36,546 nt of DNA from positions 1 to 36,546 of the forward strand of contig JACVJF010000017.1 of the NCBI GenBank assembly GCA_015711855.1. The letters run 5' to 3'. Numbering within the stretch: the stretch's first letter is position 1; each line of letters begins with the position of its first letter. The translations under genes were made by a program, and so were the position numbers. The DNA is from Candidatus Solincola quzhuomuensis (GTDB lineage: Bacteria > Actinomycetota > Geothermincolia > Geothermincolales > RBG-13-55-18). The notes beneath the pieces are model-generated. The model had not been told where the DNA came from, did not search any database, and saw nothing but the letters and a program-made list of their open reading frames with translations. Of this stretch, positions 1 to 36,546 are shown in pieces.

Positions 1-482
1 TCGGCAAGTACCTTCAGGAAAAACCCGTCCCGGACATGGAGGGGACGCTCTTCACCTTCCAGCTGGTCATCGAAGGTGAAAAGAACCTGGTTTACGGCAT
101 AACCATCAAGGATGCCCGGGAGATCATTGTCCATGCAGGGGGCGTGGAGAATCCCATGCTGGAGGTGATAATCCCGGATGACGTCATACGTCCCTTGGTG
201 GAGATAATCTCCTCCTTCACCGGTCGCAAGCAGTACGACGCGGTTAGAGAGGCCAAGGGAACGGTGAGGCTGGAGATGGGCATGCCGGGGAACTGGACCC
301 TTCCGGTCACCGCGAAGTTCAACGGGGCCGATTCTCCCAGCGTGACCATATCCGCTTCCTCCCAGGATTTCGCCAAGATGGCCACCGGGGAACTGAGCGG
401 TCCCATGGCTTTCATGCAGGGCAAAGTGAAACTGGATGGCGACATGTCCTTCGCCCTGTCCTTGGTCAATCTCATGCCGTGA
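1..482 (+). CDS. SCP2 sterol-carrier-like domain protein, 5' end outside window
   Basis: The reading frame is open from base 3 and ends with TGA at 480-482. An internal ATG at 36 has no convincing ribosome-binding site, so the gene most likely begins upstream of the window. The visible ~160 residues look like an SCP2 fold: a lipid-binding beta-sheet with a late conserved 'MQGKVKLDGDM' stretch near the C-terminus, as in sterol carrier protein 2 domains. Such domains bind acyl chains, sterols or acyl-CoAs in a hydrophobic tunnel and have no catalytic residues. No signal peptide is visible, but the N-terminus is missing. A second SCP2-type protein lies at 10625-11188. The downstream neighbour is convergent. 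The family call rests on pattern recognition of the C-terminal motif. Confidence 0.72.
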   Translation, partial: GKYLQEKPVPDMEGTLFTFQLVIEGEKNLVYGITIKDAREIIVHAGGVENPMLEVIIPDDVIRPLVEIISSFTGRKQYDAVREAKGTVRLEMGMPGNWTLPVTAKFNGADSPSVTISASSQDFAKMATGELSGPMAFMQGKVKLDGDMSFALSLVNLMP

Positions 483-732
483 ACCGGAGCGGGGGGTCGG
501 CATCCGTCCCGTCCGGCCTTCTTTCACCCCCCAAGGCATTGGCCGGCCGTCACCACGGGCCGACCCCCCTACATTCTCAAGGCTTCTCCGTTCCTCTCTC
601 CCACTTGACCGCAGCCGGGGAAAGCATACAAGGCCCACGAGAGGAAAAAGGCGCGATGCGGATTTCCACTTATAGAAGCGCACCCGCCTCACTCACCGGA
701 AACCCGGCAGGTTAGGGGGAAAGAAAACCCGT

Positions 733-761
733 AAAAAAACCGGCTCACACGTCACGCAGCC
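733..761 (-). terminator. candidate intrinsic terminator of the acyl-CoA ligase gene
   Basis: Read leftward, a short GGCT/AGCC stem spans the stop codon of the acyl-CoA ligase gene (arms at 758-761 and 742-745). A run of seven T follows (A run at 733-739 on the plus strand). The stem is only four perfect pairs with a structured loop, so the call rests mainly on the T-run and its position. The rest of the 483-744 gap shows nothing else convincing. Confidence 0.35.
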
Positions 762-2403
762 TGTCTTTCATGATCTTACCGCCGGGGTTCATGGGAAGGG
801 GCGTTTCGGAGACCACCACGAAGTCGGGGATCTTGTAATCGGCGATCTTCCCCCGGCAGAACTCCACCACCTCCTCCGGGGTGATGGTATGGCCGGGCAT
901 GGGGAAGACCACCGCCTTTATCTTCTCTCCCAACACGGGATCGGGCACGCCGAGAACCGCCACCTGGAGGACTTTGGGATTGGTGAGGATGAGGTTCTCC
1001 ACCTCCACGCAGTAGACGTTCTCCCCGCCGCGAAGGATCATGTCCTTCTTGCGGTCCACGATGGTGTAGAACCCCTCCTCGTCCTTCACCACCACGTCCC
1101 CAGAGCGGTGCCACCTTCTCCCCTCGGCGTCGATGACGAAGCTCTCGTTGGTCTTGTCGGGAAGATTCCAATAGCCCCGGCACACGCCAGACCCACTGAT
1201 GAGCAGCTCTCCGGGCTCCCCGACCGGCACCTCCTGCAGCCTGTCGTCAACCACCTTGAAAAGGGTGGAAGGGGTGGGCCACCCGATGGAAGAACCTCTC
1301 TTTATCACCTGCTCCGGGGGAAGTAGCGATCCCGCTCCGATGGAGGTCGTCTCGGTCATCCCGAAACCGTTGCCTATCTTGGCATGGGGAAAGTCCTTGA
1401 GCATCAGCTCGCCCAACTCCGGAGGCATGGGCGAACCTCCCTGGAACATCACCTCCAAGTGTCCCGCTTCCACCAGTTTCCGATAATTGGGCTGCATGCG
1501 CAGCAGCCAGAACATGGCCGTCACGCCCACGAAAAAGTTCACCTTCTCCTGGATCATGTACTCTATAACCTGGTCGGCCTGGAAGACGGGAAGGACCACG
1601 GCGCTGGCGCCCAGGAGGCAAAGATTGAAGAGGGTGTGCAGGGCGGTGACGTGGAAGAGGGGGACGCTGATCATCTGCTTGATAAGGTATATGTCATCCA
1701 TGGTGTATTTCTCGGGAATCAGGTAGGGCATGCAGCTTAGGAGGGACATGGCGTTGGCGGACACGTTGCGGTGGGTGATGATGCTCCCCTTGGGACGACC
1801 GGTGGTCCCCGAGGTATAACAGATACTGCAGATGTCCTTCTCGGTGACCTCCACGTCTATGTAAGGGGGGGCCTCCCGGGCCAGGAGGGCGCTAAAGGGT
1901 GTGGCACCATCCACGCCCTCATCCCCGGTGATGATTACGGCCTCCAGGTTCTCCAGTTTGTCCCTTGCGGGTCTTATCCTGTCGTACAGCTCTTCCTCGA
2001 CGATGACCACCTTGGAACCGGAATCGCGAAGCTGGAAGGCTAGCTCTTCTGTCTCCAAACGGGCGTTAATGACCACGGAGATACCGCCCACGGCCGCGAT
2101 CGCCAGGTAGCTTATGCAGAACTCGGGGTTGTTGAGCAGGATCATGGCCACTCGGTCTCCCTTGCGGATGCCGTAGTCGTCCTTAAGGGAAGCCGCCACT
2201 TTCCTGACCGCTTCGTCCAGCTGGCGGCGGGTATACCTCTGGCCGAGGATGGGAAATATGAAGATCTCCTCGTCGGGAAACCTGGAAAGTCCCTCCTTGA
2301 AGATGGCCACGAGGTTGGGATATCTCTTGGCGTAAGCCGTCTCCAGAGCGCCCTCGAACCACTCGTCTATTACTCCCTCCCGGGGCCAACCATCCTTTAA
2401 CAT
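745..2403 (-). CDS. AMP-forming acyl-CoA synthetase (fatty-acid/aryl-CoA ligase type)
   Basis: Class I adenylate-forming enzyme of 552 aa, the usual length for the family. It activates a carboxylic acid with ATP to an acyl-AMP and then transfers it to CoA in the cytoplasm. The P-loop-like motif YTSGTTGRPKG is at residues 196-206, the GMTETT block is mid-protein, the hinge region DRKKDMILRGGENVY is near residue 455, and the C-terminal catalytic lysine is Lys543 in GGKIMK. The ATG is preceded by a GGAGG-type site at good spacing. A leftward promoter candidate lies at 2476-2505. The gene diverges from the GH38 gene and converges on the SCP2 gene; an SCP2 lipid carrier beside an acyl-CoA ligase suggests, but does not prove, a fatty or hydrophobic acid substrate. 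Chain-length specificity cannot be read from the sequence. Confidence 0.93.
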   Translation of the reverse strand: MLKDGWPREGVIDEWFEGALETAYAKRYPNLVAIFKEGLSRFPDEEIFIFPILGQRYTRRQLDEAVRKVAASLKDDYGIRKGDRVAMILLNNPEFCISYLAIAAVGGISVVINARLETEELAFQLRDSGSKVVIVEEELYDRIRPARDKLENLEAVIITGDEGVDGATPFSALLAREAPPYIDVEVTEKDICSICYTSGTTGRPKGSIITHRNVSANAMSLLSCMPYLIPEKYTMDDIYLIKQMISVPLFHVTALHTLFNLCLLGASAVVLPVFQADQVIEYMIQEKVNFFVGVTAMFWLLRMQPNYRKLVEAGHLEVMFQGGSPMPPELGELMLKDFPHAKIGNGFGMTETTSIGAGSLLPPEQVIKRGSSIGWPTPSTLFKVVDDRLQEVPVGEPGELLISGSGVCRGYWNLPDKTNESFVIDAEGRRWHRSGDVVVKDEEGFYTIVDRKKDMILRGGENVYCVEVENLILTNPKVLQVAVLGVPDPVLGEKIKAVVFPMPGHTITPEEVVEFCRGKIADYKIPDFVVVSETPLPMNPGGKIMKDRLRDV

Positions 2404-2462
2404 CGCACCATCCCTCCTTCCAGCACAAGGACCAAGCGACGGCCGAACCGTTAACAGCCCTC

Positions 2463-2505
2463 TTGTCTCGACAACAATATATTCGCAAGAAAACTCCTAT
2501 GGCAA
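2463..2505 (-). promoter_or_regulatory. leftward sigma70-like promoter with dyad at the start site
   Basis: On the minus strand a TTGCCA -35 (2505-2500) and a TATATT -10 (2481-2476) are separated by 18 bp, each one mismatch from consensus. The predicted start lies near 2469, about 65 nt before the acyl-CoA ligase ATG. A 5+2+5 inverted repeat TTGTC-tc-GACAA (2463-2474) covers the start site, where a repressor could block initiation. The promoter call is from sequence; operator function is inferred. Confidence 0.5.
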
Positions 2506-2550
2506 ATCGGAAAAGCGGGCCTCTCTCGGGATTACCCAGTCCTGCCTCGG

Positions 2551-2576
2551 CTCGTAATTTTAAATTAAAATACGAG
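2551..2576. repeat. AT-rich imperfect palindrome in the divergent promoter region
   Basis: Arms CTCGTA (2551-2556) and TACGAG (2571-2576) enclose TTTTAA-A-TTAAAA (2558-2570), with one unpaired base at 2557. This gives about 12 paired positions on each side. It is strikingly AT-rich in a GC-rich region. It lies 38 nt before the GTG start of the GH38 gene and contains a TAAAAT that could be a rightward -10. An operator or promoter element is more likely than a terminator, because no gene on the same strand ends just upstream. Confidence 0.5.
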
Positions 2577-2613
2577 GAGCCGCCCCCTCGAGACGAAAGC
2601 GGGAAGGAGCGCC

Positions 2614-5151
2614 GTGGAGGAGGAACTGGATTTCCGGAAGAAACTGGGCATTCCCGACGACGCGGAAAGGGTGCTCATATTCGCGGAGAGCAGCCATTGG
2701 GATCCCGATTGGCTCCTAACCTCCGAGGAATATTATCGTCGGCGCGTGAAGAAGATACTGGACGCGGCGATCTATTGGCTGCAGCGCGAACCCGAACGCG
2801 TTTACTCCGTCGAGTGCATATTTTTCCTGCGCATGTACTGGGACCGAAACCCGGGGGCGAGAGGAGTTCTGAGGCGCCTGGTCAATGAAGGGCGCGTGCG
2901 ACTCAGCGGAGGAGGCATCACCACACCGGACACCATCCTTCCTCCCCTGGAGGCCATCCTGCGCGATTACCTTCACGGACAGCAATGGCTGGCGGAGAAC
3001 GGGATGGACCAGCGTCCCAAGCTGGCCTATCTGCCCGACAACTTCGGGAACACGCCCGCCCTCCCCACCGTCCTCAACGCCCTGGGCTTCACCTACACCG
3101 CCGTCAGCCGCATCGACGGCATCTACTTCCCCGGGTCGGATTACCGCCCCCGAAAGGAATACCCCCGGGAAGGTTCCAGCGCCGAGCTTCTCCTGAAGAG
3201 AGAGCGCAGCGCCGACTTCGTCTGGAAGGACGTCAACGGCTCGGAAGTGGTCTGCCACCTAAATCCCCATACCTACGGACAGGGAGACACCCTGGTGCAC
3301 GGCGGGTTCCTAAGGTGGATGGGCATCAGGACCGGTTTTCTTCCCCAGACCGCGAGATACCCGCGGAGCATGAAGAGGATCGCGCGCATCTTGGAGCAGC
3401 TGCTCCCCCTATCGCCCACTCCTTACCTCTTCTGCCCTATAGGATTCGACTTCAATGAACCCCTGCCCCACCTGGCTGCCGTCCTCCGGGAATACAACCG
3501 GACCCTCTATCCCGAGACGGGCGTTTTCGCGCTCAACGCCTCCCTTGAGGATTACCTTCATTTGGTCTCCTACCACCGCCAAAGATTGCCCATCCTCGAC
3601 ATCGACCCCAACCCTTATTTCACCGGGTTCTACGTTTCCCGCCCGGAAGTCAAGCGCAGGTGGAAGGAGATCGTCGCCAACTTGACCGCGGCCGAATCCC
3701 TTCTCACCGAGATCGATCTCTCCCCCTTAAAAGTCGACACGGAAGGCCTGTGGAAGAGGATAAGAGGGCTCTGGGACGAGGCGCTTATGGCCAACCATCA
3801 CGATTTCGTGACCGGTACCGCCGCCGCCCGAGTATGGGAAAGGGAACAGAAGCCGCTCCTCTTGAAATGGCAGAGGGAATCGGAAAGGGTGCTGGAGGAG
3901 ATGGCCCACGGAGAGGCGAAAGAAGCACACAACCTGCGGGATGCAACCTTTCGTCGTGCGCTTTCCCCCTTCTCCGTCACGCGATTGCCACACCAAAAGC
4001 TATCGAGCGGGCCTTCCGGCTCCGTCACCAATCTGCCGCGATGGGAACGCAAAGGAGACCTGGTGATAATCGAAACCCCTCATTACCGCCTGGAGCTGGA
4101 CGCGAGCCTGGGAGGGTGCCTGACCGGCCTTGTGGACCTGAGGACCGGCCGGGAAATCCTGGCCGAGCCCGGTAACGACCTTATTTCCTATGAGGACAGC
4201 GGTGGTCTCTGGCGTATGGGACAGGAGTTCAAGGGCGGCATCTTCAAAGAGAAAGGCCGGTCTTCCCAAGCCCGAGCGGCTGTGATGATCAGGGAGGCGA
4301 GCGACGGCTTGGAGGTGACCGTCGAGGCGCCCCTGGACGGCATGAGGTTCATGCGCAAGCTATGGTGTCAGAACGACTCTCCCCGAATCTCCATGCGAAC
4401 CGAGGGGCGCGCCGGTGACCGCCGCACGGTGACCGTGCGCTTCCCCCTCGCTTTCCGGCCCTTACGGCTCTTCATGGGCGTCAAAGGAGGAGCGGCCCAC
4501 CGCCCCCTCGTCAAGCTCTACCGTCCCACCTTCTGGGCTGCGGAGGATTTCCTTTACCCGGAAGGACAACCCGACGTCGCGCCCGTGATCCTCCTGGAAG
4601 GAACCTCCAGCGTTACCTGTAGCCGGGAAGGAAGGCTGGAACTGGTGGTGGCACGAAACGCTCCCCGGGAAAGGGCATTTGGCGTGCTCCCCCTGATGTC
4701 CTTTCCCGCCCGGGGGCCCGACCGGAACCCGCAAGTACTGGATTACGCCCTTTTGATGACGCCACGCCTTGAAGAAAGCGAAGTGATCAGGTGGGGCCAA
4801 CTCCTTAACCCGTTCCCGCTATCCTCGCTCCTACTCGAGGAAGAGAACGAACAGGTCTTTCGCCACGGAGGCTGGAAACTGGAGGGAGGGCCGGTCCGGC
4901 TGCTGGCGGCCAAGAGGGCTTTACGGGGTGAGGGTCACATCATTCGCATTTACTCCCCACTCCTCCGGGGAAGCACGATCGCCTTGTCCCGGCATGACGT
5001 CGCCATAATCGGAGCTTTCCTCTGCGATGCCCGCGAGACGGACCTTCGTCCCTTGACCGTGTCCGAAGGAAAGGTGATCGTCCCCATGGATCAACCCCTG
5101 GTTACCGTGCGCGTGGTCACCGGCCGCAAGACGCCTGGTCCGGAGGCTTGA
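2614..5151 (+). CDS. Glycoside hydrolase family 38 alpha-mannosidase-like enzyme
   Basis: An 845-aa protein with GH38 landmarks. SHWD at residues 27-30 stands where alpha-mannosidases have the zinc-binding HxD motif. PDNFGN holds the probable nucleophile Asp142. NHHDFVTGT near residues 394-402 matches the family's HHDaiTGT zinc/active-site block. The C-terminal half (after about residue 460) is beta-rich like the GH38 C-terminal domains. Length fits bacterial GH38. No signal peptide is seen, so it is probably cytoplasmic, trimming alpha-mannosides from imported glycans or mannosyl-lipids. The GTG start is chosen for its GGAAGGAG site. The stop overlaps a possible TTG start of the following lipoprotein frame. 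It diverges from the acyl-CoA ligase, with an AT-rich palindrome just upstream. The exact substrate is unknown. Confidence 0.85.
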   Translation: MEEELDFRKKLGIPDDAERVLIFAESSHWDPDWLLTSEEYYRRRVKKILDAAIYWLQREPERVYSVECIFFLRMYWDRNPGARGVLRRLVNEGRVRLSGGGITTPDTILPPLEAILRDYLHGQQWLAENGMDQRPKLAYLPDNFGNTPALPTVLNALGFTYTAVSRIDGIYFPGSDYRPRKEYPREGSSAELLLKRERSADFVWKDVNGSEVVCHLNPHTYGQGDTLVHGGFLRWMGIRTGFLPQTARYPRSMKRIARILEQLLPLSPTPYLFCPIGFDFNEPLPHLAAVLREYNRTLYPETGVFALNASLEDYLHLVSYHRQRLPILDIDPNPYFTGFYVSRPEVKRRWKEIVANLTAAESLLTEIDLSPLKVDTEGLWKRIRGLWDEALMANHHDFVTGTAAARVWEREQKPLLLKWQRESERVLEEMAHGEAKEAHNLRDATFRRALSPFSVTRLPHQKLSSGPSGSVTNLPRWERKGDLVIIETPHYRLELDASLGGCLTGLVDLRTGREILAEPGNDLISYEDSGGLWRMGQEFKGGIFKEKGRSSQARAAVMIREASDGLEVTVEAPLDGMRFMRKLWCQNDSPRISMRTEGRAGDRRTVTVRFPLAFRPLRLFMGVKGGAAHRPLVKLYRPTFWAAEDFLYPEGQPDVAPVILLEGTSSVTCSREGRLELVVARNAPRERAFGVLPLMSFPARGPDRNPQVLDYALLMTPRLEESEVIRWGQLLNPFPLSSLLLEEENEQVFRHGGWKLEGGPVRLLAAKRALRGEGHIIRIYSPLLRGSTIALSRHDVAIIGAFLCDARETDLRPLTVSEGKVIVPMDQPLVTVRVVTGRKTPGPEA

Positions 5152-5216
5152 AACCGGAAGGGCGCCGACCTATATTGATGTGCGACCTTAACGATCCTCG
5201 ACTTGGGAGAGATGGT

Positions 5217-5663
5217 TTGAGGTTTCGCTGCGCCTGGTTTGCGGTTCGAATCATCATGGTGGTCTTTCTGGCCGCGGTCGCCGCGGGTTGCGGCGAGGAA
5301 ACCGGAATCCCCGGCGGGCCAGAAGGAACGGTGGAAAGGTTCCTTCGGGCCTGCATGGCGGGGGATGCGGAGACCGCCGAACTGCTGATCACCGAATCGA
5401 GCAGGCGCGAGGTCGAGGACCTGGGCCGGGTGGTTGAGGGGTTCCGAAGGATCATCGAGGACTACCGGATAGGTTCTCCGCACCTTTCGGGGACTCAGGC
5501 CAGGGTACCGGTCTCCATCAGGCTCACGACCGTGGACGCGGATCTCGGTTTCGATATGATCCTCCACCAGGAGGGGGGTTCCTGGAAGATATCCTTAACC
5601 GAGACGGAAACGGAGGTAAACAAAGCCAAGGAAAAGGTCTTCCGGGATTTCCCCATCCCGTAA
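5217..5663 (+). CDS. small lipoprotein, DUF4878/NTF2-like
   Basis: About 148 aa. The TTG at 5217 is preceded by GGGAGA at 6 nt and yields a compact lipoprotein signal: an Arg-rich start, a hydrophobic core (IIMVVFLAAVAA) and a lipobox AAGC with the lipidated Cys at about residue 25. Earlier in-frame starts (TTG 5148 overlapping the previous stop, ATG 5178) would place a long polar stretch before the signal and lack good ribosome sites. The mature part has the pattern 'GTVERFLRACMAGDAETA' followed by an alpha+beta region, resembling the NTF2/DUF4878 lipoprotein fold. The role is unknown. It lies downstream of the GH38 gene on the same strand, possibly cotranscribed. Confidence 0.68.
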   Translation: MRFRCAWFAVRIIMVVFLAAVAAGCGEETGIPGGPEGTVERFLRACMAGDAETAELLITESSRREVEDLGRVVEGFRRIIEDYRIGSPHLSGTQARVPVSIRLTTVDADLGFDMILHQEGGSWKISLTETETEVNKAKEKVFRDFPIP

Positions 5664-5680
5664 TAAGGATCCTTCATCCC

Positions 5681-5702
5681 CAAAGTTCCCGGTCGGACTT
5701 TG
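5681..5702. terminator. candidate bidirectional terminator hairpin
   Basis: CAAAGTTCC pairs with GGACTTTG with a single bulged T, giving eight base pairs around a five-base loop. It lies exactly between two convergent genes (lipoprotein ending 5663, CoA-ligase ending 5705). No long T-run follows on either side, so termination efficiency is uncertain. Confidence 0.4.
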
Positions 5703-5704
5703 CC

Positions 5705-7147
5705 CTATATCGCGGTCTCCAGCTTTTTCCTGATCGTCCCGTATTCAAGCAGGGCTCTCATGGCGGCGACCGCCCGGGAGGCGGAAGGGTACACCGGCAC
5801 GTCGGCCTCCACCAATGAGCGTACGGTCATGCTTCCCGTGCCGAGGAAGGACATCACCAGCAGGGGCTTCCCCGTCCTGGCCGGAACCCGACCCAACTCG
5901 CCGATGAAATCCCTTATGCCCTCGTCCCAGGACTTCTCCAGGGAGGCCATGTCCGGCAGGCGCTTCTTCAAGTTTACGGCTATGTCCGAGGCGCCGAACA
6001 GTCCGTATATGAGGGCCCCGTCCACCTCGCCCGATTCGAAGACCGCCTCCGTCAGCTGTTTGTACAGATATATGTTCGTCTCAAAGGTCATGTCTATGGG
6101 GTTCACCACCGAGGTGAGGGGTCCGGTCATCTCCTTCAGACGCGACCGCAGTCCTGAGGAGAAGACCGGCACGCGCAATCCCTTTTTTTCCAGATGATAG
6201 GCCAGAGAGGTCCCCGGACCTCCCGAGTTCGTTATGACCGCCATGCGATCTCCGGAAGGTACGGGCTGCGCCGAAAGGGCCCACAGGAAATCGATCATCT
6301 GGTCCATGTCCTCGGCCCGGATCACTCCGGCCTGTCGGAGCAGGCCGTCGTAGAGCTCATCGGGTCCGGAAACCGCCGCCGTATGGGAGAGCGAGGAGCG
6401 GGAACCCGCCTCGTTGCCTCCCACATAGACGGCGACCACGGGTTTCTCCGCCGCCGTAAGCCGGGCCGCAGATATGAACTCGCGGGGCCTTCTCACGGCC
6501 TCCACATAGAGCCCGACGGCCCGTACCTCTTCTTTTTCCCGAAAATATTCCAGGCAGTCCACGAGGTCGATATCCGCTTCGTTTCCCACGCTGACGGTCG
6601 CGGATATCCTTATCCCCGACGAGCGAAGATAGGGGTTGAGCATGGCCGTGTAGGCGCCGGACTGGGAGACCAGGGCGATCCTTCCCCCAAAGGGAGGTCC
6701 GGCGATGGTGGTGGTGTTTAAGCGGCACGTACCGTTCTGCACTCCCACGCAGTTGGGTCCCAGGAAACGGATGCCGTAGCGCCGGGCTATCTCTTTCATC
6801 CGTCGCTCCAGGCGGGCTCCCTCTTCCCTCTGGGTCTCCCCGAAACCCCCGGAGATGACGATGGCCCGCTTGATCCCAGCTTTTCCGCATTCCTCCAGTA
6901 TTTCCGGGACCACCCCGGTGGGAAGGACCAGCTGCACCAGGTCCACCGGCTTTCCAACTTGGGCAATGCTCCGGTAGGCCCGAACCCCCATGATCTCCTT
7001 TTCGCTGGGATGAATTGGAAAGACCTCGCCCCGGTAACCTCCCTCGAGGACGTTGGCCAGCTGGATGGAGCCCATCTTCAGGGGATTGCTGGAAGCGCCG
7101 TAAAAAGCTATGGAACGGGGGTTCATGATCTGTTCCAACGGGTGCAT
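5705..7147 (-). CDS. ADP-forming acyl-CoA synthetase (acetate--CoA ligase) alpha-subunit-like protein
   Basis: 480 aa from the ATG at 7147, chosen for a CGGAGG site 7 nt upstream; an earlier in-frame start would add ~31 polar residues without homology. Domain order is a CoA-binding Rossmann domain (YGASSNPLKMG near residues 16-26), a succinyl-CoA-ligase-like flavodoxin domain (LGPNCVG 129-135, LVSQSGAYTAML 159-170), and a segment with the phosphorylated His255 in SLSHTAAVSG. This matches the position of the alpha-subunit histidine of archaeal ADP-forming acetyl-CoA synthetases (ACD). ACD enzymes convert acyl-CoA + ADP + Pi to acid + CoA + ATP, or the reverse. The ATP-grasp beta part is absent from this protein and from the window, so the partner must be elsewhere or the protein acts differently. 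Confidence 0.85.
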   Translation of the reverse strand: MHPLEQIMNPRSIAFYGASSNPLKMGSIQLANVLEGGYRGEVFPIHPSEKEIMGVRAYRSIAQVGKPVDLVQLVLPTGVVPEILEECGKAGIKRAIVISGGFGETQREEGARLERRMKEIARRYGIRFLGPNCVGVQNGTCRLNTTTIAGPPFGGRIALVSQSGAYTAMLNPYLRSSGIRISATVSVGNEADIDLVDCLEYFREKEEVRAVGLYVEAVRRPREFISAARLTAAEKPVVAVYVGGNEAGSRSSLSHTAAVSGPDELYDGLLRQAGVIRAEDMDQMIDFLWALSAQPVPSGDRMAVITNSGGPGTSLAYHLEKKGLRVPVFSSGLRSRLKEMTGPLTSVVNPIDMTFETNIYLYKQLTEAVFESGEVDGALIYGLFGASDIAVNLKKRLPDMASLEKSWDEGIRDFIGELGRVPARTGKPLLVMSFLGTGSMTVRSLVEADVPVYPSASRAVAAMRALLEYGTIRKKLETAI

Positions 7148-7219
7148 GATCGTACCTCCGAATATGCTGCTTTCTGCCTCGTCCCCGGGCTTCGTCCTCG
7201 AAGCCCCCGAACCTCGAAT

Positions 7220-7254
7220 GCCGGAAGGTTTTGCGACCACGGATCGCTTCCGGC
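7220..7254. repeat. inverted repeat between metallophosphoesterase and CoA-ligase genes
   Basis: GCCGGAA (7220-7226) and TTCCGGC (7248-7254) can pair, with an inner GCGA/TCGC step. It lies downstream of the metallophosphoesterase stop on the minus strand. No T-run follows in that direction, so it may be a weak or factor-assisted transcript end, or an mRNA processing/stability structure. Confidence 0.3.
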
Positions 7255-7304
7255 GGCGTGGCCGGTCCGGATTCCACCATTCATGCAGTGTCTCAGGGAC
7301 TCCC

Positions 7305-10040
7305 TTAGGGACAGTATAAGACCAGCTTCACGGTGCGTACGTTTCCCGGCATGGCGGCGTCGCGGAACTGAACGTATACATTGCGCCATCCCGGGTCGCC
7401 CTCCTCCAGCTTCCACGGCACGGCCATCCGTTCCCCGTCCCGGCAAGGCATCCATACGGCGCCCGCGAAATCCGCGCGGTTGGACAATCGGAAATCCATA
7501 AGGCCCGCTCCCTCGTCGTGAGCTCTGAGGACAACGGTTACCTCCAGACTACCCGGTCGCACTCCCGCTTCTATGCGGGCTTCGTCCACGACCGGACGCA
7601 CCCTGTCCTTTCCCGCCCTGTAGACCCTCACCGGGACCACGCTTCCGCCGGGTACGTCGGTCATCACCACCACCATGCGCTCGCCGGAATCCGTGTCGTA
7701 CTGCTCCAGTATCCTCCCGTTCAGAACCGCGTAGTAACCTCCCCGGGAAAGGTATTTCATGGGAAACTCGATGCGACACTCGTGAAGGTCCAAGACCGCC
7801 CCGGGCTGCTTGAGGGTGTTCTTCACCTTACAGGTCACGTCGGTAAATGGACCTTCCACGTTCAAGGGGAGAGGCCGGTTGAAGGCACCCTCGCCGTCGC
7901 AGATGGGGGGCCTCGGGTACGAGGGGCTAGCGGAAAAGTCCTGTTCCATCCACTGGATTACCGGGCGGTTGGCGCGGTATATATCGTAAGCGTTGACGGG
8001 GCCTCCGCCGACCACCAAACCGGACCAGCCGGGTACCGACCACTTGCGATCGGGATCGCCCTCAGCTCCGGCGAATCCCCACTCGGCGAGGTGGCCATCC
8101 CGGATGGTAATGATGCGGAATCCGCCGTAGGATTCCGAGGTACGGTCCACGAAAAGCGCCTTTCCGTCCACCGGCGGTTCCACCGCGGTGGTGTTGATGG
8201 ATATCAACTGACCGGGGGATCGACCGTAAGGCGACCAGTCCACCCTGTTCACGGCGTCGTTGTGGGTGTGACCGGAGGCCACGAAGGACACCTCGTAGCG
8301 GCGGAGCAAGTAGAGGAAGGCTTGGGACCCCTCCCCTTCGCCCGCGGCGAGCTCCAGCAAGCCAAACTGTGCGGCGTTGTCGAAGGATTCCGGCGGATGT
8401 CCAGCGGGTCGCAGCGGATCGTGGTGCATGAAGATCCCCTTAAGTTTCCTGCCTTCCTGTTCCGCCCTTTGCAACTCTCTCTCCACCCAGGCCAGCTGAC
8501 CGGAGAACCCGTCTCCCTCCGGATCCGGACCCCAAGGCCACGGCTCCCACTCCCACGAGTCACCCCCGCCCTTAAGCTGACCGTGCCACTTGTGGGGAAT
8601 TATTATCTTCATGGGCAGGAAGATGTTGGTAAGATCGGCCAAAAAGCCGTTGCGGTCGTCGTAATCCAAGGCCATCTCTGGGAACAAGGAGGTAGCCAGC
8701 GCCCAGATCAAAGGGTTGGTGCGCTCGGGGCGAAAAGGCTCCGGCCCGTCAAGGTCCGCCTTATCCCAGTCCATGCTGTTGACGGCAAGAAAGGTCATAT
8801 CCCCGTAATCCCAGGAGTAATAGAGGGGCCCGAAGAGGTCCTGCCATATCTCCTGGCCGTCGTCATGGGGTAAAACATGGCCGTCCCAACAGTAACTGTC
8901 ATGGTTGCCGGGGACGCAGAAGACCGGGACGTTCAGAGCCAAAAGCTCGTCGTACCACCAGGTGTACTCGAACCTGTATTCCGTGCCCGGATCCCCGTTC
9001 ACGTCGCCCCACAGCGCGGTGTCCTTGGGATAGGTGTTGAAGTTCTTCTGGGCGAAAACGCAATCGCCGGTGAAGACCACGAAATCGGGGTCGATGAGGT
9101 TCACGGCCTGAAGCACTTCCTGGAGGTAGATGGCGCCCTCGTTGGCCTTGCCGTCGCCGTCCAAATCCATGGGAAATCCAGGATACCCGAACACGGAGAG
9201 GTCGAATCGGTCGGGCGTGCCCGGACGCGGTTCGCGGAGCTCGAAGGAGTTGTAGTCGAAGTTCAGGCCGTTGCGGATCTCAGGACCGTATACGTGGGTA
9301 TCGGTTATCTGCACGATCTCCAGATCGTCCTCGTAGGATTCGATGACCTGAAGGGCGTGGGGCTGGTGGTCATACAGGCGAAACTGGGGAGAGACCCGCT
9401 CGGAAACGCAGCGCAGGTGCAAGTCGTAGAGGTCGAGGGGCACGTTGCCGGGTATCTCCACCTTAATGTGGTCCACCTCGAAGCCTTGCAATCCGAACGT
9501 CTCCGGCCAACGCCGGCTGGGCCCCCGGGTGACCTCCTTGACCGCAAGCGTGCGGGTGTTAGACACGGTATGCACCGGGTGGGCGTAGGTCCCATAGGAA
9601 GGACCGCCGTAGCGATACCACGCGGCTGGCGGGTCTTCCGCGGTCCCCGGCACGGAACCCTCGTAGTTCTGGACGTTGGCCGCAACGGAGGTGGTTATCC
9701 AGACCTCCCAGTCCTCCGGCCTGTCTATCTCCCCGAGGGGGGGCCTGGGTGCCGAGGGATCGCTCCTCCGCCAGTCCCACTCTATGACCAGTTCCGACCC
9801 GCGGGGCCGGATGGAAGGGTACCCGAAGGTCGGGTAGATGAGCTGGTTTATCCTCTTGGCTATTTCTGGAAGAGAGCCCGCCAAGTTGAACTCCGGCGCT
9901 GGGGACGACGCCTCGGATGCCGGGGCGGGCAGCAGGACGGTAAGCAAGCTGAAAGCCAACAAAAAGACCAAGGGTGACTTCCGGCGATAGACGATCGCTC
10001 TCTTCCCGTTCCCGGAGCCGCACTTCAAAAGGGTGCACAT
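7305..10040 (-). CDS. large secreted calcineurin-like metallophosphoesterase
   Basis: 911 aa. The ATG at 10040 has GGGAGGGGG 7 nt upstream; the ATG at 10067 has its purine stretch abutting the codon and is less likely. An N-terminal signal peptide is visible (RRK, then SPLVFLLAFSLLTVLLPAPASEA, cleavage near residue 43). The metal-binding motifs appear in family order: TDTH (Asp247, His249), FTGDC, GNHD (378-381), MHHDPL and GHTH (His591, His593). These form the two-metal site of purple-acid-phosphatase/calcineurin-type phosphoesterases. About 200 residues precede the first motif and about 300 follow the last; the final ~80 residues look like a beta-sandwich of the Ig/fibronectin sort. Probably an extracellular or surface phosphodiesterase/phosphatase for nutrient phosphate; substrate unknown. 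The CoA-ligase gene lies 157 nt downstream on the same strand. Confidence 0.88.
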   Translation of the reverse strand: MCTLLKCGSGNGKRAIVYRRKSPLVFLLAFSLLTVLLPAPASEASSPAPEFNLAGSLPEIAKRINQLIYPTFGYPSIRPRGSELVIEWDWRRSDPSAPRPPLGEIDRPEDWEVWITTSVAANVQNYEGSVPGTAEDPPAAWYRYGGPSYGTYAHPVHTVSNTRTLAVKEVTRGPSRRWPETFGLQGFEVDHIKVEIPGNVPLDLYDLHLRCVSERVSPQFRLYDHQPHALQVIESYEDDLEIVQITDTHVYGPEIRNGLNFDYNSFELREPRPGTPDRFDLSVFGYPGFPMDLDGDGKANEGAIYLQEVLQAVNLIDPDFVVFTGDCVFAQKNFNTYPKDTALWGDVNGDPGTEYRFEYTWWYDELLALNVPVFCVPGNHDSYCWDGHVLPHDDGQEIWQDLFGPLYYSWDYGDMTFLAVNSMDWDKADLDGPEPFRPERTNPLIWALATSLFPEMALDYDDRNGFLADLTNIFLPMKIIIPHKWHGQLKGGGDSWEWEPWPWGPDPEGDGFSGQLAWVERELQRAEQEGRKLKGIFMHHDPLRPAGHPPESFDNAAQFGLLELAAGEGEGSQAFLYLLRRYEVSFVASGHTHNDAVNRVDWSPYGRSPGQLISINTTAVEPPVDGKALFVDRTSESYGGFRIITIRDGHLAEWGFAGAEGDPDRKWSVPGWSGLVVGGGPVNAYDIYRANRPVIQWMEQDFSASPSYPRPPICDGEGAFNRPLPLNVEGPFTDVTCKVKNTLKQPGAVLDLHECRIEFPMKYLSRGGYYAVLNGRILEQYDTDSGERMVVVMTDVPGGSVVPVRVYRAGKDRVRPVVDEARIEAGVRPGSLEVTVVLRAHDEGAGLMDFRLSNRADFAGAVWMPCRDGERMAVPWKLEEGDPGWRNVYVQFRDAAMPGNVRTVKLVLYCP

Positions 10041-10624
10041 CCCCCTCACCCCCTCCCTTGCCGGCATTCCCTCGCTTTTGTCCCGATTCTACAACAGTTC
10101 GGCTTACCCGCCAAACGGACCGTTGAGCGCATAGGTTTCGAGCAAGGAACGGAGCGGCAGAAAGCCGCCCTCGAGGAGGTCGTGGGAAAAGGGTTGGGTC
10201 TCCGCAGGACGGGGATCTTAATCCATGCCGGTCAGGATCATCCTCTCACCGCCGGGGAGACTCAATATCATAATGCGTTCCGGGTATCACCGGTAATCGG
10301 AGAGTGCCTTGGGGCCGAAGCAGCTCAAACATCTTTCCGGCTCGATGTCCCCTTCCACGATGAGGAATTGCCGGAAGCGAATCCTCCCTTCAGCTCACTG
10401 GGATGGCTGGAAACTTAGCAGGTGACCTCGAAGAACCCGGTATAGAACTGCCTATGTCTCACTCCAAGCTCGCAGCCGAAGAGCATCTCGAAGGCTGCGG
10501 CCATATCCCCGCAGGCCAGAGGCAGGGAATAAGCCATGAACGGTCTCCTAAGCGCAACGCCTGGAAGACCGAGTTTCGCGTAGCCCGGACGAGGGTCTCC
10601 GCACGCCCGCCGGGGAAGCGGACT
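10041..10624. other. gene-poor interval with possible decayed coding sequence
   Basis: No convincing full-length gene is present. On the minus strand several short, protein-like stretches lie in different frames with stops between them: one starts MAYSLPLACGDMAAAFEM, one includes EGDIEPERCLSCFGPKALSD and one reads MILSLPGGERMILTG. This pattern fits a small gene broken by frameshifts, but I cannot assign a family. Plus-strand open stretches here are not preceded by ribosome sites. Confidence 0.3.
10415..10537 (-). CDS. possible 40-aa small protein or gene remnant
   Basis: ATG at 10537 has TTAGGAGA 7 nt upstream, an unusually good ribosome site for an otherwise empty interval. The 40-residue product has three cysteines and ends FFEVTC before TAA. 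It has no recognisable domain. It could be a genuine small protein, or the beginning of a decayed gene whose remains continue in other frames down to about 10230. Neither option can be separated without homologues. Confidence 0.22.
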   Translation of the reverse strand: MAYSLPLACGDMAAAFEMLFGCELGVRHRQFYTGFFEVTC

Positions 10625-11188
10625 TTATAAGGAAAACTCCTCCTTTATAAAACTCACCCAGGGCTTGAAGGACTCCACCTCCTCGGGGGACATCTCGTCC
10701 AAAAAGACGGTGTCCACCATGCCCACCAGCTCCGTGAGCCGGGTAGCCGCCTTGGCGTAGCGGACTATGGTGGGAAGGTTTCCCTTGAGCTTTATCTTGC
10801 CCTGGATCATCCCCTTGGTGGCGTCCAGTTCTCCGGTCATAACCTGCTTCCAGCGGTGGTAGTCAGCGGTAAGGACATAATCGCCCTCTTCGCCGATCGA
10901 CCTCGGGACCAGCCTCACCGAGCGGCATTCCCCGTTCCAAAGGTCGAGCATGAGGTACATGTCGTCCTCCAACCCCACCGCCGGCTCGGGCAGTATATGG
11001 ATGACCACCGACCCCTCCCATCCTTTGGCCAGGTTGCGATAGGTCTCGTCCCCCCGGATGAGCTTTTGGTAAGTCCCTATCCAGGCCGGAGTTCCCATGA
11101 TGTACGGCGGTCTTTCGACCTCCATGAGATCTCGAACCAGGGCGTCAAAGGCCTCTTCCCACTCCTTGGTCCCGTAGGTGTAAGCCAT
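10625..11188 (-). CDS. SCP2 sterol-binding-domain protein
   Basis: 187 aa from the ATG at 11188, which has GGAGG 8 nt upstream; GTG codons at 11197 and 11194 are too close to that site. An N-terminal ~60-residue helical extension is followed by an SCP2-like domain. Its landmark is a beta-strand/helix ending with MIQGKIKLKGNL near residue 130-145, the same signature as in the protein at the left edge. A C-terminal tail of ~35 residues follows. Soluble, no signal peptide. Known members bind lipids or act as acyl-carrier modules; no enzyme activity is implied. It is single on this strand, with a gene-poor interval downstream and a ~440-nt gap upstream. Confidence 0.72.
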   Translation of the reverse strand: MAYTYGTKEWEEAFDALVRDLMEVERPPYIMGTPAWIGTYQKLIRGDETYRNLAKGWEGSVVIHILPEPAVGLEDDMYLMLDLWNGECRSVRLVPRSIGEEGDYVLTADYHRWKQVMTGELDATKGMIQGKIKLKGNLPTIVRYAKAATRLTELVGMVDTVFLDEMSPEEVESFKPWVSFIKEEFSL

Positions 11189-11630
11189 CTCCACCACCTC
11201 CGCTGTACCCGATCCATCCCCTTTTATGCGACTCTCCAGGCGTGGGGGTATGTTAGCACCTCCGCTTCGATTTTTCCGACAACTTCGCGCTCCAGCGGTC
11301 CGACGTATGGATCATTCGCGGTAGCGAACCCCGGTTGCGCTCAAAGCGTAACTGACACTCGGGTACCAGGTCTATCGCCGCGCATCCGGTATTTTGCGCC
11401 GGGAATGCACGAGCCGTCTTCCCGTCTCCTTACCGAACATCTATCCATAGAGGCCGCCCTCTATCCCCAAGCTGCGGACCCGGCGCCACGAAATGGCTTG
11501 GAAAGGCCCTTCCCAACCGCATCAGCGGACGTAGGACGGTTCGTCCGCCACGGGAGGAGACCGCGTGTGATACGATGCAATTGGTTGCGCAAGGAAGAAT
11601 CTTGGCGACGGCAAAGGGAGATGAGGGGAA
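11189..11630. other. intergenic region between divergent SCP2 and dehalogenase genes
   Basis: A gap of about 440 nt that should hold both divergent promoters. I see no clear sigma70 hexamers. The one structured element is a perfect 7-bp inverted repeat GCGGACG (11525-11531) / CGTCCGC (11542-11548) with a 10-nt loop, about 83 nt before the dehalogenase ATG, a plausible operator. A long plus-strand open frame crosses the region from inside the SCP2 gene but looks like a GC-driven shadow. Confidence 0.35.
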
Positions 11631-12536
11631 ATGAGAAAACTGCGCACTCCCGACGAGAGATTTGAAGGCCTTCCGGAATATCCCTTCAAACCGCATTACC
11701 TCGAAGTACCCGACGGCGAAGGGGGTTTCCTCCGCATCCATTACCTGGACGAGGGGAATCCGGAGGGGGAAACGGTGCTTCTCCTCCACGGCGAACCCTC
11801 GTGGTCATATCTCTATCGCAAGATGATCCCCCTGTTTGTGGAGACGGGCTTCCGGGCCGTGGTCCCTGACCTGGTCGGTTTCGGGCGATCGGACAAACCG
11901 GCGGACCGCAAAGACTACTCTTACCGGCGCCACGTGGAATGGATGCGCGAGTGGTTGCTCCGCCTGGGACTCAAGGACATCAACCTGGTCTGCCAGGATT
12001 GGGGAGGGCTCATCGGCCTACGGCTGGTGGCCGAGCGGCCGGAGCTCTTCTCCCGGGTGGTGGCCGCCAACACCGGTCTCCCCTCCGGGGACTATCCCTT
12101 GGGAGAGGCCTTCATGGCCTGGCGCAAGTTCTCCCAGGAGGTGCCCGAACTCCCTATCGGCAGGATTATCCAGTCCGGATGCCTGAGCGTTCTATCTCCC
12201 GAGGTCCTCGCCGCCTACGAGGCTCCTTTCCCGGACGAGAGCTACAAGGAGGGGGCGCGTATCTTCCCCTCCCTGGTGCCCTTGACGCCGGATGACCCGG
12301 CCGCCGAGGACAACCGCAGAGCCTGGGAAAGCCTTCGCGAGTTCGACAGACCCTTTCTTACCGCCTTCAGCGACGGGGACCCCATAACCCGGGGAGGAGA
12401 GACCATTTTCCAGTCGCTGATCCCCGGAGCGCATGGGCAACCTCATGTCACCATAACCGGAGCCGGGCACTTCCTCCAAGAGGACAAAGGAGAAGAGCTG
12501 GCCGAGGTGGTCATCCGGTTCATCCGAAGCACCTGA
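11631..12536 (+). CDS. haloalkane dehalogenase-like alpha/beta hydrolase
   Basis: 301 aa, the usual length. HGEP at residues 53-56 forms the oxyanion region typical of haloalkane dehalogenase subfamilies I/III. CQDWGG carries the probable nucleophile Asp123 and the first halide-stabilising Trp124; FMAWRKF in the cap offers the second, Trp164. FSDGDPIT gives the acidic triad residue (Asp248 or Asp250), and GAGHFLQED gives catalytic His280. This set matches subfamily HLD-I. The reaction would be hydrolysis of a carbon-halogen bond to an alcohol and halide in the cytoplasm. An epoxide hydrolase is less likely because the HGEP/DWGG/cap-Trp combination is dehalogenase-like. Start ATG follows a purine-rich GGGAGATGAGGGGA. 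The amidohydrolase gene follows after 127 nt on the same strand. Confidence 0.85.
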   Translation: MRKLRTPDERFEGLPEYPFKPHYLEVPDGEGGFLRIHYLDEGNPEGETVLLLHGEPSWSYLYRKMIPLFVETGFRAVVPDLVGFGRSDKPADRKDYSYRRHVEWMREWLLRLGLKDINLVCQDWGGLIGLRLVAERPELFSRVVAANTGLPSGDYPLGEAFMAWRKFSQEVPELPIGRIIQSGCLSVLSPEVLAAYEAPFPDESYKEGARIFPSLVPLTPDDPAAEDNRRAWESLREFDRPFLTAFSDGDPITRGGETIFQSLIPGAHGQPHVTITGAGHFLQEDKGEELAEVVIRFIRST

Positions 12537-12663
12537 TACGACCCCGTACGGCTCTTCGGATCGGTGGAGGAAGCGGAAGGGGCTTGTAAGAGGAAATGAA
12601 ATCGATGGGGCAAGTGTGGTCCCGGATAAGCGCGGTCCCGTTGGGGAGCTAAGGAGGTCGGAG

Positions 12664-14382
12664 ATGTTCGATATCTTGATCCGCGGGGGGCGGGTGGTAG
12701 ACGGGACGGGCGGTCCTTCCCGTCAGGCGGACGTCGCCGTTAAAGACGGAAGGATCGTCGAAGTGGGACATTTACCCGGCGCGGAATCCGCGCTGACCAT
12801 AGGCGCGGAAGGGAAGGTGGTGGCTCCGGGCTTCATCGACATCCACAGCCACAACGAGCTTTACGTGATCCGAGACGACTACCGGAAGCTCTTCGAATCC
12901 TATGCGAGGCAGGGCATCACCACCTGTGTGGTCTCCAACTGCGGATGGTCCCTCGCCCCCTGGCCTAGTGAGCACGAGGACCTCTTCCGTTCCACCCTCC
13001 ACAGCATGGGGGTTTCCGATCGATTCCAGCCGGAATGGGAGACACAGGAAGAGTTCCTGGAATGGCTTGAGAAACGCGGCCTCCCCATAAACTTCGTCCC
13101 CCTCTCGGCTCACGGCCCCATCCGCATAAAGGTCATGGGCTCCGAAGCCCGCTTCTGCTCCCCCGAGGAGCTGGAGAGGATGAAGGAGATGGTCCGCCGG
13201 GACATGGAGGCGGGCTGCCGCGGCTTCTCCACGGGATTAACTTACTTCCCCGGCATGTACGCTCATACCGACGAGATCGTGGAGTTGGCCCGGGTGAGTG
13301 GGGAATACGGCGGACGCTACGTGACTCACGTGCGCTCGCTCACCGACACTTTCGACCGCGCCGTCGAGGAGGCGGTGGAGATAGCCAAACGGAGCGGAGC
13401 TCCCCTACAGATAAGCCACTTCATGTGCGTTCCCTATCTGGGACGCTTGGCCGACTTGGTCTACGCGGCGGTGAATGTCCTGGAAAAGATCAACAGCGTG
13501 GTGCCCCTACCGGGTTATCCCAACAAGGTCCTCCAGAAGGCCTACACGATCGTGGACCGAGCCTTGGAAGAGGGAGTGGACGTGGGGCTGGACTTCATCC
13601 CCTATGTCTTAGGGAACACCACGGTCACCCAACTCTACCCTCCCTGGGCCCTGGAGGGCGGGACGGAGGCTCTCCTGCGGCGCCTTAGCGATCCGGAACA
13701 GAGGGCGAGGATCCGTAGGGACGTGGAAAGGGTGCGAGCCAGATGGCCGCACTGGGAACCGGGTTCCTGGGCTTCCAATTACATAAAATGCCTGGGGTGG
13801 AAGATGCTGTCCATCCTTTCCGTAGGCAGCGAGAAGAACCGACGCATGGAGGGTAAGCGCATAGTGGAGCTTGCCCAGGAGGCGGGAAAGGAACCCTTCG
13901 ACTTCCTCGCCGATCTCACCGTGGAGGAAGAGGGGGCGGTGGTCTTCCTCATGGGCATACCTCCGCGTCCCTGGTCGGAGAAGGTCTTCCTCAAGGGGCA
14001 AGATCACCCGCAGCTCTCGGTAGGGGCGGACGTCCTCTTCCCCGAGAAGGGTTCGCCTCCTCAGACCGCCTACGGGACCTTCCCCCGCATCTTTCAGCAC
14101 TATGTAAGGGAGTTGGGGCTTTATTCCCTGGAGGAAGCGGTCCATCGCTGCACCGGCTTGGCCGCCTCGCGCTACCGGCTGGAGGATCGGGGAGTAATAA
14201 GGAAGGAGGCGGCCGCCGACCTGGTGGTCTTCGACTTCGAGAGCATCCGGGACAATTCGAGTTACGACGACCCGCGACGGTATCCCGAGGGCATCGAGTA
14301 CGTGGTCATCAACGGGAAGGTCGTTCTCCGAAAGGGGGACTACGACGCCGGGGCACTGCCGGGCATGGTCCTGACCCGCTGA
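12664..14382 (+). CDS. N-acyl-D-amino-acid deacylase (D-aminoacylase) family amidohydrolase
   Basis: 572 aa from the ATG at 12664, which has AAGGAGGT 5 nt upstream; an upstream in-frame start adds 16 non-conserved residues. The beginning MFDILIRGGRVVDGTG and PGFIDIHSHNE (HSH at 61-63) are typical of the amidohydrolase superfamily. SNCG with Cys93 matches the metal-ligand cysteine of D-aminoacylases. The block GFSTGLTYFPGMYAHTDEI and the late TAYGTFPRI and AADLVVFD stretches are also characteristic. These enzymes hydrolyse N-acyl groups from D-amino acids or related amides using zinc; some relatives act on dihydroorotate- or hydantoin-like substrates. Cytoplasmic, no signal peptide. It ends 4 nt from the stop of the convergent downstream gene. 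Confidence 0.88.
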   Translation: MFDILIRGGRVVDGTGGPSRQADVAVKDGRIVEVGHLPGAESALTIGAEGKVVAPGFIDIHSHNELYVIRDDYRKLFESYARQGITTCVVSNCGWSLAPWPSEHEDLFRSTLHSMGVSDRFQPEWETQEEFLEWLEKRGLPINFVPLSAHGPIRIKVMGSEARFCSPEELERMKEMVRRDMEAGCRGFSTGLTYFPGMYAHTDEIVELARVSGEYGGRYVTHVRSLTDTFDRAVEEAVEIAKRSGAPLQISHFMCVPYLGRLADLVYAAVNVLEKINSVVPLPGYPNKVLQKAYTIVDRALEEGVDVGLDFIPYVLGNTTVTQLYPPWALEGGTEALLRRLSDPEQRARIRRDVERVRARWPHWEPGSWASNYIKCLGWKMLSILSVGSEKNRRMEGKRIVELAQEAGKEPFDFLADLTVEEEGAVVFLMGIPPRPWSEKVFLKGQDHPQLSVGADVLFPEKGSPPQTAYGTFPRIFQHYVRELGLYSLEEAVHRCTGLAASRYRLEDRGVIRKEAAADLVVFDFESIRDNSSYDDPRRYPEGIEYVVINGKVVLRKGDYDAGALPGMVLTR

Positions 14383-14386
14383 ATTC

Positions 14387-14908
14387 TCAATCCTCCAGTT
14401 CAATCCGGAAGCGGCATACGGGATCCCCCTTGGTCAGCAGTTTGGTGAAGCCCGTGGTCCTGAACTTGGGGTTGAGTTCCTCGAGCATGCCGACCAGGGA
14501 AGCGGCGATCATGACCTCGCAGAGCTCGGGTTCCCGCGACCAGATGCGGGCGACGGGACAGGTCTTAAGCTCCTTCTCAAAGGCTTGCGGCGTATTCTCC
14601 ACATAGCCATCCCAGAAATTGGCAAAAGAGTCGTCTATGGTGTCCTGTAACCTCGGAAGACCAGTGCAGTCCGCGAAGTCTTCCGGGCGGGTCCCGGAAA
14701 ACGCCATCCACATGGCGGCGCCCTTCTTGCCCTGGCGGTAGAATTCCTCCTTCAGCCTCCGCATGAAAGCCTCGCCACCGACTTCCTTACCCACACGGTA
14801 GAGCGTCACCACCTGGCGTGCTAGGACCTCGGTCCAATTGCGGTAGCGCCTTCCCATCTCCTCCTCGCTCACCGGATATCTCTCAAATTCGGGTACCTCG
14901 TTCACCAT
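14387..14908 (-). CDS. L-2-amino-thiazoline-4-carboxylate hydrolase-like protein
   Basis: 173 aa from the ATG at 14908; a GTG two codons upstream (14914) is an alternative, since both have purine-rich sites. The C-terminal part has conserved cysteines spaced as in the ATC hydrolase family: CPVARI, then a PELCEVMIA helix, then NPKF and a final KGDPVCRFRIE. The founding member opens the thiazoline ring on the way to L-cysteine, but many relatives of this domain have unknown roles and may bind small ligands or metals. No signal peptide or membrane segment. The gene is alone on its strand, convergent with the amidohydrolase. Family assignment is by motif pattern; enzyme function is uncertain. Confidence 0.62.
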   Translation of the reverse strand: MVNEVPEFERYPVSEEEMGRRYRNWTEVLARQVVTLYRVGKEVGGEAFMRRLKEEFYRQGKKGAAMWMAFSGTRPEDFADCTGLPRLQDTIDDSFANFWDGYVENTPQAFEKELKTCPVARIWSREPELCEVMIAASLVGMLEELNPKFRTTGFTKLLTKGDPVCRFRIELED

Positions 14909-15315
14909 AAACACCGCCTTTCTCCTATCTCGAAAAGAACCCCTGACGTTTTAATTGTAAATCCGGTGAGACCCCTCCGGAAAAAGGTGTGGTGAGATTC
15001 AAGGGAATTCGAGGCGCCGCCGCCTATTTCCGAAAATTTTCCGAAGATTACGGCCCATCTTCAACACCGCTCGAAGCCGCAGTGACGTTTTCTTCTCGCT
15101 TATCGACAACCCGAGGAAAAACACGCTCATGGTGGAATAATAAAAGTGGATCGACGGAGGAGCGGAACCCGTATCCGGATGGCGGAAGAAGAAAAGCGAT
15201 TGCGGCCGGACGGTTCCGGAAAACCCGTATTTCCAATAGGAAAAAGCGAAGTCCGTACGGAGATATTCATCTTCACTACGGCCCTTTTCAAACCCAGGCA
15301 AAGAGGAGGTAAGAG
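14909..15315. other. divergent intergenic region before the CoA-transferase
   Basis: About 400 nt without a credible gene. A minus-strand TACAAT near 14955-14960 could be the -10 for the ATC-hydrolase-like gene, with no clear -35. A perfect 10-bp palindrome GAAAATTTTC lies at 15032-15041. An AT-rich patch near 15135-15148 could be part of the CoA-transferase promoter. None of these is decisive. Confidence 0.3.
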
Positions 15316-16659
15316 ATGAGCAAATGGAAGGACCTTTATCGCTTAAAGCTGACCACCCCGGAGGAAGCGGTAAGGGGCATAAAATCGGGGGACAAGGTCT
15401 TTTGCAGTGGAGCCTCCTCCACCCCGGTAGCACTCCTGGAAGCCCTGGTGAAGAGGGCCATGGCCGGCGAGATCGAGAACGTGCAGATGGGTAGCTTCAT
15501 CATCCTGGCCCCCATCTTCGACGTGCTCAAGCCCGAGTACCAGAAGAACATCCTCATCGACAACTACTACACATCACCGCTGGACAGATCCGCCATGGCC
15601 TCGGGTCTGATGACCCATACCCCATACCATTTTCATCAAGTAACCCGCCTGGCGGTCGAGGAGGTAGGTTACCGCAAACTCATGGTCCAGACGGGACCCA
15701 TGGACAAGAACGGCTACCTCAATCTGGGACTTTTTGCCAACTACCTGGACGTGGTGGACCGCCTGGAGGAGATCTACGTGGAGGTCAACGAGAAGCAGCC
15801 CGTGGTGCACGGTCCCAACTGGCTGCACATCAGCCAGGTCACCAAGGTGGTGGAGAATCACCATCCCGTCTTCGCCCTACCGCCGGAGCCGGTCAGCGAC
15901 GTGGACAGGGCCATCGCCGAGAACATCGTCGACCTCATCGAGGACGGCGCCACCGTGCAGCTGGGTATAGGGGGGACCACCAACGCCATCGGCGAACTCC
16001 TGCTGGAAAAGAAACACCTGGGGTGCCACACGGAGATGATGGGCGACGCCTACATGAAGCTCTTCCAGGCCGGTGCCCTGGACAACACCCACAAGAACTT
16101 CCACCGCTACCAGATGCTCTGTTACTTCGGGCTGGGCTCCCAGGAGCTCTACGAATGGATGGACGACAACCCCATGATCTACCTCTCGCCCATCAGTTAC
16201 AACAACGACCCCTACGTCATCGGGAAGAACGACAACCTCATCTCCATAAACACCACCTTGGAGATAGACATCACCGGCCAGTGCGCCTCGGAATCCTTCG
16301 GCCCCATCCAGTACACGGCCACCGGTGGCCAAGTTGACTTCACGCGTGGGGCCTGGCTCAGCCGGGGGGGTAAGTCCTTCATCGTCACCCCCTCCACCGT
16401 CGTCGACAAGGAAACCGGAGAGACGGTATCCAAGATCGTGCCCCAGCTGCGGCCGGGAGCGGTGGTGACCCTCACCCGCACCGACGTCATGTACGTGGCC
16501 ACGGAGTACGGCTGCGTGAACCTGAAGGGCAAAAACCTCCGAGAGCGCGCTCGCGCCCTGATCAGCGTAGCCCATCCCGATTTCCGAGGCGAACTGCGCC
16601 GTTACGCGCGGGAGGTCAAGTACTTCATCCTCCCGGAGCACGAGGCCGGCTTGGACTGA
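15316..16659 (+). CDS. acetyl-CoA hydrolase / 4-hydroxybutyrate CoA-transferase family protein
   Basis: 447 aa, close to the length of 4-hydroxybutyrate and butyrate:acetate CoA-transferases. LGIGGTTNAIGELLL (216-230) precedes GCHTEMMGD, where Glu240 aligns with the catalytic glutamate that forms the glutamyl-CoA thioester in this family (Glu238 in the Clostridium aminobutyricum enzyme). Further on are the ATGGQVDF motif and a C-terminal TDVMYVATEYG block typical of the family. It would move CoA between a carboxylate and acetyl-CoA without ATP cost, supplying activated acids. The ATG has AGGAGGT 6 nt upstream. Which acids it uses is unknown. Nearby acyl-CoA ligases and the benzoyl-CoA-reductase-like pair fit a CoA-thioester catabolic setting. 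Confidence 0.9.
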   Translation: MSKWKDLYRLKLTTPEEAVRGIKSGDKVFCSGASSTPVALLEALVKRAMAGEIENVQMGSFIILAPIFDVLKPEYQKNILIDNYYTSPLDRSAMASGLMTHTPYHFHQVTRLAVEEVGYRKLMVQTGPMDKNGYLNLGLFANYLDVVDRLEEIYVEVNEKQPVVHGPNWLHISQVTKVVENHHPVFALPPEPVSDVDRAIAENIVDLIEDGATVQLGIGGTTNAIGELLLEKKHLGCHTEMMGDAYMKLFQAGALDNTHKNFHRYQMLCYFGLGSQELYEWMDDNPMIYLSPISYNNDPYVIGKNDNLISINTTLEIDITGQCASESFGPIQYTATGGQVDFTRGAWLSRGGKSFIVTPSTVVDKETGETVSKIVPQLRPGAVVTLTRTDVMYVATEYGCVNLKGKNLRERARALISVAHPDFRGELRRYAREVKYFILPEHEAGLD

Positions 16660-16725
16660 GGGGCAGCACGAAGGACAGCGGCACCTGGCAGGAACTCTTT
16701 TAGTGGCGTGGTAGTTGGTCGACGT

Positions 16726-19320
16726 TTACGGGAAGGCCGATTGTCCTTTCTCGACACCGTGAGCGGCCCTTTTCCTCCTTATCAGCTTCAGTCCCTCGAA
16801 CCAGAATACGCTCACCATGCCGGCCCCCAGGCAGATGGCCAGGTCCAGCGGGGAGAGAGCGCTGAAGGCGAAGAGTTCTCGCAAGGGAGGTATGAACAGA
16901 ACCCCGGCCAGGAGGGCCGCCGCGCCGAGGAGTATCCACAGGAGCACGTAGTTCTTCCTGCGACGCGTTTCCCATATCGACCTCTCCCAGGAACGGTTGG
17001 CCAGGATCAGGGCCAGGTTGGAGACCACCAGGGTGGTGAAGGTAAGGGCTCGCACCTCCCGCTCGTCCATTCCTCGGCGATAGGCCACGAAGAAGACCAA
17101 AAACACGGCCAGGAGGGCGGTCATCCCCTGCAATAGACTGATCCCGAGAAGCCTTTCGCCGAAGAGCCGGTCATGCGGCGACCGGGGCGGCCGTCGCATG
17201 ATGTCCTCCTCCTCCGGCTCCGCCTCGAAGGCCAGGGAGCAAGCGGGATCGATGAGGATCTCCAGGAAGGCTATGTGCACCGGGGATAGGACCAGGGGCA
17301 ACCGGAAGAACACGGGGATGATGGTCATCCCGGCGATGGGCATGTGTACGCCGATGACGTAAGCCATGGCCTTCTTCAGGTTGTCGAATATCCTCCTGCC
17401 CGACCTCACCGCCGCCACCAGCGAGGAAAAGTCGTCGTCCAAAAGGACCAGGTCGGCCGATTCCCGGGCCACGTCCGCGCCTCTCCCGCCCATGGCCACT
17501 CCGATGTCCGCCGCCTTGAGGGCGGGAGCGTCGTTAACCCCGTCTCCGGTCATGGCCACCACTTCCCCTTCGGCCTGTAGCGCCCTTACCAGGCGCAACT
17601 TCTGTTCCGGGACCACACGGGCGAAGACGTTGACGGACCTCACTCTCTCCCGCAAAATCTCGTCTTTCATCTTCTCGATCTCGGGGCCTGTTAGACATTC
17701 CCCATAGGGCTTGATGCCCGCCTTCTCCGCCACCCGAACTGCGGTACCGGGGTGATCTCCCGTGATCATGACCACCCGGATGCCCGCCTCCCGGCACTCC
17801 CTGATGGAATCGGGCACCGAGGGTCTCACCGGGTCCTCGAGGCCAATGAGTCCCAGGAACTGGAAGGGGAAATCGTGCTGGTCGCCGGGAAGTTCATCTC
17901 GAGAAAAGGTGGCTTTAGCCACCCCCAACAGTCGCAAGCCCTCCTTGGACAGCTCGTCGATCTTCGCCCTTAGATCCCGCAACCTCTCCTCTTCCAGGTG
18001 ACACAGGTCGGCCACCGCCTCCGGTGCCCCTTTCGCGGCGATCACGTATTTCCGCCCGTCCGCCGACCTCCACACCTGAGAAAGAGCCAGAAGCTGCGAG
18101 GAAAGGGGGTACTCTCTTTCCAGGGTCCAGTCGAAATGCAGGTGTTCCGTGCCGTCCAGCGCATGCCCTCCCAGGCCGGTTATGGCCGCCTCCATGGGAT
18201 CGAAGGGATCTTTTCGGGAGGCCAGGACGCCGAACTCGAGGAGTTCGTGGACCTCTTCCGGAAGGGGGACCTCCTTTTCTTGCCTCAAGTCCCAGGTCCT
18301 CCCGTCGGACACCAATTTCACCACCGTCATGAGGTTACGGGTGATGGTCCCCGTCTTGTCCACGCAGAGCACGGTGGTCGCACCCAAGGTCTCCACAGCC
18401 GGAATACGCCTCGTGAGCACGCGCTGGCGAGACATACGCCAGGCGCCGAGGGTCAGGAAGACGGTGAGTATCACCGGGAACTCCTCGGGAAGAAGGGCCA
18501 TGGCCAGGGTTATGCCCACCAGCAGCCCCTTCAGCCAGTCTTGGCGGGTGGTGCCGTAGGCCAGGAAGACAGCCAGGCAGGCTACGGCCCCCAGGACCGC
18601 CAGGCGCACCACCATGAACCGCGTCTCCTTCTGCACTCGCGTTGGTTGCGGGGATATTTCCCGCAAGGCTTTTCCTATCTTTCCCATCTGGGTGCGGATA
18701 CCGGTAGCCTCGACCCGCACCACCCCGTGTCCCTTGACCACCAGGGTACCAGCGAATACGAAGGGCTGATCGTCACCTCCGGGAAGCCCCATTTCCAACG
18801 GCTCACTGCAGGCGAGCTTGCGCACGGGCGCGGATTCGCCGGTGAGAAGCGACTCGTCCACCATCAGGTTGGAGCACTGGAGCACCACGCCGTCTGCGGG
18901 TACTCGGTCTCCCTCCGAAAGGAGCAAGATGTCGCCGCTTACTACCTCCAGCCCAGCGATGCGCCGCTTCCTCCCTCCCCTTACCACCAGAGCTCGCGGA
19001 CTGGAAAGATCCCGCAGGGACTCCAGCGCCCTCTCCGTCCTTTTCTCCTGGAAAAAGGCAATGCTTACCACGAGGACCACGAAGCTCATGAGCATCAGGG
19101 CTTCCTGCAGATCGCCAAGGAAAAGGTATACGGCACCCGAAAGTATCAACAAAAGGAACATGGGTTCCCGGATGACGTCCAGGAAGATATGCAGGGAAGT
19201 CCTTCTCTCCGCGGAAGGTATGAGGTTGGGCCCCTCCTCCTTGAGGCGCCGGGCGGCCTCGCTTTCCGAAAGCCCTGGCGGGATGCCGGTTGGATCAGGG
19301 ACGTGCATTTTCATCCACAT
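16726..19320 (-). CDS. P2-type cation-transporting ATPase
   Basis: 864 aa with the full P-type layout. An N-terminal cytoplasmic segment (PPGLSESEAARRLKEEGPN) is followed by two membrane helices (about 54-90), the actuator domain with LLTGES (TGES 160-163), two more helices, and PEEFP (278-282) in helix 4 where Ca2+ pumps have PEGLP. The phosphorylation site is DKTGT with Asp321; the hinge is TGDGVNDAP; six C-terminal helices include the Cation_ATPase_C region. ATP-driven export of a divalent cation, most likely Ca2+ or Mn2+, is the family role, but the PEEFP subgroup is less studied. The start is not certain: in-frame ATGs at 19320, 19314 and 19308 all lack a strong ribosome site. It lies 152 nt downstream of the dehydratase-like pair. 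Confidence 0.9.
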   Translation of the reverse strand: MWMKMHVPDPTGIPPGLSESEAARRLKEEGPNLIPSAERRTSLHIFLDVIREPMFLLLILSGAVYLFLGDLQEALMLMSFVVLVVSIAFFQEKRTERALESLRDLSSPRALVVRGGRKRRIAGLEVVSGDILLLSEGDRVPADGVVLQCSNLMVDESLLTGESAPVRKLACSEPLEMGLPGGDDQPFVFAGTLVVKGHGVVRVEATGIRTQMGKIGKALREISPQPTRVQKETRFMVVRLAVLGAVACLAVFLAYGTTRQDWLKGLLVGITLAMALLPEEFPVILTVFLTLGAWRMSRQRVLTRRIPAVETLGATTVLCVDKTGTITRNLMTVVKLVSDGRTWDLRQEKEVPLPEEVHELLEFGVLASRKDPFDPMEAAITGLGGHALDGTEHLHFDWTLEREYPLSSQLLALSQVWRSADGRKYVIAAKGAPEAVADLCHLEEERLRDLRAKIDELSKEGLRLLGVAKATFSRDELPGDQHDFPFQFLGLIGLEDPVRPSVPDSIRECREAGIRVVMITGDHPGTAVRVAEKAGIKPYGECLTGPEIEKMKDEILRERVRSVNVFARVVPEQKLRLVRALQAEGEVVAMTGDGVNDAPALKAADIGVAMGGRGADVARESADLVLLDDDFSSLVAAVRSGRRIFDNLKKAMAYVIGVHMPIAGMTIIPVFFRLPLVLSPVHIAFLEILIDPACSLAFEAEPEEEDIMRRPPRSPHDRLFGERLLGISLLQGMTALLAVFLVFFVAYRRGMDEREVRALTFTTLVVSNLALILANRSWERSIWETRRRKNYVLLWILLGAAALLAGVLFIPPLRELFAFSALSPLDLAICLGAGMVSVFWFEGLKLIRRKRAAHGVEKGQSAFP

Positions 19321-19472
19321 CAGGCAAGGCCCGCCTCATGAATCCCGACGGGCGGGCGAGCGGAACACTCCCATTATGATACTCCCTGAGGGAAAGTATA
19401 TGGGGAAAACAGGCGTACCTACCGTCCATTCCGGACGTCGGGGTGGTTCCCCTGCTTACCCTCGACGAAAAA

Positions 19473-20729
19473 TCAGACGCCGACGCTTTCGCCCAGCAGG
19501 TTCTCGACGAAATCCCGGATGCGCGTCTCCACCTCGGAGCGGTTGTACCAGCGCGAGTCGGTGTGGTCGGCCTCGATGATCAGGGTCGGCTTTCCGGTGC
19601 GGCGGGTGAACTCCTTGGCCAGGTCGTATTGCCCAAGGGAATAGGGCTTGCAACTCCGGTTGGAGTGCATGATCATGCCGTCCACATCGAAACGTCGGGC
19701 CAGCGACTCTATCTTTTCCGCCATACGTTCCAGATTTATGTTGAGATAGACCTCCGTGTAAATGGCGGCCATGCTGGCCAGGGGATCCTCCACATCCACT
19801 CCCTCGAAAGTCCAGGCGCTGGTGTAGGTGTCGGCCACCAAGCAGGCCTCCAGCTCGGTGAAGAGCCTGCCCAGGTTGCGCATCTCGTACCATACCGGGA
19901 TGTTGTCCCACAACAAGCGATACCTCTCCGAGGGAAGGATGCCTATCCCCCGTTCGATGCGTTCTCTCATCTCCTTGAGGAGTCCTTGGTAGAAGTCGAC
20001 CACCTCCTGGGTTCCGCGCAGGGTGACTATGGGGGCCATGAGGATGAAGGCGTCGAAGCAGGTCATGGGCGCCGGCTTGTGCTCGTTGCAGGCCAGCACC
20101 TGGGCCCAAAGGCTCGAGGCGTAGAGCGACTTGGCGGCCACGTCCACAAAACGAGCCTCGTCGTACTCTTTTCCGGTAATTCTTTCCAAAAAGGATATGT
20201 ACTCCTCCATCTGGCGGACGGAATAATCTTTGTGATGGAAAGACAGCTCACCTCGCACGAACGGGGTGTCGAAGATGAAAAGGGGCACCTCGAAGAAGCG
20301 CGAGAGTTCCTCGTACCACTTGAAAACCGTGTTGCAGATGTTGTTGCAGCACACGAGGAAGGTGGGCCGCGGTAGGCCGCCTATGGGTCCACCTTTAGTG
20401 ACGGCGCTGCCTATGTCCCCGCGGGCATAGGAACAAAGGTCGCGTGAGAAACCGCGTGATTCGGCCACTTCGCAGAGTTCCACGTTCATGTGAGCGGCCC
20501 CGCACATGGCGCCGTGGTTTTCCGGGTACACGGGTATGACGTCGAAGGCGATGAGGGGTTCCACGGGCCCACCGCTGGTGATCCAGGCGATATGCCTGTC
20601 CGTTCCCTCCGCCGCCTTGGCCTCCAGGTAATATTTGGTCATCAGTTCGCGCATGGCCCCGCCGGACTTGATGCGCCGTCTTTCCTTGTCCTCCTTTTCC
20701 CTGCCGGAAAGATCCGCATCGGTACTCAT
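19473..20729 (-). CDS. benzoyl-CoA reductase / 2-hydroxyacyl-CoA dehydratase superfamily subunit (BcrB/HgdA-like)
   Basis: 418 aa from the ATG at 20729, which has AAGGAGGT 6 nt upstream; a TTG two codons earlier sits on top of that site. The protein belongs to the HGD-D superfamily: SGGPVEPLIAFDVIPVYPENHGA near residues 52-74, cysteines at 99 and 127/128/132 (VCCNNIC), and a C-terminal HSNRSCKPYS with Cys360. Those cysteines are candidate ligands of the [4Fe-4S] cluster that supports low-potential single-electron reduction. It follows the second subunit gene after 30 nt, so they should form a heterodimer. Sizes (418 and 377 aa) fit BcrB/BcrC as well as HgdA/HgdB types. The ATPase activator these enzymes normally need is not in the window. 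Confidence 0.85.
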   Translation of the reverse strand: MSTDADLSGREKEDKERRRIKSGGAMRELMTKYYLEAKAAEGTDRHIAWITSGGPVEPLIAFDVIPVYPENHGAMCGAAHMNVELCEVAESRGFSRDLCSYARGDIGSAVTKGGPIGGLPRPTFLVCCNNICNTVFKWYEELSRFFEVPLFIFDTPFVRGELSFHHKDYSVRQMEEYISFLERITGKEYDEARFVDVAAKSLYASSLWAQVLACNEHKPAPMTCFDAFILMAPIVTLRGTQEVVDFYQGLLKEMRERIERGIGILPSERYRLLWDNIPVWYEMRNLGRLFTELEACLVADTYTSAWTFEGVDVEDPLASMAAIYTEVYLNINLERMAEKIESLARRFDVDGMIMHSNRSCKPYSLGQYDLAKEFTRRTGKPTLIIEADHTDSRWYNRSEVETRIRDFVENLLGESVGV

Positions 20730-20759
20730 ACTCAAACCTCCTTCGCCCCTCGTACCGGG

Positions 20760-21893
20760 TCAAACGCCGCGGATGGTCTCTATGAAAGCCTGAAGGCGGG
20801 TCCTCAACTGACCGCGGGAGAAGGACTGCAGTTCGCTCTCCAGGACCAGCGAGGGTACTCCCAGTTCCTCCTGCAGCCGCTTCCTCAGGTAGGGGATGTC
20901 GAAGAGGTGAGGCTCGCAGAAGGACTGCAGGTAAAAGACGACTCCGCGCGCGCCGCAAGCTTGCACCTGCCAAAGCAGTCGTTCCGCTCGGTCCTCCAGG
21001 CACTGATGTTTGGCGGGGCAGTTCACCCTTTCCCACATGCGCTTGGCCAGAGCATCCTCGGGAGCTACGGTCTCGTCCGCAAAAGCGTCGAAATAGCGAT
21101 GTCCGCAACACAAGTCGTCGTCCACCACGTCGGCGCCCAGCTCCAGGAGGAGCTCGAAAAGGTCCGGGGTGGTGCATATGCTACCGCTGACCAGGAGGGG
21201 AAGACGATCGACTTCCTCGGCCTCGACGGACTCCAAGTTCTCGGCTATACGTTGAAGGATCTCGTTATGCGCCTGGCGCGGCATCCAGAACCCGACTACC
21301 AGGCAAGCCGTGGCTGAAAGACCGTCTATCACATGGGGTTTCTCACGTCGCAGTCGGTATAGCCTGTCCGCTAGGCGCCGGTTGCGGTTGTAGACTCGGA
21401 TGCTCTCCCGAAGCGCCTCGTCCGAAATCTCATGTCGGACGAAGGCCTCCACCTGCTCCCGGAACCGGTGAACCTCCTCCACCAGGAAAGGGAGGGATAT
21501 CTCCTCGCCCATGCGTATGGGGAGCACCAGGTCCCCGTGAAAAGGGAACCCGGTGTTGCGCCGCCAGATGTCCGAAAGACGCATCATGGTGTCGCAGGTC
21601 TGCACGAAGACCGCCCCTTCCAGGCTTTCAAGCTCGCCGGCAAGGGCCATATCCAGGTCGGTGCGGGCCAGGGAACAGCAGTAGGCCTGCAGGTGGGCGT
21701 CGGCATGACCTATGGTTCGCGCTGCACCCATGAGGCGTACCGGCGTGAGCCCCGCAGCATGGAGTATCTCCTCCGGCGTGTAGGAACAGAAGAAAGCAAC
21801 CGGCCTTTCTCCTTGCTCCCGCAGACGCGACAGTTCCTTGTAGGGATCACGCCAGATCTCCAGACACTCGTCTATCATGGTCTGTGTTCCCAT
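20760..21893 (-). CDS. benzoyl-CoA reductase / 2-hydroxyacyl-CoA dehydratase superfamily subunit (BcrC/HgdB-like)
   Basis: 377 aa, first gene of the pair. The ATG has AAAGGAG 4 nt upstream. The pattern FFCSYTPEEILHAAGLTPVR at residues 35-54 is the classic entrance of this superfamily. Candidate cluster ligands are Cys72/Cys73 (YCCSLAR), Cys100 (QTCDTM) and Cys326 (QSFCEPHLFDIPYL). The C-terminal PSLVLESELQ matches the conserved 'P.L.lE.e' end. Together with the next gene it should form a heterodimer performing ATP-coupled low-potential electron chemistry on a CoA thioester, either dearomatisation of an aryl-CoA or dehydration of a 2-hydroxyacyl-CoA. The two options cannot be separated here. 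A promoter-like element lies at 21939-21947. Confidence 0.85.
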   Translation of the reverse strand: MGTQTMIDECLEIWRDPYKELSRLREQGERPVAFFCSYTPEEILHAAGLTPVRLMGAARTIGHADAHLQAYCCSLARTDLDMALAGELESLEGAVFVQTCDTMMRLSDIWRRNTGFPFHGDLVLPIRMGEEISLPFLVEEVHRFREQVEAFVRHEISDEALRESIRVYNRNRRLADRLYRLRREKPHVIDGLSATACLVVGFWMPRQAHNEILQRIAENLESVEAEEVDRLPLLVSGSICTTPDLFELLLELGADVVDDDLCCGHRYFDAFADETVAPEDALAKRMWERVNCPAKHQCLEDRAERLLWQVQACGARGVVFYLQSFCEPHLFDIPYLRKRLQEELGVPSLVLESELQSFSRGQLRTRLQAFIETIRGV

Positions 21894-21938
21894 GGCGCTC
21901 CTTTCCTCAAGACGGCGGAGGACACAAACGCTTAATCC

Positions 21939-21947
21939 ATTTTATCA
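21939..21947 (-). promoter_or_regulatory. candidate extended -10 promoter for the dehydratase-like pair
   Basis: On the minus strand TGA-TAAAAT forms an extended -10 (hexamer at 21944-21939), about 45 nt before the ATG at 21893. No good -35 is seen, which an extended -10 can tolerate. The transcript could equally continue from the ferredoxin gene 164 nt upstream. Confidence 0.3.
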
Positions 21948-22057
21948 ACAATGCTCGAAACATCGGGCGGGGATCTCCACGGCATCCGCCTACCTCCCGA
22001 GGATCCGGCCAGGGATTCGATGCCCAACGGCGTAGGCGGCGCCGGAAAACCTGGACG

Positions 22058-22669
22058 CTAAGAACGGCCCCTCCCCCTTTTTCCCCTGCCGGCGCCCTCG
22101 CCGGATGGAAATACCACTATGGCCGCATCGGGACAGGTGACGCAGGTGTTCTGGCAGGCGCCGCAACCGGTGCATTTCTCCTCGAGAACATGAGGCCTTC
22201 CCCGCGAGTCCGGCTCGATGGCCCCGTAGGAACATCGCTCCTGGCAGACCAGACAGTCCTTGCCTTCCGCCCAAGCGATACACTTCTCCCTGTTCACTCG
22301 CGCCGTCCCTATGCGCACCTCGTCATCGTCCGGTCGGCGAATGGCACCCACCGGACAGGCATGTGCACAGGCCCTGCCGCACAGCTCGAACTCGCATTTG
22401 GCTAGGGCGGGGTTGAACTTAGGCGTCCACAATTTCGCGGCCCCGTACTCCCTTCCAGCCGCTTCCAGGCAACCGGTCATGCAGGCGCGCACGCATTCCT
22501 GGCAGCGCAGGCAACGGGAGACGAAGCTCACCTCGTCTTGCGCCCCCGGAGGTCTGAGCAATGGCGAAGCATCCGACTCCTGCGGCCACAACCCATAGGC
22601 GAGTGCCGTGGCCGCTCCGGCCAGACCCCAGGCCAGAAATTCCCGTCGAGCCAGCCTCAGCCTTCGCAT
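22058..22669 (-). CDS. Tat-exported polyferredoxin, NapG/MauM-like
   Basis: 203 aa from the ATG at 22669, chosen because it starts with a twin-arginine signal (RRLRLARREFLAWGLAGAATALA) and has GGGGAGG about 10 nt upstream. An earlier frame start at 22792 would lie deep inside the preceding gene. The mature part has four ferredoxin-like cysteine groups: CLRCQECVRAC, CGRACAHACP, CLVCQERCSYG and CTGCGACQNTCVTCP. This indicates up to four [4Fe-4S] clusters, as in NapG. The start overlaps the end of the NapH-like gene by 13 nt, so translation is probably coupled. It should pass electrons on the outer face of the membrane in partnership with the NapH-like protein. The final electron acceptor is not evident. 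Confidence 0.82.
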   Translation of the reverse strand: MRRLRLARREFLAWGLAGAATALAYGLWPQESDASPLLRPPGAQDEVSFVSRCLRCQECVRACMTGCLEAAGREYGAAKLWTPKFNPALAKCEFELCGRACAHACPVGAIRRPDDDEVRIGTARVNREKCIAWAEGKDCLVCQERCSYGAIEPDSRGRPHVLEEKCTGCGACQNTCVTCPDAAIVVFPSGEGAGRGKRGRGRS

Positions 22670-23610
22670 CTCAGGTCGACCTCCCCCCTGCCCGCGCCTT
22701 CCGGCTTCCTCTTTTCCCTCCCGGACGCCGCAAGGGTCACCCCGAAGGAGCGCAGGAAAAGGGCTCCCTCGCAAGGACAAGAAGCCACGCATTCACCGCA
22801 TAGGGCGCAATCGGCAACGGCCAGACGCCCGGTTCGCCGGGAATCCGCCACCTCGTTGATCTCGAAGGGACAAGCCAGGGAGCACCTGCCGCAGTGGATG
22901 CAGCTCTCCTCGTTCTTCACCAGGGAGATCGGACTGGCGACCGCCGGAAGGCGGGATCCGACCATGCTCGAGAGGGAGAGACAAGCTCCCAAGGGGCACA
23001 TCTCCCGGCACCAGAAGCGCGGTCCCGCCACCACGGCCAAGGCGACGAGGCCGATGAGAAGAAAGGGTATTCCTCCGGAGAGCACGAAAACCACCGCCCG
23101 ATTGGCGATCACCAGAGGGTCATAAACCCAGGCCAGGTTGATCCCCGCCAGAGAGAGGATCAAAAAAAGCGCCAGAAAAGCGTATTTAGGCCTAATCCTC
23201 CGCTCCCCGGCCACAATCGTCCTCCCGGCCAAGCCCACGGGCCTCAGATCGGAGGGTTTCCCAACAGCTCTTCTGCGCGCCGAGGGCGTCCATTCCAGCA
23301 CTGTCCCCAGGGGGCATATCCAACCGCAGAAAAACCGCCCGCTGAAAACGGTTGCCAAAAGCAGCAACCAGGCAGGGAGTAGATAGGTCCAGAGGCCGCT
23401 CCAGGATACGGCCACGAAAGCCGCCAGGGGGTCGAAGCGAAGAAAGACGTTCTCGTTAACCCCTCCCGGAGGATAGGCTGCCGTCCACACCAGTATCACG
23501 AACAGGGACAGGAAAAGGGCCTGCACCACCCTCCTGACCCAGGAGATGGGATGACGGCTTCTTCTCGACTTACCTCGCTTTCTTTCCATACTGTTCCAGA
23601 ATCTTTCCAT
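22657..23610 (-). CDS. NapH-like membrane polyferredoxin
   Basis: 317 aa. Several transmembrane segments are visible (about 27-45, 62-90, 142-165, 177-200). Two cytoplasmic CxxxCP-type motifs, FFCGWICPLG and WCREMCPLGA, are the NapH/NosR/RdxA hallmark. Two C-terminal [4Fe-4S] groups follow, CIHCGRCSLACP and CALCGECVASCPC. NapH-type proteins take electrons from quinol or cytoplasmic donors and hand them to NapG-type ferredoxins. The next gene downstream encodes such a ferredoxin and overlaps this one. Here no nitrate reductase is present, so the module probably serves another reductase. The start is uncertain: ATGs at 23610 and 23589 both lack a clear ribosome site. The DUF362 gene ends 77 nt upstream on the same strand. 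Confidence 0.85.
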   Translation of the reverse strand: MERFWNSMERKRGKSRRSRHPISWVRRVVQALFLSLFVILVWTAAYPPGGVNENVFLRFDPLAAFVAVSWSGLWTYLLPAWLLLLATVFSGRFFCGWICPLGTVLEWTPSARRRAVGKPSDLRPVGLAGRTIVAGERRIRPKYAFLALFLILSLAGINLAWVYDPLVIANRAVVFVLSGGIPFLLIGLVALAVVAGPRFWCREMCPLGACLSLSSMVGSRLPAVASPISLVKNEESCIHCGRCSLACPFEINEVADSRRTGRLAVADCALCGECVASCPCEGALFLRSFGVTLAASGREKRKPEGAGRGEVDLRCEG

Positions 23611-23687
23611 GGGGGGCAGGTTTTGTGAAGACGCCGCGCTTTAAACGAATGCCACGTCACACGCGTATGCCGGTCTCTGCATCCCCC

Positions 23688-24683
23688 TCAGACCTCAACC
23701 TCCCTCACCCCAAGGGAACGGAAATCTGTGGTCCCCACCCCCAATTCCTCACCGTGAACCAAATACCTTATATCCCTCGGCGACCTCCCGAAAAAGGAGC
23801 AGGCGTAAGCGTCGACGGCTACCGGATCCTTGCCGATGATTATCTCCCCCGGCCGGCTCACGGTACCCGGACCGCCGGGCCCGTGGTCCAAAAGAACGCT
23901 AAGGGCATCCATTATCACCAGCGAGGGCCTGATGACCGTGTTCAGCTCGGCGATGGCCCTATGCAGGTCGATCTGGTGCATCTTACCCATATTCTGGGTA
24001 CACCCTATGAGGTTCTTCATGGATAGGCTCAATCCGGCACCGCTGTGGTGCTTGGCCTTGGGCATGTTCACCACGATCTCCGCCCGGAAGATCTCCTCCA
24101 GGATGCCTACCTCGCCCAGGGCTTTTCCTCCGGGCACTCGCACCATCCGGGATACCCCCGGTCTCCCTACGGGATAGACGGCCAATTCGGCCCCCGCGTT
24201 CTTGGCGGCAGGTCCTATACCGTTCTTCTCCAGCGTAGGATCCACGAGATCCTGCAGGATGTGGTCGAAGACGACGACCTCCTTCGCCCCCGATTCCAGG
24301 AAAAGGCGCACCACCTCCGCCACCAGGCCGGGATGGGTGGTGGTGGCGTGTTCCGGGGGTCGGGCAAAGGCGGCGTTCACTTTGATGAGGACGTTCTTCC
24401 CCTCGGGCCGTAGGGTTGCTAGGCCTCCCCATTCCTCCAGTCCCCTGCGGACCATGTTTTCGGGTTTTTCTCCTCGCACCACCACCAGGCCGGGAAAGGC
24501 CTCTCCGCCATGACGAGGGGCGGGGAGCTCGCCGGGCGAAGCCTCCGGCCCCTGCTCCACGGGACAAGTCCCGGTTTCCTTGCCTCCACAACCGGACAAG
24601 GTCAGGCCAAGGTAGATACCACCCAGACCCAGGGCGGCTCTTCCCATCTTTTCCAGAAAATACCTTCTATCCACCGTCTTCAT
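23688..24683 (-). CDS. DUF362 protein with twin-arginine lipoprotein signal
   Basis: 331 aa from the ATG at 24683, preceded by GAGGGA 5 nt away; an upstream in-frame start gives 14 extra polar residues. The N-terminus shows DRRYFLEKMGRAALGL, a Tat-like pair Arg6-Arg7, then a hydrophobic run and lipobox LSGC with Cys32. The main domain has the DUF362 pattern: VLIKVNAAFARPP, VVVFDHILQD, NMPKAKHHSGAGLSLSMKNLIGC, and a late GKDPVAVDAYACSFFG. DUF362 proteins often accompany Fe-S electron carriers. Unlike fused forms, this one has no C-terminal ferredoxin; the two genes that follow supply those. Expected to be anchored outside the membrane. Function unknown. Confidence 0.82.
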   Translation of the reverse strand: MKTVDRRYFLEKMGRAALGLGGIYLGLTLSGCGGKETGTCPVEQGPEASPGELPAPRHGGEAFPGLVVVRGEKPENMVRRGLEEWGGLATLRPEGKNVLIKVNAAFARPPEHATTTHPGLVAEVVRLFLESGAKEVVVFDHILQDLVDPTLEKNGIGPAAKNAGAELAVYPVGRPGVSRMVRVPGGKALGEVGILEEIFRAEIVVNMPKAKHHSGAGLSLSMKNLIGCTQNMGKMHQIDLHRAIAELNTVIRPSLVIMDALSVLLDHGPGGPGTVSRPGEIIIGKDPVAVDAYACSFFGRSPRDIRYLVHGEELGVGTTDFRSLGVREVEV

Positions 24684-25254
24684 GAACTTCCCTCTCCGCA
24701 GTCCACGCGGTTTTCCGGTTCCCATCCCCTCCGTGTTTGCGGAAACCTTTCCGTCTTCTACCGAACGGCCCGATCCCCAACCGGGTTGCGCCGCCGTTCC
24801 CTAACGGTTCAATTCTAAAAGCTCTTAAGGAACCGTGCTTTGACCGACGTCATCCCCATCCCGCCGTTCCGCCGCCAGGGGTAAAGGACCCACCTTCGGG
24901 AACGCGGCGACGGTCTCGGATTCCTGAAGGTTTTTCCTCCTTAAAACGCCCATCGACGGACCCAAGACTTCCTGCTCCCTCGTCGAGCATTCCGGTCGGC
25001 GGGATCCCGTGTGTCCGACCCGATGAAACGGAATCCCCCGGTCCTAAGCAATCTCAAAAGAAAGAGGCCACGGTGAACGGCCCGGCTTCCTCGGAAAGGC
25101 ACCGGTCTTTGGGAAACGTAAGGTCGAGCATGGCATGCGCGGGGACACTACCGTGGGCAATACGGAAGTCCGTCAAGGCGGAGGAAAAGACTTCTTTGCC
25201 ATCCGTGCCGGAGGTCCCGCGCGGGCGATTACCCTACGAACCGCCGTCGTCCGA
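24684..25254. other. intergenic region upstream of DUF362 gene
   Basis: About 570 nt between two genes on the minus strand with no credible gene. It holds the inverted repeat described at 24804-24836 and a 10-bp GC palindrome CCCGCGCGGG near 25217. Plus-strand open frames here are uninterrupted only because of base composition and lack ribosome sites. Confidence 0.35.
24804..24836 (-). promoter_or_regulatory. inverted repeat flanking a -10-like box upstream of the DUF362 operon
   Basis: Perfect 7-bp arms ACGGTTC (24804-24810) and GAACCGT (24830-24836) enclose 19 AT-rich bases. Inside, a minus-strand TAGAAT (24817-24812) could be a -10 for the DUF362 - NapH - ferredoxin transcript, about 130 nt before its ATG. 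No good -35 is seen. A repressor or activator binding site is inferred from the symmetry alone. Confidence 0.35.
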
Positions 25255-25623
25255 CTATTGCTCCCCCCGAAAAAGGTAGCGTCCCTCCCGGATGATGAAA
25301 CCGCGTTCCCGGACGCAGTCCTTGGCCCGTCGGGTCAGATCCTCTAGATCGGTTAACAACCGTTCCCAGCGGGCTCCGTTTTCGCTATCGCTCTCCACCC
25401 TACCCGTGTCCAGCCTGCATTGGAGGATCCTGTCCTCGTCCAGGGTGGACACATAGACTCCCGCCCTGAAGATCCATCTCCCTCTGCCGTTTATCCACTT
25501 CCTGGAAAAGGGCTGCACCCGGATTGTCTTCCCCTGTGGCGAGAATATCCGCCCGTCGTACTTCTCCTGAAGTTCGTCGAGCATGGAGTCCAGGTTTTCC
25601 CCGAAATCAACCACAACGCCCAT
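25255..25623 (-). CDS. hypothetical protein, 122 aa
   Basis: ATG at 25623 with AGAGGAG just upstream and a promoter-like TATAAT at 25674-25669, so it is likely a true gene. The product is soluble, mixed alpha/beta and charged, with no signal peptide, no cysteine pair and no motif I recognise. The central region has aromatic beta-like stretches (RKWINGRGRWIFRAGVYVS). The C-terminal half is helical with an Asp/Glu/Arg-rich pattern. It is divergent from the flavodoxin gene, which may mean shared control. I cannot assign a family. Confidence 0.6.
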   Translation of the reverse strand: MGVVVDFGENLDSMLDELQEKYDGRIFSPQGKTIRVQPFSRKWINGRGRWIFRAGVYVSTLDEDRILQCRLDTGRVESDSENGARWERLLTDLEDLTRRAKDCVRERGFIIREGRYLFRGEQ

Positions 25624-25655
25624 CTTCTCCTCTTTTCACCTCCCATAGCATGAGA

Positions 25656-25676
25656 TGTATTGTTTCATATTATACA
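25656..25676 (-). promoter_or_regulatory. -10 element with TGTAT-N11-ATACA dyad
   Basis: A perfect TATAAT on the minus strand (25674-25669) lies about 46 nt before the ATG of the 122-aa protein. It sits in one half of an inverted repeat TGTAT (25656-25660) / ATACA (25672-25676). A clear -35 is missing, which would fit a promoter that needs an activator. Facing right, TGG-TAATAT (25759-25767) is an extended -10 candidate for the flavodoxin gene. Confidence 0.4.
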
Positions 25677-25825
25677 CCACATTAAAAAGTCTTGGCGAAA
25701 ACATACAACGCCCAAGGCGGTCGAGATCAATGCTCCTTGCGATCCCGGGCACTCTTTTTGGTAATATTTCCTCGTATGGCTGGCTCGGGATTATCCGGGA
25801 ACAACTTTTCTAGGGAGGTGCAGCC

Positions 25826-26329
25826 ATGAGGTTCCTCGTAGCTTACCTGTCTCAGACGGGAAACACCCGGAAGGTGGCAGAAGCCATCTACGAAGTCCTG
25901 GAGGGTGAAAAGGAGATCATGCCCCTCTCCGAGGTGGAGAGCCTCGAGGGCTACGACCTGGCCTTCATCGGTTTCCCCATTCACGCCTCGAACCCGGCGG
26001 CGGAGGCCAAAGCTTTTCTGGAAGAGAAGGGAAGGGGGAAGAAGGTCGCCCTCTTCGTCACCCACGCCGCCCCCGAGGACCACGAGCTCGTCTCCGGCTT
26101 TCTGGAAAAATGCAAGGCGGCCGTATCCCACGCCGATCTGGTGGGGATGTTCGACTGCCAGGGGGAGCTGTCGCAGGCGGTGATCGACATCCTGGCCAAG
26201 AGCGACAACCCCAAGTACCGGGAATTCGCCGCATACGGTCCCCAGACCAAGGGCCAGCCGGACGACTCACGGCTGGAAAAAGCGCGCGTATTCGCCCGGG
26301 ACGTGGTGAATAAACTGAAGGGGACTTAA
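25826..26329 (+). CDS. flavodoxin-family protein
   Basis: 167 aa. The N-terminal strand-loop MRFLVAYLSQTGNTRKVAEAIYE contains the FMN-phosphate loop SQTGNT at residues 9-14. The Rossmann-like pattern continues with YDLAFIGFPIHA and KKVALFVTHAAP, as in flavodoxins. The length is that of short-chain flavodoxins with a C-terminal helix. It would shuttle one or two electrons in the cytoplasm and is a natural electron carrier for the flavoprotein cluster that follows or for the reductase-like pair. The ATG has AGGGAGGT about 6 nt upstream. Its stop overlaps by 4 nt the stop of the convergent FAD oxidoreductase gene. Confidence 0.85.
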   Translation: MRFLVAYLSQTGNTRKVAEAIYEVLEGEKEIMPLSEVESLEGYDLAFIGFPIHASNPAAEAKAFLEEKGRGKKVALFVTHAAPEDHELVSGFLEKCKAAVSHADLVGMFDCQGELSQAVIDILAKSDNPKYREFAAYGPQTKGQPDDSRLEKARVFARDVVNKLKGT

Positions 26330-27405
26330 ATCCTCCCGTAACCGGTTATGTTAATCTTGAAGGCCTGGCGCAGGAGGAGCGGACCGAAGACGGGCATGAA
26401 GCGCATGGCCAGCCTTCCGGGGTACTTGACGACGAGTTCCCGGGGGCTGTGATCCATAATCCGCTTGGCGATAAGCACCGGATAGAAGGTGAGGTTGAGG
26501 CGTCGAAATTCGTCGTAAGCGGCGGCGGGATCGGTCACGGCATCGGCGGCGATCTTCCCGGAGAGAAAGGCTCCGTGCATGCCGAAGAACAACACGGGAT
26601 CCATCATCCCGGACACCGTTCCCGCCAGGATCATGTCTCCCTGGAACAGCCTGGGGTTGGTAAGACGCCTCACGGGTGCCGCCCCGCCTTCCAGGACCTG
26701 GAATCTCTTGAAGGGATAGCCGTCCTCCAGAGTGGCCTGCTCGGCGAACTTTTCCACCTCCCACTTGGCCACCGGCCGGTAGCGGTTGAAGATCAGGGCG
26801 AAAGCGATGCCGTTGACTGAGCAGGTGAAGGCGTAATCGGGCGTGTAATCGTCGAAGTAGACGGTCACCCGGGGTTCCATCCAAGGAACCCGGCACTTGG
26901 CGAAATACCCGTGCAGGAGCTGGTAGGGGACTCCTACCGCTTCGAAGCCGTCCACGTGCAGTCCCGTGGCCATTATGGAGTTCCGGGGGAGCCGGTTCAC
27001 CTGGCGATCGGCGATCACTGGTTGATCGAACTCGAAGCGCACCCCCTCCTCCACCGCCAGGCGGTAGAGGTAGTGATCCATGGAAGTCCTGCGAGGACCT
27101 CTCTCGATCATCCAGGCTTGGACGTTGGGTGGGAATTTGATCCGATAACGCTTTCCCCAGACGGATATCGTGCCTTCCTTCAGGGGAACCATCCCCGGCA
27201 TCAGGTCGATGCCCGTGTACCTGCACATGGCCTCGGCGTCCATGGGCGTCCCGTGCGGGGACGGGTTGTAGATAGCTAACCCCCCCACCCGCTTGCCCTT
27301 CTCCAGCACGATGACCTCACGACCACGTCTTGCCAGATTGATGGCCGCCGTGAGTCCGGCCAGACCCGCTCCCACCACGTATACGGGTCCTTCCTTCCCA
27401 GCCAT
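26326..27405 (-). CDS. FAD-dependent oxidoreductase, paralogue A
   Basis: 359 aa from the ATG at 27405, with GCGAGGT 6 nt upstream; a TTG at 27435 is overlapped by its own purine stretch. The GAGLAG dinucleotide loop is at residues 12-17 and the FAD-ribose acidic end at VLEKGKRVGG. The family-specific ERGPRRTSMD is at 100-109, ATGL at 145-148, a tyrosine-rich YFDDYTPDYAF follows, and the C-terminal AGTVSG..DP..FFG.HGAFLSGKIAA begins at about 260. The same blocks occur in the three paralogues of this window. The overall plan is like GR2-type flavoproteins (geranylgeranyl reductase/FixC, phytoene desaturase), but no exact family is recognised. Substrate unknown; a hydrophobic substrate is a guess. 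Confidence 0.82.
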   Translation of the reverse strand: MAGKEGPVYVVGAGLAGLTAAINLARRGREVIVLEKGKRVGGLAIYNPSPHGTPMDAEAMCRYTGIDLMPGMVPLKEGTISVWGKRYRIKFPPNVQAWMIERGPRRTSMDHYLYRLAVEEGVRFEFDQPVIADRQVNRLPRNSIMATGLHVDGFEAVGVPYQLLHGYFAKCRVPWMEPRVTVYFDDYTPDYAFTCSVNGIAFALIFNRYRPVAKWEVEKFAEQATLEDGYPFKRFQVLEGGAAPVRRLTNPRLFQGDMILAGTVSGMMDPVLFFGMHGAFLSGKIAADAVTDPAAAYDEFRRLNLTFYPVLIAKRIMDHSPRELVVKYPGRLAMRFMPVFGPLLLRQAFKINITGYGRI

Positions 27406-27463
27406 GACCAACCTCGCTTTCTCCCGATCCGCCAACCCTCGCTGATCAGTTCTTTGTCCCGCT

Positions 27464-28597
27464 TCAGATGCCGATGTATTTGGAATATCTATCCATATGG
27501 AAAAGAAGCAGATAGCCGGGTATCATCCGCTGCATGCTCGCGCCCTGTAGGCGACCCAGTAATTCAAACCTGGACACGAACCCCATCGCCGTCGAGACCA
27601 GGACCCTACGCAGCGGCTCGGGCATGTAGTTGATGGCCACTCGTCGGAAAAACCACATGGGGTTGAAACTGCGGTTGCAGAGATCGAACATCTCCTGGGC
27701 CAGCGCCTTGTCCTCCAGGGCTATGGCGGCTATCTTTCCCGAGATCATGGCCCCGTGGCAGCCGAAATAGGTCCCCGGGTCCTGGGCGCCCGCCAGCGTC
27801 CCGGCCAGGATCTTGCCCCCGGCGAAAAGCCTCGGCTGGCTCGGATAGCGGGAGGCGAAATAACCTCTCTCCATATGCCAGGTCTTGAACTCCACACCTT
27901 CCGTCTCCCTTATCTGCCTCTCCCACCTCTCGCGTTCCCTCTCTCCCACCGGCCTGCGGGCGAAGAAGAGACCGGCCACTACGCCGTTGGCGGAGGGTAG
28001 GTAACAGTAGTCGCGCGTGTAATGATCAAAGTAAACCGCGCAACGCCGCGCCTCCGACCTCCGTCCCCACGGGCGATATATCCCACTCATCACGTAGCCG
28101 TAAGCCGTCTCGTAGGGTATGCGGAGGGCATCGAAGGCTTCCCGGTACGGTCCGGTGGCCACGATGGTGTCGGGAGGATATTGGGCCAGATCCTTCTGGC
28201 AGGTTATGGGATTCCCCCACTCGAAAGTTACTCCCATTTCCCGGGCCACCTCGTAAAGATAGCGGTCGATCGCCGTGCGGCGGGGCCCGCGCTCCACGTT
28301 GTGCAGGGCGGAGAACGCGGGGTTGAGTTTGAACAGTCTGCCGAAGGAATAGACGTGAAAGTTCTCACACGGACCCACCTGCGGTTCCCCTATGGGCACC
28401 CCGAGGAACCGGGACATCAGATCGGGGTGGAAGGGCGTGGAATCCACGAAGGGATGGGCCTTGGGCATTCCCCCCACCCGGTTGTACCGGTCGACGCAGT
28501 GGACATCGTACCCCAGCTTGCGCGCGGTAATGGCCGCGCAGAGTCCTGCCAGACCGGCTCCCACGATGGTGACTTTCTTTCCGGGCACCTTCCTCAC
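27464..28597 (-). CDS. FAD-dependent oxidoreductase, paralogue B
   Basis: 377 aa, GTG start at 28597 with AGAGG 5 nt upstream; a second GTG three codons later is possible. GAGLAG is at residues 13-18, ERGPRRTAID at 102-111, IVATGP at 145-150, YFDHYTRDYCY follows, and the C-terminal block AGTLAGAQDP with FGCHGAMISGKIAA is present. It is the longest paralogue: it carries ~15 extra residues and a Cys-rich N-terminal half (Cys20, 34, 77, 133). It lacks the final Leu of the ATGL motif. It lies 58 nt upstream of paralogue A and 63 nt downstream of paralogue C, consistent with one transcript. Confidence 0.82.
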   Translation of the reverse strand: MRKVPGKKVTIVGAGLAGLCAAITARKLGYDVHCVDRYNRVGGMPKAHPFVDSTPFHPDLMSRFLGVPIGEPQVGPCENFHVYSFGRLFKLNPAFSALHNVERGPRRTAIDRYLYEVAREMGVTFEWGNPITCQKDLAQYPPDTIVATGPYREAFDALRIPYETAYGYVMSGIYRPWGRRSEARRCAVYFDHYTRDYCYLPSANGVVAGLFFARRPVGERERERWERQIRETEGVEFKTWHMERGYFASRYPSQPRLFAGGKILAGTLAGAQDPGTYFGCHGAMISGKIAAIALEDKALAQEMFDLCNRSFNPMWFFRRVAINYMPEPLRRVLVSTAMGFVSRFELLGRLQGASMQRMIPGYLLLFHMDRYSKYIGI

Positions 28598-28660
28598 CTC
28601 AGCCTCTGAGTATATTCACGCCGGTCCCACCCCCCGCCTCTCTCCGGGCGCCCGCCGGGT

Positions 28661-29719
28661 TCATATCCCGCCGAAACCGGGTATGCCCCGGAGGGACATG
28701 TTCACCAAGGGCTGCAGCACTTTCGGCTCCCTCACGTATACGCTAAGGGCCAAATTAAGCCCCGCCTTGCGCACGAGGTGCGGCTGGTGTACGAAGAGCC
28801 TCTTGAGAACCCACGATCGGCGATAGAAGGCGGTGAGCTTTCGAAAAATTCGCCAGGCCCTTTCCTTGTCCTCCACGGCCATTGCCGCTATCCTGCCCGA
28901 GGCCAGAGACCCCTGCACGCCGAAGAGGAACAAGGGGTCCTGCAGGCCGGCCAGCGTCCCGGCCAAAATCTTGTCGCCGGAGAAGAGGCAAGGGGCGTCG
29001 ATGCTCTTGGTGGCCACCACTCCGTAATGGGGCTCCCATTCCCCGAACTCCATACCCTCCCGGCGCAAAAGCGAAGAGAGCTCTTCGCATACCGCTGAAC
29101 TCCGAGGCCGCGTGTCGAAGGCCAGCGCGAAGGACACCCCGTGAAGGTTCGCGCAGTAATGATAATTGCGCGTAAAACGGTCGAAAAAACCGATTATGCG
29201 CGGCGGTCCCTCGTGTCTGGTCCTGCACACGAACCCGAAGACCTCCTGGAAAGGACGCCTCAGAGCCAAAAAGGGCTCCGCTTCCAGGCCGGTGGCGATG
29301 ATGCTCCCGGCCGGAAGGCGGGCGAAATCCTCCTGGGAATCCAGAGCCATCCCGAATCGGAAATCCACCCCGGCATCTACAGCCAACTGGTAGAGGTAAT
29401 GGTCCAGGGAGGTGGAGCGGCTCCCTCGCTCCACGGAATGCAGCTGCATGTACCTTCCGGGGAAAGCGTGCCTCTTCCCGTACGCGTAGATGACGAACTC
29501 CTTGGTGGGAACAACGTACGGATAGGGGAGCTCCACTCCTATGAACCTCCCCAGCCGGTCCGGGTCCATGGGAGTGACGTCTATCGCAGGACGTATGCGG
29601 GGATCCCCTCCAACCCTGTCCCTCTTTTCCAGCACCGTGACCTTGTGGCCGGCCCGTACCAGGTTGATGGCGGCCACCAACCCGGCCAATCCCGCTCCCA
29701 CAACGGTGATCTCAGCCAT
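28661..29719 (-). CDS. FAD-dependent oxidoreductase, paralogue C
   Basis: 352 aa from the ATG at 29719, where the GxGxxG domain begins (MAEITVVGAGLAGL). The frame stays open far upstream, to 30850, but that part is antisense-frame sequence inside the flavin oxidase gene and has no homology to the family, so it is excluded. Family blocks are ERGSRSTSLD at 97-106, IIATGLE, FFDRFTRNYHY, AGTLAGLQDP and FGVQGSLASGRIAAMAVEDK. A GAGGTGG lies about 9 nt before the start. This copy differs most in the ERGPR block (ERGSR) and has Gln in place of the conserved His before the SGKIAA helix, suggesting a different substrate or a changed site. Confidence 0.82.
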   Translation of the reverse strand: MAEITVVGAGLAGLVAAINLVRAGHKVTVLEKRDRVGGDPRIRPAIDVTPMDPDRLGRFIGVELPYPYVVPTKEFVIYAYGKRHAFPGRYMQLHSVERGSRSTSLDHYLYQLAVDAGVDFRFGMALDSQEDFARLPAGSIIATGLEAEPFLALRRPFQEVFGFVCRTRHEGPPRIIGFFDRFTRNYHYCANLHGVSFALAFDTRPRSSAVCEELSSLLRREGMEFGEWEPHYGVVATKSIDAPCLFSGDKILAGTLAGLQDPLFLFGVQGSLASGRIAAMAVEDKERAWRIFRKLTAFYRRSWVLKRLFVHQPHLVRKAGLNLALSVYVREPKVLQPLVNMSLRGIPGFGGI

Positions 29720-29756
29720 GGCCCCATCCACCTCGAGGTATCCGGAACGGCACCCC

Positions 29757-29843
29757 AGGCCGCCCGCCGGACCTTTACTTTCCCCGGCTCGGCACGAGTT
29801 CCACCGGAGACGCCCGTCGAGCGGAGAGGTCGCCCGCCGGACC
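29757..29843. repeat. 17-bp direct repeat upstream of paralogue C
   Basis: The sequence aggccgcccgccggacc (29757-29773) recurs at 29827-29843 with one mismatch, 70 nt apart, in the 293-nt gap between the flavin oxidase and paralogue C genes. It might be a regulatory repeat or a trace of local duplication. Nothing else is visible in this gap. Confidence 0.4.
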
Positions 29844-30012
29844 CTTGCCGGCGGACGACCAAAAGAACCCAGAATCGCCGTCTTCCAGCCTGCCGGAAAG
29901 AAGCTCAGGCGAGACGAGGGTCCGCGCGCCGCCGCGCCTTTTCCCTTCCCTCCGGCCCTCTCCTTTTCCCCTATCACCTCCCTCCTCACGCTGACTCCGG
30001 CACGGACACAGG

Positions 30013-31656
30013 TCAAAGGGTCAACTTCTTGCACAAGCCGGTTTGATAATCCCATCTCCTGGCGGAGACGTTGTTGGGATCCACGGCCATCTTGAAAGCC
30101 GTGAAGGTGTCCGTGAAGGTGGTGCTGTTGGGCATCAGAAGCGGCATGAGGTCGTCCAGTTTGGGCATGCCTTCCGGTAAGGGTAAGGGCATCCCCTTCA
30201 TCAGGGGAATGGCCCCGCAGGCCAGCACCAATCCATGGCCCAGGATCCCCGTGAACATGGCCCTCATGTAGGTCATGAACATGCGCATGTTGTCGTCTTT
30301 GTCGCCCTGGTTGGTATAGACATCGTATTCCATATAGGCGGAACGACCCATATGGTAGGGCTGGAGATAGGTGGAAGCATCGTCCGGCGGCAAATTGTCG
30401 TCGGTGTGGCCGGCTTGGTCGCTGGTGGCCACCCGCATGCTGCGCTCCGCTTCCAGGAAGTTGTCCAGGTGGCCGATAAGGGCCCCGATGAGGAAGGAGC
30501 CACGGACTCTCATCACCCGGACGGTCACGTTGAAGTATTTCTGCCAGCGGTCCAGGTTCACGCTGCGCAGATCGGCGGTGAGGTCCTCCACGGCTTCCGG
30601 GGGCAGGAAATCCCAATCCGGGTCGATCTTTAGGATCTCCCTCTCGATGATCTCCGCCTTCAACCTTGCCTCCTCCGGGGTGGAGCCGGCGAAGATGGTG
30701 AAGAGGTTGTTGCGGGGAAAGGTACCGGCGATGGCGCTGGCCTGGGCGTTGGTGGCGCCCACGAATATCCCGAAGAAAGAGTTCTGCATATGGGCGAGCT
30801 CGAGGGTAAGGTTCTCGTTGGCCACCTTGTACAACACGTCGATGACGCACTTCAGATCGTCCTTCTCATATGCTGGGAATATCTGGTATATATGTTCCGG
30901 TTCCGGATAGAGCCGCAGGGTCATCTCCGTGACCGTACCCAGGGTTCCGAAGGCGTAACGGAAGAGAGAGGCCATGTCCGGTCCCGGTCCGGGGACGTGG
31001 GCCTTGACCGCTCCGTAGGCGGCGGGACCCGTCTTCAAGATGGAACCGTCGGGCAGGACCATGGTCATGTCGATGATGTTGTCGATGCCGAATCCATACT
31101 TGGAGGCCAAGGTATTGATATTGCAGAAGGCGTGATTGGATATAACCCCGGCGGTGGCCGCCGTGGAGGGGTTGAGCACGCGGCACTTGACCTTCTGGGC
31201 CTCCACCTGAGCAGCCAAGTAGTTCACCCCCGGCTGGATGACCATGTACATGTTCTCCCCGTCCACTTCCAGGATCTTGTCCATGCGCCGGAGGTCCATG
31301 ATGATGCCCCCGTAAAGGGGGATGTGGAGGGCCATGGTGGTGAGGCCGGTGCCCATGGGTATGACGTCCACCCGGCACTCATTGGCGATACGGTAGACCT
31401 CCGCCACCTCCTCCGTCGTCTCGGGCATGACCACCAGGTGGGGATATTGGGCGGGAAGGGGGGCCTGGTCGCGCGAGTATCCGATGAGGATCACCGGGTC
31501 GTCGGTGACCCATTCCTCTCCCAGGGCTTCCTCGAGCATCTCCTTGGCCCTAGCCAGATCCTCGGGGCGATTGTGGAGCGGTTCGGCCTCGTGCTGGAAG
31601 ATTATCCCGGATATCCTCCTCTCCTTTATGTCCTTGGCTATGTCCCTTATCCACAT
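30013..31656 (-). CDS. FAD-binding oxidoreductase, VAO/GlcD-like
   Basis: 547 aa. The ATG has AAGGAGGT 8 nt upstream. The N-terminal FAD_binding_4 (PCMH-type) domain is complete: HLVVMPETTEEVAEVYRIA, the pyrophosphate loop PMGTGL at 100-105, GGIIMDLRRMDKILEVD, and the later AATAGVISNHAFCNINTLASKYGFG block. The C-terminal half fits the FAD-linked oxidase C domain of vanillyl-alcohol-oxidase, p-cresol methylhydroxylase and glycolate/lactate dehydrogenase enzymes. These oxidise alpha-hydroxy acids or benzylic/allylic alcohol positions. No His or Tyr for covalent flavin can be assigned with confidence. It follows the Fe-S gene after 4 nt, so it is the last part of a three-gene oxidase-like unit. 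Confidence 0.86.
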   Translation of the reverse strand: MWIRDIAKDIKERRISGIIFQHEAEPLHNRPEDLARAKEMLEEALGEEWVTDDPVILIGYSRDQAPLPAQYPHLVVMPETTEEVAEVYRIANECRVDVIPMGTGLTTMALHIPLYGGIIMDLRRMDKILEVDGENMYMVIQPGVNYLAAQVEAQKVKCRVLNPSTAATAGVISNHAFCNINTLASKYGFGIDNIIDMTMVLPDGSILKTGPAAYGAVKAHVPGPGPDMASLFRYAFGTLGTVTEMTLRLYPEPEHIYQIFPAYEKDDLKCVIDVLYKVANENLTLELAHMQNSFFGIFVGATNAQASAIAGTFPRNNLFTIFAGSTPEEARLKAEIIEREILKIDPDWDFLPPEAVEDLTADLRSVNLDRWQKYFNVTVRVMRVRGSFLIGALIGHLDNFLEAERSMRVATSDQAGHTDDNLPPDDASTYLQPYHMGRSAYMEYDVYTNQGDKDDNMRMFMTYMRAMFTGILGHGLVLACGAIPLMKGMPLPLPEGMPKLDDLMPLLMPNSTTFTDTFTAFKMAVDPNNVSARRWDYQTGLCKKLTL

Positions 31657-31660
31657 CTCC

Positions 31661-32881
31661 CTACACCTCCTTCCCCAGCGAGGCCAGCAGCGGTTCGGCC
31701 AGGTCGTAGACCTTCACGGAACTACCAGCGGCCTCCACCGCCTTGCGGAACATCTGCAGGCAGTAAGGACAGCTGGTCACCACCGCTTCCGCTCCCACCC
31801 ACTCCGCCTCGTACAAGCGTTCCTTGGCCGTCCACAGCGCGTAGTCGGGGAAAGCGTAGGGTACCCCACCGCCCCCGCCGCAGCAAAGGGAGTTGAAAGC
31901 GGCCCGGGGGAATTCCAGGAGCTCGAGACCGGGTACGGCCCGGAGCACGTTGCGCGGCGGGTCGTAGATATCGAAACGCCTGCCCAGCTTGCATGGGTCG
32001 TGATACACGGCTCGGAGGGGCACCTCTTTCACCGGCTTGATCTTGTCCTTGCGTATAAGGCGGTCGAAGACCTCGCTCACGTGCCTCACCCTGATGCTCG
32101 GGTCGAGCTCCCGCGTGTATTCCTCCTTGAAGACCCAGGCGGCATGGGCGTCGGGGGTGACGATGGTCTTGACGCCCAGGGAGTTGAAGGTCTCGATGTT
32201 CTCAAAGGCATAGGTCTCGAAGAAATCCCGGTCGCCCAAAAGTAGCATGAGGGCGCCGTCGCTCTTCTCCGCGGCGCCCAGGATGCCCACATCCAAACCC
32301 GCCTCCAGAAGCACCTGGGCAGCGGCGCGCACGGCGGGGAACAGGTCGGGGTCCGTGGAGTAGGCATCGCCGGCGAAGAAGAGGACCTCCGCCTTTTCCT
32401 CGGGAAAGCGTTTCAGCCCCAATCCTTCCGCCCAATCGCCGCGCTTAGCGGCTTCCACGCCGAAGGGGTTGTCGTTCTTCTCCATGCTCTCCCGCAGAGG
32501 TTCATGCTCGGGCATTGGCCCCCAGCCCTCGCGAACCGCCTTCTCCCGCATGAGCTCGAAGACCCGGGTGGGATGCAGCTGCTTCACCTCGTAGCACTGT
32601 TCTTGGCAGGAAGAGCAGAGCATGCAGGTGTAGAGGACATGCCGGAGGGAGTCGCTGGGCTCTATCTCGTGGATGTGCAGGCCACGGGCGATCTCCATCT
32701 TGCCCGATGCGTAGTAGGCATCCCAGCGGAAGCGGGTCCCGGATGGGCAGTTCCTCCAGAATCGGGAATCCGCGCAGAACTGAACGTGCACCGCTTGGCA
32801 AATCTTGCATTTGGTGCAGATGAAGTAATCCTGTTGCAGCTCGTGCAGGACCTCCCTCGGAGCGGTGATGCGCTTCTTCAT
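31661..32881 (-). CDS. CCG-domain Fe-S protein, GlcF/HdrD-like
   Basis: 406 aa. The N-terminal half has two cysteine groups: an unusual CTKCKICQAVHVQFC...NCP (Cys22, 25, 28, 36, 45) and CMLCSSCQEQC (Cys86, 89, 92, 96), which should bind [4Fe-4S] clusters. The C-terminal half has a CCG domain: DPCKLG, SLCCGGGGG and SCPYC, as in heterodisulfide reductase HdrB/D and glycolate oxidase GlcF. It would pass electrons between the flavin subunits and a membrane or soluble carrier. The ATG follows the stop of the upstream gene by 3 nt, with GGAGGGGG nearby, so it is translationally coupled. No transmembrane segment is visible, so the complex is probably soluble or peripheral. Confidence 0.86.
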   Translation of the reverse strand: MKKRITAPREVLHELQQDYFICTKCKICQAVHVQFCADSRFWRNCPSGTRFRWDAYYASGKMEIARGLHIHEIEPSDSLRHVLYTCMLCSSCQEQCYEVKQLHPTRVFELMREKAVREGWGPMPEHEPLRESMEKNDNPFGVEAAKRGDWAEGLGLKRFPEEKAEVLFFAGDAYSTDPDLFPAVRAAAQVLLEAGLDVGILGAAEKSDGALMLLLGDRDFFETYAFENIETFNSLGVKTIVTPDAHAAWVFKEEYTRELDPSIRVRHVSEVFDRLIRKDKIKPVKEVPLRAVYHDPCKLGRRFDIYDPPRNVLRAVPGLELLEFPRAAFNSLCCGGGGGVPYAFPDYALWTAKERLYEAEWVGAEAVVTSCPYCLQMFRKAVEAAGSSVKVYDLAEPLLASLGKEV

Positions 32882-32884
32882 CCT

Positions 32885-34285
32885 CTACACCCCCTCCAGG
32901 AGCTGATCGGGGTTCATGATCCCCGCCGGGTCCACGATGTTTTTGAAGATCCTCATTACCTTGACGAAGCCGGGGTGCGCCCTCTCGTAGACCATCTTGG
33001 CGACCTCGCCCCGCGGACGGTCCACGAAAGTGCCCTCGTCCAAAAGGACCCGGTAGGCCTCCCGGGTTATCCCCTTAACCCGCGAGCTCTCCTTCTCGTC
33101 GGCCGGGTCGTAATAGAGATCGCTCTCACAGTAGAAAGACCCCCCGAAATAGACGGGGATCATGGCCTGTCCCACCTCTTCCGCCGGATATCCTCTCTCC
33201 GCAGCCAGGTCGCAAACCTTGGCGAGCAGGCCGGGGATCCGCCTCTTGAAGTCGTAGTGCCGTATCAGGGCGGTCCGGCCACGGAGATAATCGCGGTCGA
33301 AAACGTACCACGGCTTCTGGAAGTGCTCGTCCATTCGCCTGGCGAGTTCCTCTCCGGCATCGCTGGCTCCCATAGCCTCCGCGTCACGCCGCACATATTG
33401 TTCCCAGAGGTCGACCAGCTCAACGTGGTGTTCCAGGCTGAGGACGGTGGCCCAGGGCGGCAGCTGCCTGCGCAGGTCCTCCGCCTCATCCGCGTCGCGG
33501 GACAGGAGAGCGGAAAGATAGCGGGAGTTGGCCACCAAGCACTCGAAGCAGTGTTCCTCGCGGTTGACCTTGTAGGCGAATTCCAGCGCCGGCCCCAATT
33601 CTCGGAAACCGAAGGCCAGCACCCGGCGTTCCTCGCGCAGCGGATAAAGGTAAACGATGCCGTAAAAGGGGATGCCGAAGACGTCCTCGCTGGCCCCGAA
33701 GAAGAGCGAGAACTGAGGGCCTTGGTCCTCGCGGAAATCGGCGATACCCTCCGAGGTCAGCTGCTGGGATCCGGAAACCCAGAACCGCCCGTCGGAGAGA
33801 ACGGCGTGGAAAATGGAGAGGTTGGGAAAACGATAGACCGCGTTCCCGTTGAGGACGTCGCGGTCAAGGTAAGATCGAAGCACGGATCGCGATTCCGCCG
33901 CCGCCGGTAGGAGCAGCTTGCAGTCCTTTTTCCGGCATTCCTCCTGCAGACGTTCGTAAGTGACTCCAGCGTAGATATGTCCCATGAGATTACGCCGGTC
34001 CACTTCTTTGATGGCGTCCAGCCGGGAGAGGTCGATGAGGAGACCGCTTCGGGACGCAAGCTCGTTTTCCATCTTCTCCCTGCGGACCGAAAAGATCGGT
34101 ATCTTCTCCCGGTAAGCGATTCCCACCACCGAGCTCAACTCGTATTCGTCCCCGGGTCTCACCAGGGTCAATCCACTCTCCCCGACCGGATCCAGGAAGT
34201 AATCCCTCAAATCCGACGGGCCCTTTCCCAGGTTTTCACCGCCCACTACCTCGGCGATCTCGTCGGCCACCGCCGCCCTGACCAT
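32885..34285 (-). CDS. VAO-type FAD-binding protein with degenerate FAD loop (GlcE-like partner)
   Basis: 466 aa from the ATG at 34285, chosen for GGGAGGT 6 nt upstream; an earlier frame start at 34342 lacks support. The N-terminal part follows the FAD_binding_4 plan (LTLVRPGDEYELSSVVGIAYREKI, then GLLIDLSRLDAIKEVD). But the Gly-rich pyrophosphate loop expected near residues 64-72 is replaced by IFSVRREK. The later TIGG-like block is also poorly conserved. The C-terminal half resembles the FAD-oxidase C domain and ends with NIVDPAGIMNPDQLL, a classic ending of GlcD-type proteins. It is the first gene of the three-gene block with the CCG Fe-S protein and the complete GlcD-like enzyme. It may be a structural or weak-FAD partner, as GlcE is in glycolate oxidase. 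Confidence 0.8.
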   Translation of the reverse strand: MVRAAVADEIAEVVGGENLGKGPSDLRDYFLDPVGESGLTLVRPGDEYELSSVVGIAYREKIPIFSVRREKMENELASRSGLLIDLSRLDAIKEVDRRNLMGHIYAGVTYERLQEECRKKDCKLLLPAAAESRSVLRSYLDRDVLNGNAVYRFPNLSIFHAVLSDGRFWVSGSQQLTSEGIADFREDQGPQFSLFFGASEDVFGIPFYGIVYLYPLREERRVLAFGFRELGPALEFAYKVNREEHCFECLVANSRYLSALLSRDADEAEDLRRQLPPWATVLSLEHHVELVDLWEQYVRRDAEAMGASDAGEELARRMDEHFQKPWYVFDRDYLRGRTALIRHYDFKRRIPGLLAKVCDLAAERGYPAEEVGQAMIPVYFGGSFYCESDLYYDPADEKESSRVKGITREAYRVLLDEGTFVDRPRGEVAKMVYERAHPGFVKVMRIFKNIVDPAGIMNPDQLLEGV

Positions 34286-34741
34286 CTCCCGACCTCCCTC
34301 CGAATCGACCCGGTTTCGCTCAGTAGTTCCTCGCCGCCTCAAAGCATGCCGAACCTACCCCGACACGGAAACTCGAACCTCGTGGAATCCAAGCCGCGTC
34401 ACTGATTGACGATTTTTCAGCCCCCACAACAACGCTCTCCGTCCCGGTTTCCCGGCGACCACAATTGCATACATCGAGCAGTTGTATTATATATAATCGT
34501 GAACGACTGGTCAGTCACATTTGATAAGATTATAGGACCGAATCCGACGCGATGTCAAGCGGACACGACATCGGAGATCCTGTAATCATGCGGAAAAGGC
34601 ACGGAACAAGAAGAGGTCCATATTAGGATACCGTGTCGAATCGCCAAGGTACCTAATACTCGCTTAGGCGGCGGGAGCGAGATCGGGGTATGGAAGATCC
34701 CTACCGCGGATAGGTGGGAAAGATGGTGGGGGAGGTGCCGG
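34286..34741. other. divergent regulatory region of the flavoprotein cluster
   Basis: A gap of 456 nt between the leftward oxidase block and the rightward paralogue D. Besides the operator-promoter at 34486-34518 it contains an AT-rich tract (34481-34535) with alternative -10 boxes on both strands (plus TATAAT at 34492-34497, minus TATAAT at 34534-34529). No gene is seen. Confidence 0.5.
34486..34518 (-). promoter_or_regulatory. leftward promoter overlapped by a TetR-like operator
   Basis: On the minus strand a CTGACC -35 (34514-34509) and a perfect TATAAT -10 (34491-34486) are 17 bp apart, about 200 nt before the ATG at 34285. The -35 sits inside GACTG-gt-CAGTC (34505-34516), whose reverse strand reads GACTGACCAGTC, a form often bound by TetR-family repressors. 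An outer GTGA/TCAC pair (34499-34502, 34515-34518) widens the symmetry around a nearby centre. AT-rich sequence on both sides may also hold the rightward promoter of the divergent flavoprotein gene. No regulator gene is in the window. Confidence 0.55.
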
Positions 34742-35800
34742 ATGAAGGAGATCACCATAGTGGGGGCGGGGCTCTCCGGACTGACCGCCTCCATACTCTT
34801 GGCCCGCAGGGGATATAGGGTGGTGGTGCTGGAACGAGAGGAAAGGGTGGGAGGTTCCCCCCTCTATCATCCTTCTTGCCAGGGCAGCCCGCTGCGGTTG
34901 AAAGCGATGCTTAACTACCTGGGAATTGACATCTCCCCGGGAATCGAACCCATCCGGGAGATGAGGGAAATCGCGGGCGGGAGGGTCATGACTTTGGACC
35001 CCGGACTGATCCACGCCTTTTTCTTCGAGCGCGGTCCGCGGCCAACCAGCTTGGACAGCCACCTCTTCAAGTTGGCGAGGGAAGCGGGCGTGGAATTCCG
35101 TTTTAATCAGCCGGTAATCTCCATGGAGGACATGGCCGGGTTGCCCGCGGGCAGCATCGTGGCCACAGGCTTGCACTTCGAGGGATTCGATGCCCTGGGG
35201 ATCCCTTATCTCACCTCGCACCACCTCACCTACAAGGCCACCTGCGATCCCGACCTCAACTTCGTGCACATGTACCACGACACCTATACTTCCGACTACG
35301 GTTACGTGGCCGCCTTCCGGGGCATCCTCTACGTCCACCTCTTCAACCGCCGCAGGCCGATCTCGCAGGAGAACGGTAACCGGTTCGCCGAACAAGTGGC
35401 GCACTTCGAGGGTATAGACATCCCGCGCTGGAACCGATTCTCCTTTCCCCTGCCCGCCGCTTCCGTCCGCACTCCCCGTCTGTTCGCCTCCAACAAGATC
35501 CTTGCAGGGACCTTGGCCGGGGCAATGGACCCCTTCGCTTTTTTCGGTCTGCACGGCGGCTTGGTATCGGGGAAAATAGCGGCCATGGCCGTGGAGGACA
35601 AAGAGCGGGCCTGGAGGGAGTTCCGCAGGTGCGTGAGCCCGTACTATGCGGCATACTTCGCGGCGCGCCTAAAGGAGTTCATCCCGGGTTCCTTGACCTT
35701 AATCGGCTATCGGTCCGTATTTCATCGTTTCGAGAGGAAAAGGTTGGCGCAAAAGATCCTGGTGGAGCATATGCCGGGGTATAGGAATCTGTTTCCTTGA
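34742..35800 (+). CDS. FAD-dependent oxidoreductase, paralogue D
   Basis: 352 aa. The ATG has GGGAGGT 5 nt upstream. GAGLSG is at residues 8-13, VLEREERVGGSP follows, ERGPRPTSLD is at 96-105, SIVATGL near 142-148, YHDTYTSDYGY in the middle, and AGTLAGAMDPFAFFGLHGGLVSGKIAAMAVEDKERAW in the C-terminal third. It is clearly paralogous to A, B and C, but lies on the opposite strand across the shared regulatory region. It is followed after 62 nt by the phytoene-desaturase-like gene. No signal peptide. The reaction is unknown; in related GR2-type flavoproteins it would be reduction, oxidation or hydroxylation of a hydrophobic substrate. Confidence 0.83.
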   Translation: MKEITIVGAGLSGLTASILLARRGYRVVVLEREERVGGSPLYHPSCQGSPLRLKAMLNYLGIDISPGIEPIREMREIAGGRVMTLDPGLIHAFFFERGPRPTSLDSHLFKLAREAGVEFRFNQPVISMEDMAGLPAGSIVATGLHFEGFDALGIPYLTSHHLTYKATCDPDLNFVHMYHDTYTSDYGYVAAFRGILYVHLFNRRRPISQENGNRFAEQVAHFEGIDIPRWNRFSFPLPAASVRTPRLFASNKILAGTLAGAMDPFAFFGLHGGLVSGKIAAMAVEDKERAWREFRRCVSPYYAAYFAARLKEFIPGSLTLIGYRSVFHRFERKRLAQKILVEHMPGYRNLFP

Positions 35801-35862
35801 TTCGAGCGCTACTCCCCTTCTCTGGGATGAGGCCACGGTACATGGAAGACGGAGGTGAGAGG

Positions 35863-36546
35863 ATGGATCCCGTTTCCAAAAGGGTGGTGGTCATAGGTTC
35901 GGGCGTGGGAGGAGCGGGTGTGGCCGCCCTCCTACAGGCCAGGGGGCACCGAGTGACACTGCTGGAGAGGAACGGCTTTTACGGCGGAAAATGTTGGTCT
36001 TTCGAAAAGGACGGTTTCCTGGTGGACTCCGGAGTGCACATGTTCTCCATGGGGGCTTCCGGACAGCACGGGGACATAAACCGTCGGTTGCGCGGCGACC
36101 TGGAATGGTTGACCGCCCAACCCAGCGAACACCTCCTCATCGGCGGCAAATACCGCATCAACCTCTATCAAAGCCCCTTCGACCCCCGCATGGCCTGGAG
36201 CAACGCCGCTTCTCAGATCAAGATGCTCCGGGACAGGTCGTTGTGCCGGAAAGGCGTGGGCCCCGGCGTCACCGCCCTGCAGAACGAGGTCTATCGCATT
36301 TCCAAGAGGAGCACCTTCCTGGAATCCTTCCGGGTGGCAGCGAAGATCGCTCGCCTAAACCCCTCCTATCTCGCGGAACTGGACGAGATCAGCCTTCAGG
36401 AGTTCCTGCACCGCATCACCGAGGAGCGGGTAGTCCTGCAGGGCATGGCCGCCCTTTCCATGCTTCTCACCGTGGTCCCCTACCACTTGGTCAGCGCCGG
36501 GGAGTTTCTGTGGTGTGTTACCAATATATTCCAAAAAAAGACCCTC
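35863..36546 (+). CDS. phytoene-desaturase-like FAD oxidoreductase, 3' end outside window
   Basis: The frame is open from the ATG at 35863 to the last base (228 codons visible). The ATG has GGAGGT 6 nt upstream. The N-terminus reads KRVVVIGSGVGGAGVAALL, with the GxGxxG loop at about residues 12-17. LLERNGFYGGKCWSFEKDGFLVDSGVHMFS is the typical 'GG...G..fD.G' second segment of phytoene desaturase/CrtI-type and related amine-oxidase-fold enzymes. These enzymes desaturate, isomerise or saturate polyprenyl or carotenoid-like chains, and the fold also covers many uncharacterised oxidoreductases. It follows paralogue D after 62 nt and should be cotranscribed with it. The C-terminal substrate domain is missing, so the precise family cannot be set. 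Confidence 0.82.
   Translation, partial: MDPVSKRVVVIGSGVGGAGVAALLQARGHRVTLLERNGFYGGKCWSFEKDGFLVDSGVHMFSMGASGQHGDINRRLRGDLEWLTAQPSEHLLIGGKYRINLYQSPFDPRMAWSNAASQIKMLRDRSLCRKGVGPGVTALQNEVYRISKRSTFLESFRVAAKIARLNPSYLAELDEISLQEFLHRITEERVVLQGMAALSMLLTVVPYHLVSAGEFLWCVTNIFQKKTL

Follow-up and report, generated by a model that had tools for sequence, protein, structure and literature searches.

The described systems closest to the locus analysed here are HadBC/HadI, the (R)-2-hydroxyisocaproyl-CoA dehydratase (3O3N, 4EHT), BzdNO/BzdPQ, the BZD-type class I benzoyl-CoA reductase (8S02), DCCP/DCCP-R (6ENO, 7YYL) and, for the genes upstream of the putative enzyme, NapGH. Six cysteines hold an [8Fe-9S] cluster in BzdN and DCCP. 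The ligand description of BzdN was used for comparison with the protein studied here, and in the published scheme the reductases keep this double cubane, whereas the HADs (dehydratases) lose it (PMC11971306).

Gene organization

The window, meaning the whole stretch of DNA that was analysed, corresponds to an entire contig (G000:C16, 36546 bp) of a source genome of 2.69 Mb, 96% complete and distributed in 187 contigs (G000). Among the sequences searched, the closest relatives bearing a name include Candidatus Solincola and Candidatus Geothermincola (Actinomycetota). Five genes are encoded on the minus strand between positions 19473 and 24683, in the order DUF362, NapH-like, NapG-like, HGD-D beta and HGD-D alpha, with open reading frames matching these coordinates. 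Both the reading frames and the Pfam and NCBIfam searches agree with the description given in the earlier note, that of a two-subunit HGD-D pair downstream of DUF362, NapH-like and Tat-type polyferredoxin genes on the same strand. The features considered are the following:

15316-16659, plus strand: butyryl-CoA:acetate CoA-transferase-like protein (family search; neighbourhood in relatives)
19473-20729, minus strand: HGD-D alpha, predicted HadB-like catalytic subunit (Pfam, NCBIfam, residues, predicted model)
20760-21893, minus strand: HGD-D beta, putative electron-transfer subunit with a six-Cys double-cubane signature (Pfam, comparison with the BzdN ligands)
22058-22669, minus strand: NapG/MauM-like polyferredoxin with the twin-arginine signal LARREFLAWG (Fer4 Pfam, NCBIfam)
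22657-23610, minus strand: NapH/MauN-like membrane ferredoxin protein (Fer4 Pfam; TIGR02163 with E=4.5e-23, below its cut-off)
23688-24683, minus strand: DUF362 protein with the twin-arginine motif DRRYFLEK and a lipobox-like Cys, LSGC (Pfam DUF362, E=6.1e-47)

The start of the NapG-like gene overlaps the end of the NapH-like gene by 13 nt. No nitrate reductase gene was found among the annotated genes of the window.

Composition of the HGD-D pair

The two subunits matched the HGD-D family (PF06050) with E values of 1.3e-75 and 8.9e-82 and are encoded side by side, both here and in relatives, which places them within the BCR/HAD (HGD-D) superfamily. The best NCBIfam matches of the locus were to HadB/HadC, NapG/MauM and NapH/MauN, every one of them below the curated cut-off. 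For the pair, the HadB and HadC equivalog scores were 297 and 187 (cut-offs of 750 and 700), and none of those for BcrB, BcrC, BzdN and BzdO reached its threshold either (172.6 vs. 486.55, 132 vs. 448.6, 159.8 vs. 453.8 and 158.6 vs. 421.15). When a tree was built with the solved references, these appeared on very long branches, so that the ortholog clade alone was trusted; FldBC and HgdAB were not part of this tree or of the residue comparison, nor was YjiM part of the tree.

The alpha subunit (residues numbered from MSTDAD) contains three predicted [4Fe-4S] ligands, C99, C132 and C360, and the equivalent of the catalytic Glu, E70, all of them kept in 81/81 sequences, whereas H72, two residues after E70, is specific to the group (80/81). 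The three cluster Cys, the Glu and the NRSCK and CCNNIC motifs are shared with the HadBC/HadI system. The predicted model of alpha was compared with HadB (3o3m_A), giving a TM score of 0.94 (by target length) and an rmsd of 1.8 A at 34% identity, whereas the comparison with BzdO and MbdO gave TM scores of 0.81-0.83 at about 2.8 A (0.82 for BzdO, 23% identical). HadB is the nearest reference to alpha in sequence as well as in this model, and alpha is clearly HadB-like in both active site and fold. Position 135, which corresponds to His131 of BzdO, is occupied by Val, as in HadB. The use of this His as a marker of reductases was dropped, as MbdO, a true reductase, has Phe at this position.

A different affinity was observed for beta, in which the six Cys of the BZD-type site (C36, C73, C100, C262, C292 and C326) are invariant in 75/75 orthologs, so that the reduced set of the HadC type ([4Fe-5S]) is not found in this subunit. 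The Arg and His residues that surround the distal sub-cluster in BzdN (R53, R267, R290 and H330) are also kept, as R53 and R266 (75/75), R289 (68/75) and H329 (73/75). In HadC, C36 and C262 are replaced by Pro and Ala, respectively, and MbdN lacks three of the six Cys. On these grounds beta is predicted to carry an [8Fe-9S] double-cubane cluster. The signature alone is not special to the pair, as all the beta-type proteins of the source genome have the six Cys. A similar Cys pattern and an ATPase partner of the same family are known for DCCP/DCCP-R, but the pair studied here is a two-gene heterodimer, the alpha subunit of which has the three-Cys set only.

As beta has the same six Cys as BzdN and alpha is HadB-like, the pair has a catalytic subunit of the dehydratase type and an electron subunit of the reductase type, and, as the HADs have lost the double cubane in the published scheme, the group would sit between reductases and dehydratases. 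It is plausible, though short of the favoured reading, that the pair is not a dehydratase but a BZD-like enzyme reducing an aromatic or enoyl-CoA by two electrons. Such a function would fit the double-cubane ligands and the Arg/His shell present in beta and absent from HadC, and also the acyl-CoA ligases that about a dozen loci have next to the pair, but it fits less well the HadB-like alpha subunit without the equivalent of His131 (a trait weakened by the Phe of MbdO), the scores far below the cut-offs for the BcrB, BzdO and BzdN models, and the single activator gene per locus (see below), as in HADs and unlike the heterodimeric BcrAD/BzdPQ type. More doubtful is a third reading, according to which the group would be an undescribed subfamily intermediate between reductases and dehydratases, with a HAD-type catalytic subunit, a homodimeric single-gene activator and a BCR-type double-cubane subunit performing multi-electron chemistry on a non-aromatic acyl-CoA.

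Orthologous pairs and the neighbouring DUF362-NapH-NapG genes

A search of species genomes with alpha as query revealed 439 candidate loci. The 80 best loci are spread over Desulfobacteraceae, Syntrophales, Spirochaetota, Chloroflexota, Bacillota and Actinomycetota, and 74 of these have beta ahead of alpha, both on one strand. The pair belongs to a large, widespread and uncharacterised BCR/HAD subfamily, newly recognised here. Because it joins a dehydratase-type catalytic subunit to an intact double-cubane signature, this large ortholog group offers a natural test of the purpose of the cluster.

The earlier note asked whether the five genes stay together in relatives. They do so in 12 of the 15 same-family genomes and in one (G015) from a different family, two of these loci being cut by contig ends, and the five-gene order is therefore not a matter of chance. 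Elsewhere in the order and class, the module and the pair are apart: the triplet was found away from the pair in 12 genomes (G005, G009, G016, G017, G019-G022 and G024-G027), on another contig in all of them except G019, where about 17 kb separate the two and the triplet is on the opposite strand. Thus, the non-adjacency that would have spoken against a link does occur in these 12 genomes, and adjacency persists in one family.

The spacing of the genes follows the same pattern, with gaps of -13 to 288 nt within the triplet compared to 128-3673 nt between NapG and beta, and NapH and NapG are even fused in families f4 and f5. DUF362-NapH-NapG is a tight class-wide unit, separable from the pair. 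It resembles NapGH in the NapH/NapG order, the overlapping genes and the Tat motif of the NapG-like protein, but it is led by a DUF362 protein predicted to be exported and misses the equivalog cut-offs for NapG and NapH (80.6 vs. 269 and 74.5 vs. 234, respectively). A twin-arginine motif is present near the start of most NapG-like orthologs, the genes of which abut or are fused with NapH. In DUF362 (19 sequences), the RR and F are invariant and C32 is nearly so. The protein is a predicted exported lipoprotein, and its predicted fold gave a LarA-like hint with a TM score below 0.5. No literature on DUF362 together with NapH was found. Due to these twin-arginine motifs, and to the lipobox-like Cys in the case of DUF362, both the NapG-like and the DUF362 proteins are predicted to be placed outside the cell membrane, whereas the pair, in which export signals are absent, looks cytoplasmic.

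Activation of the pair

The earlier note had pointed out that no activator ATPase is seen in the window, and proposed that either the activator is encoded elsewhere or the pair is coupled to a membrane-linked electron supply. A PF01869 search of the whole genome confirmed the absence of an activator ATPase in the 36546-bp window and, answering the call to search the rest of the genome, revealed five ATPases of the BadF/BcrA type, all of them on contigs other than C16:

C5: two ATPases, beside an HGD-D pair
C94: one ATPase, beside DCCP
C12: one ATPase, beside an HGD-D gene
C14: one orphan ATPase, HadI/HgdC-like, single gene

Nor did relatives point to an activator just beyond the ends of the window: even where their pair lies on a contig of 75-119 kb, that contig carries none.

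More distant relatives have one BadF/HadI-type ATPase gene beside the pair in 31 of the 51 loci with enough flank, without exception on the strand of the pair and usually within about 200 nt. All the orthologous loci having an activator contain a single gene for it (44/44), and no locus has two, so the two different activator subunits that are a trait of class I BCRs are not found. Both Cys motifs are present in the clustered activators of these loci (43/43). Where the NapH module accompanies the pair (eight named loci), no activator was nearby, and 12 further well-flanked loci, besides those of the own family, had neither module nor nearby activator. As activators act in trans, their absence from the neighbourhood gives no grounds for assuming another way of powering such enzymes.

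This is the point at which the membrane-linked alternative can be judged, in which NapH/NapG, together with DUF362, would feed electrons to the pair, drawing on either the quinone pool or an ion gradient, and replace the activator ATPase. It could account for the adjacency conserved in the own family and in G015 and for the lack of nearby activators in the module-bearing loci. However, NapH-type proteins draw on quinol, the potential of which is far too high for the pair; the module is apart from the pair in the 12 genomes listed above; its exported components and the pair would lie on opposite sides of the membrane; and activators exist in the same genomes. G015 is informative in this respect, as it has the five-gene order and retains, at an unlinked site, an activator most closely related to the pair-adjacent one of G040 (grouping 100/99), the alpha subunits of the two genomes also being sisters (100/100). 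In turn, the pairs of G040, G061 and G062 have an adjoining activator, and a close NapG ortholog is absent there. Desulfosarcina alkanivorans, the genome of which is complete, also has an activator adjoining its pair, about 160 kb from the nearest NapG-like gene. Separability, Tat signals and the activators present in the same genomes thus led to the rejection of the NapH module as the power source of the pair; a membrane-linked supply, against which several lines of evidence speak, is not needed and is very improbable. The first half of the earlier proposal, an activator encoded elsewhere, is the one that the data favour.

Most likely the pair is served in trans by an activator encoded elsewhere in the source genome, the orphan on C14 being the most likely gene. 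No HGD-D partner was found near this gene, which has both cluster-Cys motifs and matches MbdQ (E=7.7e-64), HadI (4eht, E=2.8e-61) and HgdC (1hux, E=2.1e-56). In f1 and f3, the two closest families, 13 of 17 genomes keep a C14-type activator (67-84%), with none found in G002, G005, G012 and G017, and this type was found in these families only, where the pair has no adjoining activator. Against this assignment, a second HGD-D pair (C163/C46), also without nearby activator, is kept in the same genomes. Two activator trees, with long-branch trouble, do not group C14 with the pair-adjacent activators, and a one-clade test (p-AU 0.136) neither supports nor rejects such grouping.

Activation by the BCR-type (C5) or DCCP-type (C94) ATPases instead of C14 is unlikely. 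The first ATPase of C5 scores as well as C14 against the pair-adjacent activators (best 234 vs. 236 bits), and is present in most relatives, but the ATPases of C5 adjoin their own HGD-D pair and that of C94 adjoins DCCP, whereas C14 is partnerless and its type was found in f1 and f3 only.

Putative function of the pair

The above results suggest, with a probability of roughly three in four, that two separate units are neighbours at this locus, a beta-alpha BCR/HAD pair served by an activator in trans and a DUF362-NapH-NapG unit that is merely its neighbour in this lineage. According to this scheme, beta and alpha would form a cytoplasmic heterodimer, and a single-gene ASKHA activator, most likely that of C14 and probably homodimeric like HadI/HgdC, would hydrolyse ATP and hand low-potential electrons to beta. 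These would be stored on the predicted double-cubane cluster and passed to the [4Fe-4S] cluster of alpha, where the radical conversion of an acyl-CoA would take place, the dehydration of a 2-hydroxyacyl-CoA being rated slightly above reduction. The DUF362-NapH-NapG unit would work in membrane/extracytoplasmic electron transfer. The answer to the original question is thus an ordinary one, and the remaining interest lies in a widespread subfamily with an unusual subunit combination.

Regarding the substrate, the recurrent neighbours of the pair in Desulfobacterota are acyl-CoA ligases, SDRs and GlcD-like FAD oxidases with CCG/Fer4 proteins, and these fit an acyl-CoA substrate without identifying which. 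A plasmalogen-synthase-like function, considered from alkyl-DHAP-synthase-like neighbours, was discarded, as no evidence for it was found at the locus. Of the 12 same-family loci that keep the linked order, 9 have the butyryl-CoA:acetate CoA-transferase-like gene close to the pair, and this association makes it a possible source of the CoA ester. In the window, this gene is on the opposite strand to the pair, with a P-type ATPase in between. A related observation comes from Syntrophomonas wolfei, in which Swol_0412, an annotated subunit of the superfamily and a possible ortholog, was detected during growth on butyrate (PMC3582634).

DUF362 and NapH-NapG genes around the HGD-D pair

In sister families, the counterpart of the NapH-like and NapG-like genes (22058-23610) was a single NapH-NapG fusion protein of 525-548 aa, whose gene was still preceded by DUF362 (loci L229, L230 and L231). 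In four sister Actinomycetota loci (L103, L104, L111 and L117), a different DUF362 family of about 377 aa was found directly downstream of the alpha gene, and thus a DUF362 protein recurs at the pair even without NapH. The DUF362 protein of the window (23688-24683) carries Tat and lipobox signals, and its Foldseek match hinted at a fold like that of the nickel-pincer racemase LarA (E 2.2e-05, probability 1.00, but TM 0.47). If so, a LarA relative with export signals would be odd.

Further HGD-D pairs and oxidoreductase-like genes

Another HGD-D pair in the source genome is divided over two contigs, its alpha gene being broken by the contig ends (...WEPMDPEDP closes C163 and MDPEDP... reopens on C46):

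C163:1739-3736 plus C46:1-585, one HGD-D pair

This pair is kept in families f1, f2 and f3 of related genomes, in none of which an activator was found near it. Three more pairs, of a very divergent type, lie on contigs C5, C73 and C96; two activators adjoin the C5 pair, and none adjoins the other two pairs.

The window also encodes FAD proteins and oxidoreductase-like proteins:

26326-29800 (-), three paralogous FAD proteins in a row, weakly resembling geranylgeranyl reductase/phytoene desaturase
34742-35800 (+), a fourth paralogue, with the same weak resemblance
30013-32881, FAD_binding_4 (GlcD-like) gene, then CCG/Fer4_8 gene

The last two genes resemble oxidoreductase genes adjoining orthologous pairs in Desulfobacteraceae, and they may share a common pathway with the pair. 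A phytoene-desaturase-like flavoprotein is also encoded near the NapH-NapG fusion in L229 and L230.
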